Both the position numbers and the translations under genes were made by a program. Shown here one piece after another: positions 1-64,000 of a DNA stretch of 64,000 nucleotides. Within the stretch, counting starts at the first letter, position 1, and every line of letters starts with the position of its first letter. Location: assembly GCF_024204665.1 (NCBI RefSeq), contig NZ_CP100355.1, positions 1,531,451 to 1,595,450 of the forward strand, read 5' to 3'. This stretch comes from Natronosalvus rutilus. GTDB lineage: Archaea; Halobacteriota; Halobacteria; Halobacteriales; Natrialbaceae. Below the pieces are notes generated by a model that ran no database searches, was not told the origin of the DNA, and was given only the letters and a program-made list of their open reading frames with translations.

Positions 1-410
1 GGGAGGCTCTCGACGGGACCGACCTCGATAATCAACACAACCGCGTCGAGGCGAAGGCGAACTTCCGGACTTCCGACGAGCGCGTGTTCGCCATCGGTGA
101 CTCGGCGATTGTCGACCAGGGCAGCCAGCCCGCCCCGCCAACGGCTCAGGCCGCCTGGCAGGCCGCGGAGGTCGTCGGCGAGAACATCTCTCGGGCCATC
201 GACAACCGCCCGCTCAAGACCTGGGAGTACGACGACAAGGGGACAGTCGTCTCCGTCGGCGACGAGGCCGTCGCCCACGGTGTCAAGATGCTCCCCGTCG
301 ACACATTCGGCGGCTTCCCCGCGAAGAACCTCAAGAAACTTATCGCCGCCCGCTGGATCGCCGACCTGACCTCCTGGAACCGGGCCCGCAAGGCCTGGTC
401 CGTGCTCTGA
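1..410 (+). CDS. NAD(P)/FAD-dependent oxidoreductase (type II NADH dehydrogenase), C-terminal part
   Basis: The gene is cut by the left edge of the window; the open frame begins at base 3 and ends at a TGA at 408-410. The FAD-binding motif VFAIGDSA is followed by PPTAQAAWQ, which is the usual C-terminal half of the flavin site in NDH-2-type pyridine nucleotide-disulfide oxidoreductases. The tail (KKLIAARWIADL, then a positively charged end) looks like the amphipathic membrane-anchoring segment of NDH-2, which passes electrons from NADH to quinone without pumping ions. The GTG at 84 is an internal valine, not a start. Quinone use is inferred from the family; the N-terminal NAD domain is not visible. 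Confidence 0.85.
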   Translation, partial: EALDGTDLDNQHNRVEAKANFRTSDERVFAIGDSAIVDQGSQPAPPTAQAAWQAAEVVGENISRAIDNRPLKTWEYDDKGTVVSVGDEAVAHGVKMLPVDTFGGFPAKNLKKLIAARWIADLTSWNRARKAWSVL

Positions 411-428
411 TCGAGGCCTGAGAGTCTC

Positions 429-1040
429 GTGGACCCGATCGTTTTCGACGCTTTGGTTTCGCTCGAGTATTCTCCCGTCAGCCTTAGCGGCGGATCGGTT
501 CCGATTCCAATTCCAGACCTGGACCTCTTCCCAGGGTTAGCTCAGTCCCAACTCGCTAGCGTCGAGGAGTGGGCTCGCAACCTCCTCGACGCCGCCAGTG
601 GTCCCTGGCAGTACGCGCTCGTCTTCGCGCTCGCGGCGACTCCCCTGCTCGAGATCCTGGTGGTAATCCCGCTCGGTATTGCCCTGGGGCTCGATCCGGT
701 CGTGGTTGCCGTGACGGCGTTCGCCGGCAACGTCCTCCCGATTTACGGCATCGTCCTCGCGGCCGACCGGGTCGCGGCGTGGCTCGAGAGCCGTCGCTCG
801 GGCGAACCCTCGAAGCGCCGAAAACGGGCGGTCCGCATCTGGAACCGCTACGGCCTGCCCGGACTGGCGCTGCTCTCGCCCGTCACGACCGGGGTCCACC
901 TCGCGGCCGTCCTCGCGCTCTCGCTGGGCGCTCGTGGCCGGGACACGCTCGCGTGGATGACCGGCAGTATCGCCCTCTGGACGGCCCTCATCACGCTCGT
1001 CAGCGTCGTCGGACGGTCGGCAATCGAGGGCGTCTTCTAG
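429..1040 (+). CDS. Small multidrug export-like membrane protein
   Basis: The 203-residue protein starts at GTG 429, 18 nt after the NADH dehydrogenase stop. It has an acidic or neutral N-terminus of about 55 residues and then about four hydrophobic segments: residues 62-85, 88-112, 140-165 and 175-198. The stretch with ATPLLEILVVIPLG and the motif AFAGNVLP match the small multi-drug export protein family (Pfam Sm_multidrug_ex), whose transport role is poorly documented. Family membership is fairly clear from these motifs; the substrate is unknown. It may be cotranscribed with the upstream oxidoreductase. Confidence 0.65.
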   Translation: MDPIVFDALVSLEYSPVSLSGGSVPIPIPDLDLFPGLAQSQLASVEEWARNLLDAASGPWQYALVFALAATPLLEILVVIPLGIALGLDPVVVAVTAFAGNVLPIYGIVLAADRVAAWLESRRSGEPSKRRKRAVRIWNRYGLPGLALLSPVTTGVHLAAVLALSLGARGRDTLAWMTGSIALWTALITLVSVVGRSAIEGVF

Positions 1041-1046
1041 TCGCTT

Positions 1047-1496
1047 CTATGGACTCACTCGGTCTGTTCCGTCGTCGCCGACGACGAGAACCGGCGTCGA
1101 GGACAGGCGAACCAGCGCGTCAACCGTACTCCCCAGCAGGGCTTCGCGAAACGCCGAGCGACCCTGCGCGCCGACGACGATCATCGAACAGCCCTGCTCG
1201 TCAGCGTAGTCGAGAACCTCCTCGTGGGGCGTCCCTCGTTTCCGGGCGGTCGTGACGGGGACGTCGGACTCGCTCGCCGCCGCCTCGACTCGCTCGAGGG
1301 CATCGTCGGCCCGGGATTGCTGTCGCGCTCTGACTTCCTCGGGGTCGACGATGCCCGAATCGTAGGCCGTTCGGTCCTCGAGCACCGAGATGGCGAACAG
1401 CGGGACTGCGAGCGTCTCGGCGAGGAAGACAGCGTGATCGACCGCTCGCTCGGCCGTGTCGCTGCCGTCGGTGGCGACGAGGATCGAGTCGTACAT
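1047..1496 (-). CDS. Universal stress protein, UspA family
   Basis: The 149-residue protein starts at ATG 1496 with MYDSILVATDGSD, the conserved first strand and ATP-contacting Asp of UspA. A longer open frame upstream is not supported by the family length. Near the C-terminus the motif GAQGRSAFREALLGSTVDALVR matches the G-2x-G-9x-G(S/T) nucleotide-binding signature. Haloarchaea carry many such single-domain ATP-binding stress proteins; the particular stress cannot be told from sequence. It converges on the small exporter-like gene with only 6 nt between the stops. Confidence 0.93.
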   Translation of the reverse strand: MYDSILVATDGSDTAERAVDHAVFLAETLAVPLFAISVLEDRTAYDSGIVDPEEVRARQQSRADDALERVEAAASESDVPVTTARKRGTPHEEVLDYADEQGCSMIVVGAQGRSAFREALLGSTVDALVRLSSTPVLVVGDDGTDRVSP

Positions 1497-1553
1497 ACCT
1501 GGCATTGGTGGCCGATTGGAAAGAAGATTTGCTTCACCTCGCCTCACCTCGCC

Positions 1554-2027
1554 TCACTCTCGAGGGTCCCGATCTGGCCCCGGATAGGCACGGCCCTCGA
1601 CGGCCTCGTACAGGCTCTCGGCGTCGAACACCGTCACGAACGCGTCCGGCGACCGAACGCTCACGGAGACCCGCGGTTGTAAGGTCATGCCGGCTTTCGC
1701 TGACCCGAGGCGCTCGTCGAACGAGAGCAGGTGCGCCGCGTTCCCCCGATAGGCTGACGCGAGCGCCGGGTGATCTTCGGGCGGGTGCTCGACGCGGACG
1801 CGCTCGCGCTCGAGTCGGTCGCGGTGAGCCCGCGCGAGGTCGGCGTCGGCCAGCGCGGCCACGAGCGATTCGGTCGCCGTGAGGAGTTCGTCGCTCGCGA
1901 CTAGCTCGAGCCAGGAGTGGCGACGCACGTGGTCGAGGGCGTCCCTGGCTGCCTCACCGACGAGGAGGTCCGCCGCGAGCACGTCCGCGTCGGCGACGAC
2001 GCGTGCCGGGTTCGGCCGGTCAGGCAT
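1554..2027 (-). CDS. PIN-like domain protein
   Basis: The 157-residue protein begins MPDRPNPARVVADADVLAADLL. The first strand with acidic residues (ADAD), a helix with a conserved Glu (ATESLVAAL) and a later AAHLLSFDERL segment resemble the acidic active-site layout of PIN-fold ribonucleases. No partner antitoxin of VapB type is adjacent; the gene overlaps a small acidic protein by 8 nt and the two are probably cotranslated. Function as an RNase is inference from fold resemblance only; it could be a catalytically different haloarchaeal family member. Confidence 0.55.
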   Translation of the reverse strand: MPDRPNPARVVADADVLAADLLVGEAARDALDHVRRHSWLELVASDELLTATESLVAALADADLARAHRDRLERERVRVEHPPEDHPALASAYRGNAAHLLSFDERLGSAKAGMTLQPRVSVSVRSPDAFVTVFDAESLYEAVEGRAYPGPDRDPRE

Positions 2028-2214
2028 CCTCGTCCTCCGGGTTCGATTCGGGCGCTAGTTCCGGTTCCGAGGCCGGGTCCGGGTTCGATCCCGAACTCGG
2101 TTCGGAATCGTCGGCGGCCGACTCGCGCCGTCTCGCCAGCTCGTTTCGAATCGTCTCGAGGTCGACCGCGAACGATTCGCCCTGGTCGAACAGCGTTTGC
2201 CAGCGTTCGGTCAT
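2020..2214 (-). CDS. Small acidic-tailed haloarchaeal protein, function unknown
   Basis: This 64-residue protein starts at ATG 2214 (MTERWQTLFDQGESFAVD) and overlaps the start of the PIN-like gene by 8 nt. The first 30 residues look like one or two amphipathic helices, and the second half is an Asp/Glu/Pro/Ser-rich disordered tail. An in-frame upstream start at 2241 exists, but the ATG at 2214 gives a cleaner N-terminus. The overlap suggests a functional link to the PIN-like protein, possibly as a binding partner; this is inference. Confidence 0.6.
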   Translation of the reverse strand: MTERWQTLFDQGESFAVDLETIRNELARRRESAADDSEPSSGSNPDPASEPELAPESNPEDEDA

Positions 2215-2373
2215 CACTCGAGGTTGGGGTTCGATCCTCAAAAGTACTCGAGCGACGGCCAGTCAGTCGACGGTCGCAGCCGTTCGAAGGCGAGTCGAAT
2301 TCGAGTTTGGAGCAGGACCGAATCAGACAAGCGATGTCGTCCAGACAGCAACCAAATTATGTAGGGGCTAGAG

Positions 2374-2379
2374 TATTAA
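2374..2379 (+). promoter_or_regulatory. TATA box of the Bat-type regulator gene
   Basis: TATTAA is centred about 25 nt before the GTG at 2401, the spacing expected for a leaderless haloarchaeal transcript. It supports GTG 2401 as start over the in-frame ATG at 2410. Confidence 0.5.
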
Positions 2380-2400
2380 TTCACCTCTGTGTGATTTTCC

Positions 2401-3105
2401 GTGAGAAATATGCACCGGTCTCCCAACGCACAACGGAGTTCCTCCGCCGTCGAAGTTACGTTTTCAATTTCTGATAGTTCGTATCCGTTCGTCGCGGCAT
2501 CGACCATCGATGGCTGTGAAATCGAGTTAGCGAAGCTGCTTCCACGGGACGACGGCCAGTTTGCGGAGTACTTCACCGTCACCGGCGCCGATACGAGTCG
2601 AATCCACGACCTCGCCGCGGATCACGCCTCGATGAGCGTTTCGCTTCTCGAGACGTACGACCGCGGTGGGTTGTTCGAATTTCTGGTTTCCACCGACTGT
2701 CCCGCCGTGACGCTGGCGACGTGCGGAGCGCTCCCCAGGAAGGTTCGTGGCGTCGACGGCGAAGGGCTGATCGTCGCGGAAATCCCGTCGCCGTACGACG
2801 CCGGCGACGTCATCGAGACGTTTCTCGAGGAGACCACCGGCGCCTCGCTCGTCTCCAAGCGCGAAACGGGGTCCGTCACGCCGCTCTTTACGGAATCGTC
2901 GTTTGAGCAGGTCCTGGAGGCCCAGCTCACCGATCGGCAACACGAGGTGCTCGAGGTCGCGTACGAGGCGGGCTACTACGACTGGCCGCGAACGTGCACC
3001 GGCGAGAAGGTAGCCGAGCGACTCGACATTACCTCCGCGACGTTCTCCGAGCACATCCACACCGCCGAGCGAAAGCTGCTCACGATGCTTTTCAGCGGGT
3101 CGTGA
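2401..3105 (+). CDS. Bacterio-opsin activator (Bat)-like HTH regulator
   Basis: This 234-residue protein has an N-terminal domain (about 15-165) of the GAF/HTH-associated type found in Bat-like regulators. The C-terminal HTH_10 domain (about 175-230) shows the characteristic LTDRQHEVLEVAYEAGYYDWPR and LDITSATFSEHIHTAERKL segments. Such proteins are haloarchaeal transcription regulators thought to respond to redox, light or oxygen through the N-terminal domain. There are no PAS or receiver domains, so the signal is unknown. It is monocistronic and faces the convergent HalOD1 gene. Confidence 0.9.
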   Translation: MRNMHRSPNAQRSSSAVEVTFSISDSSYPFVAASTIDGCEIELAKLLPRDDGQFAEYFTVTGADTSRIHDLAADHASMSVSLLETYDRGGLFEFLVSTDCPAVTLATCGALPRKVRGVDGEGLIVAEIPSPYDAGDVIETFLEETTGASLVSKRETGSVTPLFTESSFEQVLEAQLTDRQHEVLEVAYEAGYYDWPRTCTGEKVAERLDITSATFSEHIHTAERKLLTMLFSGS

Positions 3106-3141
3106 GAATGGAGACGTTTCGGCACGCGACGGAATACGACG

Positions 3142-3462
3142 TCAGTCGCTCTCGGAAACGGTGACGGTCGTCCGGCCGCTGGTGGAGATAGTCACGTCAC
3201 ACCCGTGAAACCGGAACTCGACGACGCCCGTTCGGAGCGACGCCCCGTGGCCGGTCGGTGCGAACAGCTGGTCCAGGGCCTCGGGGTCGACGACCTCGTA
3301 GAGTGGGGGGATGGATTCCGGCGTCGACCCAGTGGCGGCAGCGACCGCCTCGACCACCTCCTCCGAGGGTGATTCCTCGCTCGCCCAGTCGTGGGAAACG
3401 GTGTACGTGTCGGTTTCCGGGTCGTACCCAATCCTGTCGTCGGGTGAGTGGTCTGAGGACAT
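3142..3462 (-). CDS. HalOD1 output domain protein
   Basis: The 106-residue protein ends in a segment with GVVEFRFHGCDVTISTSGRTTVTV and a preceding PPLYEVVDPEALDQLF, both diagnostic of the haloarchaeal HalOD1 output domain. These single-domain proteins are presumed effectors of signalling pathways, but none is biochemically defined to my knowledge. It lies just downstream of, and on the same strand as, the large histidine kinase at 3582-6815, so it may be part of the same signalling unit. Confidence 0.82.
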   Translation of the reverse strand: MSSDHSPDDRIGYDPETDTYTVSHDWASEESPSEEVVEAVAAATGSTPESIPPLYEVVDPEALDQLFAPTGHGASLRTGVVEFRFHGCDVTISTSGRTTVTVSESD

Positions 3463-3581
3463 TGGAGGACAGAAGTGATGATTAACTACCGGGAACGACG
3501 AGGAGTGACGTCTTAGTTTCGGCCCCTACATCTCGAGGGCCGCAATCGGGTTCGAAACGTCCACCGGGTGTCCGGTTTTCC

Positions 3582-6500
3582 TCACTCGTCGACGTCGCCG
3601 TCTCCGTCGCCGCCGCCGACACCGACGTCGGCCGCGGCTGGAAGGGTAAACGAGAAGGTCGCACCCTCGCCCGGCTCGGAGTCGACCCAGATCTTGCCCC
3701 CGTGGCGCTCGAGGACGCGCTGGCAGATCGCCAGGCCGATGCCGGTGCCGGTGTCCTCCTCGCGCGAGTGAGCGCGGTTGAAGACGTCGAAGATTCGATC
3801 CGTCTCCCGGGGTTCGATGCCGATGCCCTCGTCTCGCACCGAGATGGTCCAGTCCGATTCGTCGCGCTCGGCCGAGACGTGCACGCGTGGTGGGGCGTCG
3901 CCGGCGTAGGTGAGTGCGTTAGCGAGCAGGTTCTGAAAGACTTGCCTGAGCTGACTGCCGTCGGCCCGGACCCACGGCATCGGATCGGCGGTGATCATGG
4001 CGTCGGTCTCGACGACCCGCACTTCGAGGTTGGCGAGTGCCTCCTCCAGGGCCTCGCCGGCGTCGACCGGTTCGAGCGGGGCGCCCTGGGTGTCGATCCG
4101 CGAGTACTGGAGCAGGCCGTCGATCATCTCGCGCATGCGGTCGGCACCGTCGACGGCGAATTCTAGGAACTCCTCGCCGTCCTCGTCGAGGTCGTCGCCG
4201 TACCGGCGCTCGATCAACTGGAGATAGCTCGAGACCATCCGCAGGGGCTCCTGGAGGTCGTGGCTGGCCGCGTAGGCGAACTGCTCGAGGCGTTCGTTCG
4301 AGTCCTCGAGGCGGTCGATCGTTCCCTCGAGTTCCGCCCGGTACTCGGTGCGCTCGATCGTTTCCGCGAGGATGTTGGCGACGCTCTGGACGAAGTTCAC
4401 GTCCTCGTCAGTGAACGATCGATGACTGGTGTCGTGGACGCCGAGGATACCCCACGGATCGTTGGCGGAGCCGACGATGGTACTGATGCTACTCGAGACG
4501 TCGTGGTCCGTCAGCAGGTCGGGACCTTGGAATCGGGTCTCCGACTCGAGGTCGTCGACGACGACGGGCTCCTCCGCGACGAGCGTGTACCCGGCCTGGG
4601 AGTTGTCGGTGGCAGAGACCGTCGCCGTGCCCATGATTCCCGCTTGCCAACCGACGCCCTGCCGGAGGCGTAACTCGTCGGCGACGGAATCGAGGTCGAG
4701 GACCTTGCAGTAGTCGGCCTCGAGCGCGTCGGCGACCTGCTGCGTCGCCTCGTGCATGAGCTCGTCGATGTCGTTCGTCTCGATGGCGAACTGCCCCAGG
4801 CCGGCGATGACCTCCTGCTGGACGGCGCGGCGTTGCAGTCGATTTCGCGACCGCACGCGTTCGGTGATGTCCGTGAGGTAGACCGACTGGCCGGACTCGG
4901 AGGGGTAGATCGTCACCTGGAGCCAGGCGCCGGCTGGCTCGTAGAACACCTCGCGTTCGACCGTGGTTCCGGTACGCTTCGCCTCGCGGGCCGCGTCGGA
5001 ACACGCAGTTGCCTCGAGTTCGGGGAGGGCGTCCCAGATCGGGGCGCCGAGCAGTTCCGGCCCCGAGACGTCGACCAGGTCGGCGAACGCCTCGTTGGCG
5101 TAGATGACGTGCCAGTCGGTGTCGACCGCGAAAAAGGCGTCGTCGATCCGCTCGAACAGGTCGTCGAGTTCGGTTCGCAAGTCGTCGCGCTGTCGCTCGA
5201 TACGCTCGGCCTGTACCTTCAGCTGCGTGATGTCCGTCACTGCGGCGACGACGTGGCGAACGCTGCCGTCGTCTCGCGTGACGGGCGCGGCGTTGATCGA
5301 GAGCCACCGGGGCTGGCCGTCGGCGTCTTCGATCCAGATTTCCGTGTCCGTCACCGCCTCGCCAGTCTCGAACACTCGACTGATCGGCCGATCCTCGAGG
5401 GGAATGTACTCGCCGGTCGCGTCGTACATGTCTCGCTGACCGGCGCTGTAGGCTTCCATCGTCTCTACCGACCGGTCGAAGATTTCCGCCAGCCGGTCGT
5501 TCGCCCGCACGGTCGTTCCGTCCGGATTCGCGACCATGATCCCGACCGGACTCGTCTCCAGGACCCGGGTGATCAGGTCGCGCTCGTGTTGCAGTTGCTG
5601 TTCGTGCTCGCGCCGATCGGTCATGTCGCGAGTGACTTTGAGGAACCCCCGGTGGGTGCCGTCGCCGTCGAAGACCGCCGTGATGGTGACGTTCGCCCAG
5701 AACGTCGTGCCGTCGCACCTGACGCGCCACCCCTCGTCCTCGACCGACCCCCGCTTGAGGGCGGTAGCGAGGTTTCGTTCGGGGACGCGCTCGGCCCTGT
5801 CGTCGGCCGTGTAGAACCTCGAGAAGTGCTCGCCGACGATCTCCTCGCGGTCGTAGCCCTTGATCTTCGAGGCGCCCTCATTCCAGGAGGCAACGCGCCC
5901 CTCGGGATCGAGCCGGAAGATGGCGTACTCCTCGACGGCGTCGACCAGCGACGCGAACTCGGCCTCGCTCTCGAGGAGGGCGCCCTCCGAGCGCTTCTGC
6001 TCGGTGATGTCGGAGTAGAGTTCGACCCGTCCGCCGGCGTACTGGCCTGTCTCGATCGGCTTGCTCCAATGCTCGAGCCAACGGCCGGTCCGCTCCCCGC
6101 TTTCGGTGACGCGACACTCGAAGCGCTCGACGGCGTCGTTGTCCTCGTAGGTCGCGAGGACGCGTTCCGCGAACGTCTCGGAGTCGGCGACCCGCTGGCT
6201 GACGTCGTCGACGACGGTGCGTTTGTCGCGACCGACGAGAGCTGCTCGCGAGAGTCCGAAGTATTCCTCGATCGTTTCGTCGGCCCACGCGACGGTGAAC
6301 TCGTCGTCGAGGACGATGACGCCGATCTCGGCGTCGTCCAGGACGCTCGTGATCGACCGGTAGGTCTCCCGGGCGGATTCGGCGCGTTCGCGGTGACGTT
6401 CGCGTTCGGAGACGTCACGCGCGACGCCAATCGTTCCGGCGAATTCGCCGTCCTCGATCAGCACCGTCATCCGGACGTCGCAGGGAACCGCGCCGCCCTC

Positions 6501-6815
6501 CGCTGTCCGGATCGAGAACTCCATCGTCGACACGTCGGCGGTCCCCTCCTCGAGTTGTCTTCTGATTTCCCGTCTCCCTCGAGCGACGTCTTCGTCCTCG
6601 AGGAGCACCGAGATGTGCTCGCCGACGAGTTCGTCGCGGGCGAATCCCGTCGTCTCGACGATTGCCTCGTTGACGGCTTCGAAGCAGCCGTCGGCGTCGA
6701 GCTGGTAGAGTCCGTCGTCGACCGTGTCGACGAGCGTCCGGTAGCGGTCCCGCGCCACATCGTCGGACACCCCCTCCCAGAAGGTCGTTCGTGTGCCTAT
6801 CGACCGGTCACTCAT
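3582..6815 (-). CDS. Multi-PAS/GAF sensor histidine kinase
   Basis: The protein is 1077 residues with no membrane segments, so it is probably a cytosolic sensor. In order it has about five PAS domains between residues 20 and 660, several with PAC-type ends such as GTIGVARDVSERE and GFLKVTRDMTDRRE. A GAF domain follows (about 670-815). The phytochrome-like HisKA domain carries the H-box YAASHDLQEPLRM (about 845), and the HATPase domain has NLLANALTYA, RDEGIGIEP and GTGIGLAICQRVLERHGG. The tail is Gly/Asp repeats (GVGGGDGDGDVDE). No response regulator lies next to it; its partner must be elsewhere. The signal could be light, redox or a small molecule. Confidence 0.93.
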   Translation of the reverse strand: MSDRSIGTRTTFWEGVSDDVARDRYRTLVDTVDDGLYQLDADGCFEAVNEAIVETTGFARDELVGEHISVLLEDEDVARGRREIRRQLEEGTADVSTMEFSIRTAEGGAVPCDVRMTVLIEDGEFAGTIGVARDVSERERHRERAESARETYRSITSVLDDAEIGVIVLDDEFTVAWADETIEEYFGLSRAALVGRDKRTVVDDVSQRVADSETFAERVLATYEDNDAVERFECRVTESGERTGRWLEHWSKPIETGQYAGGRVELYSDITEQKRSEGALLESEAEFASLVDAVEEYAIFRLDPEGRVASWNEGASKIKGYDREEIVGEHFSRFYTADDRAERVPERNLATALKRGSVEDEGWRVRCDGTTFWANVTITAVFDGDGTHRGFLKVTRDMTDRREHEQQLQHERDLITRVLETSPVGIMVANPDGTTVRANDRLAEIFDRSVETMEAYSAGQRDMYDATGEYIPLEDRPISRVFETGEAVTDTEIWIEDADGQPRWLSINAAPVTRDDGSVRHVVAAVTDITQLKVQAERIERQRDDLRTELDDLFERIDDAFFAVDTDWHVIYANEAFADLVDVSGPELLGAPIWDALPELEATACSDAAREAKRTGTTVEREVFYEPAGAWLQVTIYPSESGQSVYLTDITERVRSRNRLQRRAVQQEVIAGLGQFAIETNDIDELMHEATQQVADALEADYCKVLDLDSVADELRLRQGVGWQAGIMGTATVSATDNSQAGYTLVAEEPVVVDDLESETRFQGPDLLTDHDVSSSISTIVGSANDPWGILGVHDTSHRSFTDEDVNFVQSVANILAETIERTEYRAELEGTIDRLEDSNERLEQFAYAASHDLQEPLRMVSSYLQLIERRYGDDLDEDGEEFLEFAVDGADRMREMIDGLLQYSRIDTQGAPLEPVDAGEALEEALANLEVRVVETDAMITADPMPWVRADGSQLRQVFQNLLANALTYAGDAPPRVHVSAERDESDWTISVRDEGIGIEPRETDRIFDVFNRAHSREEDTGTGIGLAICQRVLERHGGKIWVDSEPGEGATFSFTLPAAADVGVGGGDGDGDVDE

Positions 6816-6956
6816 ACGTCGTAATGATCACTCGATGGGATAAAATCTCTGGCATGCTTCCCGGTGAAGCATCTCGTGACGGACGTCACTCGAGCGCTGA
6901 GGGCGGATACGACGAATTGCAACTCGAGCGCCGAGGGTGGGCATGGCGACCGATCG

Positions 6957-7826
6957 TCAGGCCTCGAGCGCAGCCTCGAGCACCGCCGTAATCTCGGCTG
7001 CGGCGTCCTCTCCCACCGGCTCGAGCGGTCGGCGTGGGGGCCCGACCTCGAGGCCGCGGTGAGCGAGGGCCGCCTTGATGCCGGGGACGCCGTAGCGGGC
7101 CGTGACCGTCCGGTTGAGTTCCACGATGGCGGCGTTCAGGTCACGAGCGGCGGCGGCGTCGCCGCTTTGATGGATCTCGAAGACCTCGCTCGCCAGGTCG
7201 GGGACGGCGTTCGCGACCGCCAGCACCCCACCGTCGGCGCCGGCGTCGAGCGCGTGGGCGTAGACGCTCCCGTGGCCCACGAGGACCGAAAAGTCGGCAT
7301 CCGCGGTGAACCGGACGAGGCGCTGGATCGACTCGATGCTGCCGCTCGAGTCCTTGATCCCGGCGACGTTCTCGTGGGTCGCGAGCGACTCGACGAGTCG
7401 CGGTGAGAGCGGGTAGTCGGTGAACTTCGGCACGCTGTAGAGGTAGATGGGGATCGGCGATTTGTCCGCCAGGTTGTGGTAGTAGCGCCCGAGCGCGGCG
7501 TCGTCGCTGCCGTAGTACGACGGCGTCACGACGAGGGCGGCGTCGGCACCCGCTGCGGCCGCGCCCTCGGTCGCCTCGAGCGTCGGTTCGTACCCCTCGT
7601 GACCAGTGCCCGCGAGGACGGGTTTCTCGGTCGCGTCGGCCACCGTCTCGACGACCTGTGTCCGTTCGTCGGCCGTCAACAGCGGCGCCTCGCCCGTCGA
7701 CCCACAGGGGACGAAGAAGTCGATGCCCGCGCTCGCGAACCAGTCCACGAGGGCCTCGAGGCGCTCGTGATCGACGCGTCCGTCGTCGGCAATCGGCGTC
7801 ACCAGCGGCACGCCAGTTCCGTGCAT
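6957..7826 (-). CDS. DapA-superfamily aldolase (2-keto-3-deoxy acid aldolase-like)
   Basis: The 289-residue TIM-barrel protein starts at ATG 7826 (MHGTGVPLVTP); a longer in-frame extension to 8351 overlaps another gene and has non-coding composition. It shows the pyruvate-binding GSTGE (42-46), the proton-relay Tyr130 and the Schiff-base Lys158 (GIKDSSGS) of the N-acetylneuraminate lyase/DHDPS class. The position after the YSVP motif where true dihydrodipicolinate synthases have a substrate-carboxylate Arg is KFT here. A role as an aldolase for 2-keto-3-deoxy sugar acids is therefore at least as likely as DapA. Divergent from the AIR-synthase-like gene at 7960. Confidence 0.85.
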   Translation of the reverse strand: MHGTGVPLVTPIADDGRVDHERLEALVDWFASAGIDFFVPCGSTGEAPLLTADERTQVVETVADATEKPVLAGTGHEGYEPTLEATEGAAAAGADAALVVTPSYYGSDDAALGRYYHNLADKSPIPIYLYSVPKFTDYPLSPRLVESLATHENVAGIKDSSGSIESIQRLVRFTADADFSVLVGHGSVYAHALDAGADGGVLAVANAVPDLASEVFEIHQSGDAAAARDLNAAIVELNRTVTARYGVPGIKAALAHRGLEVGPPRRPLEPVGEDAAAEITAVLEAALEA

Positions 7827-7959
7827 GGCAGTTCCTGGGTGATGACGGCTAATAGCTGTGGCCGTTCGAACGCTGCCGATCGTGCCGCGGTCGTCGACGC
7901 AGTCGGGGCTCGAGCGAGCGATCAGCAGGCCTAAGCGCCCGCCTCGAGAACGCTCGCCC

Positions 7960-9006
7960 GTGACCGACCCCTCTCGAGACCCCGCGCTCGGCAAGATCGA
8001 CCGGACGGTGTTCGAGCGACAGATCGCCCCCCGACTCGGCGCCGACCGCAACGACGTCGTGCTCGGGCCAACCCACGGCGTCGACTTCGGCGTGCTCGAC
8101 GTCGGCGGCCGGGCCGTCGTAGTGGCGACCGATCCGGTTTCGATTCTTCCGGATCTAGGTCTCGAGCGCGCCGCCAGGTTCGCCCTGGACGTCGTGCTCA
8201 CGGACGTCGCGGTCAGCGGAATCTCGCCGTCGCACCTCTCGATCTCGTTCACGCTCCCTCCGGAGATGACCGACGAGCAGTTCGCGATCGTCTGGGAGGC
8301 GATCCACGAGGAGTGTGTCGACCTCGGAATCGCAATCGCGGCGGGCCACACCGCCCGTTACGCCGGTATCTCGTACTCGTGGGTCGGCGGCGCGACGGTG
8401 CTCGGCGTCGGCAACCGCGAGGCCGTCGTCCGTCCCGACGGTGCTCGCCCTGGCGACGCGCTCTTGCTCACTACTGGGCCGGCCGTCGAGGCCGTCGCCC
8501 TCCTGAGCTCCCTCTTCGGCGACCAGATCGACGTCTCCGACGCCGTCCTCGAGGACGCTCGAGCCTGCCTCGACGATAGCTTCGCCGTCCGCGACGCGCT
8601 GACCGCGGCGGCAACCGCGCCGGTCCACGCGATGCACGACGTGACCGAAGGCGGCCTCGCGGGCGCGCTCGTCGAGATGTCGGAGGGGTCGGGAACTCGC
8701 TTCGAGATTGATCGCTCGGCGGTCCCGGTCCGGCCGGCCGTTCAGGCGGTCTGTGAAGCCCTCGAGATGGACCCCTGGCGGGCGACCAGCTGTGGCTCGC
8801 TCGTGATCGCGGTCGATCCGGGGGACGTTTCGCCGGTGGTCGAGGCGCTCGAGGCTCGCGGGACTACGGTCGCGGAGATCGGGCGGGTGGAGGCAGTCGA
8901 CGGCCCGTCGGGGACCGACTCCGAGGTGCGCGTCGGTGGCGCCGTGCTCGAGCACCCCGGCGTCGATTCCTCGTGGGCGGCGTTCGAACGCTTCGCCGAG
9001 TACTGA
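7960..9006 (+). CDS. AIR synthase-related (HypE/PurM superfamily) protein, paralogue 1
   Basis: The 348-residue protein starts at GTG 7960; the in-frame extension to 7858 is Arg/Pro-rich and unlike the protein. The AIR synthase fold is shown by THGVDFGVLDVGG with ATDP (about 30-55), GHTARYAG (about 130) and MHDVTEGGLAGALVEM (about 228). The last resembles HypE's MHDPTxGG motif, but the HypE C-terminal cysteine is absent. It is about one half identical by eye to the protein at 9923-10996, so the two are paralogues separated by a lipoprotein gene. The substrate is unknown; an ATP-dependent phosphoryl or dehydration chemistry is expected from the superfamily. Confidence 0.82.
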   Translation: MTDPSRDPALGKIDRTVFERQIAPRLGADRNDVVLGPTHGVDFGVLDVGGRAVVVATDPVSILPDLGLERAARFALDVVLTDVAVSGISPSHLSISFTLPPEMTDEQFAIVWEAIHEECVDLGIAIAAGHTARYAGISYSWVGGATVLGVGNREAVVRPDGARPGDALLLTTGPAVEAVALLSSLFGDQIDVSDAVLEDARACLDDSFAVRDALTAAATAPVHAMHDVTEGGLAGALVEMSEGSGTRFEIDRSAVPVRPAVQAVCEALEMDPWRATSCGSLVIAVDPGDVSPVVEALEARGTTVAEIGRVEAVDGPSGTDSEVRVGGAVLEHPGVDSSWAAFERFAEY

Positions 9007-9194
9007 GCGAACACAAGTCCAAACAGCCCTGTGGGAGCACTCGATGCTCGATTCAACGAGATCGATTTCTTCCAGAAATCTTCTGTATCCACCTCGTTGT
9101 TCTCACTCTGCAAGTCCGCGACCAGTGCTCCAGATCATCGCGACGACCTGGCCGTTGTTTAAACTGTTCAACTTGACAGCACTAATTTAAACGA

Positions 9195-9200
9195 GGAGGT
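9195..9200 (+). promoter_or_regulatory. Shine-Dalgarno sequence deciding the lipoprotein start
   Basis: GGAGGT stands 7 nt before GTG 9208 but 13 nt before the in-frame ATG 9214, so GTG 9208 is preferred. Strong Shine-Dalgarno sites are uncommon before first genes in haloarchaea. Confidence 0.55.
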
Positions 9201-9207
9201 ATAGTAC

Positions 9208-9729
9208 GTGGATATGAATCGGCGAAACGTCCTCGTCAAATTCGTTGTTGCCTGTTCTATTCCGTTTAGTGGCTGTCTCAGTGAATCCTCCAACGAGCCC
9301 AGTGGATCGACTAACCCAGAAACCGATCAGAACGGTTCAGCAGACGAAACGCCCGAAGGTCGAGTAGATTCTGTATTTATCGAGAATCTTAGTGAAACTG
9401 AAGTACGGGTGGAAGTTGTTGTCCACAAGGAAAATGGTGACGAGATACTAGCCAATGCGTACAGAATTCCTGGAAGGACTGGAATAGAAATACCGGCGGT
9501 CGGTATAGAGGGAGAAGAGTACGACGTTTCTGTGCAGTATGACGGTGTCCAGGAAGAAGACGAGTGGTCTGTAAAAGACACATGCATCCACGAAAACGAA
9601 TCGACAGACCAATCAATACTCATAAAAGAAGACGAAGCTCTGGCAGTATTTACAGAAGGATGTGACGAGAAATCCACCGGAATTCGGGCGGGTGTAGATT
9701 ACTTCGACCACGAAAAATATATTATTTAG
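9208..9729 (+). CDS. Predicted Tat-type lipoprotein, function unknown
   Basis: This 173-residue protein has the N-terminus MDMNRRNVLVKF, a short hydrophobic stretch and the lipobox FSGC (Cys23), followed by a Ser/Asn/Thr/Asp linker. That is the layout of a haloarchaeal secreted lipoprotein. The domain from about 53 onward is beta-rich (VFIENLSETEVRVEVVVHKENG) and contains two cysteines (TCIHEN and EGCDEK) that may form a disulfide. It resembles the small beta-sandwich lipoproteins common in haloarchaea. The gene and its flanks are visibly more AT-rich than their neighbours, which suggests recent acquisition or relaxed selection. Confidence 0.75.
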   Translation: MDMNRRNVLVKFVVACSIPFSGCLSESSNEPSGSTNPETDQNGSADETPEGRVDSVFIENLSETEVRVEVVVHKENGDEILANAYRIPGRTGIEIPAVGIEGEEYDVSVQYDGVQEEDEWSVKDTCIHENESTDQSILIKEDEALAVFTEGCDEKSTGIRAGVDYFDHEKYII

Positions 9730-9922
9730 CCGATCAGGATCAGCGTCTCCGGGCTCGTTCCGCTGTTTTATCTAGCTCGACCACATATCACATATTTACC
9801 CTAACGCTGCTGTTCGATACTCTTCACGTAACTCGAGTCCACGCCACGTTCCACTTCGCGACGGTCAATCCGCAAACTCGAGCGAGCAACATCCATTTGT
9901 ACAATCGACGAATACTACGCGT

Positions 9923-10996
9923 ATGGACGAACTCGGCAAAGCCGACCGGGAATTCTTCGACGAGTACCTCTACCCCAACCTGGGTGCCGAGCGCGAGGAT
10001 GTGCAACTCGCACCGCAACACGGCGTCGACTTCGGCGTCGTCGACGTCGGCGGCACCGCCGTGGCGATGGCGACCGATCCCGTCTTCCTCATGCCCTCGC
10101 TGGGCTTCGAACGGGCGGCGTGGTTCGCCTTCCACATCCTCTTCAGCGACGTGGCCGTCTCGGGGCTCGAGCCAGCGTACCTGAGCGTCGACTTCAACCT
10201 CCCGCCGGAGATCACCGACGAGCAGTTCGCGACCGTCTGGGAGACGTTCGACCGGGAGGCACGCGACCTGGGCGTCGCCGTCGTGACGGGCCACACTGCT
10301 CGCTACGCCGGGTGCAACTACCCGATGGTTGGGGGCGCGACCGTCGTCGCCGTCGGAGATCACGACGATCTGATTTGTCCGGACGGTGCTCAACCGGGCG
10401 ACCGCGTCCTGGTGACGAAGGGGCCAGCCATCGAGACGACCGGCTTGCTGGCGATTCAGTACGAGTCCCTGCTCGCAGAGCGGATGGACCCCGACGCGCT
10501 CGAGGCCGCGAAAGACCGCTACTACGACATGAGCCCCATCCGGGAGGCGATGCTCGCGGCCGAGGTCGGCGGCGACACCGTGACGGCGATGCACGACGCG
10601 ACCGAGGGCGGCGTCTACGGCGGCCTGTTCGAAATGGCCCGCTCGGCAGGAGTCGGGATGCGGATTGACCGCGACCGCGTGCCGATCATGCCCGGCGTCC
10701 GCGAGACCTGCGAAGCTGTCGGCGTCGATCCGTGGATCTCGATCAGCGAGGGGACGCTGCTCGCGACGGTCGACCCCGAGGGCGTCGACGACGTGCTCGA
10801 GGCGCTCGAGGTCGAGGGAATCCCGGCGGCGGTCGTCGGCGAGGTCACGGACGGCGAGGGCGTGGTCGTCGACGGGGTGTCGATCGACCACCCCGGGACG
10901 GACCCATTCTGGGGGACTTTCGAGCGGTTGGGCGAAGAGGCCTCGAGCGGGGATGAATCGGGGGCAGGAGACGCGAACGGAGGCGACGACCGATGA
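9923..10996 (+). CDS. AIR synthase-related (HypE/PurM superfamily) protein, paralogue 2
   Basis: This 357-residue paralogue of the 7960-9006 protein has the same landmarks: [13 protein letters not shown] with [12 protein letters not shown] and [17 protein letters not shown]. It overlaps thiD by 4 nt (ATGA), so the two are translationally coupled. ThiL, the thiamine-phosphate kinase, also belongs to this superfamily, and the coupling with thiD raises the possibility of a role in thiamine metabolism. However, the MHDxTEGG form is closer to HypE. The C-terminal 25 residues are a Gly/Asp/Ser tail with no catalytic cysteine. The functional link is inference. Confidence 0.85.
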
Positions 10997-11796
10997 TCGC
11001 GCCCACTCCCGAGACGCCACCCGTCGCCCTCACCATCGCGGGCAGCGACTCCGGCGGCGGGGCCGGCATCCAGGCCGACCTGAAGACGATGGCCGCCCAC
11101 GGCGTCTTCGGCACGAGCGCGATCACCGCCGTCACCGCCCAGCACACCCGTGGCGTTGACTCGAGTTTCGTCCTCCCGCTTGAGGAAATCGAGGCCCAGA
11201 TTCGGGCCGTCCTGGACGACTTTGACGTTCGTGCGGTGAAGACGGGGATGCTCGCGACCGCCGACGTCGTCGACCTGGTGACCGAGCACGCGGCCGACCT
11301 CGAGGCGCCACTCGTCGTGGATCCGGTCATGGTCGCCACCTCGGGCGACCGACTGCTCGACGCCGACGCGGAGTCTGCCTACCGAGATCTGTTCGCCCAG
11401 GCGACGCTCGTCACGCCCAATGCCGACGAGGCGAGCGTCCTGACGGGGATCGACGTCGAGAGTCACGACGCGGCACGCGACGCCGGACAGGCGCTCCTCG
11501 AGACCGGCACCGACGCTGTGCTGGTGAAAGGCGGCCACGTCCCCGGCAAGACGGTTCGGGATCTCCTCTGTACCGACGACGGGATCACGGCGATCGACCA
11601 CCCGCGAATCGACACGGAGGCGACCCACGGCTCCGGGTGTACCCTCTCCGCTGCGATCGCGTCGAACCTGGCTCGAGGCGAGGGCCTCGAGGCGGCCGTC
11701 GAGGGTGGAATCAAGTTCGTCGAGGCCGCGCTGACTCGCTACGCCGACGTGGGTCGCGGAGCGGGTGCGGTGAACCCGACTGCGGTACGCGAGTGA
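10993..11796 (+). CDS. thiD: Hydroxymethylpyrimidine/phosphomethylpyrimidine kinase
   Basis: This 267-residue ribokinase-fold enzyme begins with [22 protein letters not shown], the ThiD signature. It also carries [27 protein letters not shown] and the catalytic anion-hole and base motif [12 protein letters not shown] (about 210). It phosphorylates HMP and HMP-phosphate for thiamine diphosphate synthesis. It lacks the ThiN (thiamine-phosphate synthase) domain fused to ThiD in many archaea, ending at VNPTAVRE soon after the kinase domain, so ThiE or ThiN must be supplied elsewhere. It starts inside the AIR-synthase-like gene (ATGA overlap). Confidence 0.95.
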
Positions 11797-12047
11797 GTCT
11801 CGGGCGAAGCGCGGTCGAGGAGACTGGCTCGAGGGGCCGATGACTGGCGTCTGGCGTCTGATGTCCAATGGACGGTATCCGTCTCGAGTCACGTCGAGAG
11901 CCCGGGTCGACTGCTGCTGGCGTGCGACAGCCGAAATCACGGCGGGCGTTTGTTTAATCGGTTGTTAGACCAGTTTGAACAGTTGCTCACCGCACAACTG
12001 TGGAATATTACGTCGATAGTAATGGCTTGATTCGGCGGTGCAACGGT

Positions 12048-13307
12048 ATGGGAAAATGGCAACGCCGTTCCTTCCTCGCAACTGGTGCAGCACTGTCGAT
12101 GGGCGTCGGACTCGCCTCGAGCGGGGCGGGAGACGCCGATGACAGTGACGGAACCTCCAGCGTCAATGCAGCACTCGATACGGACCTCCCGGACCCGACA
12201 CGCCGACCGAACCCTACTATGAACGAAGACTGGGCAACCTACCGCGGCGACGCGGGACAGACCAGGTGCATCGTCGACGGACACGACTTCGATGGGGACG
12301 CACTCGTCCCCGTCTGGTCGGCCGACCACGACGGCTCGGTCGCCGTCGCCGACGACACGGTGTACACCTCGACCGCCGACGGCGTCGTCGCACTGGACGC
12401 CGAGGACGGGACGCTCGTCTGGGAGAACCTGGACATCCTCGCGCACGACCCCGCGGTCGCCGCCGACGTGGTCTGTCTGACCACCGACGAGGGCGTCGTG
12501 GCGCTCGACCGATCCGACGGAACCGTCCGCTGGGAGGCGTCCTTCGACCCGGCGGACTCGGTCACCCGTCACGCGGTTGCCTACGACGCCGCGTTTGTGG
12601 TCGTCGACGGAACCCTTTACGCCCTCGAGGTCGACGACGGCTCGATTCGGTGGGAACGGGAGTCGATCACGCTCGAGTCGCCCGTCGGCCCGGAGGGGTC
12701 GTTCGAGTTCTCGAGGGCCCCCGCTGCGGCGAACGGCGTCGTCTACGCTGCGACCCATCGGACCGTGCTCGCGCTGGAGCCCGAAACCGGGGACGAAGTG
12801 TGGCGAAACGAGGAGGTCTACCAGGACGTCGAGAGCCCAATCCACGCGAACGCGAGCGCGGTCGTCGTCGACTGGTGGTCCGATATCGACCAGGGCGTGC
12901 ACGATGTGAAGACGGGCGAGGTGAAGGGCGTCATCACGTCGGAGACGGACCACGAGATCACGCTCGGCGAGGACGTGTACATCACCGGCGACTCCTTCAA
13001 CCTCTATGGCGGCTCCGTCGAGGCGTGTGAGCGCGAGTGGGAAGTCCCCTGTGCGTACAACATCGGACAGGCCGTTATCTGCGGCGAGACCATCTACGTC
13101 TACTTCGGACAGGCCAGGGGGGACCGAGGCGACTACGACCAGGAACTCGTCGCCCTGGACAAGAACGACGGAACCGAGAAGTGGGCAATTTCGAAAAACG
13201 ATGCCCCGGTCGGGTACGTTCGGGCGATCAGCGGCAACACGCTGTACGTCGACCACGACGGGGAACTGGTCGCGTTCAGAGAGGGTGCGTCCGACGACGG
13301 TTGCTGA
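12048..13307 (+). CDS. Secreted PQQ-binding-like beta-propeller protein
   Basis: The 419-residue protein starts at ATG 12048, giving MGKWQRRSFLATGAALSMG, a twin-arginine signal peptide ending near residue 28. The earlier in-frame GTG at 12000 would bury the signal. After a linker the chain is a series of propeller blades with the WSADHDGSVAVADDTVY, ALDAEDGTLVWE, ALDRSDGTVRWE, ALEPETGDEVWR and ALDKNDGTEKWA pattern typical of PQQ-like/BamB-like repeats. No dehydrogenase active-site residues were recognised, so it is more likely a binding or scaffold protein than a quinoprotein dehydrogenase. No lipobox cysteine is present. Confidence 0.85.
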   Translation: MGKWQRRSFLATGAALSMGVGLASSGAGDADDSDGTSSVNAALDTDLPDPTRRPNPTMNEDWATYRGDAGQTRCIVDGHDFDGDALVPVWSADHDGSVAVADDTVYTSTADGVVALDAEDGTLVWENLDILAHDPAVAADVVCLTTDEGVVALDRSDGTVRWEASFDPADSVTRHAVAYDAAFVVVDGTLYALEVDDGSIRWERESITLESPVGPEGSFEFSRAPAAANGVVYAATHRTVLALEPETGDEVWRNEEVYQDVESPIHANASAVVVDWWSDIDQGVHDVKTGEVKGVITSETDHEITLGEDVYITGDSFNLYGGSVEACEREWEVPCAYNIGQAVICGETIYVYFGQARGDRGDYDQELVALDKNDGTEKWAISKNDAPVGYVRAISGNTLYVDHDGELVAFREGASDDGC

Positions 13308-13474
13308 GACCTCGAGAATCCGTTTTCCACCTCCAGAGCCGGCTCGTCAGCAATTTCATCGATCCTGACCCCGATCCCGACTTGTCAACGAATCCTTCGA
13401 CCCCGATTCCGACTTCACTCTCTCCTCGAGCGAACCGCCGACGTATATCTGTCTGGCGCTCCTGTCTCAAGACG

Positions 13475-13840
13475 ATGCCGGAGAGTCCGTTCGACGTCGA
13501 GATTCGCATTGGAGAGATCGTTCGCGCGGAGTCGTTTCCCGAGGCGCGAAAGCCGCACATGACGAAATTGTGGATCGACCTCGGTTCCGATTCCGATTCC
13601 GATTCCGACACCAGTGACGACCTCGTTCGCTCGGCCGGCCAGCACGACTACCACTACGATCCCGAGGAACTGATCGGTCGCCGGGTTCTTTGTGCGACGA
13701 ACCTCGGAAGCGTTCGCATCGCCGGGTTCAAATCTGAGGTCCTCACCGTGGGCGTTCCGAGCGATGAGGGCTACCCGGTGCTCGTGACTCCCGACTCCGA
13801 AGTCGACGCGGACGTGCCAGTTGGCGGCATCCTCTACTGA
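13475..13840 (+). CDS. tRNA-binding domain protein, CsaA-like
   Basis: The 121-residue protein starts at ATG 13475 (MPESPFDVEIRIGEIVRAE). The motif FPEARKPHMTKLWIDLG, followed by GRRVLCATNLGSVRIAGFKSEVL and the C-terminal VPVGGILY, matches the OB-fold tRNA-binding domain of CsaA, a dimeric chaperone-like protein. A stretch of alternating Asp/Ser (residues about 44-51, GSDSDSDSDT) plus a short polar segment enlarges a loop compared with bacterial CsaA. RNA or protein binding is inferred from the family. Confidence 0.8.
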   Translation: MPESPFDVEIRIGEIVRAESFPEARKPHMTKLWIDLGSDSDSDSDTSDDLVRSAGQHDYHYDPEELIGRRVLCATNLGSVRIAGFKSEVLTVGVPSDEGYPVLVTPDSEVDADVPVGGILY

Positions 13841-13947
13841 CGCTCGAGCCCATCGGTCGAACGGGGGGCGTACGAACGGGAAGCGGGAAGTGAGAACGGG
13901 GAGCCGCCTGGCACAGCATTATGGTTCGGGGCGTGATAGCTCGGAAC

Positions 13948-14988
13948 ATGGACGCCGCACGACTCCACGAGTACACGGACGACATGGCGGACGCGCTCTC
14001 GATCGACGAGATCGACGCGCCCACGGCAGACGGGCCGCACGACGTCATCATCGAGGTGACGGGTGCCGGCTGGTGCCAGACGGACAACCACATCGTCGAG
14101 GGCATGTGGACCGACTACGTCGAGCAGACGTTGCCGATGACCCTCGGCCACGAGAACGCCGGAATCGTGTCCGAAATCGGCGATGAGGTCCAGGTCGTCG
14201 AGGAAGGAGACCCGGTCATCTGCCACCCTGTCCAGACCTGTGGCACCTGTCGCCCGTGTCGCCTCGGCGAGGACATGTACTGCGAGAACTCGGCCTTCAA
14301 CGGGCTCACGACCGACGGGGGCTTCGCGGAGTACCTCGAGACGTCCGACCGCGCCGTCATCCCGCTCCCGGCTGGCGTCGACCCCGCGGAGATCGCGCCG
14401 CACGCCGACGCGGGCATCACGGCCTACCACGCCGCGAAGAAGGCCGCCGACGAACTCGTCCCCGGCGACACCGCCGTCGTCATCGGGATCGGCGGGCTTG
14501 GCCACATCGGCGTCCAGTGCCTGCAAGCGATGTCAGCCGCGACCGTCGTCGCCGTGGACGTGAAGGAGGAGGCGCTCGAGCTGGCCCGCGACCTCGGCGT
14601 CGACGAGACGATCGACTCGAGCGAGGCGGACGTCACTGACGTCGTCGCCTCGATCACCGACGAGGTCGGCGCACGGCAGGTCCTCGACTTCGTCGGTCGC
14701 GACGACACGACGGCCCTGGCCCCCGACATCACGGCTGCCGGCGGAGACCACCACATTGTCGGCTACGGCGGTCACGTCCACGAACCCGCCCAGGCGCTGG
14801 TCAACGGCGAGTTCTCCTTCCGGGGCAACCTCGTCGGGACCTACCCCGAACTCCAGGAACTCGTCGCGCTCGTCGACCGCGGCGACGTGTCGCTTCACAC
14901 CGAACACTACGATCTCGAGGAGATCAACACGGTCGCCGAACGCCTCGAGCACGGCGAAATCGAGGGTCGGGCGGTGATCTCGCCGTGA
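13948..14988 (+). CDS. Zinc-dependent NAD(P)+ alcohol dehydrogenase
   Basis: The 346-residue medium-chain dehydrogenase starts at ATG 13948 (MDAARLHEYTDD). Catalytic zinc ligands are visible in GWCQTDNH and GHENAGIV. The structural zinc lobe has four cysteines in CGTCRPCRLGEDMYC (about 95-108). The cofactor-binding GIGGLGHIGVQ (about 178) is followed by an acidic VDVKEE, which favours NAD+ over NADP+. Likely substrates are short alcohols or aldehydes; the sequence does not decide this. It is a single gene with no visible operon partner. Confidence 0.92.
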   Translation: MDAARLHEYTDDMADALSIDEIDAPTADGPHDVIIEVTGAGWCQTDNHIVEGMWTDYVEQTLPMTLGHENAGIVSEIGDEVQVVEEGDPVICHPVQTCGTCRPCRLGEDMYCENSAFNGLTTDGGFAEYLETSDRAVIPLPAGVDPAEIAPHADAGITAYHAAKKAADELVPGDTAVVIGIGGLGHIGVQCLQAMSAATVVAVDVKEEALELARDLGVDETIDSSEADVTDVVASITDEVGARQVLDFVGRDDTTALAPDITAAGGDHHIVGYGGHVHEPAQALVNGEFSFRGNLVGTYPELQELVALVDRGDVSLHTEHYDLEEINTVAERLEHGEIEGRAVISP

Positions 14989-15090
14989 TCGCTCGCGCGG
15001 TGGCGACTCGTTCTCTCGCCCTCGAGCGCGCGGCTGTACATTCGGACCGAGGAGGGAAACCCTGATACTGCTATCGCCTAATCGTCACGC

Positions 15091-15534
15091 ATGGGAACCG
15101 AGTGGACCGACCGGATCGTCAGCGAGCGCATGACCGTCGACCGGGAGTTCTCGACGCGGGTCCAGAGCTCGCGCTTTTCGAGCCAGGAGTGGAGCCTGAT
15201 CATGACCGCGACCGAGTTCGAGATCGAGAACCCCGAAGATCCCGAAACCGCGCGGATGGTCGCCAACACCGACAAGATCGACCAGATCCTGCCGGAACTC
15301 GAGAACGTCCGCTCCCAGGTCGGCGCGATGGGCGGCGCCCCGGGGGGTAGCAACGACTCCGGCGGCGGGGTCATCGATTCGATCAAGGGTGCGCTCGGGA
15401 TAGGCGGCGGTGGCTCTCACGACGCCGAGCGCGAGGCCGCCGAGGCGCTCACCCAGGAGTACGCCGAGGAACTGCAGTCCCGCCTCGAGGAGAACGGTCG
15501 CTGGGAAGGGATCTGTGCGACTGCGGCGGAGTGA
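15091..15534 (+). CDS. DUF5799 family haloarchaeal protein
   Basis: This 147-residue protein starts MGTEWTDRIVSERMTVDREF and contains FSSQEWSLIMTATEFEIENP, which I recognise as the haloarchaeal DUF5799 family. The middle has a Gly/Ser-rich flexible segment (GGAPGGSNDSGGG, GIGGGGSHD) followed by an acidic helix. No function is known. The upstream DNA has no clear operon partner, and the start is the first ATG after the previous gene. Confidence 0.72.
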   Translation: MGTEWTDRIVSERMTVDREFSTRVQSSRFSSQEWSLIMTATEFEIENPEDPETARMVANTDKIDQILPELENVRSQVGAMGGAPGGSNDSGGGVIDSIKGALGIGGGGSHDAEREAAEALTQEYAEELQSRLEENGRWEGICATAAE

Positions 15535-15603
15535 CGCCGCTCGAGTGCTTCGCTTCAGCTCGCGCGTCGCTCCGTCGCCTGGTGTGCACGACGCTCCGTC
15601 GCC

Positions 15604-15747
15604 TCAATCGCCCGCGTGAAACAGTGTCCGCTCGCTCGACTCGTAGATGTTGATCAGTTCGATTATCAGTTCGTCGTAGGACTCGTCTTCGATCCGCAGG
15701 GCGTCCAGTCGCTCGATCGTCTCCTCGTCGAGTTCGACCTGGGGCAT
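15604..15747 (-). CDS. 47-residue DUF7557-like small protein
   Basis: Read directly from the complement: ATG at 15747, TGA at 15604-15606, giving MPQVELDEETIERLDALR, then a helical acidic stretch and the end LFHAGD. The N-terminus (VELDEETIERLDALR) resembles the short ribbon-helix-helix-like haloarchaeal proteins often annotated DUF7557. Length, acidity and codon pattern are typical of a real haloarchaeal gene. It is convergent with the DUF5799 gene (69 nt between stops) and divergent from the DUF7545-like gene. A DNA-binding or antitoxin-like role is possible but not shown. Confidence 0.7.
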   Translation of the reverse strand: MPQVELDEETIERLDALRIEDESYDELIIELINIYESSERTLFHAGD

Positions 15748-15816
15748 GGTCGACGGTTAGACGCCGACGGCAATAAAGGCACAGTACCTTTAAGGTTGCC
15801 CGCCAAGGGCCAGTCG

Positions 15817-16104
15817 ATGACAGACGACATCGAGACGACCACGTTTTCGATCGAAGCCGACGACGACGCCGACGAGGTCACGCTCCCGACCGGCCTGGTC
15901 GACCTCCTCGCGGAGGAGGGCCAGGGCGAGGCCGAGACCGTCGCGGACATCACCCTGCTCTCCTTTGCGAGCCGCGCCCACCACCTCGTCCACCACGGCG
16001 AGGATCCGGGCGAGGACCTCGAGGCCCAGGAGGAACGCGTCATGGACCTCTTCGAAGAGCGCTTCGGCGTCTCGTTCGCGGAAGCGACGGGCCACCACCA
16101 CTGA
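15817..16104 (+). CDS. DUF7545-like small acidic protein
   Basis: The 95-residue protein starts at ATG 15817 (MTDDIETTTFSIEADDD). The in-frame extension back to 15616 crosses the divergent small gene and is not used. It is strongly acidic and ends in GHHH. The region FASRAHHLVHHGEDPGEDLEAQEERVMDLFEERFG looks like two helices. It is a conserved haloarchaeal hypothetical family as far as I recognise it. The histidine-rich segments could bind a metal, which is only a suggestion. Confidence 0.68.
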   Translation: MTDDIETTTFSIEADDDADEVTLPTGLVDLLAEEGQGEAETVADITLLSFASRAHHLVHHGEDPGEDLEAQEERVMDLFEERFGVSFAEATGHHH

Positions 16105-16326
16105 GCGTCGACGCTCGAGTCGGTTTCCGCACCACTCGACGGGTTCGCGTTACCCCGCCGACTCGAGCAGTTCTCGCGTTTTCGTCGCCGACTCGAGCGA
16201 CGTCACCATCGGGCTGCGACTATCGGTCGTTGGCCGGTGGTTGCCGTTCGCCGGTGACGGTCGCACGCTGGTGGCCGCTCGGAGTCAATGCGAGCGAGTA
16301 CCACGGACTACACTCTCGCGCTCGCC

Positions 16327-16356
16327 CGTAAACCCAAGAGTTAAATCTGGTTTACG
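16327..16356 (+). promoter_or_regulatory. BirA-type biotin operator enclosing the bioY TATA box
   Basis: CGTAAACC (16327-16334) and GGTTTACG (16349-16356) form a perfect 8-bp inverted repeat separated by 14 nt. GTAAACC...GGTTTAC is the core of the BirA operator known from enterobacterial bio genes. The spacer contains the TATA-like AGTTAAAT, whose centre is about 27 nt before ATG 16370, so a bound repressor would cover the promoter. Its position directly before bioY makes biotin-dependent repression very likely. Confidence 0.75.
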
Positions 16357-16369
16357 AGTGGGTCGAAGT

Positions 16370-16951
16370 ATGGCTACGTCCACCGAAAACGTCGACCTCG
16401 TCGACGGCGACGTCGTGCGCTCGCTCGCTCGAGCCGCCCTGCTGGCGGCGTTGATCGGCGCGAGCGCGTATGTATCGATCCCGCTGCCGGTCTCGCCCGT
16501 TCCCTTCACGCTTCAGGTATTGTTCGTCTTCCTCGCGGGGCTGGTACTCGGACCCGTGTGGGGAGCCGTCTCCATGCTCCTGTATCTCGCCGCCGGAGCG
16601 GTCGGCGTTCCCGTCTTTGCCGGGGGCGTGGGCGGCGTCGGCCACCTGTTCGGGAACACCGGGGGCTACCTTTGGTCGTACCCCATCGCGGCGTTCGTGA
16701 TCGGCCTCGTCGTCCACCGCCGCTGGCGACCTCGAGACCCTGCGGCGGTTCAAAAGACGACACTCGCCGCCGCGCTGCTGGTCGGCCTCGCCACCATCTA
16801 CGGCCTCGGCGTTCCGTGGCTCGCCTGGGTTCAGGATCTCTCGCTCGCCGAAGCGGCCATCCTCGGCATGGCGTACTACGTCCCTCTCGACCTCGTGAAA
16901 CTCGTTGCCGCGATCGCCATCGCTCGGAGCGACCGGCTCCCCGTCACCTGA
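16370..16951 (+). CDS. bioY: BioY, substrate-binding subunit of biotin ECF transporter
   Basis: The 193-residue protein starts at ATG 16370, leaderless behind the BirA-like operator. It has about six hydrophobic helices. The BioY signature is clear: the first helix has ALIGASAYVSIPLPVSPVPFTLQ, followed by LAGLVLGPVWGA and LLYLAAGAVGVPVFAGGVGG, then GGYLWSYPIAAFVIG. BioY binds biotin in the membrane and works with the ATPase and transmembrane subunits encoded by the next two genes. Spacing to bioM is 6 nt. Since the ECF-type genes are adjacent and no other S-component is present, the module is probably dedicated to biotin. Confidence 0.95.
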   Translation: MATSTENVDLVDGDVVRSLARAALLAALIGASAYVSIPLPVSPVPFTLQVLFVFLAGLVLGPVWGAVSMLLYLAAGAVGVPVFAGGVGGVGHLFGNTGGYLWSYPIAAFVIGLVVHRRWRPRDPAAVQKTTLAAALLVGLATIYGLGVPWLAWVQDLSLAEAAILGMAYYVPLDLVKLVAAIAIARSDRLPVT

Positions 16952-16957
16952 TCGGCG

Positions 16958-17680
16958 ATGATCGAATTTCGAGCCGTCAGCTACGAAATCGAGGACGTCT
17001 CCGTTCTCGAGTCCATCTCCTGCTTGTTCGCGGACGACGAGTTCGTCGTCCTCGCGGGCGCGAACGGGAGCGGGAAGACGACGCTCCTGCGTCACTGCAA
17101 CGGCCTGCTGACGCCGACGGCGGGATCGGTTCTCGTCGACGGCACGCCGGTCGCCGACGACCTCGTGGCGGCTCGGACGGCGGTCGGAATGGTCTTCCAG
17201 CACCCGCGAGACCAGTTTGTCGCCGCCACGGTCGGGGCGGACATCGCGTTCGGGCCCGAGAACCTCGGCCTCGAGCGGGCCGAAATCGATCGCCGCGTCG
17301 CGGACGCGCTCGCGGCCGTCCGCCTCGAGGGTCGCGAAACCGACCGAATCGACACCCTCTCCGGGGGCGAACAGTCACGGGTTGCCATCGCCGGCGCGCT
17401 CGCGATGGAGCCAACTCACCTCGTCCTCGACGAACCGTTCACCGGCCTCGACGAGCCCGCCCGAACGGCCGTCCTCGAGCGCCTGGCTGGCCTCTCCCGA
17501 CAGGGAACTGGGATTGTCCTCGCGACTCACGACCTGCGGGACGTGCTCGCGTTGGCCGACCGGGTCGTCGTCGTGGACGACGGCCGCGTCGGGTTCGACG
17601 GAACCCCGGAGGCGGCCCGCGAGTCGCTCGAGGACTTCGACGTACACGTCCCCGAGCCGACGCGACGTGCCAGCGGCTGA
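16958..17680 (+). CDS. bioM: BioM, ATP-binding subunit of biotin ECF transporter
   Basis: The 240-residue ABC ATPase has Walker A GANGSGKTTLLRH (about 31-43), Q-loop FQHPRDQFVAATV, signature LSGGEQSR (about 134), Walker B HLVLDEPFTGLD and H-loop ATHD. The Q-loop and following FGPENLG are typical of cobalt/nickel/biotin ECF ATPases. It lies 6 nt after bioY and is followed by bioN with GTG 17685. In the complex it energises uptake by BioY through BioN. Confidence 0.95.
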   Translation: MIEFRAVSYEIEDVSVLESISCLFADDEFVVLAGANGSGKTTLLRHCNGLLTPTAGSVLVDGTPVADDLVAARTAVGMVFQHPRDQFVAATVGADIAFGPENLGLERAEIDRRVADALAAVRLEGRETDRIDTLSGGEQSRVAIAGALAMEPTHLVLDEPFTGLDEPARTAVLERLAGLSRQGTGIVLATHDLRDVLALADRVVVVDDGRVGFDGTPEAARESLEDFDVHVPEPTRRASG

Positions 17681-17684
17681 ATCC

Positions 17685-18395
17685 GTGTCCTTACTCACCT
17701 ACGAACCCGACGAGACGCTCGCCCACCGCCTTGACCCCCGGTCGAAACTCGCCGTCCAGATCGGGTTCTCGGTCGCGGCGCTCGCTCACCCCGAACCGGG
17801 GCCACTCGCGGTGTTCACCATGCTCGCGCTGGGATTCCTGTGGTCGGCGGGCGTCTCCCCGCTGGGAGCGCTCGTGGCCTACCGGTTCGTGCTCCCGGTC
17901 TTGCTTGTGGCACCGGTCGTCGCCGCGCTCTCGCTCGGTCCGCCGTGGTTCGACCCCATCGCCGCCGTCGACCCGGCGCTCGCGAGCTACCGTGTCCTGC
18001 TGATCGTCCTCGTCAGCGCCGCGTACGTTCGGTCGACGCCCGTGCGCGCCTCACGGGCGGCGATCCAGCGAACGATTCCCGGGAAACCCGGTCAGGTGCT
18101 GGGGATGGGCGTCGCGCTCGTCTTTCGGTTTCTCCCCATACTCCTGGCCGATCTACGGACGATCCGGGACGCCGCCGCGGCACGACTGGGGACCGAACGC
18201 GGCTTGCTCGAGCGGGTGACCCACCTCGCGACGACGGCGCTCGAGCGCGCGTTTCTTCGGGCCGATCGACTGGCGATCGCGATGCAGGCGCGGTGTTTCG
18301 CCTGGAACCCGACGCTCCCGACCCTTCGGTTCGCGCTAATAGACGCACCCGTGCTCGTGCTGGCGCTCCTGCTAACGGCGTCCGCGGTGATCTAG
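17685..18395 (+). CDS. bioN: BioN, transmembrane coupling subunit of biotin ECF transporter
   Basis: The 236-residue CbiQ/EcfT-family protein starts at GTG 17685 (SLLTYEPDETLAHRLDPRSKL); GTG 17667 is an alternative that would overlap bioM by 14 nt. The N-terminus with LDPRSKL is typical of EcfT. About five or six hydrophobic helices follow. The cytoplasmic coupling region includes LLADLRTIRDAAAARLG and AIAMQARCF, corresponding to the two Ala-Arg-Gly-type helices that contact the ATPase. It ends 4 nt into the convergent ligase gene. Confidence 0.92.
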   Translation: MSLLTYEPDETLAHRLDPRSKLAVQIGFSVAALAHPEPGPLAVFTMLALGFLWSAGVSPLGALVAYRFVLPVLLVAPVVAALSLGPPWFDPIAAVDPALASYRVLLIVLVSAAYVRSTPVRASRAAIQRTIPGKPGQVLGMGVALVFRFLPILLADLRTIRDAAAARLGTERGLLERVTHLATTALERAFLRADRLAIAMQARCFAWNPTLPTLRFALIDAPVLVLALLLTASAVI

Positions 18396-19111
18396 GCCTC
18401 GAGGTCCTCAAGGTCCTCGAGAACGTGTTCCCGCTCGCCGACGAGCGCCGACTCGAGGACGCGCCGCACCCGTTCGGAGGAGACGGCCGTGGCATCGGCA
18501 ACGTCGCCTACCGATTTCGGATCGAACGGCACCTCGAGGGCCGCGTAGACGGCCTCGAGGACGCCCCGGAGTTCGTCGGTCGCCTCGACGAGTAGGATGC
18601 CCGAAACGAGGGCGGCGTCGCTCGTCACTCGCTGGGCGATGCCAACGACCTTTCGGAGCGATCCGCCTACCTCGAGCGAGAGGGAGTGGGCCCCCGGGCA
18701 GAAGGAGTCGTCGGGCTCGCCGCGAACCGGTTCGACGCCGAGGTCTGTGAGGGCCGATTCGACGTCGGCCGTGAGCCGTTCGTAGCGCTCGTCGGTCCCT
18801 CGTCGAAAGTCCGCGACGGGTTCGGTGCGGGCGAACGCCAGCACCTGGGCGCCGTCGTAGGCCACCACTCGGCCCCCGACGCTGCGCTCGACCGGTGGGA
18901 ACCCACGCCCATCGGCGGCCTCGCGAGCCCGTTCGTACCCCTCGCGGCGGGCGTCACGGCGGCCGAAGACGACCTGTTTGTGGGGCGTCCAGACGCGAAC
19001 CGCCTGCTGGCCCTCGGCAGCAACCTCGAGGAGGCGTTCGCTCGCCGCCCGGTCGGCGTCGATCGTCGGCTTCCGGCCCCTGAGGACACGAACCGGCGGA
19101 GTCGCTGGCAT
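18392..19111 (-). CDS. Lipoate-protein ligase A family protein (BPL/LplA/LipB fold)
   Basis: The 239-residue protein has the cofactor-transferase landmarks VVFGRRDA, PPVERSVGGRVVAYDGAQVLAF (the RRxGGG-like loop) and SLRKVVGIAQRV, with the catalytic Lys in the KVVGIAQR segment. Such enzymes attach lipoate or octanoate, or related acyl acids, to E2 or GcvH proteins. A C-terminal extension of about 70 residues (EATDELRGVLEAVYAALE... ERVRRVLE) resembles the LplA accessory domain. It converges with bioN by a 4-nt overlap. Biotin ligase activity is less likely because the BirA GRGRxG motif is not seen. Confidence 0.8.
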   Translation of the reverse strand: MPATPPVRVLRGRKPTIDADRAASERLLEVAAEGQQAVRVWTPHKQVVFGRRDARREGYERAREAADGRGFPPVERSVGGRVVAYDGAQVLAFARTEPVADFRRGTDERYERLTADVESALTDLGVEPVRGEPDDSFCPGAHSLSLEVGGSLRKVVGIAQRVTSDAALVSGILLVEATDELRGVLEAVYAALEVPFDPKSVGDVADATAVSSERVRRVLESALVGEREHVLEDLEDLEA

Positions 19112-19165
19112 ACCCGGAGCGTGGAGTCGAACTATCTAAATTCCCGCGACTCCGATTTGCGGTCG

Positions 19166-20062
19166 ATGGACGCGCCGGGATCGGTCGCGCTGGGCCCGTC
19201 GGTGCTCGAGCGCTACGCTCGCTTCTCGTTATACAATTCGCCGTACCCCGCCCACGACCGGGGCTGTGCGATCGACCTCTATCCCGGGACGCTCCGGGAT
19301 GGCCGGACGACCGCGGCGCCGAGCCCCGTCTCCGGGACCGTGCTCGAGACGCGAACCGTCCGAGCGCCGCCGAAACCGTACGCACCCGATCACGACCACC
19401 TGATCCTCCTCGATTGCGACGGGCCGTTCGCTGGATTGATCGCCCGAATCCTCCACGTCGACCCCGCCGTCGAGGCGGGCGAGACGGTCGAAGTGGGGCA
19501 ATCGCTCGGCCGCCTCGTCCGAGCCGGCTTCTTCGCCCCCTGGGTCGACAACCACCTCCACGTCGGATTTCGCCGACCCGACCAGAACTGCCACCGGGCG
19601 TCGGGGTCGCTTCCGCTGGCGCTCGGCCTGGAAGTTCGGCCGCTCGCGTGGGACGGCGCCGGTACGGTGGTCGATGTCGGCGAGACGTACGCGGTGCTCG
19701 ACGCCCCGGCGCACCCGTCTCCTAGAGCGGAGTTCGTCGGGATCGCGGCGGACGATGGCGGCGTCCTCGATGGTGGGATGCCCCACTACGAGGGCGGAGG
19801 CGTCCTCGGGGACGTCTCGAGTACCGAAGTTCGCCTCGGTGGAACCCGACTCGGCACGCTCGCGGATGGCGGTCGAACTATCGACTGGGATCGCCTCGCG
19901 GTGACCGTCGACGGCACGCCGATCACCGGACTCTCGTTCTTCTGTGCCCGCGACGCCGACTTCGGCGCGAAGCTCATCTGCCCGGATCACGACGTCGCTG
20001 TGGGATCCCGGGTCGCAGTCGAGATCCGAAACGGTGGTTTCGGCGCCAACAGAAAGGGTTAG
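19166..20062 (+). CDS. M23 peptidase-like fold protein, haloarchaeal, function unknown
   Basis: The 298-residue protein starts at ATG 19166 (MDAPGSVALGPSVLERYARF); the in-frame extension overlaps the divergent ligase gene. The first half resembles the lysostaphin/M23 beta-fold: GCAIDLYPG, then SPVSGTVLETR, DHDHLILLD and DNHLHVGFR, the last like the HxH metal motif of M23. The first metal pair (HxxxD) is not conserved in the usual spacing. Haloarchaea lack murein, so a hydrolase of other polymers or a non-catalytic binding role is likely. No signal peptide is visible. Confidence 0.55.
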   Translation: MDAPGSVALGPSVLERYARFSLYNSPYPAHDRGCAIDLYPGTLRDGRTTAAPSPVSGTVLETRTVRAPPKPYAPDHDHLILLDCDGPFAGLIARILHVDPAVEAGETVEVGQSLGRLVRAGFFAPWVDNHLHVGFRRPDQNCHRASGSLPLALGLEVRPLAWDGAGTVVDVGETYAVLDAPAHPSPRAEFVGIAADDGGVLDGGMPHYEGGGVLGDVSSTEVRLGGTRLGTLADGGRTIDWDRLAVTVDGTPITGLSFFCARDADFGAKLICPDHDVAVGSRVAVEIRNGGFGANRKG

Positions 20063-20088
20063 GTCCTTCGAGATACTCGTGGCCGGTA

Positions 20089-20319
20089 ATGGCTGCACTG
20101 AATACGGAAGTCGTCCTCGAAATGGCGACGCTGCTACTTTACTCACTGATCGCGGCCGCCCTGACGGTGGCCGGAGCCGCTGCGGAGTTACTGAGCGTCC
20201 AGAACTTCGGCGGCGGCGAGCTGTCCGTGGCCGTCTGGGCGGGAGTGCTCGGGTTCGTCCTGCTGTACGCCGGCCTCTACGGCATCGGCTACCAGAAACT
20301 GCTGGCTCGAGTGATCTGA
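20089..20319 (+). CDS. Small two-helix membrane protein, function unknown
   Basis: This 76-residue protein begins MAALNTEVVLEMATLLLYS. It has two hydrophobic segments (about 11-36 and 48-70) joined by a short SVQNFGGGELS loop and ends LLARVI. It follows the M23-like gene by 26 nt on the same strand and may be cotranscribed. Small haloarchaeal membrane proteins of this type are common and mostly uncharacterised. Codon use is normal for the window. Confidence 0.65.
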   Translation: MAALNTEVVLEMATLLLYSLIAAALTVAGAAAELLSVQNFGGGELSVAVWAGVLGFVLLYAGLYGIGYQKLLARVI

Positions 20320-20471
20320 GGCGCCGCTTGGTTCTCGGGTCGATCGTCGACTGATCAGCGACGGGGTTCTCGTCAGAGTTGAGCCTCCCTCGATCCGTCA
20401 CCAATCCGCCGTCAATTCATCGCTGATCGACCCATCCCGCCCCGAAGATCATATCGATCCCAGCAGCGCCG

Positions 20472-21581
20472 CTACCGGCGCAAAATCAGCTTCAACACGT
20501 CCTCGTCCTCGAGGACGTGTTGGTCGCCCACCTGCTGTTTGTCGTGGGTCGCGCTGGGCCCCGACACCCGCGCGAATCGGAATCGCTCCTCGAACTCGCC
20601 GCCAAGCTTGTCGACGGCGTCCTCGATAGTCGACCCCGCCGAGATGACGAGCGGTTCCTCGTAGTCGACCCCCCGTCCCGGTTTGTCCATGTAGACCCGG
20701 ATCAGGTCGAGGTTGTCCCACATCCGATCCTTGAGCGCCTCGAGGCCCTTCTCCTCCGCGGCGCTGATGAACGTGACCTCCTCGGGGTCGAGGCCGCGGT
20801 CGCGGAGTTGCTCGTCGACGGTTTCCTTGTACTCCGGGGTGATCAGGTCGACCTTGTTGACGCAGGTGATCGACGGGATGTACTCCCGATTTTCCATCAG
20901 GCCGTCGATCAGGCGGTCGATGTCGACCTTCTCGCCGAGGTTGAGGTCGGCGTTGACGTAGCCCTGGTCGCGCAGGACCTCCTTGATCGTGGCCTCGTCC
21001 AGGTCCTGGTCGGCACTCGAGGTGATCTTGATGCCATCTTTGATCTTCGGCCGGACGGTCACCCGGGGCGGTTGCTTGTCGACCCGAATGTTGATATTGT
21101 ACAACTCCTCCTGGAGGCGGTCGTACTGCTCGATCTCGAACACCGAGAGGACGAAGAGGATGAGGTCGGCGTTCCGGACGACCGAGAGCACCTGCTTGCC
21201 GTCGCCCTTCCCGGTCGCCGCGCCCTCGATCAGTCCGGGTACGTCGAGGAGCTGGATGTTGGCGCCGCGGTGTTTGCACATCCCGGGATTGACGTCGAGG
21301 GTGGTGAACTCGTACTCGCCGGTCTCGCTCTCGGCGTTGGTCAGCGAGTTCAACAGTGAGGACTTGCCGACGCTCGGAAACCCGACGAGGCCGACCGTCG
21401 CGTCGCCGGTCTTCTCGACGGAGTAGCCCGTACCGCCGCCCGCCGAGGACTGGTTCTGGAGCTTCTCTTTCTTCTCGGCGAGCTTCGATTTCAGCCGACC
21501 GATGTGCGCCTCGGTCGACTTGTTGTAGGGCGTGTTGGCGATTTCCTCCTCGATTGCCTGGATGTCCTCCTCGAGCCCCAT
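20472..21581 (-). CDS. OBG/DRG-family GTP-binding protein with TGS domain
   Basis: The 369-residue protein starts at ATG 21581 (MGLEEDIQAIEEEIANTPYNKSTEAHIGRLKSKL, a basic/acidic coiled-coil start typical of archaeal DRG). GTPase motifs are G1 GFPSVGKSS, G3 DVPG (LLDVPGLIEG) and G4 NKVD. The C-terminal TGS domain runs from about 285 to 369, including SGPSATHDKQQVGDQHVLEDEDVLKLI. Members bind ribosomes or RNA and assist translation or growth control. The upstream extension to 21923 is a shadow of the small gene on the other strand. Confidence 0.95.
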   Translation of the reverse strand: MGLEEDIQAIEEEIANTPYNKSTEAHIGRLKSKLAEKKEKLQNQSSAGGGTGYSVEKTGDATVGLVGFPSVGKSSLLNSLTNAESETGEYEFTTLDVNPGMCKHRGANIQLLDVPGLIEGAATGKGDGKQVLSVVRNADLILFVLSVFEIEQYDRLQEELYNINIRVDKQPPRVTVRPKIKDGIKITSSADQDLDEATIKEVLRDQGYVNADLNLGEKVDIDRLIDGLMENREYIPSITCVNKVDLITPEYKETVDEQLRDRGLDPEEVTFISAAEEKGLEALKDRMWDNLDLIRVYMDKPGRGVDYEEPLVISAGSTIEDAVDKLGGEFEERFRFARVSGPSATHDKQQVGDQHVLEDEDVLKLILRR

Positions 21582-21765
21582 TCTATCTAGCCTCATCCAC
21601 GCGTCGCGAAAAACCCTTTCGACCTCGTGCAGGCGTCGCGGTGCGGTCGCGGCCGCGGACGGACGAATCGGGAAACCGGGATCCATCCTGATCACCCTTC
21701 CATTCGAAACCGACGGACACTTCGACACACATAAACGACCGGCAACGCATCGTTTAGCCGAACGA

Positions 21766-21969
21766 ATGCCAGATCCGTCGAGTCTGCGCGATAGCACGCA
21801 AATCGTCCTCCCGCAGGAGGCCCTGGCGGGCCTCGAGGCGCAACTCGACGAGGAGTTCACGATAACGATTTTCCCCGAAGGGGATCGGTACTGCCGGATC
21901 ATCGGCAGTCCGGTCGAGATCAAGGAAGCGAGTCAGTTTTTGGTACGCCAGGGCGTCAGTTTACCTTGA
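21766..21969 (+). CDS. 67-residue haloarchaeal protein, possibly KH-like
   Basis: The protein starts at ATG 21766 (MPDPSSLRDSTQIVLPQ) and ends VRQGVSLP. It contains a strand-helix-strand pattern with IIGSPVEIKEASQFL, reminiscent of the GxxG-helix of KH-type RNA-binding folds, but the match is loose. It is divergent from the DRG GTPase, convergent with tiaS (38 nt between stops), and well conserved in codon pattern. No function can be assigned. Confidence 0.6.
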   Translation: MPDPSSLRDSTQIVLPQEALAGLEAQLDEEFTITIFPEGDRYCRIIGSPVEIKEASQFLVRQGVSLP

Positions 21970-22007
21970 CCATCTGACCGCGGTCACGATCATGATCACG
22001 ACTACGA

Positions 22008-23399
22008 TCATCGCTCCGGGTGCGTCGGCCCGTCGAACCCCCCTCTGATCAGCGGTTTTGCGACGTGGCGTCGCGCACACGGGGGCACCTCGTACCACCC
22101 GACCTCGGGGCCGCGCTCGAGGGATCGGTCGACCTTCGTCGCGGTCGTCGTCCCACACTTCCGACACCGGTAGCCCTGGCCCCGACCGGCGCTCTTCATC
22201 CGTCGGTCGCAGGACTCGCAGGTCGGCGTCACGCGCTCGGTTTCGACGAGATCGCGAACCGCGAACTTCTCGAGCTTCAGGGTACCGCGAGCGACCTCTC
22301 CGCAGACGGTGAGCCGGTCGCCGACCCGAAGGGCGCGAACCCGGTCGCGAAAGCGTTTGGTGGGTTCGAATGCCGCGCAGGTGAGCGTCCCGGTCGCCTC
22401 CGCGCTCGAGGCGTCCGTGTTGTCACTTGCATTCGAGGCGTCCGCGTTGCCACTTGCACTCGAGGCGTCCGCGGACGCCCCGTCGGCTGGGTCGGCTAAC
22501 TCGAAGAAGACGTGCCCGCCTCGTCGTGTTTCGGGCTCGCCGGTAACCCAGCCCTCGAGGCGGTACGCCCGCCCGTCTCGGACCGCCGAAAGCGACTCGA
22601 GGGTCGACCCGTCCCGGAGGTGGACGTCGGTTCCCTGGTTGGTCACGAATCGCTGGGTTCGGGCGACCGGTTCGCTCCTGATCGCGTCGGACACAGTTCG
22701 GACGGCTTCCGGGTCGTCTCCGCGGATCCCGTGCAGGATCGGTCCCGGCGTGTGCGGGACACAGACCGTCTCGCCTTCGATCCGGTCGACGGTGTCCCAC
22801 ACGGTCGGATAGCCCGCCTCGGCGGCTGCGAAGACGCTCTCCTCGTCGATCGTTCGCGGCGTTCCCCACCGTTCCGGGTCGCGGTAGGAGATGTACTCGT
22901 GGGTCCAGTCTCGCTCCTCCAGGGCGCGCCAGGCGCCAATAGCGGCCAGTGCGCCGATCTGTCCGCGGCCATTTCCCGCCCCCCACCGACGGTAGCCGCA
23001 GTCGTCGGCGAGCGTCGTAGCTTCGTCGATCGACAGGTGGTCGCGGATCGCCGACAGCGCGAACGCGCTCACGTCGTCGGGAACCTCGTTGGGCGCTTGG
23101 TCGGCGACGACCAGTCCCGGATTCGTCCGGTCGTCGGCCGTCTCCGCGAGGTCCTCGAGCGTCGCCCGGGCGATTTCGAGGGCCGTCTCTGGATCGCACT
23201 CGTGGTCACCGAGGTGGACCGCGAGGGCAGCGTTCCCGCGAGTCTTGTGTTCGACGGCGGGGTTGAGTCGGACGAGGAGCAGGCGCTCGACGGTCGCGCC
23301 CGTCCGTTCGGACAGGCGGCTGGCCACTTCAGTCGCGACGTAGGTCGTACACATCCCGCGCTCGCGGGAGTCCGTATCGTCGAGGCCGACGACGGTCAT
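22008..23399 (-). CDS. tiaS: tRNA(Ile2) 2-agmatinylcytidine synthetase
   Basis: The 463-residue protein begins [20 protein letters not shown], the ATP/agmatine kinase-type N-terminal motif of TiaS, and continues with the conserved [20 protein letters not shown] and [13 protein letters not shown]. An OB-fold (about 285-390) and a C-terminal zinc ribbon (CESCDRR ... CRKCG) bind the tRNA. The enzyme converts C34 of tRNA-Ile(CAU) to agmatidine so that it reads AUA. The OB-fold carries a low-complexity Ala/Asp/Ser/Asn insertion encoded by a 27-bp tandem repeat (see 22407-22476). Length is normal apart from the insertion. Confidence 0.96.
22407..22476 (-). repeat. 27-bp tandem repeat within tiaS
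   Basis: Two and a half copies of a 27-bp unit (on the plus strand beginning CGAGGCGTCC, at 22407, 22434 and 22461) encode a 9-residue Ala/Ser/Asp/Asn motif in the OB-fold region of TiaS. Because 27 is a multiple of three, copy-number change would keep the frame. Confidence 0.8.
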
Positions 23400-23490
23400 C
23401 GCTGCTCGTTGGACCGCGAGTCGTTAACCGGTTTCGCCTCGCGGTTTCCACGAGTACACTGACTCCGATCGATCGTGTCAGTTCGTCCAG

Positions 23491-23498
23491 TTATAAAA
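23491..23498 (+). promoter_or_regulatory. Strong TATA box in front of a micro-ORF
   Basis: TTATAAAA is centred about 27 nt before ATG 23521, which opens a 25-codon frame ending at 23598. It may alternatively drive a leadered transcript of the HTH regulator gene at 23612. Confidence 0.5.
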
Positions 23499-23520
23499 CC
23501 GGGTGCTCGAATCTCGAGGG

Positions 23521-23598
23521 ATGGCGACGATCCGGCCGAAACCCAAAAAGACCGGACGGAACGGCGCCATCGGGGAAACGCTCATATACCAGGAGTGA
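23521..23598 (+). other. Possible 25-codon leader peptide (micro-ORF)
   Basis: ATG 23521 to TGA 23598 encodes [19 protein letters not shown] and six more residues. It sits exactly where a leaderless start would be for the TATA box at 23491-23498 and ends 13 nt before the regulator gene. The peptide is basic, unlike typical haloarchaeal proteins, so it could be chance. Confidence 0.25.
23583..23588 (+). promoter_or_regulatory. TATA box of the HTH regulator gene
   Basis: CATATA is centred about 26 nt before ATG 23612, fitting a leaderless transcript of the regulator. Confidence 0.5.
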
Positions 23599-23611
23599 CT
23601 TACCTTTCCCT

Positions 23612-24580
23612 ATGTCCCGATCCGCACTGGTCGGCAACGTCACCGCGATGCTCGAGGACGCGGGCTTTACGGTGAGCGACCGGTGTGCAATTCGCCCGAA
23701 GAGCTTCGACATCGCGGCCCGCCGCGGCGAGGACCTGATCCTCGTGAAGATCCTCGGCAACGTCGACGCCTTCAACCAGGCGACCGGCCACGAGATGCGC
23801 CGACTCGGCACCTACCTCGAGGCGACGCCGCTGGTCATCGGCCTGCGCAGTCGCGACGAGGACCTGAAACCCGACGTGGTCTACTTCCGCCACGGCGTCC
23901 CGGTGTTCAGCCCCGACACGGCCTACAACCTGTTCGTCGAGGGCGTCCCGCCGCTGATCTACGCGGCCCCCGGCGGGCTCTACGTCAACATCGACGGCGA
24001 TCTGCTGGCCGACGAGCGCGAATCTCGCGAGTGGAGCCTGGGCCGGCTGGCGAACGAACTCGGCGTCTCCCGCCGGACGGTCTCGAAGTACGAGGACGGC
24101 ATGAACGCCTCCATCGAGGTCGCGATGGCGCTCGAGGACCTCTTCGACGCGCCCCTGACCAGTCCGGTCGACGTCCTCGAGGGCACGGAGGACGTTCGCG
24201 AGCGCGAGGCGACGCCCGAAGAGCCGGACGCCGACCCCGACGACGAGGAGGTCGTCGCGGTCCTCACGCGGGCGGGCTACCGGGTCCACCCGACGCTGCG
24301 CTCGCCGTTCAAGGCCGTCAGCCAGGACGAGGCCGACGACGAGGACGTCGTCCTCACCGGCCACTCCCAGTTCACCAAGGCGGCGGAGAAACGCGCGAGG
24401 ATCATGAGTTCCATCGGCCAGGTCACTCACACCCAGTCGGTCTACGTCGTCGACCGCGCGAAGCAGGAGAACGTCGACGGGACGGCGCTGGTCGAGCGCG
24501 AGGAACTCGAGGGCCTGGACGACGCCGCGGAACTCCGGAAGGTGATTCGCGAGCGGGCGAAGCGAGAAGAAGCGGCCTGA
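23612..24580 (+). CDS. Archaeal HTH-type transcriptional regulator (MF_00584-like)
   Basis: The 322-residue protein matches the archaeal family annotated as putative HTH-type transcriptional regulatory protein. The N-terminal part (1-125) has [26 protein letters not shown] and [14 protein letters not shown], resembling a nuclease-like fold without obvious catalytic set. A XRE-type HTH (about 138-165) follows: [23 protein letters not shown]. The C-terminal domain (about 210-322) includes [18 protein letters not shown] and a basic end. It is conserved across Euryarchaeota. The target is unknown. Transcribed alone, with the RAD55-like operon convergent downstream. Confidence 0.9.
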
Positions 24581-24641
24581 CTCCGAATCTGGACTCGGAT
24601 TCGGACTCGAACTCGAGGCCCCCGTATTTCTGACGGCAACG

Positions 24642-25301
24642 CTACTCGAGCGTCGTCCAGGCGGTCGATTTTCGCCCGAACCCACGAACGCGACACTCCC
24701 AGTCGCTGGCGTCTGTTTCCCGGAGCTCGATGACCCCGTCGAACTGCCCCCGGACCGTGTTGATGACCTGTGCGTCGTGTGTGTCGTCGTTGAGCGTGTA
24801 GATCCCGAGGCCGTTCGTATCGTTCACCCGGTTGGCGAAGACGTACAGGAATTTGAACACGGTGTTGCTGTCGAGGTGCTGGAGGAGGGACGAAACGGAG
24901 ATGAGGCCGTACCTGATGTCCGAAACACCTCGTTTGTGAAACTGGTTGAACAGTTTTGCCGTTCCGATGCTGATCCCGGTCAGGTCGGCCGGCGAGGAGA
25001 CCGATTCCGTCATCTCTTCGATCATCGAGCACGTGTTACGCCCGCCGCAGTTGAGGACGCCAATCTGCTTCCGATCCAGCGACGAAACGTGTCGCTCGAG
25101 GTCGCTGAACAGCCGTTCTGCGTTGCCCGTGGTGATGCACAGAATGCCGTCACCCGATTCGTAGCCGATTGCGAGCAAGCGAAGTGCTATTTCGCGCTTT
25201 CCGCTCATCGACGGCCCGACGACTGCGACGTTCGTCCCCGGCTCGAGCTCCTCGAGTAACCCGTCGGGGAGTACTCCCGCGACGTCGTACCCGTCGGTCA
25301 T
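24642..25301 (-). CDS. RAD55/KaiC-like RecA-superfamily protein (DUF7504-like)
   Basis: The 219-residue protein has a P-loop-like GPSMSGKREIALRLL at about 29-43. The residue after the Lys is Arg instead of Ser/Thr, so Mg-ATP binding may be altered. SDIRYGLISVSSLLQHLDSNTVFKFLYVFANRV corresponds to the Walker B and DNA-loop part of KaiC/RAD55 ATPases. It overlaps the upstream HalX response regulator by 4 nt. In haloarchaea such single-domain proteins occur beside histidine kinases and response regulators and may act as output or scaffold; the function is unknown. Confidence 0.78.
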   Translation of the reverse strand: MTDGYDVAGVLPDGLLEELEPGTNVAVVGPSMSGKREIALRLLAIGYESGDGILCITTGNAERLFSDLERHVSSLDRKQIGVLNCGGRNTCSMIEEMTESVSSPADLTGISIGTAKLFNQFHKRGVSDIRYGLISVSSLLQHLDSNTVFKFLYVFANRVNDTNGLGIYTLNDDTHDAQVINTVRGQFDGVIELRETDASDWECRVRGFGRKSTAWTTLE

Positions 25302-25939
25302 CGTTCCTCCTCGGCGTCGGTGACCCGGTCGAATGCGGCCGAACCGTCCTGGTCGTCTCCGTCAGCGTCGTCGGCCAGTTCACGGATCGCACTGACGAAG
25401 TCGATATCGGAGGCCATGTCCCCGAGCCCGTCGTCTATCTCGGCTTGTTTCGCGTCGATGCGGTCGAGAAGGTCCCGGTACTCGTCGCTCGCTTCCAGCT
25501 CGGCGAGCGTTTTTTCAGACTCGAGGGCGCCTTTCCGGGCCAGCAGCGAGTGATACTCCTGTAACGCTCCATCGAGGGTTGCCCGCTCGAGCAGCTGATC
25601 GATCGTTCCGATCAGGTCCGCTCGCTCTGGCGGTTTGGTGATGTACGCGTCGAACCCCATCTCGACGACGTCGAAGTCGGGTTCGACCGCCGTCACCATC
25701 GCGACGCGACAGTCGATCCCGCGTTCGCGGATCTCGCGCAGGACCTGCTCGCCGGATAGTTTCGGCATCATCCGGTCCAGGAGAACCACGTCCACCGTGT
25801 CGTCGATGACGTCGAGCGCATGCTCGCCATCGTGTGCGCGCCTGATCTCGTACCGACCCGCGAGCCAGAGCTCGTAACTCTCCGCCACGTCCGGTTCGTC
25901 TTCGACGATGAGGACGACCGGAGCGTCTGCGCCCGTCAT
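25298..25939 (-). CDS. Response regulator with HalX domain
   Basis: The 213-residue protein has a receiver domain (about 8-120) with acidic pair ED (VLIVEDEPD), phospho-acceptor Asp in VVLLDRMMPKLSG (about 54), and the conserved Lys in YITKPPER. The C-terminal region (about 125-195) is the HalX domain (YHSLLARKGALESEKTLAELEASDEY). It overlaps the RAD55-like gene by 4 nt and follows the PAS kinase with 31 nt. It is very likely the phosphorylation target of that kinase. No DNA-binding domain is present, so output passes through protein contacts. Confidence 0.92.
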   Translation of the reverse strand: MTGADAPVVLIVEDEPDVAESYELWLAGRYEIRRAHDGEHALDVIDDTVDVVLLDRMMPKLSGEQVLREIRERGIDCRVAMVTAVEPDFDVVEMGFDAYITKPPERADLIGTIDQLLERATLDGALQEYHSLLARKGALESEKTLAELEASDEYRDLLDRIDAKQAEIDDGLGDMASDIDFVSAIRELADDADGDDQDGSAAFDRVTDAEEER

Positions 25940-25970
25940 TTCCTTGCCCCCGGTACGGAGAGCACACGTA

Positions 25971-28070
25971 TCACGTTTTTGCCCCTTCGTTCGCTTTCGG
26001 GAGTTCGAGAACGAAGCAGGCGCCGCCGGAGTCGCTGTCCGTCACCCAGACCTCGCCGCCGTACTTCTCGACCATGACGTCGACGAAGAACAGCCCGAAG
26101 CCTGACCCGGTCTCTTTGACGTGGGAGGTCGCACCGCGACGAAACACGCCCTCTTTGCGCTCGTCGGCGATGCCAACCCCGTTGTCGGCGATTCGAATCG
26201 TGACGCCGTCGGCGTCGTCGGTTTCGACCGTCACTTCGACCCGGAGGCCGTCCGTGTCGTTGTGTTCGATGCTGTTCGACAGGAGGTTGGCGAGGACGTC
26301 GGACAACAACTCGTCGGCACGAACGGACACGCTCGAGTCGAAATCGCTGACGAAGGTGACCTTGGGGTGCGCATTTTGCAGTTCGTCTAGCTTCCGCCGG
26401 AGGATCGCGGCCGCATCGATCGGCACGACCCGGCTCTCCTCGTCCGGCGTCGTGAGCGCCTCGATGACGCGCTGAACGCGCTTCGTGACCGCCGTCGTGG
26501 CGTCACACCAGTCGACGATCGTCCGTGCATACCGCCCGTGCTCGCCCTCGAGTTGGTCGGCCAGGAGTTCGCCGCGCGTCTTGATGATGGTCATCCCGTT
26601 CAACACGTCGTGGCGGAGGATGGAGTTGAAGAACTCCATCTGCTCGCGCTGGCGTTCCAGTTCGGTGATGTCCATCGAGATGCCGATGAGCTCGATTACG
26701 TCACCGTCCTCGGCGATCGGTCTGAACTGGCTCTGGAAGTAGTGGTTTTCGACTTCGAACGTGAGAGACACCTCTTCGCCCTCGAGCGTCCGTTCGACCG
26801 CCTCGAGGATCTCCGGGTTGTCCGCGTACACGTCGAACACGGATTCGTCGACGACGGCACCGGGCTCGAGACCCAACATCGTCAGTCCTTTGCCGCGAGA
26901 TTCCTGGAAAACTCCCTCGCTGTCGATCCGGTAGAAAATGAGTGGCATGGAGTCCAGCACCATCCCAAACTTCTCCTTCTGGTCGGTGATGTCGGCCGAG
27001 ATGACCGCGACCCCGTCCTCGTAGGGATACGCTTGCGCCTCGATCCAGTACTCGTAATCTTCGACGTAGAATTCACAGGACGTTACCTCCTGGCGCTCCT
27101 TCGCTTCCTGGAAGGTCTCCTCCAGGATCGATCCTCGCGCGCCGGGAATCACCTCCCAGACCGACGTTCCGATCAGTTCGTCGACAGTCGTTTCGAGTCG
27201 GTCGGCCAGCACCTCGTTGCAGTACGTCAGCGTCCAGTCGCGATCGAACGTGTAGTAGGCCTCCGGAAGACGGTTGACGAGTTGCCTGTACTGCAGGTCC
27301 TGTCGGTGGAGTCGTCGCTCCTGTTCCTTGCGCTTCGTGATGTCGGTGACGATTCCCACCATTCGACCGTTGCTCTCCTCGAACCCGTACGTTTCAGCCC
27401 GTGCGTACCCCCAGCGCTGCTCGCCGTCGTCACGAAGAATTCGGTATTCGTGCTGGAACACGTCGTCCTGCTCGATGGCCGTCTCGATGGCCGACTTGAC
27501 GGCGGGGCGGTCGTCAGGATGGACGCGCTTGGCGAACGCCTCGAAGGTTCCCTCGAACGAGCCGGGTTCGAGTCCGAACAGTCGTTCCATCGATTCAGTC
27601 CAGGTCACCTCGTCGGTCTCCATATCCCACTCCCAGACGCCCGTGTTCGTTCCGGCCAGGGCGATGTTGAGCCGCTGAACCGTCGTATCGAGCGATCGAG
27701 ATCGCGTTTCCTCGGACCCGCGTTCGCGGATGGTTGACAGCCACCGACTGCCGTCGTCGACGTCGAGGAGCGTGAGCGTCAGTTCGACGCGGCGCTCGGT
27801 TCCTTCGGCGGTCTCGAGGACGTACTCGAACTGGTGAGATTCGTCCGTTCGGGGTGTCTCGAGGGTCATCGACAGGGTGTTCCCGTCCGAGGGGCCCCCG
27901 TCACTGATCACCTCGACGAATGACGCGCCCTCGAGTTCGGCCGGTTCGTACCCGATCACGTCGGCGTACGCCCGATTGACGTCCTCGAATCGTTCGGTCT
28001 CGGGATCCACGATCGCGACGCCCTCGGTGAGTTCCTCGAAAACTCGCGTATAGAGAGAGGATTTAGACAT
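25971..28070 (-). CDS. PAS-domain sensor histidine kinase
   Basis: The 699-residue cytosolic protein has about four PAS domains: residues 8-115, 125-250, 255-370 and 375-480. The third (YTFDRDWTLTYCNEVLADRL) is the clearest. The H-box FFNSILRHDVLNGMTIIKTRGELL (about 490) is of the haloarchaeal type, followed by HATPase motifs NLLSNSIEHND, IADNGVGIADERKEGVF and GSGFGLFFVDVMVEKYGG. It is the first gene of a kinase, HalX-regulator and RAD55-like unit. The sensed signal is not evident; no transmembrane or haem-ligand motif was recognised. Confidence 0.93.
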   Translation of the reverse strand: MSKSSLYTRVFEELTEGVAIVDPETERFEDVNRAYADVIGYEPAELEGASFVEVISDGGPSDGNTLSMTLETPRTDESHQFEYVLETAEGTERRVELTLTLLDVDDGSRWLSTIRERGSEETRSRSLDTTVQRLNIALAGTNTGVWEWDMETDEVTWTESMERLFGLEPGSFEGTFEAFAKRVHPDDRPAVKSAIETAIEQDDVFQHEYRILRDDGEQRWGYARAETYGFEESNGRMVGIVTDITKRKEQERRLHRQDLQYRQLVNRLPEAYYTFDRDWTLTYCNEVLADRLETTVDELIGTSVWEVIPGARGSILEETFQEAKERQEVTSCEFYVEDYEYWIEAQAYPYEDGVAVISADITDQKEKFGMVLDSMPLIFYRIDSEGVFQESRGKGLTMLGLEPGAVVDESVFDVYADNPEILEAVERTLEGEEVSLTFEVENHYFQSQFRPIAEDGDVIELIGISMDITELERQREQMEFFNSILRHDVLNGMTIIKTRGELLADQLEGEHGRYARTIVDWCDATTAVTKRVQRVIEALTTPDEESRVVPIDAAAILRRKLDELQNAHPKVTFVSDFDSSVSVRADELLSDVLANLLSNSIEHNDTDGLRVEVTVETDDADGVTIRIADNGVGIADERKEGVFRRGATSHVKETGSGFGLFFVDVMVEKYGGEVWVTDSDSGGACFVLELPKANEGAKT

Positions 28071-28219
28071 TGAAGTAGCGGCATTTCGTACCGTCTCACC
28101 ATATATCTGAATAAAACTATCTTGACATGCCTGGTGTGATGATGCTTCTCCGTTCGCTTCCGGATCGGTTCTTCCGCCACGAGATGAATGACGCCGACTG
28201 CCGTCGTCGAACCGTCGGC

Positions 28220-28474
28220 CTACGCCCCGGCGCCGTAGGTCTCTTCGAGATACGCGACGATGTCGCTACTTTCGGCCATTCCCTCGACGCCGTGGGCCTC
28301 GTCGACGATGACCGGAACGCCGGTCTGGCCGCTGACGGCCTCGACCTCGGTGCGCTCGTTGCGAGCCGCCGGGACCTGGACGGTGTCGTACTCGAGGTCG
28401 AGGTCCTCGAGTTTGGTTCGGACTTTCGCACAGAACGGACAGCCGGGTAGTTCGTAGAAGGTGATGTCTGCCAT
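28220..28474 (-). CDS. Glutaredoxin/GST N-terminal domain protein
   Basis: The 84-residue thioredoxin-fold protein starts at ATG 28474 (MADITFYELPGCPFCAKV). The active-site motif is CPFC at residues 12-15, followed by GQTGVPVIVDEA with the cis-Pro, and SSDIVAYLEETY, a GST-like end. It probably reduces disulfides or mixed thiols; haloarchaea use gamma-glutamylcysteine in place of glutathione. It is downstream of the NCS2 permease (64 nt) on the same strand and may be cotranscribed. Confidence 0.9.
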   Translation of the reverse strand: MADITFYELPGCPFCAKVRTKLEDLDLEYDTVQVPAARNERTEVEAVSGQTGVPVIVDEAHGVEGMAESSDIVAYLEETYGAGA

Positions 28475-28537
28475 GAACTTGATTCGGGGTTCGAGCGGCA
28501 AGAATGGAGTGGTTACGCGAGGGTAACGGGGCGCTCG

Positions 28538-29950
28538 TCAGCCCAGCATCCCGCTCGTGTAGACGTAGAAGTAGCCCACGAGCGCCAGCGCCATCAGCCA
28601 CTGGCCGAGACGCACGTCCTCGAATTCGCCGGTGGCGGCCTTGATGATCGGATACACGATGATCCCGGCAGCGAGGCCGTTCGCGATGGAGTACGTGAGC
28701 GGCATGATCGTGATCGTCAGCCCGGCCGAAACCGCCCAGGCCGGGTCCTGCCACTCGACGTCGAGGACTCCCTCGAGCATGATGATGCCGACGACCACCA
28801 GGGCGATGAACGACGCGTAGGCTGGAATCAGCGCGATGAGCGGGATCAACACCAGCGTGGCGAGAAAGAGGAGGCCGACGACGAACGCGGTCATGCCGGT
28901 GCGGCCGCCCTCCTCGACACCCGTCGAGGACTCGATGAACGTCGTCACGGTCGAGGTGCCGACCATCGCCCCGACGGTGGTGCCGATCGCGTCGGCCATC
29001 AGCGGCTGGTCCATGTCCGGGAGGTCCCCGTCCTCGTCGAGGAAGCCGCCGAACTGCGAGACCCCGATGAGCGTCCCGGCGGTGTCGAAGAAGTCGACGA
29101 AGAAGAACGTGAAGACGACCAGCGTGAACGTCAGCGGGTCGACGTCCTGCAGGCCGTCGACGAACGCGAAGAGCAGGGGCGAGATGTCGTACTGCGGGGA
29201 GGTGACGACGGCGAACGTGAGGCCGCCATCTTCACCGACGAGCGCCTCTGGCAGGACTGTCGTGCCGGCGAGTCCGGTCAGGTAGACGACCCAGCCGAGC
29301 CCAGTCGTGGCGACGATACCGACGATGATCGACCCCTTGGTACCGCGCGCCCAGAGCACGAACGTGAGCAACAGACCGAACAGCCCGAGTAGTGCCGCAG
29401 GATTCGTCGCGAGGCCGCCGAGGGCCACCGCCGTCTCGGGGTCGGCGACGACGATCGACATCTCCTGCAGGCCGATGAACAACAGAAAGATACCGATACC
29501 GGCCCCGACCGCGAATTTCACGGGTTCCGGAAACAGTCGGATAACGTACTCTCGAGCGCCGATCGCTGTGATCACAATAAAGATGATCCCCTCAACGAAC
29601 ACCGCCGCGAGCGCCGTCTCCCAGGGAATTCCCATGCCGAGGACGACGGTGTACGCGAAGAAGGCGTTCAGTCCCATCCCGGGCGCGAGGCCGAACGGCC
29701 GGTTCGCGTAGAACGCCATCACGAAGATGGCGACCGCCGAGGCGACGATCGTCCCGATGGCGATCATCTGGACGGTTGCGATGTCTCCGTACCCTGGAAT
29801 GTCGATCGCGTCGGCCAGAATGAACGGGTTGACGAGGATGATGTACGACATCGCGAGGAACGTCGTGATCCCCGCGACCGATTCGGTTCGCAGGTCCGTG
29901 TCGTGAGCCCGGAAGTCGAAGTACTCCGCGAGCGTGTCGGTTGCCCCCAT
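28538..29950 (-). CDS. NCS2-family purine permease (AzgA-like)
   Basis: The 470-residue membrane protein has about 13 to 14 helices. The N-terminus DLRTESVAGITTFLAMSYIILVNPFIL, the GMGLNAFFAYTVVLGMG motif and the later FFFVDFFDTAGTLIGV with ESSTGVEEGGRTG match the AzgA/GhxP branch of NCS2 transporters. That branch imports adenine, guanine and hypoxanthine by proton symport. The exact substrate is inferred. The start MGATDTLAEYF lies in a 234-nt divergent region shared with the TrkA-type gene. Confidence 0.93.
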   Translation of the reverse strand: MGATDTLAEYFDFRAHDTDLRTESVAGITTFLAMSYIILVNPFILADAIDIPGYGDIATVQMIAIGTIVASAVAIFVMAFYANRPFGLAPGMGLNAFFAYTVVLGMGIPWETALAAVFVEGIIFIVITAIGAREYVIRLFPEPVKFAVGAGIGIFLLFIGLQEMSIVVADPETAVALGGLATNPAALLGLFGLLLTFVLWARGTKGSIIVGIVATTGLGWVVYLTGLAGTTVLPEALVGEDGGLTFAVVTSPQYDISPLLFAFVDGLQDVDPLTFTLVVFTFFFVDFFDTAGTLIGVSQFGGFLDEDGDLPDMDQPLMADAIGTTVGAMVGTSTVTTFIESSTGVEEGGRTGMTAFVVGLLFLATLVLIPLIALIPAYASFIALVVVGIIMLEGVLDVEWQDPAWAVSAGLTITIMPLTYSIANGLAAGIIVYPIIKAATGEFEDVRLGQWLMALALVGYFYVYTSGMLG

Positions 29951-30184
29951 GTTGGACGTTCGAGCATAGGTGAGGGGGATCGCTTAAACCTTCCCGTCTC
30001 GACGTGACCACCTATACGCATACTTGCATACTCGAGGCGGCTCACGGTCCATCTTTTCCGTCACCTGTCACTGGACTTCGAACTCGAGGGCACGTTCTAT
30101 CTCTGTCCCGACACGTTCGCCCGACCGGACGCGGGCCGTGTCACGGACCAACATATTTCACCCCTGCCCGCGTACCGCTATCGC

Positions 30185-30844
30185 ATGAAGTTCATCATCG
30201 TCGGGTACGGTCGCGTGGGCGCGCGAACGGCCCGTATTCTCGCTGAAGAGGGCCACGACGTCGTCATTCTGGACAACGACCAGAAACGCCTCGAGCGCGC
30301 CGACGGCGAGGGGTTCGACGGCGTGCAGGGGGACGGCGCCGACGAGGACGCGCTGCTCGAGGCAGGCATCGAGACGGCCGATGCCATCGGTGCGATGACG
30401 CCCGACCTGAACGTCAACTTCGCGGCGTGTATGGTCGGCAAACACTACGGCTGCCGGACCGTCTTGCGGATCGACGAGGACTACCGGGAGGACATCTACG
30501 AGAAGTACGCCGCGGACGTCGACGAGATCATCTACCCCGAGCGACTCGGTGCCGCGGGCGCGAAGACCGCGCTCCTCGGTGGGGACTTCAACGTCGTCGC
30601 CGATCTGGCCCAGAACCTGCAACTGACCGTTCTCGAGATCCGCGACGGGTCGCCGGCGGTCGGCAAGCGACTTAGCGAACTCGAGTTACCCGAGGGCTCT
30701 CGCATCTACGCCCACGGGCGGAAGACCGAGTCGCTGACGATTCCGCTCCCGGGGACGGCGCTGGCCGCCGGTGACGAGGTGGCGGTGATCACCGAGTCGG
30801 ACGCCACCGAGCAGGTTCGGGCGACGTTGCTAGCTGAGACCTGA
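30185..30844 (+). CDS. TrkA-type potassium channel/transporter regulatory subunit
   Basis: This 219-residue protein has an RCK-N/KTN Rossmann domain from residue 1 (MKFIIVGYGRVGARTARIL, with DNDQKRL for NAD/NADH binding; 1-125) and an RCK-C domain (about 140-219). The latter includes VLEIRDGSPAVGKRLSELELPEG and GTALAAGDEVAVIT. Such proteins gate Trk/Ktr K+ uptake or channels in response to nucleotides. No transmembrane partner gene is adjacent. Potassium uptake is central in salt-in halophiles. The start is the first ATG after the divergent region. Confidence 0.92.
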   Translation: MKFIIVGYGRVGARTARILAEEGHDVVILDNDQKRLERADGEGFDGVQGDGADEDALLEAGIETADAIGAMTPDLNVNFAACMVGKHYGCRTVLRIDEDYREDIYEKYAADVDEIIYPERLGAAGAKTALLGGDFNVVADLAQNLQLTVLEIRDGSPAVGKRLSELELPEGSRIYAHGRKTESLTIPLPGTALAAGDEVAVITESDATEQVRATLLAET

Positions 30845-31001
30845 ATCGACGTCGAAAGAGGGGGGTACGTGCAGGCACACACCGGGGAAGGATGGGAACT
30901 GATACCGTCAGGGTGGTGCGTGCCTCGAATATCGTTATTCACCGAACGGGCATAAAGCTGAGTCAGACGGCCGTGTGACGGCGGTCAGACGCGTTCGCTA
31001 C

Positions 31002-32129
31002 TCACCCATCGACCCGAAACACGAGCACGTTCTGGTGGACCATCGACGGCACGAACGAGAACGGGTAGCCGTAGACGTGGAGGTCCTTCGACGGGTCGTA
31101 CCAGATCAGGTTCGCCGCGAGCGTCATCGGCGCCGCGTCCTGGATCGCTCGAGCGAGGTCGGCCGCCAGGAACGCGTAGGACTGCTCGCGGTACATGTCG
31201 CCGATGAAGACGACGGCGTACCGGCCGGGTCTGACGACCCTCGCGAATCGAGCGAATCGGTCGCCCATCTCGGCGAGCCAGTCGGCTTTCGACTGGCCGC
31301 TCGAGTCGGCGTGCTGTGCGTCGTTCTCACCCTCTTCGTTGCTCCCACTCTCACGGCCACCGACATCGTCGTCGTCACCGTCGTCAGCATCGGCGTCGAC
31401 GGCATCGCCGTCGTTGGTATCGAACGCCCCCAACTTACTCTCGCGAGTCGCCCGCCGATTTCGCGTCTGTTCGCGCTCGTCCATGTCCCAGTAGGGGACG
31501 TCGGTCAGGAGCAGGTCGACCGAGTTTTCGGGGAGGTTCTCGATCAGGTCCGCGCAGTCGCCCTCGCGGACGTCCTGGGCAGCCAGCGGCGACTCCCCGC
31601 GTTCCCGGCGTTCCTCGTTTTCCCGCTCGAGCGCCGTCTCGTAGACCTCGATCCAACGAGGGTTGCGCTCGAAGCCGATGGCTTCCCGCAGGCCGGTTCC
31701 CTCGTGTTCACAGAGGCTCGCTCCCAGCAGGGTGCCGCCGACGCCCGCGAACGGGTCGAGGACGGTCTCGCCGGCCTTGCTGAACCGACCGACGAGGTCC
31801 GCACAGAGTTGCGGGGGTTTCTGCCCCCCGTGTTCGCTCCGCAGGTCGTGCTGGAGGTCCGGCGGGTACGCCTCGGGAATCACCGACTTCGTGGCGAACT
31901 TCCACTCCCGACCGGTGAGGTCGTTGAGCCGGTTTCGCTCGTCGTAGATTCCCCGCCCTTCGAGGTAGGTCTGGTGATCGGCCAGCTCGTCGGTGTTGAC
32001 CACGTCGCCGTTCTCGACGGGGAGGGACTCCTCGCGCGCCCGCTCGGCATCGAAGTCGCCGTCGTCGTCGGTGAACAGGCGGCTCTGGCGGTGTCCGTTC
32101 TCGCCGCCTGCGTCGCCGTCGTCGGCCAT
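31002..32129 (-). CDS. Orphan DNA methylase (N4-cytosine/N6-adenine type)
   Basis: The 375-residue protein starts at ATG 32129 (MADDGDAGGENG). Motif X (HGGQKPPQL, 100-108) and motif I (DPFAGVGGT, 125-133) are strong. Motif IV reads DVPYW (210-214) where DPPY/W is expected, which may alter activity. A very acidic low-complexity insertion follows (about 236-281). No endonuclease or specificity subunit is next to it, so this is an orphan methylase. The divergent Na/Ca exchanger starts 104 nt away. It could also act on RNA, as some of these fold members do. Confidence 0.85.
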   Translation of the reverse strand: MADDGDAGGENGHRQSRLFTDDDGDFDAERAREESLPVENGDVVNTDELADHQTYLEGRGIYDERNRLNDLTGREWKFATKSVIPEAYPPDLQHDLRSEHGGQKPPQLCADLVGRFSKAGETVLDPFAGVGGTLLGASLCEHEGTGLREAIGFERNPRWIEVYETALERENEERRERGESPLAAQDVREGDCADLIENLPENSVDLLLTDVPYWDMDEREQTRNRRATRESKLGAFDTNDGDAVDADADDGDDDDVGGRESGSNEEGENDAQHADSSGQSKADWLAEMGDRFARFARVVRPGRYAVVFIGDMYREQSYAFLAADLARAIQDAAPMTLAANLIWYDPSKDLHVYGYPFSFVPSMVHQNVLVFRVDG

Positions 32130-32232
32130 ACCTCGAGTCCTCACCGGTCGGGCATAAGCGCTTTCGCTCGCGGATCGGTGTCGGACCAGTGCCGACGCCG
32201 ACGCTTTTCCGATCGGCGGTGGAAGGTCACCC

Positions 32233-33171
32233 GTGTCCTTGCTCGGACCTGTGGCGTCAACCCTCGTCGGTCTGATCGCGCTCTGGCTGGGAGCGCGGTG
32301 GCTCGTCACCGCGGCTTCCCGACTCGCTCGAGCCGCGGGCATTCCGCCGCTGATCGTCGGTCTCACCGTCGTCGCCTTCGGGACGTCGGCACCCGAGATC
32401 GTGGTGGGCGTCGAGGCGGCCCTCGAGGGCCGCGGCGCCATCGCCGTCGGCAACGTGGTCGGATCGAACGCGTTCAACCTGGGCGCGATTCTGGGCGTAC
32501 TGGCGATCATCAGTCCGTTTCGCGTCGCCGACACCCTCGTCCGGCGGGACGCCGTCGCGATGGCGGCGGCGACCGGGGTCGGGATCGCGGTTCTGGTCAA
32601 TCTGCACGTCTCGCGCACGGAGGGCCTCTTTCTCCTCGCGTGTCTGGTCGCCTACCTGGCCTGGCTCGCCCGCTCGGCACGCGATTCCGACATCGACGGC
32701 GTCGAACCTGAACGCTCGGGAACGAACCGCCACCCTGGGGTCGACGCGCTCGTCCTCGTCGTCGGCTTGGTCCTGGTCGGTCTAGGCGGCCGGTTGCTCG
32801 TCCAGGGCGCGGTCGAACTCGCTCGCGCCGGAGGCGTCTCGGAGTGGCTCATCGGCGTGACGGTGGTCGCCGGGGGAACCTCCCTCCCTGAAGCGGCAGC
32901 GTCCGTCGTCGCAGCGCGGCGCGCCGAAGTCGGCATCGCGGCTGGGAACGTCGTCGGCTCGAACGTGTTCAACCTGCTGGGCGTGCTCGGCATCTCCGCG
33001 GTGGCCGCGCCGCTGGCCATCGACGCGAGCGTTCGTTCGGGGTTGTGGTGGCTCGCCGGGTTGACCGCTGTCTCGGCCGTCCTCCTGGCGACCGGCCGTC
33101 GGCTAACCCGTCTCGAGGGCGTCGCGCTTGCACTCTCGGTGGCGGGCTACTGGGTGCTGGCGGCGGGTTGA
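32233..33171 (+). CDS. Sodium/calcium antiporter (CaCA family)
   Basis: The 312-residue membrane protein starts at GTG 32233. It has the two inverted repeats of the family: GLTVVAFGTSAPEIVVGVEAAL with GNVVGSNAFNLGAILG (about 40-85), and GVTVVAGGTSLPEAAASVVAARR with GNVVGSNVFNLLGVLG (about 215-260). These alpha repeats hold the ion-binding Glu residues. About ten helices are predicted. It exports Ca2+ (or exchanges K+-dependently) using the Na+ gradient, which is large in halophiles. Confidence 0.93.
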   Translation: MSLLGPVASTLVGLIALWLGARWLVTAASRLARAAGIPPLIVGLTVVAFGTSAPEIVVGVEAALEGRGAIAVGNVVGSNAFNLGAILGVLAIISPFRVADTLVRRDAVAMAAATGVGIAVLVNLHVSRTEGLFLLACLVAYLAWLARSARDSDIDGVEPERSGTNRHPGVDALVLVVGLVLVGLGGRLLVQGAVELARAGGVSEWLIGVTVVAGGTSLPEAAASVVAARRAEVGIAAGNVVGSNVFNLLGVLGISAVAAPLAIDASVRSGLWWLAGLTAVSAVLLATGRRLTRLEGVALALSVAGYWVLAAG

Positions 33172-33284
33172 GAGGTCCCCGACTCGAGGCTCGGTGGCTC
33201 CTCGAGCCACTCGGCCGTCGTCGTCGCTCGAGGTGACATCGGTGTTAGCGAGGGCCTTTGTGCGGGCGGGCCCTCTATTCGACT

Positions 33285-34286
33285 ATGAATATGCTCGTCG
33301 ACGGCGAGTGGCGAACCGACGCGTCCGAGACCACCAACGAGGAGGGAGCCTTCGAGCGCCAGACGACGACCTTCCGCGACGAGGTCCGGGACGACCCGGA
33401 CGCCCGCTTCCAGCCCGAATCCGGGCGCTATCACCTATACGTCTCCTACGCGTGCCCGTGGGCCCATCGAACGCTCCTGATGCGGTCGCTGAAGGGTCTC
33501 GAGGACGCCATCTCCGTCTCGGTCGTCGACCCCTATCGCGCCGAGGACGGCTGGCAGTTCACGCCCGAGAAGGACGGGTGCACCGTCGATCACGTCCACG
33601 GGGCGGACCACCTCCGGGAACTCTACGTGCGCGCCGACCCGGACGCGACCTGCCGCGTCACGGTGCCGGTGCTCTGGGACACGAAGGAAGACACCATCGT
33701 CAACAACGAGTCCGAAGAGATCATCCGCATGCTCGACACCGAGTTCGACGACATGGCGACCAGGGACGTCGACCTCTATCCCGAAGGCTACCGCGAGGAC
33801 GTCGACGAAATCATCGAGGCGATCTACGAACCGATCAACAACGGCGTCTACCGGGCCGGATTCGCGACGAAGCAGGAGCCGTACGAGGCGGCCGTCGACG
33901 ACCTCTTCGAGGTGCTCGCACACTGGGACGACGTGCTCGCCGAGCAGCGCTACCTCGCCGGTGACCGCCTGACCGAGGCCGACGTCTGCCTGTTCACGAC
34001 GCTCGTGCGATTCGACCAGGTCTATCACACGCACTTCATGTGCAACGTCAAATTCATCCGCGAGTTCGACAACCTCTGGCCGTACCTGCGCGACCTCTAC
34101 CAGACGCCAGGAGTCGCAGAGACGGTCGTCATGGACCACATCAAAGAACACTACTACACGACCCACCCGGACGTGAACCCGCACGGCATCGTCGCCCGCG
34201 GCCCCGACCTCGAGTTCGAGGCGCCACACGACCGGGATGCGCTCTCTGGAGAGCCACCCGCGGCGCTGGCGTCGTCGCTCGATTAA
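33285..34286 (+). CDS. Glutathionyl-hydroquinone reductase-like GST
   Basis: The 333-residue protein starts at ATG 33285 (MNMLVDGEWRTDA). The Xi-class motif YACPWAHRTLL carries the nucleophilic Cys (about 62), and later YLAGDRLTEADVCLFTTLVRFDQVYHTHFMCN is the C-terminal helical domain signature. Enzymes of this class reduce glutathionyl-hydroquinones. Haloarchaea use gamma-Glu-Cys and lack glutathione, so the natural thiol partner may differ. The gene is separated from the exchanger by 113 nt and is probably transcribed alone. Confidence 0.92.
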   Translation: MNMLVDGEWRTDASETTNEEGAFERQTTTFRDEVRDDPDARFQPESGRYHLYVSYACPWAHRTLLMRSLKGLEDAISVSVVDPYRAEDGWQFTPEKDGCTVDHVHGADHLRELYVRADPDATCRVTVPVLWDTKEDTIVNNESEEIIRMLDTEFDDMATRDVDLYPEGYREDVDEIIEAIYEPINNGVYRAGFATKQEPYEAAVDDLFEVLAHWDDVLAEQRYLAGDRLTEADVCLFTTLVRFDQVYHTHFMCNVKFIREFDNLWPYLRDLYQTPGVAETVVMDHIKEHYYTTHPDVNPHGIVARGPDLEFEAPHDRDALSGEPPAALASSLD

Positions 34287-34366
34287 CCTGATCGATTCGC
34301 ATCGGTTCTCCCTCCTTTCGAGGCGATCCTCGGCGATTCACGCTCCGACTTCGAAACGTTCTGCGA

Positions 34367-34768
34367 CTACTTGTCTTCGAACTCGAGAGCCGCCGAGTTG
34401 ATGCAGTAGCGCTGGCCGGTAGGCTCGGGGCCGTCATCGAAGATGTGCCCGAGGTGGCCGCCGCAGTTGGCACACATGACTTCGGTGCGGTGCATGCCGT
34501 GGCTGGTGTCGACGCGCGTCTCGACTACGTCGTCGTCGGCGTCGTAGAAACTCGGCCAGCCACACCCCGAGTGGTACTTCGTGTCGGACTCGAAGAGCGT
34601 GACTCCACAGCCCGCACACGAGTAGGAGCCGTCCTCCTCGTGATCGACGTACTCGCCGGAGAACGGGCGCTCGGTCCCGGCCTCCCGGAGAACGCGGTAC
34701 TGCTCGTCGGTCAGGCGCTCACGCCACTCCTCGTCGGTCAGCGCTCGCTCGTCGGATTCCTGGCTCAT
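34367..34768 (-). CDS. msrB: Peptide-methionine (R)-S-oxide reductase
   Basis: The 133-residue MsrB has the structural zinc CxxC pairs (CAGC and CANC), the conserved GWPSFYD and the catalytic RYCINSAAL motif with Cys near residue 124. It reduces methionine-R-sulfoxide in proteins. It is convergent with the GST gene (80 nt) and probably shares its promoter zone with the small zinc protein upstream on the same strand. Confidence 0.97.
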
Positions 34769-34829
34769 AGGTCCAGTAGGGGCGTCGGACTCAAGAGTCT
34801 GTCTGCGACGGTGCGACAGGTGACGCGCA

Positions 34830-34991
34830 CTAGCGCCCCGTCATCACGTTCGTGCTCTCGCACTCCGGACACTGGGTCATCCGCCCGAGGCCGGGCACCT
34901 CGAGGCGAACCCACGCGTCGTCGCCGCCGGGCGCTTCGAAGCCGCAGTTCAGGCAGCGCGAGTGTTGACCGGAGGGGGAGTGCATCGCCAT
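34830..34991 (-). CDS. Small CPxCG-type zinc finger protein (53 residues)
   Basis: Read from the complement, ATG 34991 to TAG 34830-34832. The sequence begins [19 protein letters not shown] and contains two CxxC pairs (CLNC at 13-16 and CPEC at 41-44), enough for one four-cysteine zinc ribbon. The middle is [11 protein letters not shown]. Such one-finger proteins are common in haloarchaea and few have known roles. ATG at 34985 (third residue) is an alternative start. It lies 61 nt upstream of msrB on the same strand. Confidence 0.72.
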
Positions 34992-35060
34992 ACTCGAGCT
35001 ATGATAGATAATGGCATAGTCGTTTTCATGACCTCGAGTGACTCTCTTCGCTCGTGATTG

Positions 35061-35081
35061 GTCCGCCGGCTATCGGCGGAC
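35061..35081. terminator. Perfect hairpin downstream of mutL
   Basis: GTCCGCCG and CGGCGGAC form a perfect 8-bp stem with a 5-nt loop. It lies 51 nt beyond the end of mutL, close to an AT palindrome, and could terminate or stabilise the mutL transcript. Classical hairpin terminators are not the norm in archaea. Confidence 0.35.
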
Positions 35082-35083
35082 AA

Positions 35084-35100
35084 ACTATATAATATATAGT
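35084..35100. repeat. 17-bp AT-rich palindrome
   Basis: The sequence at 35084-35100 (ACTATAT, A, A, TATATAGT) is a perfect palindrome around one central base. In this GC-rich genome such a stretch is rare. It may be part of a promoter, a DNA-unwinding site or a protein-binding site. Confidence 0.5.
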
Positions 35101-35131
35101 GATTCAGGAGCCGCTCTCCGTCGCGACCGAA

Positions 35132-37399
35132 TCAGGCGTGACCCGGATAATCCCGCTCGAATCGGTCCTCGAGGTCGCCGTACTCGAACTGCACGACGAC
35201 GGGACGCCCGTGGGGACAGGCGTAGGGGTTCTCGCAGTCGTCGAGCGCCTCGAGCAGGTCCAGGACGGACCCCTCCGAGAGCGAGGTGTTGCCGGTGATC
35301 GACGGATAGCAGGCCAGGTCGGCGAGGAAGTCGTCGGCCAGCGCGTCGATCGTCTCGGCGCCCGCCTCGCGATCGCCGTCGAGGAACGAGGCGAGGACGT
35401 CCCGGAGCTGGGCCGGCTCGAGGGTCTTCTCGAGGACGGCGGGGACGGTAGTGACGGCGACCGACCGGTCGTCGACTCGGTCGGCGGAAAAGCCCAGGCG
35501 CGCGAGCGCGTCCCGGTAATGCTCGAAGGCTTCGGCCTCGACGGCCGTCAACTCGAGTTCGACGGGCGAGGCGAGCGCCTGGGTCGTCGGATCGTCGGCG
35601 AAGGCTCGCTGGAGACGCTCGTAGTTGACGCGCTCGTCGGCGGCGTGCTGGTCGACCAGGACGAGTCCCTCGGGCGTCTCGCAGACGACGTAGGTCTCCT
35701 TGAGCTGACCGAGTACCCGCAGGGAGGGCAGGGAGTCGTACTCGAGGGCGTCGGTGGCCGTCCCGCCCGCCAGCGTCTGCTGGTCGGTCGACGGGATGAT
35801 CGAGCGCGACGGGTCGCTCGAGGCGGCGTGTCGGGGTCGGTCTCCTGCATCTGTCGCGTCCGTCGCGTCCATCACGTCGCTCGAATCCGCCGTGCTCGCC
35901 GTTCGTCTCGTCGGTTCGGCTGCGCTCGAGGGATCGGGACGGCTCGCCTCCAGGTCGGACGTCGGGGTCGACGGCGACGTTTCTGGTCGACTCGAGGCGT
36001 TCGCTCGTGTCGCGTCCGGAGACTGCCCAGTTTCGGGTGCCTCGTCCGCCCTGGAGTCGTCTGTCTGCATTGCGGACGACTCGCTCGAGTCAGTGTCTCG
36101 ACGGTCGACCGAACGCGAGCCGACGGCGTCACTCGAGACCGATGGGTTCGACGGCCCCGAACTGCTCGAATCGTCCGCCTCGGGTTCGTCAGCCGCCCCC
36201 GCGAGTGTTCCGTCCTCGTACCCGGCGTCCGGTTCGACCGCCGCCTCCTCGGGGGCCGAGCGTCCGCGGGGCGCCCGCGAGCGGAGCAACCCGTGCTCGA
36301 GCAGCGCCGACTCGACGGCCGACTCGACCGCTCGGCGGACGGCGTCGTCGTCGTCGAACCGGACCTCGCGCTTTCGGGGGTGGACGTTCACGTCGACAGC
36401 GTCGCCCGGAACCTCGAGGAAGAGCACGACGAAGGGGTAGCGATCGCCGCCGAGCTGGCCGCCGTAGGCGTTCATGACCCCCTCGCGGATGGCCTCGGAA
36501 GTGACCGCCCGCCCGTTGACGTAGGTCGCGAAGTAGTCCCGGCTGGCCCGGTTCGTCTCCGGGTGCGAGACCGTTCCCGAGACGGCCTCGAGCGGGCCGA
36601 CCGGGAGCTCCTCGCCGTCGGCTTCGACGTCGATCATCGCCCGCGCGACCTCGCGGCCGTAGACGGCGAGAATGGCGGCCTGTAAGTCGTCCTGGCCCGT
36701 CGTGCCGAACACCTCGCGCCCGTCGTGGGTGAGCGAGAGTGCCACGTCTGGGTTGGCGAGGGCGTAGCGGGTGACGATTTGGTTGACGTGGGCGAACTCT
36801 GTTGCGGTGGTCTTGAGGAACTTCCGCCGAGCGGGGGTGTTGTAGAAGAGGTCCTCAACGACGACAGTGGTTCCCTCCGGGCAGCCGGTCGGTTCGACGG
36901 CGACGACGTCGCCGCCCTCGTAGACGAGTTCGGTTCCCGTCGGGGTTTCGTCGCCGGTTCCGTCGGCTCGAGGCCGGGTCCGAATCGTCAGCTTTGACAC
37001 CGACCCGATGGTGTGGAGCGCCTCCCCTCGAAAGCCCAGGCTCTCGACGCCGCTCTCGAGGTCCTCCAGTCCCGTGATCTTGCTCGTCGTGTGCTGGCGG
37101 ACCGCCCGGCGGACGTCCGTCTCGGTCATCCCGCGGCCGTCGTCGCTGACCCGGATGGACTCGGTGCCGCCTTTCTCGATCGTTACCTCGATGCGGGTGG
37201 CGTCGGCGTCGAGGGCGTTCTCGACCAGTTCCTTGACCGCGCTCGCGGGCCGCTCGACGACCTCCCCGGCGGCGATCCGGGCGACGGTGTGCTCGTCGAG
37301 CTGGTGGATGGTCGTCTCGTCCGTTGCTCGCTCGTCCGTTCGGTCGTCCGAGTCGTCGGTTGTGTCGTCGGATGGGGTATCGATTGTGTCGTCAGTCAT
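35132..37399 (-). CDS. mutL: DNA mismatch repair endonuclease MutL
   Basis: The 755-residue protein has an acidic Thr/Asp leader (1-30). The GHKL ATPase domain follows, with VKELVENALDADAT, DDGRGM and GFRGEALHTIGSV; the transducer domain extends to about 360. A long Ser/Thr/Asp linker separates it from the C-terminal dimerisation domain. The nicking motif DQHAADERVNYE (583-594) fits DQHAx2Ex4E, and ACPHGRP near the end completes the metal site. It therefore should nick DNA in a MutS-dependent manner. It starts 3 nt after the upstream aldolase stop. Confidence 0.97.
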   Translation of the reverse strand: MTDDTIDTPSDDTTDDSDDRTDERATDETTIHQLDEHTVARIAAGEVVERPASAVKELVENALDADATRIEVTIEKGGTESIRVSDDGRGMTETDVRRAVRQHTTSKITGLEDLESGVESLGFRGEALHTIGSVSKLTIRTRPRADGTGDETPTGTELVYEGGDVVAVEPTGCPEGTTVVVEDLFYNTPARRKFLKTTATEFAHVNQIVTRYALANPDVALSLTHDGREVFGTTGQDDLQAAILAVYGREVARAMIDVEADGEELPVGPLEAVSGTVSHPETNRASRDYFATYVNGRAVTSEAIREGVMNAYGGQLGGDRYPFVVLFLEVPGDAVDVNVHPRKREVRFDDDDAVRRAVESAVESALLEHGLLRSRAPRGRSAPEEAAVEPDAGYEDGTLAGAADEPEADDSSSSGPSNPSVSSDAVGSRSVDRRDTDSSESSAMQTDDSRADEAPETGQSPDATRANASSRPETSPSTPTSDLEASRPDPSSAAEPTRRTASTADSSDVMDATDATDAGDRPRHAASSDPSRSIIPSTDQQTLAGGTATDALEYDSLPSLRVLGQLKETYVVCETPEGLVLVDQHAADERVNYERLQRAFADDPTTQALASPVELELTAVEAEAFEHYRDALARLGFSADRVDDRSVAVTTVPAVLEKTLEPAQLRDVLASFLDGDREAGAETIDALADDFLADLACYPSITGNTSLSEGSVLDLLEALDDCENPYACPHGRPVVVQFEYGDLEDRFERDYPGHA

Positions 37400-37402
37400 A
37401 GC

Positions 37403-38290
37403 TCAGGCCTCGAGCAGCGCGTCGGTACGGTCGGTGATCGTCTCTCGTCCCGCCTCGGGAACGGTGACGAGCGGCGGACGAACCCCGTCGGACGGGAGCC
37501 ACCCGCGGTGGCCGAGGGCGGCTTTGGTCGCGGGAGCGAATCCGTAGGTTCCACACGCCTCGAACAGTCCCGAAATCGCCGTCTGCAGGGCCTCCCCGCG
37601 CTCGGTTTCGGCGGTCTCGAGCACCTCGGTGTACGCCTCCGGGGCGACGTTCGAGAGCGCGTTCACGCCGCCGTCGGCGCCCATGCGGAGGGAGGGGACG
37701 AGCAGCGTGTCGAATCCCTGGAGACACAGAAATTCCTCGGGCGTCCGGCGTATCGCCGCCAGGAAGTACTCGAAGTCGCCGCTCGAGTCCTTCAGGCCGA
37801 CGACGTTCTCGTGACCGGCGACCGCCTTGAGCGTCTCGAGAGCGATGGGCTGGCCCGTACACGAGGGAATGTTGTAGAGGACGAGTGGGAGCGGCGACTC
37901 GTCGGCCACCGCCTCGAAGAACTGTCGATCACCGGCCGGATCGTTCGCTGTGTGAAAGTACGGCGGAACGACCACCGCGATGTCGGCGCCGACCTCGGCG
38001 GCCGCTTCGGCGTAGTCGACCGTCTGGGCGACGCTCGTCGCGGCGGCGCCAGCGAGCACCGGTACCTCGCCGTTTGCTCGCTCCACTGTGACCTCGACGA
38101 CCCGACGCTGTTCGTCGGGCGAGAGGCTCGCGAACTCGCCGGTCGTCCCGCAGGGAAAGAGCCCGTCAATGCCGCCCTCGAGGAGCGCGTCGATGAGCGA
38201 ACCCAGCGATTCCTCGTCGACCGATCCCGATTCGTCGAACGGCGTCACGATGGGACACGTGACGCCCTCGAGCGCCTGCTGGAAAGTCAT
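37403..38290 (-). CDS. DapA-superfamily aldolase, second copy
   Basis: The 295-residue protein starts at ATG 38290 (MTFQQALEGVTCPIVTPF). It has GTTGE (48-52), the catalytic Tyr139 in YNIPSCTG and Schiff-base Lys167 (GLKDSSGD). In true dihydrodipicolinate synthases the residue at 144 is the Arg that binds the substrate carboxylate; here it is Cys. A 2-keto-3-deoxy acid or related aldolase is likelier than lysine synthesis. It is divergent from an NRAMP-like transporter and 3 nt before mutL on the same strand. Confidence 0.85.
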   Translation of the reverse strand: MTFQQALEGVTCPIVTPFDESGSVDEESLGSLIDALLEGGIDGLFPCGTTGEFASLSPDEQRRVVEVTVERANGEVPVLAGAAATSVAQTVDYAEAAAEVGADIAVVVPPYFHTANDPAGDRQFFEAVADESPLPLVLYNIPSCTGQPIALETLKAVAGHENVVGLKDSSGDFEYFLAAIRRTPEEFLCLQGFDTLLVPSLRMGADGGVNALSNVAPEAYTEVLETAETERGEALQTAISGLFEACGTYGFAPATKAALGHRGWLPSDGVRPPLVTVPEAGRETITDRTDALLEA

Positions 38291-38472
38291 GTATGGTTGT
38301 TTCTGAGCGGATGCAAAAGGGTATCGACGGGAATTCGACTGGGTTCGTGATCCTCGAAACAGGTACGTCGATCGATGGTCCCGTGGGATGGTTCTGTAGA
38401 ACGGTGATTCAACCTTTTTCAGCGTCTCCTTCGGAATCGTTCTCAGTGATGTCTGTTCGAATCGCCAGTATC

Positions 38473-38480
38473 TATTTATT
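38473..38480 (+). promoter_or_regulatory. TATA box of the NRAMP-like gene
   Basis: TATTTATT is centred about 26 nt before ATG 38502, the usual leaderless spacing. The 211-nt divergent region must also hold the promoter of the aldolase on the other strand. Confidence 0.5.
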
Positions 38481-38501
38481 TCCTGAATGTGGTTTTGCGG
38501 T

Positions 38502-39740
38502 ATGGTTGCAACCAACACAGAACCTGCATCGAGTCGATCTCTCTGGAATCGGATCACGGCCATCGGTCCCGCGCTCATCCTGGCGGCCGTCGTCGTCGGA
38601 CCGGGCAGTATCGCGCTGAGTACGATCGCCGGGAGCCTCTACGGCTACCAGCTACTGTGGGTGCCGATAACTGCGACGGTATTCATGATCACGTACACGT
38701 GGATGGCCGCACGGATCGGCCTCGCCACCGGGGAAACGCTCCTCGAGACCGCCCGAGAGAAGTACGGGAATGGCCTCGCGACGGTTGGCGGTGTCTTCGG
38801 CTTCCTCGCTATTCTCGCGTTTCAAGCCGGGAACAACGCGGGCATCGGATTCGCGACGAACGCGTTAGTCGGCTACGACGTCAGGCTCTGGGCCGCCGTG
38901 TTCTCCCTCGCGGCGATCGGTTTCATCTGGTTGCCGAACCTGTACGACAAGATCGAACTCCTCATCAAACTCGTCGTCGGGATCATGCTCGTCGCGTTCG
39001 TCGGGACGCTCGCCATCGTCGGGTTCGACGTTCCCGCTGCTGCTGGCGGTCTGATCCCGTCGGTCCCGAACGTCGACGCGCTCTTCCTCGCGCTCGGAAT
39101 GGCGGCAACGACGTTCTCGATCGCTGCCGCGGCCTACCAGACGTATCTCGTCCGGGAGAAAGAGTGGGGCCCGGACCAGCTCGCCGAGAAGGGGTCGGAT
39201 AGCATTCTCGGTATCGCCGTCCTCGGACTCATCGTGACGGTCATTATGCTGACGAGCGCGAGCGTTATTCACGGCGAGACCGATCCAGTCTTCGATGCCG
39301 TCGGCATGGCCTCCCAGCTCGAGCCCGTCGCCGGTTCGGGCGCGTTCTACCTCTTTACGCTCGGCTTCTTCTTCGCCGCGCTCTCCTCGCTGGTCGTCAA
39401 CGCAATCCTCGGGGCGACGCTTCTCGCCGACGGGTTCGGTCAGGATCCGACGATGGACGGCCGACCCGTCAAGACGTGGGCGACTCTTGCCGTTCTCTTC
39501 GGCCTCGCCGTCGTGATCGTGTACCAGGAAGACCCGATCCAACTCCTTCGGATCGCGCAGGCGGTTGCCGTGATCGCGTTCCCGATCCTCGGCTTCCTGA
39601 TTCTCGGCATCGCGAACGACGAGGTGTTTATGGGCCCGTACACAAACGGGTTGATCGTCAACGTCCTCGGGATCGTCGGCTACCTCGCGATCATCGGTAT
39701 CGTCCTCAACTACCTGCGCGAAGTGATCACGTTCCTCTAA
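38502..39740 (+). CDS. NRAMP-fold transporter lacking metal-binding motifs
   Basis: The 412-residue protein starts at ATG 38502 (MVATNTEPASSRSLW) and has about 11 helices. The first helix reads VVVGPGSIALSTIAG where metal carriers have DPGN, so the metal-ligand Asp and Asn are absent. In helix 6, AAAAYQTYLVREKEWG takes the place of the MPHNLYLHS segment, losing the Met ligand. The fold family is APC-type NRAMP (COG1914). The natural substrate is probably not Mn/Fe and may be an organic compound handled by the divergent aldolase. This last step is inference. Confidence 0.85.
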   Translation: MVATNTEPASSRSLWNRITAIGPALILAAVVVGPGSIALSTIAGSLYGYQLLWVPITATVFMITYTWMAARIGLATGETLLETAREKYGNGLATVGGVFGFLAILAFQAGNNAGIGFATNALVGYDVRLWAAVFSLAAIGFIWLPNLYDKIELLIKLVVGIMLVAFVGTLAIVGFDVPAAAGGLIPSVPNVDALFLALGMAATTFSIAAAAYQTYLVREKEWGPDQLAEKGSDSILGIAVLGLIVTVIMLTSASVIHGETDPVFDAVGMASQLEPVAGSGAFYLFTLGFFFAALSSLVVNAILGATLLADGFGQDPTMDGRPVKTWATLAVLFGLAVVIVYQEDPIQLLRIAQAVAVIAFPILGFLILGIANDEVFMGPYTNGLIVNVLGIVGYLAIIGIVLNYLREVITFL

Positions 39741-39842
39741 CCCACTGTCGACCAGGATCGATCACTCACGACCTGTTTTCACCCGCGAACGGGTTGCCTC
39801 GAACTGTCAGTGACCGCTATCGTTCACGTTCCGTACGAATGC

Positions 39843-39850
39843 TTGTATAG
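39843..39850 (+). promoter_or_regulatory. TATA box of the HTH/metal-ribbon regulator
   Basis: TTGTATAG is centred about 28 nt before ATG 39875 and decides this start over GTG 39851, which would overlap the promoter. Confidence 0.5.
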
Positions 39851-39874
39851 GTGGTGACCACCAACGATACCGCC

Positions 39875-40798
39875 ATGAATTCAACGGACGAAGACGGCCA
39901 CATCGATCCGGTGGTCAGTGACGCCATTGACGCGCTCGGAAACGATCACCGCCTCGAGATCCTGTTCGCGCTGGCCGACCGCGAGTGGGAGGTACAGGAG
40001 AACGGGCACGTCATGTCGTTTACCGACCTGTACGACGCGGTCGACGTCGACAGCACGTCCCAGTTCTCCTACCACCTCAAGCACCTCGTCGGGCAGTTCC
40101 TCGAGGAGACACCCGACGGGTATCGGCTAACGTACACCGGCGAAAAGATCGTTCGAACCATCAGATCGGGCCTCTACGAGAGCACGCCGACGTTCGAGGC
40201 CGTCGACGTCGCCGGCCTGTGTCCGTTCTGTCGCAAGTCTACACTCGTCGCGGATTCGAGCGACGAACGTTTCGTCGTCCGGTGTACGGCGTGTGACTCG
40301 ACGCTCTTGGCCGATGCCTTTCCGCGCAGTCAGGCGGCACACCGATCGCCGTCCGAAATCGCCGAGAGTTTCGGTTACCGCATCTGGAGCGCGGCCGTCG
40401 CGGTGCAGGGTGGCGTCTGTCCGGAGTGTTACGCCCCTGCCGACGCCGCTGTGGACTCACACGACCGTGACGGACTGGTGTTTCACACGGTCGTGAGCAC
40501 CTGTGACGAGTGTCGAATGGTGTACAATATTCCGGTGGAAGTGCTGGTTGCGCTCCACCCCGCGGCCATCGAGTTCCTCTGGCGACAGAGGATTTCGATC
40601 CCCGAAACGCCGCTCTGGGAACTATTCGGGTACTTCACCGGGGACGACTGGACGACCGACGTTCGTTCCATCTCCCCGCTCGAGGCCCGATTCGAACTCT
40701 CGTGTGGTGACGAGACGCTCGTCCTCGAGATGGGCGACGACCTCGAGGTTACGCCAGTTGCAGAACCCCCGGAGATTAGTCCGGAATCGAACAAATAA
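39875..40798 (+). CDS. ArsR-like HTH regulator with zinc-ribbon domain (DUF7347/DUF7351-like)
   Basis: The 307-residue protein starts at ATG 39875 (MNSTDEDGHID). A winged helix (about 10-90) includes LGNDHRLEILFAL and SQFSYHLKHLVGQFLEETPDGYRLTYTGEKIVRTI. Two cysteine clusters follow: CPFC with CTAC (about 116-137), and CPEC with CDEC (about 180-215), forming two zinc ribbons. The C-terminal part is beta-rich. It is located next to the NRAMP-like transporter on the same strand and might regulate it. The ligand and targets are unknown. Confidence 0.82.
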   Translation: MNSTDEDGHIDPVVSDAIDALGNDHRLEILFALADREWEVQENGHVMSFTDLYDAVDVDSTSQFSYHLKHLVGQFLEETPDGYRLTYTGEKIVRTIRSGLYESTPTFEAVDVAGLCPFCRKSTLVADSSDERFVVRCTACDSTLLADAFPRSQAAHRSPSEIAESFGYRIWSAAVAVQGGVCPECYAPADAAVDSHDRDGLVFHTVVSTCDECRMVYNIPVEVLVALHPAAIEFLWRQRISIPETPLWELFGYFTGDDWTTDVRSISPLEARFELSCGDETLVLEMGDDLEVTPVAEPPEISPESNK

Positions 40799-40867
40799 GC
40801 AAAAATTGATTCGAACATGAGGATCGAAAATGCGCCACAACGTTGGTGAAACCTGCGCTCACGCTTG

Positions 40868-40883
40868 CTCAAACGTATTTGAG
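40868..40883. other. Short hairpin 3' of the regulator gene
   Basis: CTCAAA and TTTGAG form a 6-bp stem with CGTA as loop, 70 nt after the regulator stop and before the ABC promoter. It may act in transcript end formation or as part of a regulatory site. Confidence 0.3.
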
Positions 40884-40890
40884 TAGCATC

Positions 40891-40915
40891 GTTGTCAATA
40901 TATAAGAAATACAAC
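40891..40915 (+). promoter_or_regulatory. ABC exporter promoter with flanking inverted repeat
   Basis: ATATATAA at about 40898-40905 is a good TATA box, flanked by GTTGT (40891-40895) and ACAAC (40911-40915). A start near 40928 would give an 80-nt leader ending in the Shine-Dalgarno GGAGGT at 40995-41000, 7 nt before GTG 41008. The inverted repeat could be an operator. Confidence 0.45.
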
Positions 40916-41007
40916 AATACTTTTCACGTCTCGAGCGAAGGCGTACGTGATGAGCGCTATTACATGCGATCGTGACTGGCGACTGCCGTTCGGCGGAGGT
41001 CGCTAGC

Positions 41008-41928
41008 GTGGCCGCGATCGAACTCGACGGACTGACGAAACGCTTCGGCGACGTCCTAGCCGTCGACGACTTCGATCTGACAATCGAGGAGGGCGAAATC
41101 TTCGGCTTCCTGGGCCCGAACGGAGCCGGCAAGTCGACGACCATCGACATCCTGCTCGACTTCACGCGACCAACCGGCGGCACCGCGACGGTACTCGGTC
41201 ACGACGCACAGGACGAGAGTCTCGCCGTCCGCCAGCGGACCGGCGTCTTGCCCGACGGCTACCACGTCTACGACCGCCTGACGGGCCGCCGGCATCTCGA
41301 TTTCGTCGTCGAGTTGAAGGCGGTCGACGAAGACGTCGACGCCCTGCTCGAGCGCGTGGGGATCGCCGAGGCGGCCGACCGCAAGGCGGGCGGCTACTCG
41401 AAGGGAATGCGCCAGCGACTCGTGCTCGCCATGGCGCTCGTCGGCGATCCCGATCTGTTGATCCTCGACGAACCCTCCACCGGCCTCGACCCCAACGGTG
41501 CCCGCGAAATGCGCGAGATCATCCGGCGGGAGAACGAGCGCGGGACGACGATCTTCTTCTCGAGTCACATCATGGAGCAGGTCGAAGCGATCTGCGACCG
41601 CGTCGCTATCATCAACCGCGGCCGACTGGTCGCGGTCGACACCGTGGAGGGGTTGCGCGACGCGACCGAAACGGCGACGACGCTGTCGATTTCGGTCTCG
41701 GGCGTCGACGACGCGCTTCTCGAGACCGTCGCTGGTCTCGAGGGCGTCACCGACGTCGCGCTCGAGGAGGGCCGGCTCCGGGTGATCCTGTCCGGCGGGT
41801 CGAAGTTTGACGTGCTGAACACGCTCGACGACGGCGGCGCAGACGTCGGGGACTTCTCCGTCGACGAGTCCTCGCTCGAGGATCTGTTCGTGCGGTACAC
41901 GACCGAGGATCAGGAGGTGCGAACATGA
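41008..41928 (+). CDS. ABC transporter ATP-binding protein
   Basis: The 306-residue ATPase starts at GTG 41008, 7 nt after GGAGGT; an ORF from 40972 lacks support. Walker A GPNGAGKSTT (about 38-47), signature YSKGMRQRL (about 130), Walker B LLILDEPSTGLDPNG and the H-loop SSHIMEQV are complete. A C-terminal region (about 215-306) resembles the accessory part of drug- or copper-type exporters (NosF-like). It overlaps the permease by 4 nt (ATGA) and the pair forms an ABC-2 exporter. Confidence 0.95.
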   Translation: MAAIELDGLTKRFGDVLAVDDFDLTIEEGEIFGFLGPNGAGKSTTIDILLDFTRPTGGTATVLGHDAQDESLAVRQRTGVLPDGYHVYDRLTGRRHLDFVVELKAVDEDVDALLERVGIAEAADRKAGGYSKGMRQRLVLAMALVGDPDLLILDEPSTGLDPNGAREMREIIRRENERGTTIFFSSHIMEQVEAICDRVAIINRGRLVAVDTVEGLRDATETATTLSISVSGVDDALLETVAGLEGVTDVALEEGRLRVILSGGSKFDVLNTLDDGGADVGDFSVDESSLEDLFVRYTTEDQEVRT

Positions 41929-42776
41929 CTGCGAGGTGGGCCGCCGTCGCCAGGAAGGACTTCCAGGACGCCGTGCAGTCGCGGGCGCTGTGGGCCCTGC
42001 TCGCCGCGTTCGTGCTGTTCTCGCTGCTGACGACGTACGCCTACGTCGAACTCCCCGAGGCGTTCGGGGCGGCCGGCGACGTCTCGTTCGGCGGGCTGGT
42101 GTTCTTCCTGGCGGGGATCACCAGCCTGTTCGTCGCGCTGGCGGCGATCGTCGTCTGTTACAAGTCCGTCGCCGGGGAGCGCGAACTGGGCAGTATCAAG
42201 CTCCTGCTCGCGCTTCCTGTCACCCGGCGAGACGTGTTCCTCGGCAAGGTGATCGGCCGGGCCGCCGTAATCGCGGCCACGCTCGGCGTCGGATTGCTCA
42301 TCGGACTCGGATTCGGCTCCCTGCTGCTCGGAACGGTCGAGATCGTTCCGCTGGTGACGTTCGTGCTGGCCGCAGTGGTCTTCGCCGGCGTCTACGCGGC
42401 GATCGTCGTCGGCCTCTCGGCGACCACGTCGTCGACGTCGCGGGCGACGACGCTCGCGCTCGGCTTCTTCGTCGTGTTCGAACTGGCCTGGGACGTGGTG
42501 CCGCTGGCGCTCGTCTACGTCGCGAACGGCTTCTCGCTCCCCCAGCAGATGCCCGACTGGATGTTCATTGCGACCCAGATACCGCCCTCTGCGGCGTACT
42601 TCTCGGCGCTCGTCGCGCTGCTGCCGGGGGTCGCCGACGAGGCCAACGCCCAGACCCAGGCCGCCGGCTTCGATGCGGCCTACGCGACGCCGACGGTCGG
42701 GTTCGTCGTGCTCGCGTTCTGGGTAGTCGTGCCGCTGGCGATCGGTTACTATCGATTCGACGGAACGGACCTCTGA
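41925..42776 (+). CDS. ABC-2 type permease (NosY-like)
   Basis: The 283-residue membrane protein has about six helices and the ABC-2 hallmark AARWAAVARKDFQDAVQSRALWALL at the N-terminus. The conserved YKSVAGERELGSIKLLLALPVTRRDVFLGK (about 80-110) faces the cytoplasm and contacts the ATPase. The C-terminal region includes a long extracytoplasmic loop (residues about 190-245). It probably exports a hydrophobic compound or assists metal-centre maturation. The start overlaps the ATPase stop (ATGA). Confidence 0.92.
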   Translation: MTARWAAVARKDFQDAVQSRALWALLAAFVLFSLLTTYAYVELPEAFGAAGDVSFGGLVFFLAGITSLFVALAAIVVCYKSVAGERELGSIKLLLALPVTRRDVFLGKVIGRAAVIAATLGVGLLIGLGFGSLLLGTVEIVPLVTFVLAAVVFAGVYAAIVVGLSATTSSTSRATTLALGFFVVFELAWDVVPLALVYVANGFSLPQQMPDWMFIATQIPPSAAYFSALVALLPGVADEANAQTQAAGFDAAYATPTVGFVVLAFWVVVPLAIGYYRFDGTDL

Positions 42777-42886
42777 CCGGGCTCGAATCTGGTCGATCGG
42801 CCCACGCCTTGAGCCGATATCGACTCGCCGCTCGCTCCACTCGTTCGGCCCTTGCACCTATATCCTCGCAGTTTGTGTCTTCTGCT

Positions 42887-44668
42887 ATGAACGATTCGTC
42901 AGCGGTGATTTCGGTTCTTCACGTCGACGACGACCCGCACTTTACCGATCTAGCGTCGACGTTTCTAGAACGAACCGACCCACAGTTCGACGTCGTTACC
43001 GCGTCGAACCCACCGGACGGACTCCAGTTGCTCGCGGAGTCGCGAATCGATTGCGTGGTCTCCGACTACGACATGCCCCACACGAACGGAATCGAATTCC
43101 TCGAGCAGCTCCGACGCGACCACCCGGAGCTCCCCTTCATCCTCTACACGGGGAAAGGGAGCGAGGAGATCGCCAGCGACGCCATTTCCGCCGGTGTCAC
43201 GGACTACCTGCAAAAAGAGCGCGGAACGAGTCAGTACACCGTGCTAGCGAACCGCATTCGAAACGCCGTCGAGCAGTCTCGTGCGAAGCGAGCGACCAGA
43301 GAATCGCAGACGAAACTCACACAAATCGCGGCGAAAGCCGACGACGTCCTCTACATGTTTTCCGCAGACTGGACCGACCTCCTCTTCGTCAACTCCGCCT
43401 ACGAGGACCTCTGGGGGGACTCGATCGAGGCGCTCGAGGCCGACCCGAAACGATTTCTCGAGCGGATTCACCCCGACGACCGAGACTGCGTTCGGGAGGT
43501 GATGCAGACCGTCTCCGAGGGGAGTTCCAAGACGATCGAGTACCGGGTCGTGGTCGACGATGAACAGCGCTGGGTTCGAGCCGACAGCAAGCCCATCCTC
43601 GATTCGACCGGTGAACCCGGTCGAATCGTCGGGTTCGTCCGAAACATTACAGCACAGAAACGCCGCGAAGACCAGCTTCGCTCGAGTCGCGCCCGGCTCG
43701 AGGCGCTATTCGAAAATTCGCCGGACATGATCGCGGTCCACGACGCCGAGGGCAGGATTCGTGACGTGAACGACCGATTCGCCAAAGCGCTGGGATACGC
43801 AGCGACCGACCTCGTCGGCCTGCCGGTCTGGGAGGTCGACACGACTATTGAACCCGATCGGGCCCAGGCCTTCTGGTCGGGATTACCGACGAACGACCCC
43901 CGCCGGTTCGAGGCGGAACTCCAGCGCCGAGACGGGACGACGTTTCCCGTCGAAGTCCACTTGATCCGACTGGATCTGGATGGAAAAGACCGATTCGTCG
44001 CGATGGATCGGGACATCTCGGATCAGAAGACCAGAGAGCGCGAACTGCTCCGGCAGAACGAACGATTGGACCGGTTCGCCAGCGTCGTCTCACACGACCT
44101 CCGCAACCCGTTACAGGTAGCCCAGGGCCGACTCGAGTTGCTCGAGGAGGACTGTGAGAGCGACCACCTGACCGATCTGGACGCCGCACTCGAGCGCATG
44201 AACGCCCTGGTCGACGATTTACTCACACTCGCTCACGAGGGCGACGCGGCCGTGGATCTCGAAGTGGTCGACCTGACCGATCTCGCCGAGGCCTGCTGGG
44301 CTACGGTGCGGACAGAGGCCGCGATACTCGACGCCGACTCGGCGCCTGCAGTGCGAGCGAACCGACAGCAGCTTCGACAGCTCCTCGAGAACCTCTTCCG
44401 TAACGCGGTCGAGCACGGCGGCGATGCGGTTACCGTGACGGTTGGCGGGGTCGAGAACGGGTTCTACGTCGCGGACGACGGCCGTGGGATCCCTGACGGG
44501 GAACGAGAGAGTGTTTTCGAGTCGGGGTACTCGACGTCAACGGACGGGACCGGGTACGGTCTGTCGATCGTCGACCGCATCGTCGACCTGCACGGATGGG
44601 AGCGACAGTTCGTCGAATCGTCGGCCGGTGGCGTTCGTATCGACGTTTCGAACGTCGAGACGTGCTAG
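42887..44668 (+). CDS. Hybrid protein: receiver, two PAS domains and histidine kinase
   Basis: The 593-residue protein starts at ATG 42887. An N-terminal receiver (1-120) has DDDPHF, phospho-acceptor Asp in CVVSDYDMPHTNG (about 56) and YTGKG. Two PAS domains follow (about 145-260 and 265-385), then the H-box FASVVSHDLRNPLQ (about 397) and HATPase motifs NLFRNAVEHGG, VADDGRGIPDGE and GTGYGLSIVDRIVDLHGW. Receiver-first hybrids can be regulated by another kinase. No neighbour is a clear partner. The in-frame extension upstream to 41936 is a shadow of the permease. Confidence 0.93.
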   Translation: MNDSSAVISVLHVDDDPHFTDLASTFLERTDPQFDVVTASNPPDGLQLLAESRIDCVVSDYDMPHTNGIEFLEQLRRDHPELPFILYTGKGSEEIASDAISAGVTDYLQKERGTSQYTVLANRIRNAVEQSRAKRATRESQTKLTQIAAKADDVLYMFSADWTDLLFVNSAYEDLWGDSIEALEADPKRFLERIHPDDRDCVREVMQTVSEGSSKTIEYRVVVDDEQRWVRADSKPILDSTGEPGRIVGFVRNITAQKRREDQLRSSRARLEALFENSPDMIAVHDAEGRIRDVNDRFAKALGYAATDLVGLPVWEVDTTIEPDRAQAFWSGLPTNDPRRFEAELQRRDGTTFPVEVHLIRLDLDGKDRFVAMDRDISDQKTRERELLRQNERLDRFASVVSHDLRNPLQVAQGRLELLEEDCESDHLTDLDAALERMNALVDDLLTLAHEGDAAVDLEVVDLTDLAEACWATVRTEAAILDADSAPAVRANRQQLRQLLENLFRNAVEHGGDAVTVTVGGVENGFYVADDGRGIPDGERESVFESGYSTSTDGTGYGLSIVDRIVDLHGWERQFVESSAGGVRIDVSNVETC

Positions 44669-44753
44669 AGCGATCGAGTCGTATCGTACCGTCACCTGAG
44701 ACTACTGAACCGGCCGAACGCACGAGGTGTACTGCCCCCGTGTCGGCCCGTGC

Positions 44754-47435
44754 TCACTCCTCGTTCTCGAGCCGTCGTTTCCACTCCTGGACCGTCGCCA
44801 TCAGCTCGACGGGCGGCGTGCTGTTCACGTCGAGCGATTCGAGGGCCTCGAGGACGGCCGCGGCGTCGGGGTCGGTTGCTGGCTCAGCTTTTGCGGCTGA
44901 CTCCGGGTCGCCGCCATCGGCGTTCGCCGGCCCACGAAAACTCCCGCCCGAGACGTCGAACACCGTCTGGACGGGCTCGCTCGAACCCCCACCCTTCGCT
45001 TCGATGGCCTTCTCCTCGCGTAGGCGCTCGAGGACGTCGCGGGCACGGTCGACGACGGGGGCGGGAACGCCCGCGAGGTCCGCGACGTGAATTCCGTAGG
45101 AGCGGTCGGTCGGGCCGTCGCGAACGGTTCGCAGGAAAGTCACGTCTCCGTCGCGCTCGTCTGCCGCGACGTGGACGTTTGCCACGCGGGGCAGGTGGTC
45201 GGCCAGTCCCGTCAGTTCGTGGTAGTGGGTTGCGAAGAGCGTCTTCGCCCGGATCTCGTTGTGGAGGTACTCGGTGGCCGCCCAGGCGATGGAGATGCCG
45301 TCGTAGGTGGCGGTCCCCCGCCCCACTTCGTCCAGGATGACGAGCGACTCGTCGGTCGCCGCGTGCAGGATGTTCGAGAGTTCGCTCATCTCGACCATGA
45401 ACGTCGAGCGCCCCTGGGCCAGTTCGTCGAGGGCGCCGACGCGGGTGAAGATGCCGTCGACCAGACCGACCTCGGCCTCGCGGGCGGGGACGAAACTGCC
45501 GATCTGGGCCAGCAGGACGATGCAGGCGACCTGGCGCATGTACGTCGATTTGCCGGACATGTTGGGGCCGGTCACCACCAGAAAGCCGCGGTCGGAGTCC
45601 ATCGCGACGTCGTTCGGGACGAACTCGGTCGTCTGCTCGACGACGGGGTGGCGACCCTGGGTGATCTCGAGGTCCTGCTCCCGGTGGAGAGCGGGACGAA
45701 CCCATCTGTTCTCGGCGGCGTGACTCGCCAGACTCGAGAGTGCGTCGACCGTCGCGAGGGTACGTCCGACGTCCTGGAGGAGGGCGGCCCGCTCGGCGAC
45801 GTTCTGGCGTAGCCCCCGGAACAACTCGTACTCGAGGTCGCCACGCTGTTCCTCGATTCTGAGGATTTCGCGTTCTTTGTCCTCGAGTTCGTCGGTCGTG
45901 AACCGCTTGGAGTTCTTGAGTTGCTTGATCTCCTCGTAGTGGTCCGGGACACCGTCGGCCGCCGAGCGCCCGACTTGGATGTAGTAGCCGTCGGTCTTGT
46001 TTCGGTCGACGGTGACGTGGCTGAGTCCGTGCTGGCGCTTTTCGCGGTCGGCGAGCGTGTCGAGCCACTGCTCGAGTTCGTCGTGGCGCTCGATGAGATC
46101 GTCGAGGTCGTCGTCGTAGCCCTTCTTCAGCATGCCGCCCTGGCGCACCGTCGATGGTGGCTCCTCGGCCAGCGCGTCCGCCAGGGTCTCGCGAAGGTCG
46201 GCGGCCCGTTCGCGGTCGACCCGATTCACGACGGTCGACAGCGGCGAGTCAGCCAGGTCGGACGTCGATTCGACGACCTCGACCACCCGGGGAACCAGCG
46301 CGAGGGTGTCCCGCACCGCGAGAAGGTCCCGCGCGTCTGCGCTCCCGTGAGTCGCCCGCGAGGCCAGGCGCTCGAGGTCGTAGGCCCCACCGAGCACGTC
46401 CTGCAGTTCGTCCCGGGCGAGCGCGGCAGTGGCGAGGGCGCCGACGCTTGCCTGGCGCTCCTCGAGCACCTCGAGCGAGCGCCGGGGACGCTGGAGCCAC
46501 TCCTTGAGCAATCGCCCCCCGGCGCTGGTCTTCGTGTGGTCGATGGTCGCGAACAGAGAGCCGTCGCGGTCCCCGTGCATGGTCTCGGTCAGCTCGAGGT
46601 TGCGCTGGGTGGTCACGTCGAGGGTGACGTGGTCGTCCCCACGGTGGGTCTGGAGGCGGGTCATCGACGCGAGCACGCCCGCGCCGGTCTCCTCGACGTA
46701 GGCGAGGACGGCGCCCGCGGCGGCGAGCGCGGATTCGGGGAGGTCGAGGCGATCGACCGTTTCGCTCCCGAAATGGTCGCGAACCCGGTGGGTGGCACGC
46801 TTCGGGGCGAACGCCTCCGTCTCGTGGAGGGTGAGGCGTGCCTCGAGGCGCTCGCGGAGCTGTGCGAGGAAGTTGTCGTCGGTCCGAACGTCGGGACCGG
46901 GCAGGACTTCGACGGGGGCGAAGCGGTAGAGTTCGGTCATCGCCTCGTCGACGTCTTCGGCACCGGCGACGAGGAATCGGCCCGTCGTGACGTCTGCGAA
47001 GGCGAGGCCGTATGCGGTTTCGTCGCCGGAACTCGGGCCGGAGCCCGACCCCGAGCCCTGGTCCGCGACCACCGCCGCGAGGTACTGTGCGTCGGCGTCG
47101 CTCGTCTCGACGAACGTGCCCGGCGTCACCACGCGAACGATCTCGCGGGCGTGGCCGTCGTCGGTCTCGTACTGGTCGGCGACGGCGACGCGGTAGCCGC
47201 GCTCGACGAGCGCCTTGAGGTACGGGGTGAGGTCGGCCAGCGGCACGCCCGCCATCGGATAGGACTGGCCCTGGGACGATTTGGAGGTCACCTTGAGCTC
47301 GAGTTCCTCGCCGACGAGTTCGGCGTCGTCGCCGAAGAACTCGTAGAAGTCGCCACACTGCATTGCCAGCACGTCCGCGTCGGTGTCGGCTTTCAGAGAG
47401 AGAAACTCGCCGACGATCCCCGTCGCCTCGGTCAT
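44754..47435 (-). CDS. mutS: DNA mismatch recognition protein MutS
   Basis: The 893-residue protein starts at ATG 47435 ([11 protein letters not shown]). The mismatch-reading Phe-x-Glu is in CGDFYEFF (F30-Y31-E32). The C-terminal ATPase has Walker [12 protein letters not shown] and Walker [13 protein letters not shown], and the dimer segment [14 protein letters not shown]. It is of the MutS1 type that starts mismatch repair. A Gly/Ser run ([10 protein letters not shown]) interrupts the N-terminal region. A TATA-like box on the minus strand lies about 27 nt upstream at 47460-47466. The gene is divergent from thrS. Confidence 0.97.
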
Positions 47436-47812
47436 ACTGGCTCGAGCGTGTTCCGACGAGTAAAGTCCTCCGGGTTGAGGAGGGGGTCGAGCGACCCACA
47501 CACCATCAAAACGTTTTTATTCCGTTCGGGGATACCCTGAGGTACGATGGTAGGTGTCTACTTTACAGGGCCGTCCGCCCGTTTCTAATTCCCACCTACC
47601 GCTCGTTGTGTCGACACGAACGCCTCAGCGAGCGGTACGCACGACGCTCGGTGCGACGCCCGGCGGTACGAGTACGGACGCGGTCACGCGTACCAGCGTC
47701 CCGACATCCCGCCCGAGCGACTCGAGCGAGGATACCACCTGTCTGTAGTCACTCGATAGCGACACTCACAGCTACCACAACACCGAACTCACCCACCACC
47801 CACAACCCACCA
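47436..47812. other. Divergent mutS/thrS intergenic region with structured leader
   Basis: This 377-nt region holds the mutS TATA-like box at 47460-47466 and the thrS TATA at 47514-47520. The remaining part, about 265 nt, is a possible thrS leader. It contains GGTAGGTG (47550-47557) pairing perfectly with CACCTACC (47593-47600). ATG 47548 opens a 13-codon frame ([13 protein letters not shown], one Thr codon) ending at TAA. The rest shows no protein-like frame with acidic character. No tRNA fold was recognised. Confidence 0.4.
47514..47520 (+). promoter_or_regulatory. Predicted thrS promoter (long leader)
   Basis: TTTTTAT preceded by a CAAAACG-like BRE at 47506-47512 is the best TATA box between mutS and thrS. 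A start near 47545 gives a leader of about 270 nt. Confidence 0.45.
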
Positions 47813-49771
47813 ATGTCAGAACCCGAACCCGAATCCGAATCCGCACCGCAATCGATCAACGTCGTCCTTCCCGACGGCTCCGAACTCGAGGTCGCCCCCG
47901 ACGCCACCGTCCAGGACTGCGCCTACGAGATTGGCCCCGGACTCGGCCGCGACACGGTCGCCGGCAAACTCGACGGCGAACTCGTCGCCAAAGAGGCCCC
48001 CGTCTACGACGAGGCGCGACTCGAAATCGTCACCGACCAGTCCGACGAGTACCTCGACGTGCTCCGTCATTCCGCGGCCCACTGTCTGGCCCAGGCCGTC
48101 GAGCGCCACTTCGACGACGTGAAACTCGCCATCGGCCCGCCGACGGAGGAGGGCTTCTACTACGACTTCGACGACCTCGAGGTCGACGAGAGCGACTTCT
48201 CGGCACTCGAGGCCGAGATCGAGGACATCATCGAGGCCGACTACGACATCGAGCGCGAGGAGGTCTCGGTCGCAGAGGCGGAGGAGCGCCTGGCGGACGA
48301 ACCCTACAAACTCGAGTTGCTCGACGAATTGGCCGAGGAGGGCGAACAGGTCACCTTCTACAACCAGGGGGAGTGGGAGGACCTCTGTGCCGGCCCACAC
48401 CTCGAGTCGACGGGCGAGATCGGCGTCGTCAAACTGCTCGAGATCGCGGGCGCCTACTGGCGCGGCGACGAGGAAAATCCGATGCAGACCCGGATCTACG
48501 GGACGGCATTCGAGGAAGAGTCCGATCTAGAGGACTACCTCGAGCGCCGCGAGGAGGCCAAAGAGCGCGACCACCGCAAGATCGGCAACGAGATGGACCT
48601 GTTCTCGATCCAGGACGTCACGGGTCCCGGACTCCCCCTCTATCACCCGCCGGGGAAGACGATCCTGCGGGAACTCGAGGGCTTCGTTGAGGACCTGAAC
48701 GAAGACGCGGGCTACGACTACGTCGAGACGCCCCACGTGTTCAAGACGGACCTCTGGCACAAGTCCGGCCACTACGAGAACTACGAGGACGACATGTTCA
48801 TTTTCGACGTGGGCGACGACGAGTTCGGCCTGAAGCCGATGAACTGTCCTGGCCACGCCGCCATCTTCCAGGACCACTCCTGGAGTTACCGCGACCTCCC
48901 CATTAGATACGCCGAGAACGGGAAGGTCTACCGCAAAGAACAGCGCGGCGAACTCTCCGGCCTCTCGCGGGTCTGGGCGTTCACGATCGACGACGGCCAC
49001 CTCTTCGTCCGTCCCGACCAGATCGAACGCGAGGTCGAGGCCATCATGGACGTCATCGACGAGGTGCTCTCGACGTTCGACCTCGAGTACGAGGTCGCGC
49101 TCGCGACGCGTCCCGAGAAGAGCGTCGGCAGCGACGAGATCTGGGATAAAGCGGAGGCCCAGCTCGAGTCGGTCCTCGAGAAGCGAAACGTGGACTACGA
49201 CCTCGAGGCCGGCGACGGCGCGTTCTACGGCCCGAAGATCGACTACGCCTTCGAGGACGCCATCGGTCGCCACTGGGACGGCCCGACGGTCCAGCTGGAC
49301 TTCAACATGCCTGACCGCTTCGACCTCGACTACGTCGGCGAGGACAACGAGGCCCACGAGCCAGTCATGATTCACCGGGCGCTCTACGGCAGCTACGAGC
49401 GCTTCTTCATGATGCTCATCGAGCACTACGAGGGGAACTTCCCGTTCTGGCTCGCTCCCGAGCAGGTGCGCGTGCTCCCCATCTCCGACGACAACCTCGG
49501 GTACGCCCACCGCGTCGCCAACGAGTTCGGCGACTTCCGCACGGAGGTCGACCACCGGGACAGCACCCTCGAGCGCAAGATCCGGGCGGCCCACGACGAC
49601 CGCGTTCCCTACCAGATCATCGTCGGCGACAACGAGGAAGAAGCCGGGACCATCTCGGTCCGTGACCGCTTCGAGGACCAGGAGTACGACGTCGAGATCG
49701 ACGAGTTCCAGGGACACCTCGAGGCCGAGCGCGACGAGAAACGGTCGGCGCCGGACTTCCTGGCCGACTGA
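47813..49771 (+). CDS. thrS: Threonyl-tRNA synthetase
   Basis: The 652-residue enzyme starts at ATG 47813 ([18 protein letters not shown]). It has an N-terminal TGS domain (about 15-75) and the second additional domain with HSAAH (about 84-88), the editing site seen in bacterial-type ThrRS. Class II core motifs appear as [13 protein letters not shown](S)[16 protein letters not shown] and AFYGPKIDY. The C-terminal anticodon domain starts near [13 protein letters not shown]. Bacterial-type ThrRS in haloarchaea is established. The acidic N-terminal tail is haloadaptation. Confidence 0.97.
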
Positions 49772-49920
49772 CAGGGATCAGTGGTTTGGTTGGAATCAGT
49801 GATAACGTACAGGTCTCTGTGACCGCGCCAATTTAAGCGCGAATGTGCCTCGAGATGTGAGGCAATTACGCAGAGAGTGACCGACCTGTACAAAAGAAGG
49901 ACTGGGCAGTGGATTCGAGG

Positions 49921-50067
49921 TCAATCGATCGTCAATCCGAATAACGAGACCGCGATTCCCAGCAAAAAGAGCGGGAACGCGGCTTCGGCGGCGAGTCCAA
50001 TGAGGGTGAAGTGGAGTCCGAGTATCGACACCTTGAGACCATTTTGCTTTCCGCCTGGTTCGGACAT
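49921..50067 (-). CDS. 48-residue membrane protein, function unknown
   Basis: The ATG at 50067 (MSEPGGKQNGLKVSILG) opens a 48-codon frame with a single long hydrophobic segment (about 12-46, split by AAEAAFP). It could be one or two membrane spans. The longer in-frame ORF to 50298 has no protein-like character in the first part. The gene is in a less GC-rich stretch between thrS and a broken lipoprotein gene. The call rests only on hydrophobicity and a reasonable start. Confidence 0.5.
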   Translation of the reverse strand: MSEPGGKQNGLKVSILGLHFTLIGLAAEAAFPLFLLGIAVSLFGLTID

Positions 50068-50282
50068 TATAGTTGGACCTTCATCAGAGACAGTACCAAT
50101 CTTCGGGTTTTCGTTCTCGAATTGGAATGCATACAGTCGGATAGTGAGTCGATGGTTCAGTAAGAGAGCGGTCCATACCATACAGTATTGAACACGCGTT
50201 TTGCGACCAGCCCTGAACGATGGAATCGTGTTACCTCCAACTACCAGGAAAATATATGTGTTTGGGTTGAATATTTTTTCGG

Positions 50283-50752
50283 ATGAGCCCTCATACACGT
50301 CGACGAACCCTCCAGTTGATGGGCACGGGTCTCCCGTTGGTGATCGCTGGTTGTTTCGGACGCAATAGTTCGACGGAAGAGACCCGATTGGAAGAGCTCA
50401 AAGTTGTCAATTTCGATCACGAGGCACATACGATCCACGTGGAATAGCCGAAGACAACGAGACGGTGTACGACGACGCAATAGACGTCCCCTCCGCCGAC
50501 GAGGGGTCAACTGAATGGGGAGATGGTGGGTGGGGAGCGGGAGTCTTCGAGGGGTATCCAACCGAACCGGGTGCGTATTCGATACACACCTGGCGGAGTG
50601 ACCAATCTCGTGAAGGTCGCCAGACCCTCGACCTCCGTGAATACGATCACGAGTGCGCCGAGTTGATGATTCATATCGGAAACCCCGGTCGAGAGGGCAG
50701 CGAGTCCGAACTCAGTATATGGAGAACGTTCGAGTGTAATACTGACGACTAA
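50283..50752 (+). pseudogene. Frameshifted lipoprotein gene
   Basis: The ATG at 50283 starts MSPHTRRRTLQLMGTGLPL, a Tat signal with lipobox VIAGC, and reads KVVNFDHEAHTIHVE before a TAG at 50445. The frame that begins at 50444 continues IAEDNETVYDDAIDVPSADEG down to a TAA at 50752. Joining them by one missing base gives a typical haloarchaeal lipoprotein of about 156 residues (strand, turn, charged linker and two Cys near the end, CAE and FECN). I therefore read it as one gene with a single-base deletion near 50444. Sequencing error is an alternative. Confidence 0.7.
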
Positions 50753-51021
50753 TCACGGATGCGTCTGGATATCGATGTACCGCCAACCGGTCTGTTCGTA
50801 CGTCTCTATAACGACTGATCCAATCGATTTCGGGTGAACAAAACGACTCGCCGCTACTGCATTCGTTCTCTTGTATTCAGCATGGGGTTTATATCAGATT
50901 CGTACAATCGAGTGCTGGCCCGTTACCTACCCGGCGGGTACTGCGCGTGTCTTCCACGCAAAACCGTCTCCGAAGGAGAGAGTTGCACCAGAGAATCGGT
51001 TTCGCTATCAGTGAAACCGAA

Positions 51022-51783
51022 TCAGTCCGCCGTCGGCTCGAGCGCGACGAACTCGAGGTCGTGCTGCTCGAGAAGTCGCCTTGCCCGGTCGGTCACCGAG
51101 GGCGCGACGAGGATACCCCGCAATTCGGCCTCGGTGTGGAGGTCGTGGGAGAGGGCGTCGACGTACCGGCGGAGCTGTCCGACGGCGTCCGGGCCGACGC
51201 GCCGCCGCTTGAGTTCGACGACCACTGTACGGCCCGCGTCGTCCTTCCCGTAGATGTCCACGGCCCCGGCGGGCGTCTCGCGTTCGGTCGCCAGCGGCGT
51301 GAACCCGGGCTCGAGCAGGGCGGGGTCCTCGAGGATGCGATCACGGAGGTCGGCCTCGGTGCCGACGACGGCGACCGAGTCGGGGTCGGACATCGCGAAC
51401 GTCGACACCTGGAGGACGTCCTCGACGGTGACGACGAGTTCCTCCGCGGGCGTCGAACGCGTGCTGTGGAGGACGAGCGCACCGTCTGCGACCCGGACGG
51501 CGTGCTCACACCCGGGTGGTTGCCAGTTGACTGGCTGTTGGCCCTCCGCCGTGTGGACCAGCGCGGCGCCGTCGGGCTTGAGCATGACGTGACGGTCGCC
51601 AGCCTCGAGTCGGCTGGCCGCCCGACCCTCGTAGTCGACCGTACAGCGCCCGAAGACGGTCACGAGCGCCTCTTCCTCAAGACCCCGCTGGACGGCGTCT
51701 CGAGCGGTCGCGAGGGAGGGTGACTCGAGGCTGGTGACGGGGAATCGTCGCGTCACGGAGTGGGAGTCGCTGTCGGTCGTCAT
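51022..51783 (-). CDS. nucS: Mismatch-specific endonuclease NucS/EndoMS
   Basis: The 253-residue protein matches NucS: a beta-rich N-terminal dimerisation domain (about 35-125), followed by a RecB-like nuclease domain. The latter has GAVDIYGKD (Asp176) and VVVELKRRR (Glu190, Lys192), then GQLRRYV. NucS cuts both strands near G-T and similar mismatches in archaea and actinobacteria. It occurs here within 17 kb of mutS and mutL. No signal or tag is seen. The gene is flanked by regions with no other clear genes on its strand. Confidence 0.95.
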   Translation of the reverse strand: MTTDSDSHSVTRRFPVTSLESPSLATARDAVQRGLEEEALVTVFGRCTVDYEGRAASRLEAGDRHVMLKPDGAALVHTAEGQQPVNWQPPGCEHAVRVADGALVLHSTRSTPAEELVVTVEDVLQVSTFAMSDPDSVAVVGTEADLRDRILEDPALLEPGFTPLATERETPAGAVDIYGKDDAGRTVVVELKRRRVGPDAVGQLRRYVDALSHDLHTEAELRGILVAPSVTDRARRLLEQHDLEFVALEPTAD

Positions 51784-51931
51784 GGCAGGGTCGGTGGCTC
51801 GGGCAGGTGCTTTCGACGGGGAGAGCGCACGTGTCGATGCAGGACTCGAACGAGTAAAAACCGCCCGGAACGGGGCTCCGTCACGCGATAGCCAAGGCTT
51901 ATTGGCGGCCAGGCCTCGAAACTAATGCACG

Positions 51932-52516
51932 ATGGATGCTGCCCCCAATCGACGACGGGTCCTCCAGGCGACCGGCGTAGCCGGTCTCGCCTCGCTTGCT
52001 GGTTGCAGTCAGCTTCGCTCCCAGGACGACTCGCCGGCGGACGGCAACGAGACGAACGACACCGGCGACTCGAACGACACCGAGTACTCGAACAAGGAGC
52101 CGACGATCGACCCCGAAGACGGCATCGCTGCGGTCGTCGAGCCGAGCGAGGAGGGGCAGGCCGAACTCGCTAGCCTCCAGCAGGAACTCGGGACGAAAAT
52201 ACAGGACGACGAGATCAGCCAGCAGGAAGCCCAGGCCCAGTTGCAACAACGGCAGCTGGAACTCACGATCGAAGCCGTCACAGACTTCGAATCGTACGCC
52301 GCCGACGCCGACGGCCTCTCCGTCGCCGGCAGCATCGGCGAGTACGGGCTGCTCCTGCTCGATGGAGACGACGACCCGCTCGTCGCCACGCTCGAGGACG
52401 ACGCCGTCAGCGCGCTCTTGCCTGGCGGTCGGTTCGCGGAGGTGCAGAGCCAGCAGGCACAGCAAGGTCAACAGGGTCAGCAAGACCAGCAAGACCAACA
52501 AGAGAACTCGTCCTAA
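51932..52516 (+). CDS. Tat lipoprotein with Q-rich tail, function unknown
   Basis: The 194-residue protein starts at ATG 51932 (MDAAPNRRRVLQATGVAGLASLAGC), a Tat signal peptide with lipobox LAGC. A Asn/Asp/Thr linker follows (25-55), then a Gln-rich helical segment (LQQELGTKIQDDEISQQEAQAQLQQRQLELTIE) and a domain with SYAADADGLSVAGSIGEYGLLLLDGDDDPLVATL. The end is QQ-repeats (about 170-192). ATG 51925 in another phase is ignored. It is probably anchored on the outer face of the membrane. Confidence 0.78.
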   Translation: MDAAPNRRRVLQATGVAGLASLAGCSQLRSQDDSPADGNETNDTGDSNDTEYSNKEPTIDPEDGIAAVVEPSEEGQAELASLQQELGTKIQDDEISQQEAQAQLQQRQLELTIEAVTDFESYAADADGLSVAGSIGEYGLLLLDGDDDPLVATLEDDAVSALLPGGRFAEVQSQQAQQGQQGQQDQQDQQENSS

Positions 52517-52632
52517 TTCCGTTCCGACCGAGTCTGTCGCCGTAGAGCGGGCGTATCGTACGACGAACGCACCAGTAGTACGTCATAACACCCCTCATAG
52601 ATTATACGCGCCCTTCGGACGCTGTACGGCAC

Positions 52633-53121
52633 CTATCGCACGCTGAACGGACTCTCGCGCTCCACCCACGGCCAACCCGGTAGTCGCTCCTGGAACCCAG
52701 CTGCGAGCGCCGCCTCGAGGTCATCGACGCCGGCGTTCTCGTCGCTTCCATGGTGGTGAACGTCCGCGTAGTGGAACGTGGCCTCCCCGAGCGTCCGGAG
52801 CGGTTGCGTGCCGGCGATCGCGCCCGCGAGTTCTCGGCCGACGATTTCGTCGACGACGAATCCCGGATAGTCGCCCTCGACGTCGAGTTCTCTGAGGACG
52901 GCGATCATGCCGGCGACGTTGACCGCGAGGTCGCCGTCGGCGAAGACGTCGTCGACCGCCTCGAGGTACTGCGCCTCGGTGACCGGCTCGACGTCGGTGT
53001 CGAAGAGGTCGCTAAACTCGTCTCGAACGGCATTGATGAGCGAGACGACGGTCTCCGCGCGGTCTCGTACCCAGTCGCGCTCGGCAACGACGCGCTCGGG
53101 CGTCAGCGTCAGCGTGTCCAT
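52633..53121 (-). CDS. Conserved haloarchaeal protein, function unknown
   Basis: The 162-residue protein begins MDTLTLTPERVVAERDW and is mostly alpha-helical. No motif for an enzyme is recognised. His-rich YADVHHHGSDE near residue 120 might bind metal. The gene stands alone between a Tat lipoprotein and the aCPSF1 gene on the opposite strand. Acidic composition and codon pattern support a real gene. Confidence 0.7.
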   Translation of the reverse strand: MDTLTLTPERVVAERDWVRDRAETVVSLINAVRDEFSDLFDTDVEPVTEAQYLEAVDDVFADGDLAVNVAGMIAVLRELDVEGDYPGFVVDEIVGRELAGAIAGTQPLRTLGEATFHYADVHHHGSDENAGVDDLEAALAAGFQERLPGWPWVERESPFSVR

Positions 53122-53510
53122 GCCGGCCCTACGGACTCGAGCGTCGTGGGTGTTCGGGCAGTCGTGTCGACAGACCGAACCGCCCGGGTTGCGAAGACTT
53201 TTATACTACGCACCGGATAGGCTCCGATAAGCGGGTTCTTCCTGGAATCTTCCCGCACGAACCAGGCTAACCGACCTGGGAGCGTGTTCGTCACAGCACA
53301 ACACCGGACACTCGAGACGATGATCCGATACGGTGGACCATTCGTATCCGAACCGGAATCGACGTGGCCAGTTCACCCGACGGCTTCGAACCGGCTTCGT
53401 CGATTCGTGTGGGTGGACAGCGATCGACCGGTCACCCGCACCTGGTTCCGTGTCCTCGCCGTGACGGCACCTGCCCGGCGACGAGTTCACGCAAGCCACC
53501 TCTGGCGACT
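53122..53510. other. 389-nt intergenic region, possible aCPSF1 leader
   Basis: The region upstream of aCPSF1 contains a TATA box at 53199-53206. An ATG at 53320 opens a 64-codon frame that ends at 53514, overlapping the aCPSF1 ATG (53511) as ATGA. Its product is Arg/Trp/His-rich and not acidic, unlike normal haloarchaeal proteins, so it is more likely an untranslated leader. No tRNA or repeat was seen. Confidence 0.4.
53199..53206 (+). promoter_or_regulatory. Predicted aCPSF1 promoter (long leader)
   Basis: TTTTATAC behind a CGAAGA BRE-like sequence (53192-53197) is a strong TATA. Transcription from about 53229 would give a leader of about 280 nt. Confidence 0.5.
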
Positions 53511-55454
53511 ATGAGTACTGTAGAGCAGCAACTCGACGATTTGAAAGCAGAGATCACGAGCGAGTTACCGAACGACATCTCGGTCTCCTCGGTGAAATAC
53601 GAAGGCCCCGAACTGGTGGTCTACACGCGCGATCCGAAGAAGTTCGCCCGCCAGGGCGACCTCGTGCGAAAGCTCGCGAGCAAGCTTCGCAAGCGCATCA
53701 CGATCCGACCAGACCCGGACGTCCTCTCCCCGCCCGAGACCGCTCGAGCGGAGATCATGAGCGTGATCCCGGAGGAGGCGGGCGTGACGGATCTGGACTT
53801 CCACGCCGACACGGGCGAGGTGGTCATCGAAGCCGGCAAGCCCGGCATGGTGATCGGTCGCCACGGTTCGACGCTTCGAGAGATCACGAAACAGGTCGGC
53901 TGGACGCCCGAAGTCGTCCGCACGCCGCCGATCGAATCTTCGACCGTCTCGAACGTTCGCAACTTCCTCAAACAGGAACGAAGCGATCGTCGGGACATCT
54001 TAGAGCGCGTCGGTCGACAGATCCACCGCGAGGAGATGTCCGACGACGAGTGGGTTCGCATCACGACTCTCGGTTGTTGCCGAGAGGTCGGACGCGCTTC
54101 GTTCATCCTCTCGACGCCCGAAACCCGGATTCTGATCGATTGCGGCGACAAACCCGGTGCCGAAGGCGAGGTGCCGTACCTCCACGTCCCCGAAGCACTC
54201 GGCGCGGGCGCTCAGACGATCGACGCCGTGGTGCTCACCCACGCCCACCTCGACCACTCCGCTCTACTCCCGCTCCTGTTCAAGTACGGCTACGACGGCC
54301 CGATCTACTGTACGGAACCGACGCGCGACCTCATGGGCCTGCTGACGCTCGACTACCTCGACGTCGCGGCCAAGGAGGGGCGAACTCCACCGTACGAGTC
54401 CGAACAGGTCCGCGAGGCGATCAAACACTGCATTCCGCTCGAGTACGGCGACGTCACGGACATCGCGCCGGACGTCAAACTCACGTTCCACAACGCGGGC
54501 CACATTCTCGGCTCCGCCGTCTCGCACTTCCACATCGGTGACGGCCTCTACAACGTCGCGTTCTCCGGGGACATCCACTACAAGGACACGCGCCTGTTCA
54601 ACGGCGCGACCAACGACTTCCCGCGCGTGGAGACGCTCGTCCTCGAGTCGACCTACGGCGGGCGAAACGACTACCAGACCGACCAGGCCGACTCCGAGGA
54701 GAAACTCAAGAAAGTCATCAGGGAGACGGCCGAAGAGGGCGGCAAGGTGCTCATCCCGGCGTTCGCCGTCGGTCGCTCCCAGGAGATCATGCTCGTCATC
54801 GAGGAGGCCATGCGCGAGGGCGAAATCCCCTCGATGCCGGTCCATCTGGACGGGATGATATGGGAGGCGACGGCGATCCACACCACCTATCCGGAGTACC
54901 TGCGCGACGACCTCCGAGATCGGATCTTCCACGAGGACGAGAACCCGTTCCTCGCCGACGAGTTCAACCACATCGACGGCGGTGAGGAGGAGCGACAGGA
55001 CGTCGCCGACGGCGGCCCCTGTATCGTCCTCTCGACGTCCGGGATGGTCACCGGCGGCCCGATCATGTCCTGGCTCTCCCACGTCGGTCCCGATCCCGAC
55101 TCGACGCTCGTCTTCGTCGGCTACCAGGCCCAGGGAACGCTCGGGCGGCGCATCCAGAACGGCTGGGACGAGATTCCGACGAGCGAGGTCGGGAGTATGA
55201 ACCGAAACGGAAACGGGAACGGCCGCGGCACCCTCAAACTCAACATGGACGTCGAAACGGTCGACGGCTTCTCCGGCCACGCCGACCGCGCCGGCCTCGA
55301 GAACTTCGTCCGGACGATGAACCCCCGACCCGAGAAAGTACTCTGCGTCCACGGCGACGAACGCTCCGTCCAGGACCTCTCCTCGGCGCTCTACCACGAG
55401 TTCAACATGCGGACGTTCGCGCCGAAGAACCTCGAGACGTTCCGGTTCCTCTGA
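53511..55454 (+). CDS. Beta-CASP ribonuclease aCPSF1
   Basis: The 647-residue protein starts at ATG 53511 (MSTVEQQLDDLKAEI). The N-terminal KH domains (about 5-140) include MVIGRHGS with a GxxG-type loop at 114-119. The metallo-beta-lactamase core has HAHLDH (244-249), the later STSGMVTGGPIM and the C-terminal Zn-ligand region DGFSGHADRAGLENF and CVHGDERS. aCPSF1 is an archaeal termination factor with RNA 3'-end endonuclease activity. The start at ATG 53511 is preferred to an in-frame extension to 53364, which is Arg/Pro-rich and not part of the family. Confidence 0.97.
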   Translation: MSTVEQQLDDLKAEITSELPNDISVSSVKYEGPELVVYTRDPKKFARQGDLVRKLASKLRKRITIRPDPDVLSPPETARAEIMSVIPEEAGVTDLDFHADTGEVVIEAGKPGMVIGRHGSTLREITKQVGWTPEVVRTPPIESSTVSNVRNFLKQERSDRRDILERVGRQIHREEMSDDEWVRITTLGCCREVGRASFILSTPETRILIDCGDKPGAEGEVPYLHVPEALGAGAQTIDAVVLTHAHLDHSALLPLLFKYGYDGPIYCTEPTRDLMGLLTLDYLDVAAKEGRTPPYESEQVREAIKHCIPLEYGDVTDIAPDVKLTFHNAGHILGSAVSHFHIGDGLYNVAFSGDIHYKDTRLFNGATNDFPRVETLVLESTYGGRNDYQTDQADSEEKLKKVIRETAEEGGKVLIPAFAVGRSQEIMLVIEEAMREGEIPSMPVHLDGMIWEATAIHTTYPEYLRDDLRDRIFHEDENPFLADEFNHIDGGEEERQDVADGGPCIVLSTSGMVTGGPIMSWLSHVGPDPDSTLVFVGYQAQGTLGRRIQNGWDEIPTSEVGSMNRNGNGNGRGTLKLNMDVETVDGFSGHADRAGLENFVRTMNPRPEKVLCVHGDERSVQDLSSALYHEFNMRTFAPKNLETFRFL

Positions 55455-55549
55455 GTCGGCGCCCTCGAACGGCACTCGCACCACTCGCTGCGGATAGAAC
55501 AAATCGATCCCGGTACTGTCGACCCCGTCGTCTGCGATGTTCGATATTG

Positions 55550-55555
55550 TTTATA
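55550..55555 (+). promoter_or_regulatory. TATA box of the damaged lipoprotein gene
   Basis: TTTATA centred about 30 nt before ATG 55582 is a typical promoter in this genome and points to ATG 55582 as the original start. Confidence 0.5.
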
Positions 55556-55581
55556 ATTCCAATTATATTCTGGCGTATAGA

Positions 55582-56056
55582 ATGTCGGCGATATCTCTCG
55601 GCAACCGCAGCAGGTGCGGTGGCAGGCTTCAGCGGCTGTCTTTCCGATTTCGATGACACCGTCGAACTGGCCGGGGTCGTCGGCATAAATCACGCCGAGG
55701 AACCGAAACAGCTCGAGGCCCGCGTTCTGGATGGGGATTCAGAGATTCTGACAACAGAGATAGAACTCGACGCGGCCGAACGAGGAGACGGGTACGTTCT
55801 CGCCAGTCACGAGAGCGTCGAGTGTCGATGGTCGGCCGAGGCGAAGTCGTTCACCGTCGAAGCACGAGCGGCGGGCGAGTGGCAGTCCGTCGACGTAGCG
55901 GACGAAGTCGACGGAAACTGTGCCGTCGTCGGTCTCGAATTCGGTCACCCGTTCGAACCGGATCTCCGCTTCAGGGTCGAACCGTGTGACTCGATCGATC
56001 GCTCGTCCGACCTGTTTTGTACCTTCAACGAGAGTGACGAGCACAACGGGGAGTGA
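55582..56056 (+). pseudogene. Lipoprotein gene with frameshift just after the start codon
   Basis: The reading frame ending at 56056 contains RRYLSATAAGAVAGFSGC, a perfect Tat/lipobox signal, but no ATG in phase. An ATG at 55582-55584 is followed by one T (55585) and then CGG CGA TAT; removing that T gives MRRYLSATAAG, the expected start. The TATA box at 55550-55555 fits that ATG. The domain that follows is beta-rich with CRW and two Cys near the end. In-frame TTG 55547 would lie inside the TATA box. I read it as a +1 frameshift; a real unusual start (AUA 55577) cannot be excluded. Confidence 0.65.
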
Positions 56057-56200
56057 CGGGAGTAATGGTCGAGAGTGGACGGACTCGAACCACTTCGAGT
56101 TCCCGTTGCCGTTGGTACGGGTTCCGGCCTTCGTTTCTCGACCCGATGGTCAAGCCGGTCGACGTCAGCATTCCGCGCTCTCGAGAGTGCGAGCCACGCG

Positions 56201-56954
56201 CTAGAAGTACGTCGCTGACGGTGACCGACCGGGTAGCAGATACGCCAGATAACCGCGAGCGTAGGTCAGGAAGAGACGCCCGTACCCCTCCCGCTCCTGT
56301 CGGCGGACGGACGTCCTGACCGCACACTCCCGGTCGTAGACTACCTCGCCCTCTCGACGGAGGCGCAGGGAGAGATCTGTGTCCTCGAGAAACGGGAGCG
56401 ACTCGTCGAAGCCGCCTACCCGTTCGAAGGCCGTCCGACGCACGCTACAGTTGGGCCCAGGCTGCTGGACGAACCCCAGCGGCCAGCTGAGTCGGTCCCA
56501 CCAGTCCGAGAGGAGTCGAAAGCAGACGCGGTGGCGAAGACCGGGCTCGAGTGGCTCGAGCGGTCCGCCGACGCCCACTACGGTGGATTTCGTCGCCACC
56601 GAGTAGTGACGGCAGTGATCGCGCACCCACGTCGGCGGAACGACGGTGTCGGCGTCGGTGAAACAGAGCACGTCGCCGGATGCCTGCTTCGCGCCGCGGT
56701 TTCGTGCCCGGGCCGGTCCTGAGGCCGTTTTTTTCGGGTTCGTTCCCGGACTCATCGGATCGACTCCCGGACTCGTCGCGAAGTACGCAATTGACGACGG
56801 CGTGCCCGCGAGCGACGGCAATCGTCTCCGCCCCGCTCGTGACGACGATCACCTCGAGGTCGCCATCGAAACGCTGGGCCGACAGCGAGTCGAGCGTCGC
56901 CTCGAGTCGGGCTCCTTCGGCTTTCGCCGGCACGACGACCGAGGCGCTGACCAT
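56201..56954 (-). pseudogene. Glycosyltransferase family 2 gene with frameshift at a 7-base homopolymer
   Basis: The start ATG 56954 begins MVSASVVVPAKAEGARLEA, a GT-A nucleotide-binding start. The frame runs to EPEKNGLR, where coding shifts. The other frame ends at 56201 and carries RNRGAKQASGDVLCFTDADTVVPP with the catalytic DxD-like TDAD, and later GGFDESLPFLEDTDLSLRLRREG. The switch falls at an A7 run on the minus strand (56728-56734); deleting one A gives EKTASGP and restores one frame of 250 residues. The GT acts on cell-surface glycans. Errors at homopolymers are common, so this may be a sequencing artefact. Confidence 0.75.
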
Positions 56955-57098
56955 GTACTGGACTGTCGTTTCGAGGACAAAAATCAAGGTGCTTCGTCCC
57001 TCGAGACCGCGATTATGGATTCGAAACGACGGAGGGGATCGTCGGCGACCGTTGCCACCGTCGTAACCCCCTTTTCCGGGCGTTTCGTAGGACCAGCA

Positions 57099-58070
57099 AT
57101 GCCGAGCGTGACCGTCAGCGCAGGCGCCCGCCTGCACTTCGGCTTCCAGAACCTCTCGCTGGCCCGAGAGCGCCTCTACGGCGGCATCGGGGTCGGCCTC
57201 GAGGAGCCTCGCGTAACGGTCGCGGCCGAACCCGCGGACGCCGTCCGCGTCGAGGACCCACTCGCCGAGCAGTACTCCCGGCGGGCGGTCGAGCGGTTAG
57301 CCGTTCCCGGCGTTCGCATCGCCCTCGACGAACGACTCCCGCGCCACGTCGGGCTGGGGAGCGGGACGCAACTCGCCCTCACTGTCCTGGCGGCGACGGC
57401 AGGAGCGTACGACCTCGAGCCGTCGATTCGCGACCTGGCGCCGGCTCTCGGGCGGGCCGGCCGAAGTGGGATCGGCGTCGCGACGTTCGAGGACGGCGGG
57501 TTCGTCGTTGACGCGGGCCACCCGACGGGCCGGTTCACCACCGAGCCGCCGGCCGAGGGCGACTGGACGGTCCCGCCCGTCGTCGCCAGACACGACCTCC
57601 CTGACTCCTGGCGGTTTCTGGTCGTCGTCCCGGACGTCGAACCCGGCCGTTGCGGCGAGGACGAGGACGCCAGCCTCCGCTCGGTCATCGAACACGCCGA
57701 CCCGGGAATCGCCGACGACATCGCGGGCGTCCTCACGCGAAAACTGCTCCCGGCGGCCGCGGAAGGCCGACTCGAGGCCTTCGGCGAGGCGATATCGACC
57801 ATCGGCCACAAGAACGGTGCCTGGTACGCCGACGTCCAGGGTGGCGTCTTTCGCCCACCTGCGGGCGAACTCGTCAACGCGCTGACCTCGAGTCCGGTCG
57901 TCACCGGCGTCGGGCAATCGTCCTGGGGGCCAACCGTCTACGGCGTCACCGACGACCGACACGCCGACGAGGCCGTCGCCGCGGCGAGGGACGCACTCGA
58001 GGAAGCGAGCGTCGAGGGACGAGTTCTCGTCTCGCGGGCGGCGGCCGGGGGCGCGACTCGAGGGCGATAA
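57099..58070 (+). CDS. Beta-RFAP synthase-like GHMP protein
   Basis: The 323-residue protein starts at ATG 57099 (MPSVTVSAGARLHFGFQNLS). It shows GHMP-type motifs: RLHFGF at the start, GGIGVGLEEP and HVGLGSGTQLALTVLAA (about 83-99). RSGIGVATFEDGGFVVDAGH is characteristic of beta-ribofuranosylaminobenzene 5'-phosphate synthase. That enzyme starts methanopterin synthesis in methanogens. Haloarchaea are not known for methanopterin-based C1 metabolism, so the product could differ. It lies divergent from the damaged glycosyltransferase. Confidence 0.85.
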   Translation: MPSVTVSAGARLHFGFQNLSLARERLYGGIGVGLEEPRVTVAAEPADAVRVEDPLAEQYSRRAVERLAVPGVRIALDERLPRHVGLGSGTQLALTVLAATAGAYDLEPSIRDLAPALGRAGRSGIGVATFEDGGFVVDAGHPTGRFTTEPPAEGDWTVPPVVARHDLPDSWRFLVVVPDVEPGRCGEDEDASLRSVIEHADPGIADDIAGVLTRKLLPAAAEGRLEAFGEAISTIGHKNGAWYADVQGGVFRPPAGELVNALTSSPVVTGVGQSSWGPTVYGVTDDRHADEAVAAARDALEEASVEGRVLVSRAAAGGATRGR

Positions 58071-58081
58071 AGAGAGAGCGC

Positions 58082-59506
58082 TCAGTTTCCGTTGTCCGAC
58101 AGGTAGAGCGTTCGGTCGATGATGCTGACGGCACCCTGTCCCCAGCGCTGGATTGCCGCGCCGTCGGCGTCCGGCACGTCGATGACGATCCGCTGGCCGT
58201 CGATCGGCACGTCGCCGTCCGGCGTCGACTCCTGGTCCGCGAAGCTCTGGAGCTGATAGGTGAGCAAGCGCTTCGTCGACCCCGTAATGGACACCGTTTT
58301 GGGGTCGAACGTGTAGGTCAACACGGCCCCGTCGTCGGTCTCCTCGGCGGACACCTCGAAGCCGTGACTGCTCAGCGAGAGGTCCGGTTTCTCCTCGTTG
58401 AGCGTCTTGAGTGCGCGGTCGACCGGAATCTCCTCGATGTCGTCCTCGACGGTGTCGACGTGATCGGCGGGATCGAACGGATCGAATGCGGCGGCCGCGT
58501 CGTCCGGTGCGTCCGAATCCTCTGTTTCGTCCGGTTCGTCCGCACCGTTCAATTCGTCCAGGTCGTTTGGGCCGTCACCCACAACCTCGATACCCCCGTC
58601 GTCGCTCGCTTCGTCCAGATCGCCCGATTCTCGATGAGCGGGCGTCTCGAGGGACGAGTCTCGTTCAGTCTGGAACGCGGCGTCGGAATCCGTGGCGTCG
58701 GAATCGGCGGTGTCGACATCTGCGCCCTCCTCGTCGTCGTCTCCGTCACCATCTCGTCGTTCGTTCTTGGCATCGGTATCGCCGGTGACCTCTTCCGAGA
58801 AGGTAAATTCGCCTCCATCGGCATCGGCTTCTGGAGTCGGGTCCGAATCGCTGGCGGTCGCCGTGTCGAGGTGGTCGGGTTCGACGTCGCCGTTGGCATC
58901 GGAGGACGCCTCGAGTCCGGCCCCGTCGGAGCCGTCCACCGTCGACTGTCGGACGGCTTCGGGAGAATCGGGACTGTTCGCTGGTGGGGCAGCGTAGACG
59001 GTGGATTCGTCGGCGTTCGCTGTCTCCGCGTCGTCATCTCCTTCGTCCGTTGCCCTCTGCTCGTCGCCGTCGTCCGAATCCGAGTCGTCATCCTCGCTGT
59101 CTGAGCTCGAGCCCTCACCATCGTCATCCGAACTCGAGCCCTCGGCGCTCGGTTCCGGGGCACTCTCGAGTTCGCCGGCGATCTGGGGGTACCTGGCGTC
59201 GGCGATCGCATCTCGGTCGAGCGGGGTAGCGTACCACGCCGTTCGATCTGGGGACGTGATGAACCTCCCGCGGTTGCGTGCGAGCAGTGCGTCGTCGGGT
59301 TCGGATTGCGCGTCCTCGGCGTCGTCGAGTTCGTCGTCGCCATCAGCGTCGCTCGCGGTATCCTCCTGCTCGTTATCCTCACGTTCCGTTTCAGCCGACT
59401 CGTCACCGTCGTCGTTCGACTCGCCTGGATCGGCATCCTCCGGTTCGGTCGTTTGGGTAGCCGATTCGTCGGCCATCGCCTCGTCGACCGCCGCTGAGTC
59501 GTCCAC
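58082..59506 (-). CDS. Acidic low-complexity protein, probable C-terminal part of a split membrane protein
   Basis: This 474-residue frame starts at GTG 59506. The first 330 residues are strongly acidic disorder (Asp, Glu, Ser, Thr). A short structured segment (RNRGRFITSPDRTAWYATPLDRDAIADARYP, about 78-108) and a C-terminal globular domain (about 365-474, ending LYLSDNGN) remain. The frame is the same as that of the gene at 59588-59935 and continues right after its TAA with PQPAHEEQAEQAG. This suggests one ancestral protein. The role is unknown; its N-terminal membrane anchor would be in the upstream part. Confidence 0.6.
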   Translation of the reverse strand: MDDSAAVDEAMADESATQTTEPEDADPGESNDDGDESAETEREDNEQEDTASDADGDDELDDAEDAQSEPDDALLARNRGRFITSPDRTAWYATPLDRDAIADARYPQIAGELESAPEPSAEGSSSDDDGEGSSSDSEDDDSDSDDGDEQRATDEGDDDAETANADESTVYAAPPANSPDSPEAVRQSTVDGSDGAGLEASSDANGDVEPDHLDTATASDSDPTPEADADGGEFTFSEEVTGDTDAKNERRDGDGDDDEEGADVDTADSDATDSDAAFQTERDSSLETPAHRESGDLDEASDDGGIEVVGDGPNDLDELNGADEPDETEDSDAPDDAAAAFDPFDPADHVDTVEDDIEEIPVDRALKTLNEEKPDLSLSSHGFEVSAEETDDGAVLTYTFDPKTVSITGSTKRLLTYQLQSFADQESTPDGDVPIDGQRIVIDVPDADGAAIQRWGQGAVSIIDRTLYLSDNGN

Positions 59507-59587
59507 CGCAGAGTCGTCCGCTCCACCCTGTTCGACCTCGGACGTCGGTCCCGCCTGTTCGGCCTGTTCCTCGTGTGCGGGCTGGGG

Positions 59588-59935
59588 TTATGCGTGCGCC
59601 TGGCCCGACGGTGTCTGGTGTGGCGCCTGCTGAGGCTGCTGGGGCTGGTGAGGCTGCTGTCCCTGCTGGGCCGGACCCTGCGTCGGCCCCGAACTGATCG
59701 TCCCACTACTCAGATGCAGCTGGGTCCCACCGCCAGAACTGTGGGAGAACCCCTCGAGGTTGTGCCCGACGTCGGTCAACCCGTCGTCCAGCGTGTCCTC
59801 GAGTTTGTCGACTTTGTCACCGACGCTACGGAGGGCGAGCGAGAGGTCCCAGAGGACGACGACCGTGAAAAACAATAGCGCCAGAAAGACCGTTACAGCG
59901 ACACCGCCCAAAAATTGCACGTCCACCTCGACCAT
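59588..59935 (-). CDS. Single-pass membrane protein with Q/P-rich tail, N-terminal part
   Basis: The 115-residue protein starts at ATG 59935 (MVEVDVQFLGGVAV). One transmembrane helix lies at about 8-32, then a coiled-coil-like VGDKVDKLEDTLDDGLTD segment. The tail is Gln/Pro/His-rich (QQPHQPQQPQQAPHQTP) and ends GQAHA before TAA at 59588-59590. The next codons in phase (PQPAHEEQAEQ) continue the same composition, so TAA seems to replace a CAA. The protein as read could still be a stable membrane protein by itself. Confidence 0.6.
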   Translation of the reverse strand: MVEVDVQFLGGVAVTVFLALLFFTVVVLWDLSLALRSVGDKVDKLEDTLDDGLTDVGHNLEGFSHSSGGGTQLHLSSGTISSGPTQGPAQQGQQPHQPQQPQQAPHQTPSGQAHA

Positions 59936-60083
59936 ACTAGTAACTAAATTCGAAATCGTTCGATTGCAACTTAGTAGTTCGAACCGTTTCAGCGGTCGAC
60001 TCACCGCTCGATACGCACGGCTGTAGCGCTCGAGAGTAGGCGTGACTCGAAAGCGTATTCCACCCACCGCCGAAAGACCCGGT

Positions 60084-60857
60084 ATGCTCACGTTCGTCGG
60101 ACTCGGCCTCTACGACGAGCGGTCGATCACCGTCGAGGGCCGGGACGCCCTCCGGAACGCCGACCGCGCCTACGCCGAGTTCTACACCAGTCAGCTCGTC
60201 GGGACTACCGTCGAGTCGCTCGAGGACCACCACGGCATCGACGTTGAGGTCCGCGACCGGGCGGGGGTCGAACAGCACCCCGACGACATCCTCGAGTCCG
60301 CCGAGACCGAGGACGTCGTCTTTCTCACGGCCGGGGACACTATGATCTCGACCACGCACGTCGATCTCCGACTGCGGGCCCACGAACGCGGAATCGAGAC
60401 GCGCGTGATCCACGGTATCACCGCCCAGACGGCGACCAGTTCGCTCACCGGACTGCAAAACTACCGGTTCGGGAAGGCGACGACCCTCCCGTTCCCCTAC
60501 GCCCACGGCGCCGACGGGTTGCCCGCGAGCGTCACCGAGACCATCGAGGCGAACCGCGAGGCGAACCTGCACACGGTCGTCTACCTCGACATCAAAGCCG
60601 AGCGCGGCGAGTACATGACCGCCGACGTCGCCGCAGAATTGCTCGCCGACGCGTACCCCGACCTGGTGGGCGTCGTCGTCGCTCGAGCCGGCAGTCCCGA
60701 CCCCCTGATCGAGGCCGGGACGATGACCGACCTCGCCGAACGGGAGTTCGGCGACCCGCTCCACCTACTCGTGATCCCCGGCGAACTGCACCTGCTCGAG
60801 GCCGACGCCCTCTGCGAACTGGCGGGGGCGGATCGGGACGACCTCGAGATCGCCTGA
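60084..60857 (+). CDS. dph5: Diphthine synthase
   Basis: The 257-residue protein starts at ATG 60084 (MLTFVGLGLYDERSIT). SAM-binding methylase motifs include VVFLTAGDTMISTTHVDLRLRA, VIHGITAQTATSSLTGLQNYRFGKATTLPF and HTVVYLDIKAE, all characteristic of Dph5. It methylates the diphthamide intermediate on EF-2 in archaea and eukaryotes. The in-frame extension to 60042 is not used. It is 9 nt before a GrpB-family gene. Confidence 0.97.
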   Translation: MLTFVGLGLYDERSITVEGRDALRNADRAYAEFYTSQLVGTTVESLEDHHGIDVEVRDRAGVEQHPDDILESAETEDVVFLTAGDTMISTTHVDLRLRAHERGIETRVIHGITAQTATSSLTGLQNYRFGKATTLPFPYAHGADGLPASVTETIEANREANLHTVVYLDIKAERGEYMTADVAAELLADAYPDLVGVVVARAGSPDPLIEAGTMTDLAEREFGDPLHLLVIPGELHLLEADALCELAGADRDDLEIA

Positions 60858-60866
60858 TTCGCACGA

Positions 60867-61475
60867 ATGCCGGAGTCCAGTCCCCCGAACGACTGCCCCC
60901 CGAACGACGGTCCACCACTCGGCCTCGCACGCGGGACCGTCGCCCTCGTGTCACACCACCCCGGGTGGCTCGACGCGGCCGTAGCCGAACTCGAGCGACT
61001 CGAGCAGGCGTTCGAACGTGACGGGGTCGACGACCGCGTCCTCGGGTACGAGCACGTCGGTTCGACGGCCGTCCCCGGACTCGCCGCGAAGCCGATCCTG
61101 GATCTGCTCGTCCTGGTCGCGGACCTCGAGGCCGTCACCAGTTTGCAACCAGCGCTCGAGCGCCTCGGATACGAACGGCAACCGAACGACGGCGTTCCCG
61201 ACCGCGTCTTCTTCGCGAAGGGGCCGGAAACCGACCGGATGCACTACCTGTCGGTCGCGTCGTGGGGAAGCGACTGTCACCGTGAACAGGTGGTCTTCCG
61301 AGATTTTATGTGCGATAACCCATCGACGGCCGAGGCGTACGAGACGCTCAAGCGACAGCTCGCGGGGCATTATTTAGATGAGCGGGCGGCGTACACCGAC
61401 CGAAAGGAACCGTTCGTCGAAGAGATCCTCGAGTGGGCCGTCTCGGCAGGATACGACGTCGACGAGCGGCCCTGA
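60867..61475 (+). CDS. GrpB/UPF0157 nucleotidyltransferase-like protein
   Basis: The 202-residue protein has the family landmarks GYEHVGSTAVPGLAAKPILDLLVLV (about 60-85), with the Ser/Asp residues of the nucleotidyltransferase fold. HREQVVFRDFMCDNPSTAEAYETLKRQLA comes near the end. The N-terminal 18 residues (MPESSPPNDCPPNDG) are an unusual Pro/Asn/Cys extension. The family function is not established; some members have been linked to CoA or nucleotide reactions. It follows dph5 by 9 nt and may be cotranscribed. Confidence 0.88.
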   Translation: MPESSPPNDCPPNDGPPLGLARGTVALVSHHPGWLDAAVAELERLEQAFERDGVDDRVLGYEHVGSTAVPGLAAKPILDLLVLVADLEAVTSLQPALERLGYERQPNDGVPDRVFFAKGPETDRMHYLSVASWGSDCHREQVVFRDFMCDNPSTAEAYETLKRQLAGHYLDERAAYTDRKEPFVEEILEWAVSAGYDVDERP

Positions 61476-61511
61476 CCAAACCAGTGTCGGCTCGCGAAAA
61501 ATCGAAACGCG

Positions 61512-62492
61512 CTACAGCCGGTCGATAACTGCCGCCGTCACTTCGTCCGTCGAGGCGTCGCCACCCAGATCGCCCGTCCGTGGGCCCTCCTCGAGCACAT
61601 CTTCGACGGCCTCCTGGACGGCCGCGCCCTCGTCCTCATGGCCGAGGTACTCGAGCAACATCGCCGCCGAGAGGATGGCGGCGGCGGGGTTGGCGACGCC
61701 CTGACCAGCGATGTCAGGAGCGGTGCCGTGGACCGGTTCGAAGAGCGCCCGGTCGGGCCCGACGTTCGCGCTTGGGAGCAAGCCAAGACCGCCGACGAGC
61801 CCCGCCGCGAGGTCCGAGAGCACGTCGCCCGCGAGGTTCGGGCAGACGACCACGTCGAACTGCGTCGGGTCGAGACAGACGTGGGTGGCGAAGGCGTCCA
61901 TCAGCACCTCCTGCGTCTCCACGCCCCCCGCGTCGGCAACGTCGACGACCGCGTCGCGAAACCGGCCGTCCGTCTCGCGCATGACGTTGGCCTTGTGAAC
62001 GACCGCAAATTCATCGAGTCCACGGTCGTCGACGAACTCGCAGGCGAACTCGGCGAGTCGTCGCGAGGCCGAGTCGGTCACCACCCGCGTCAGCGTCGAG
62101 AGGTCGTCGCTCAACCGAGTTTCGTGGCCCGAGTAGACCCCCTCGGTGTTCTCCCGGAGAAAGACGAGGTCCGTCTCCGGTCGAACCGCGTCGACGCCGG
62201 GATAGGCCCTGGCGGGCCGAACGTTGACGAATGAGTCGACGGCCTCGCGCAGCGGAAGAATCACGTCCGCAGCGGTTTCGCCCGCGGCACCGAAGAGCGT
62301 CGCGTCGCTCGAGGCGACGAGGTCGTAGGTCTCCTGTGGAAGTGCCTCGCCGGTCTCGGCCTTCACGGCGTCGCCCGCAGCCGCTTCGCGAAACAAAAAG
62401 TCGATGTCCAGCGCCTCGAGTACCTCGAGCGCTGCCGGCGTCACTTCCTGGCCGATGCCGTCGCCCGGGACGACGGCGATGTCGTGAGTCAT
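61512..62492 (-). CDS. leuB: 3-isopropylmalate dehydrogenase
   Basis: The 326-residue protein starts at ATG 62492 ([20 protein letters not shown]). Family motifs are the N-terminal [22 protein letters not shown] for substrate binding, [10 protein letters not shown] and the Asp-rich Mg/NAD site [21 protein letters not shown]. The last also fits isocitrate/homoisocitrate relatives, but the overall pattern is archaeal LeuB. It is not next to leuC or leuD here. It catalyses the oxidation and decarboxylation step of leucine synthesis. Confidence 0.9.
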
Positions 62493-62617
62493 GCTTGCAG
62501 TCGTTCTGGAAGCCCAAAGAGGGTATCGAAAGCGGTATATTTGCCAGTTCTGGTCGTCGACGAGCGGTCGTATATCAATATATCGTACAGTCTCGGGAAC
62601 CCGAATAGCCAGAAAGG

Positions 62618-62640
62618 TTATCATACTCGCATTCGAGTAT
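62618..62640 (+). promoter_or_regulatory. TATA box and palindromic operator of the 59-residue membrane protein
   Basis: TTATCATA (62618-62625) is centred about 27 nt before ATG 62648. ATACTCG (62623-62629) and CGAGTAT (62634-62640) form a perfect 7-bp inverted repeat with a 4-nt gap just behind it, which could be a repressor site. Confidence 0.5.
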
Positions 62641-62647
62641 CTGCTTC

Positions 62648-62827
62648 ATGGTGGTGCTCGGACGGAACCAGATCGCGTACAGTACACTGAATACACTCGG
62701 GAAGCGAGAATTTTCTTACAGCGGGCTGGTGCTTCTGAACGTACTCTTCCTGTACCTCTTCGGATGGCTCACCGTCGTTCCGGTGCTGTTTACCCTCGGG
62801 TTCTTGCTCCACGCACGAACCCTGTGA
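62648..62827 (+). CDS. 59-residue membrane protein, function unknown
   Basis: ATG 62648 to TGA 62825-62827 gives a protein starting MVVLGRNQIAYSTLNTLGK. Residues about 24-54 are hydrophobic (SGLVLLNVLFLYLFGW, then LTVVPVLFTLGFLL), forming one or two membrane spans, and the end is HARTL. The TATA box and palindrome directly in front support a real gene. No homologue family is recalled. It is divergent from leuB. Confidence 0.6.
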   Translation: MVVLGRNQIAYSTLNTLGKREFSYSGLVLLNVLFLYLFGWLTVVPVLFTLGFLLHARTL

Positions 62828-63135
62828 CGGAACTGAACAGGACCTCGTGGTACCGTCGACCCGTCACCCCCCAGTAACCAGGTACCGCGGTCACCTCGAG
62901 GCATCCGTCGTCCGGAAAACGGAAACGTGACGACTGAAACGCTTCGAGCGGTCACTGTCAACGAGTTCGGCGCCGTCACGGATTCGTCGAGTCTAACGGT
63001 AGCCGGTGAGCCACCCAGCGGCAGCGCTGGATCGAACGTTCTCGAAGGGACTCGAGTGGTTCGACACGCGACGAGTGGTTCGATGGGTCCCCACGGCAAG
63101 ACGGTACGATCCGAGGTCGACCCCAGCGATACGGA
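62828..63135. other. Intergenic region of 308 nt with no gene recognised
   Basis: Nothing in either strand shows an acidic protein-like frame. A GTG at 62927 opens a frame whose residues are Ser/Thr/Arg-rich and lack homology clues. No tRNA, repeat or terminator was recognised. Confidence 0.5.
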
Positions 63136-63984
63136 CTACGACACGGGCCCGTCTCGCTCTCGGGACCGAGCAGGATTCACGCCAATCGAGTGGTCTGTCG
63201 TGACCTCGTCAGGATCCACTGGCCTCGCTTCGTCACGGCACGTTTCGAAGAGGTCGACTGCCCACTCGTAGACGGCCTGGTCTTCGGTGACGAACCCTCC
63301 TTTGACGACGCCCTGCTCGTCAGTGAGGTCAATTCCCACCGCACTGTCGACGATCCCCACTGAAATTGGGATGTCTTCGAAGACAGAAACGTGGACGTTC
63401 GTTTCATCGAGCATCTCGTGCAATTGCTTCGCGGAGGTCGAATGAGTTCGGATGGTGTCGAGGACGTCCGGCGTGATTACCATGTCGAGGTGCGTGTTTC
63501 CGTGGACGGTCGATTTCCAGTCGTTTTCGATGAACACCGGGGCGACCACGCGCGTAACGCCCCGAATTTGGTCGCCAGAGCGGCGAAATTCGAGTATCCG
63601 TCGGATAATAGCGGTCGCGTCACTCTCCTCGAGAACGATGAGTTCGGCATCGCGAAGGCGCCGGACGTCGAACGTCAGGAGGTCGGACGGCAGCCACTGC
63701 AGGGGTTCACGCAGACGACGTTCGGCCTCCATCTCGTCCCCCAGGCGCGTGAACTTGTCACACACCCATTCACCAGTCGGTGTCGCCGTGCACTCCTGGC
63801 CCGAGCGTGCGATCCAGTTGCGCGCTTCGAGCTCCCGGAGAATTCGGGCAGTCGTGACTCGCGAAGCACCGATTCGATCACGTATCTCGTCGTGGCTTCG
63901 TGGTGCCTCGACCAGGAGCTCCAAGACTGCCACGCGGTTCTCCGAGTTCGCGAGAAACGCGGCGTCCTCGAGTGCATCGTCCAT
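63136..63984 (-). CDS. HTH regulator with DUF1724 (FilR1-type) middle domain
   Basis: The 282-residue protein has an N-terminal winged helix (about 5-75): FLANSENRVAVLELLVEAPRSHDEIRDRIGASRVTTARILREL. The middle/C-terminal part contains PVFIENDWKSTVHGNTHLDMVITPDVLDTI and later SVGIVDSAVGIDLTDEQGVVKGGF, which resemble the DUF1724 family of archaeal regulators. The last 25 residues are acidic and variable. It is probably a transcription factor responding to an unknown ligand. Its start is 16 nt from the window end, so the promoter is cut off. Confidence 0.85.
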   Translation of the reverse strand: MDDALEDAAFLANSENRVAVLELLVEAPRSHDEIRDRIGASRVTTARILRELEARNWIARSGQECTATPTGEWVCDKFTRLGDEMEAERRLREPLQWLPSDLLTFDVRRLRDAELIVLEESDATAIIRRILEFRRSGDQIRGVTRVVAPVFIENDWKSTVHGNTHLDMVITPDVLDTIRTHSTSAKQLHEMLDETNVHVSVFEDIPISVGIVDSAVGIDLTDEQGVVKGGFVTEDQAVYEWAVDLFETCRDEARPVDPDEVTTDHSIGVNPARSRERDGPVS

Positions 63985-64000
63985 GTCTATTGGTAACCCA

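Follow-up and report, generated by a model that had tools for sequence, protein, structure and literature searches.

Organization of the locus

The window analysed here is a stretch of 64,000 nucleotides from Natronosalvus rutilus (contig NZ_CP100355.1, positions 1,531,451 to 1,595,450 of the forward strand), and the features of interest, numbered from its first letter, are as follows.

35132-37399, minus strand: mutL, which adjoins the aldolase in most of the Natrialbaceae loci read
37403-38290, minus strand: P0001, DHDPS-family class I aldolase/lyase of 295 aa with Tyr139, Cys144 and Lys167 (Pfam, motifs, model)
38291-38330: 5' flank of the aldolase, common to the window and the congeners G237 and G297 with one mismatch (homology to G297)
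38331-38486: upstream/intergenic part of the NRAMP cassette, conserved with G237 (sequence comparison)
38487-39740, plus strand: P0002, Nramp-related carrier of 417 aa with GPGS, TTFS, Asn116 and Arg76 (Pfam, motifs, model, fold)
39851-40798, plus strand: P0003, regulator with HTH and CxxC zinc-ribbon-like parts (Pfam, neighborhoods)
40972-42776, plus strand: ABC-2 type exporter, with ATPase (40972-41928) and permease (41925-42776), the conserved partner of P0003

Re-reading the coordinates and strands of P0001, P0002, and P0003 upheld the original prediction of a transporter divergent from an aldolase, with a regulator on the transporter strand. The most likely start of the aldolase is 38290; the 391-aa open reading frame listed for it is a mechanical extension. 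The P0002 frame has a further in-frame ATG at 38502. Each of the three is an intact gene whose homologues are conserved, and chance open reading frames are excluded. The stretch between the aldolase and NRAMP genes has 48% GC as a whole, and our search of it for a paired operator returned weak short repeats only.

The aldolase and the history of the locus

P0001 matched the Pfam DHDPS profile (1.5e-65) and has the superfamily hallmarks of fold, Schiff-base lysine (Lys167), and tyrosine (Tyr139), together with the motif CGTTGEF. The aldolase catalytic residues are intact. As had been predicted, the DHDPS arginine is missing, with Cys144 at the position of DapA Arg138. Identity as DapA was ruled out by this residue, by a dapA equivalog score of 195.8 bits (cut-off 206.15), and by a separate true DapA in the same genome (C1:1070593) that scores 340. 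The predicted model of P0001 (pLDDT 94) resembled DHDPS at Z of about 41, and the DHDPS, NAL, and HOGA structures all fell within Z 39.6-41.9, a range that does not discriminate among them.

Across Natrialbaceae, orthologues of P0001 (60-95%) occur widely, and most of them adjoin mutL and have no carrier. In this family the aldolase has long occupied the mutL-mutS region, as a rule with no NRAMP gene. The gene for the carrier forms a cassette of about 1.5 kb that is present in two of the congeners searched. Homology to G297 ends at 38330, which marks the left junction of the cassette, 40 bp upstream of the aldolase. In the reading favored below, the carrier cassette inserted divergent from, and 40 bp upstream of, a long-resident gene. 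Orthologous aldolase and NRAMP genes were seen together in two congeners only (aldolase 92% and carrier 97% identity between the two species). This narrow distribution of the pair, and the frequency of the aldolase without the carrier, count against the functional reading that we favor below.

An NRAMP fold without metal ligands

P0002, the sole Nramp protein of the genome, gave a full-length match to the Pfam Nramp profile (PF01566; 4.6e-63, residues 46-388). Its predicted model has the LeuT/NRAMP fold (pLDDT 88, pTM 0.87), with helix breaks in TM1 and TM6 at 37-38 and 210-211. A fold search aligned 390 residues with DraNramp 6d91 (Z 50.7, rmsd 2.3). Metal NRAMPs headed the resulting list, and the amino-acid APC carriers AdiC, AgcS, and ApcT stood lower at Z 27-31; the list does not point to a substrate.

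Alignment confirmed that TM1 carries GPGS (G38-S41) in place of DPGN, and that the MPH motif predicted to be missing from TM6 is indeed absent: the site reads T208-T-F-S211-I-A213 where canonical proteins carry TVMPH, and holds neither Met nor His. The signature of P0002 is thus GxxS-TxxS, against the canonical DxxN-AxxM. The TM3 position that is Glu in metal NRAMPs and in EleNRMT is Asn116 in 33 of 33 sequences. G38 is equally constant (33/33), position 41 is Ser, Thr, Asn, or Ala, and Arg76 is invariant. No arginine aligns with the TM9 Arg pair of DraNramp.

P0002 therefore falls outside canonical SLC11/MntH proteins, as defined by DPGN, A/CxxM with MPH, the TM3 Glu, and the TM3/TM9 proton path. 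It also lacks the NRMT signature DxxG-TxxA/T with its TM1 Asp (PMC8806188). It does belong with the Nramp-related 'G-motif' proteins, in which the metal-binding and proton-path motifs are both missing (PMC12873925). Every known metal-ligand motif of NRAMP proteins has been lost.

Genomic contexts of P0002 relatives

Most close haloarchaeal orthologues of P0002 lie in clusters for sugar and sulfated-glycan catabolism. Gfo/Idh genes were found at 15 of the 16 orthologous loci without DHDPS, and at many of these loci FAH, sulfatase, sugar isomerase, or IclR genes are present as well. The neighbors of P0002 relatives are catabolic genes and not genes of metal homeostasis. No DHDPS gene was found within about 10 kb of the close haloarchaeal orthologues, an observation that also counts against the reading favored below.

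A DHDPS gene adjoins the NRAMP gene at all four Actinomycetes/Neorhizobium loci (Alphaproteobacteria being represented by one locus, on a Neorhizobium plasmid), in both haloarchaea of a further genus (g14), beside the 55% Hydrogenedentota homologue and at eight of the 38%-type Hydrogenedentota loci, and at both loci of the window genus. None of the 11 members of a hydantoinase-linked NRAMP group has such a neighbor. In genera other than that of the window, the DHDPS neighbor shares the strand of the NRAMP gene, often at a distance of 3-17 bp, and the partners belong to several DHDPS subfamilies that are 17-30% identical to P0001. Because genomes carry two to seven DHDPS genes (six in this one), chance adjacency should be about 0.1-0.5% per locus; as a rough estimate, chance pairing in four of 12 lineages has P of about 3e-7 at p = 0.005. 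The pairing is real at the level of the family and recurs across phyla with several DHDPS subfamilies. The predicted conservation of GPGS NRAMPs beside DapA-like aldolases holds for the family in several phyla, and the exact pair of the window was seen in two congeners only.

Proposed function and alternatives

On the evidence of its lost metal ligands and its recurrent enzyme neighbors, P0002 is probably an importer of a small organic acid and not of manganese. Our preferred reading, to which we assign a probability of roughly 0.55, is that this Nramp-related protein takes up a sugar acid or 2-oxo acid and feeds 2-oxo-acid cleavage by a DHDPS-family enzyme. P0002 would be a secondary carrier of the 'G-motif' branch whose central site, lying between the unwound segments of helix 1 and helix 6, would hold a small organic anion instead of a metal ion through hydrogen bonds from Ser41, Thr208, Thr209, Ser211, and Asn116. 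The anion would most likely be a sugar acid or 2-oxo acid brought into the cell, where a class I (Schiff-base) DHDPS-family enzyme may cleave or dehydrate the resulting 2-oxo acid. That enzyme would be P0001 here, another DHDPS subfamily elsewhere, and, for the majority of close orthologues, other enzymes for sugar acids (FAH family, Gfo/Idh). We infer organic-acid transport as such, as well as its direction and coupling, the identity of the substrate, and the action of P0001 on it.

The best-surviving alternative, which we consider unlikely, accepts an importer of organic or sugar acids, like its orthologues on plasmids, and takes its place beside the aldolase in this genome for an insertion accident, P0001 then being a core enzyme whose role is unrelated. 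The carrier-free P0001 orthologues near mutL, the clean cassette junction, and the close carrier orthologues that have no DHDPS neighbors all agree with an accident. Against it, a random landing beside one of the six DHDPS genes would be only about 0.3% likely, and the landing reproduces an arrangement that characterizes the family at large; the pair has also been retained in two species.

It is still less probable that P0002 imports Mn or Mg through an altered site, the linked enzymes being incidental or metal-requiring. P0002 is Nramp by sequence and fold and has no Nramp paralogue in the genome, and EleNRMT has a changed site yet transports Mg (PMC8806188). YcsG/MntG has been reported as a Mn importer that raises cellular Mn (PMC10448178), which leaves room for metal transport by a G-motif protein even when it lacks the canonical ligands. 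However, neither TM1 nor TM3 of P0002 offers an acidic residue, which sets it apart from the canonical, NRMT, and NRAT motifs, and its relatives sit among catabolic genes. The class I chemistry of DHDPS aldolases is, moreover, metal-independent.

P0003 matched Pfam DUF7347 and DUF7351 (2e-24 and 3e-43) and has CxxC pairs in its C-terminal domain; an ArsR-type HTH match was weak and below the cut-off. We judged it to lie outside the uptake and cleavage pair. That 37403-40798 is a conserved regulator-transporter-aldolase system, as their contiguity in the window had suggested, is very improbable and was rejected because congeners separate the regulator from the other two genes: in G297, G100, and G300 it is conserved together with the ABC-2 exporter that follows it, in G100 and G300 without the aldolase, while G237 has carrier and aldolase without regulator and G297 aldolase and regulator without carrier. 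The original three-gene proposal thus fails as a unit. Its link between uptake and cleavage remains a sound idea, given the recurrent pairing with unrelated DHDPS subfamilies and the missing metal ligands.

We regard as evenly balanced the broader proposal that an NRAMP-fold subgroup (GPGS/N in helix 1, T-T/N-F-S in helix 6, Asn in helix 3) comprises sugar-acid or 2-oxo-acid carriers that have repeatedly become linked, in bacteria as well as archaea, to various enzymes of the DHDPS superfamily. If so, metal transport would be one specialization of a broader organic-solute family, and many sugar-acid clusters of haloarchaea and bacteria would have to be re-annotated, the database label for these proteins being 'Nramp family divalent metal transporter'. 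A named enzyme partner would hint at the substrate, and both the cargo of Nramp-related proteins and a possible origin of metal transport from organic-solute carriers would become directly testable.

Comparison with known systems

NRAMPs that lack metal ligands were already known as a class: Nramp-related groups without metal motifs have been described as uncharacterized (PMC12873925). In generative models of NRAMP specificity, the relatives are taken to be likely transporters of metal (PMC13060092). The literature searched described neither the P0002 subgroup nor its pairing with DHDPS. Searches for NRAMP with DHDPS returned only an unrelated iron-stimulon paper, those on haloarchaeal sugar clusters with NRAMP nothing on the pairing, and a haloarchaeal glycosaminoglycan paper does not mention Nramp.

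P0001 has the TIM-barrel, Tyr139, Lys167, and GTTGE loop in common with DapA, NAL, HOGA, and KDG/KDGal aldolase, and differs from DapA in Cys144 and in its equivalog score. EleNRMT and canonical MntH/DMT1 share with P0002 the fold (Z 39-51) and the Pfam Nramp match, but they keep the TM1 Asp and TM3 Glu (Asp55 and Glu133 in EleNRMT; PMC8806188), and the canonical proteins also MPH, where P0002 has none of these. Haloarchaeal NRAMP paralogues beside HyuA/HyuB hydantoinase/oxoprolinase (L052, L053) have GPG in TM1, Asn116, and Arg76 as in P0002, but are only about 30% identical to it, read TTVVGYN..LH in TM6, and belong to the group without DHDPS neighbors. PxpT/YcsG (PxpG), an NRAMP-family protein required for growth on 5-oxoproline with genetic evidence of uptake (PMC13274462), resembles P0002 in its fold and catabolic operon context, and its substrate evidence points to an organic acid. 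Compared by structure only, the YcsG model and P0002 gave Z 37.1 with 15% identity over the structural alignment. The genes adjoining P0002 are not pxpABC, and its orthologous loci also carry other genes: YcsG-type proteins pair with 5-oxoprolinase genes, whereas the P0002 subgroup, with TTFS in helix 6, pairs with DHDPS-family or sugar-acid enzymes.

Gene content and gene order at the locus

The window genome (G000), a haloarchaeal genome of 4.31 Mb in 4 contigs, holds six DHDPS-family genes, the aldolase P0001 among them, and P0002 as its only Nramp gene. The aldolase, carrier, and regulator genes at the window locus are all intact:

35132-37399: mutL, on one flank of the three genes
37403-38290 (-): DHDPS-family aldolase, P0001
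38487-39740 (+): Nramp-family carrier, P0002
39851-40798 (+): regulator, P0003, with Pfam DUF7347 (HTH-like) and DUF7351; CxxC pairs seen in the sequence
Flank opposite mutL: ABC-2 exporter and mutS

The original prediction joined these three genes in one uptake and cleavage system, a proposal not borne out by gene order in congeners. The order is mutL-aldolase-regulator-ABC-kinase-mutS in G297 (same genus; carrier absent), mutL-aldolase-carrier-mutS in G237 (regulator absent), and mutL-regulator-ABC-mutS in G100 and G300 (aldolase and carrier both absent). Because of these gene orders, we assign P0003 to the ABC exporter. P0003 and the ABC-2 exporter genes (window 39851-42776) form a conserved block between mutL and mutS in G297, G300, and G100, possibly a regulator-controlled efflux system.

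Orthologs of P0001 (56-95% identity) occur in most Natrialbaceae listed and adjoin mutL in most loci read, with the carrier generally absent. The window, G237, and G297 share the 40 bp upstream of the aldolase with one mismatch, and the match to G297 runs only as far as 38330; this makes the carrier a cassette of ~1.5 kb, either gained by insertion at this point or lost cleanly from G297. Carrier orthologs in two other genomes are split into two ORFs or interrupted by an in-frame TGA (L066:9412-10622 in G156, L065:9604-10491 in G013), reflecting either decay in some lineages or faulty assemblies.

The aldolase

The class I features are present in P0001 (GTTGEF loop, Tyr139, Lys167), and its model is a DHDPS barrel (pLDDT 94). 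As predicted, it lacks the DapA substrate Arg: Cys144 occupies this position, with Cys in nearly all orthologs read. We rejected DapA as its identity on this substitution, on a dapA score (195.8) under the cut-off of 206.15, and on another G000 gene scoring 340. The Z values of the model fail to separate DapA, NAL, and HOG aldolase; the natural reading is an enzyme that cleaves or dehydrates some 2-oxo acid. A second DHDPS-family gene in the window (6957-8351, match C1:1538422-1539270 in contig coordinates; motifs CGSTGEA, YSVPKFTD, and GIKDSSGS) also has an Arg position that is not DapA-like.

Recurrent pairing of carriers and DHDPS-family genes

Carriers were searched for in 392 genomes of the order, 68 of the phylum of the Hydrogenedentota locus, 247 of the Actinomycetes class, and a plasmid collection; neighborhoods of carrier relatives were fetched and DHDPS genes scored by iterated profile. 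Direct adjacency recurs. It was found in 4/4 Actinomycete/Neorhizobium loci (LacI-type regulator nearby), in both g14 haloarchaea (3 bp apart), at both window-genus carrier loci, beside a Hydrogenedentota homolog of 55% identity, and in eight Hydrogenedentota loci of the 38%-identity type (same strand, gap 12-211 bp, often with an SDR-type oxidoreductase upstream). In G077, the DHDPS-family gene lies 2.3 kb from the carrier. The iterated profile found no DHDPS neighbor in 11 hydantoinase-linked carrier loci, the divergent FQFSN-type Hydrogenedentota branch, or the other haloarchaeal carrier orthologs of 60-80% identity.

The partners are not mutual orthologs across groups: they share 17-30% identity with P0001 and retain the Lys, their active-site loops differ, and those of Hydrogenedentota are remote Pfam DHDPS members, mostly barely over the cut-off. 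On a 60-row tree, the adjacency trait needs seven changes, and the window pair is nested in a supported clade otherwise without DHDPS; the window link is therefore an event separate from the other pairings. With 2-7 DHDPS genes per genome, chance adjacency is ~0.1-0.5% per locus, and at 0.5% at least four lineages of twelve would be reached with P ~3e-7, a rough value with lineage counts chosen by us.

Genomic context of carrier relatives

Close carrier orthologs, often on megaplasmids, occur in Natronococcus, Natrialba, Natrononativus, Halomontanus, Haladaptatus, Halalkaliarchaeum, and others. Gfo/Idh oxidoreductase genes are present at 15/16 of their loci, including a GH109/Gfo-Idh gene adjoining the carrier in a MAG contig labeled Actinomycetes; FAH-family hydrolases, LLM oxidoreductases, sugar isomerases, sulfatases, and IclR regulators also occur, and one locus has heparinase and arabinofuranosidase genes nearby. 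These contexts point to sugars or sugar acids of sulfated or acidic glycans. In known pathways, 2-keto-3-deoxy acids are substrates of FAH-family as well as DHDPS-family enzymes, so one substrate class is plausible for both contexts.

The carrier in the MAG contig (L043:8013-9251, 65% identity, also beside G6PD/OpcA genes) is likely an archaea-bacteria transfer or a mixed bin. In the Hydrogenedentota operon (L103, L107, L109, L115, L045), the DHDPS gene is preceded by an SDR/epimerase-like gene (Pfam Epimerase, weak), and carrier clusters of haloarchaea (L038, L050, and L062) hold homologs of it (57-72%).

A second haloarchaeal Nramp-related group, labeled divalent metal transporter in databases, has GPGT in TM1 and TTVVGYN..LH in TM6 (L052:8028-12898, L053:7998-12826, and nine more loci, L134-L142). 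HyuA/HyuB hydantoinase/oxoprolinase genes lie directly downstream in both annotated loci (L052, L053), and 10/11 loci have a large ORF in common nearby. This group is likely a 5-oxoproline or hydantoin carrier.

The carrier site and comparison with known systems

The AlphaFold model of P0002 (pLDDT 88, pTM 0.87) best matches DraNramp (Z 50.7, 390 residues at 2.3 A), followed by other NRAMPs and a YcsG model (Z 37.1); the amino-acid carriers AdiC, AgcS, and ApcT rank below (Z 27-31). Profile alignment to solved structures upheld the predicted loss of metal ligands: G38-P-G-S41 aligns on DPGN of DraNramp, T208-T-F-S211-I-A213 on A-T-V-M-P-H, and Asn116 occupies the helix-3 Glu position. G38, N116, R76, T208, and Q358 are invariant in the 33 archaeal and bacterial relatives aligned, and F210 and S211 are conserved in 30. 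By sequence, P0002 is one of the "Nramp-related" proteins without metal and proton motifs, which are uncharacterized except for the NRMT-like and B. subtilis MntG/YcsG groups (PMC12873925).

We favor, at a probability of roughly 55%, a pathway in which a sugar acid or keto acid would enter through P0002 and a 2-oxo acid derived from it would be cleaved by P0001. We consider it less likely that P0002 is an organic carrier lying beside this aldolase by chance. PxpT of C. glutamicum is a genetic precedent for the transport step (PMC13274462), against which stands the claim of Mn import by YcsG (PMC10448178); that P0002 is itself a metal transporter is improbable from its site residues.

NRAMPs without metal ligands are already known, as is the proposal that one group transports an organic acid; in the literature searched we found neither the TFS subgroup nor its recurrent pairing with enzymes of the DHDPS superfamily. 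Described site types are DxxN-A/CxxM for transition metals, DxxN-AxxT for NRAT, and DxxG-TxxA/T for NRMT, with EleNRMT retaining Asp55 and Glu133 (PMC8806188). P0002, in contrast, reads GxxS-TxxS and lacks an acidic residue at both of these places.
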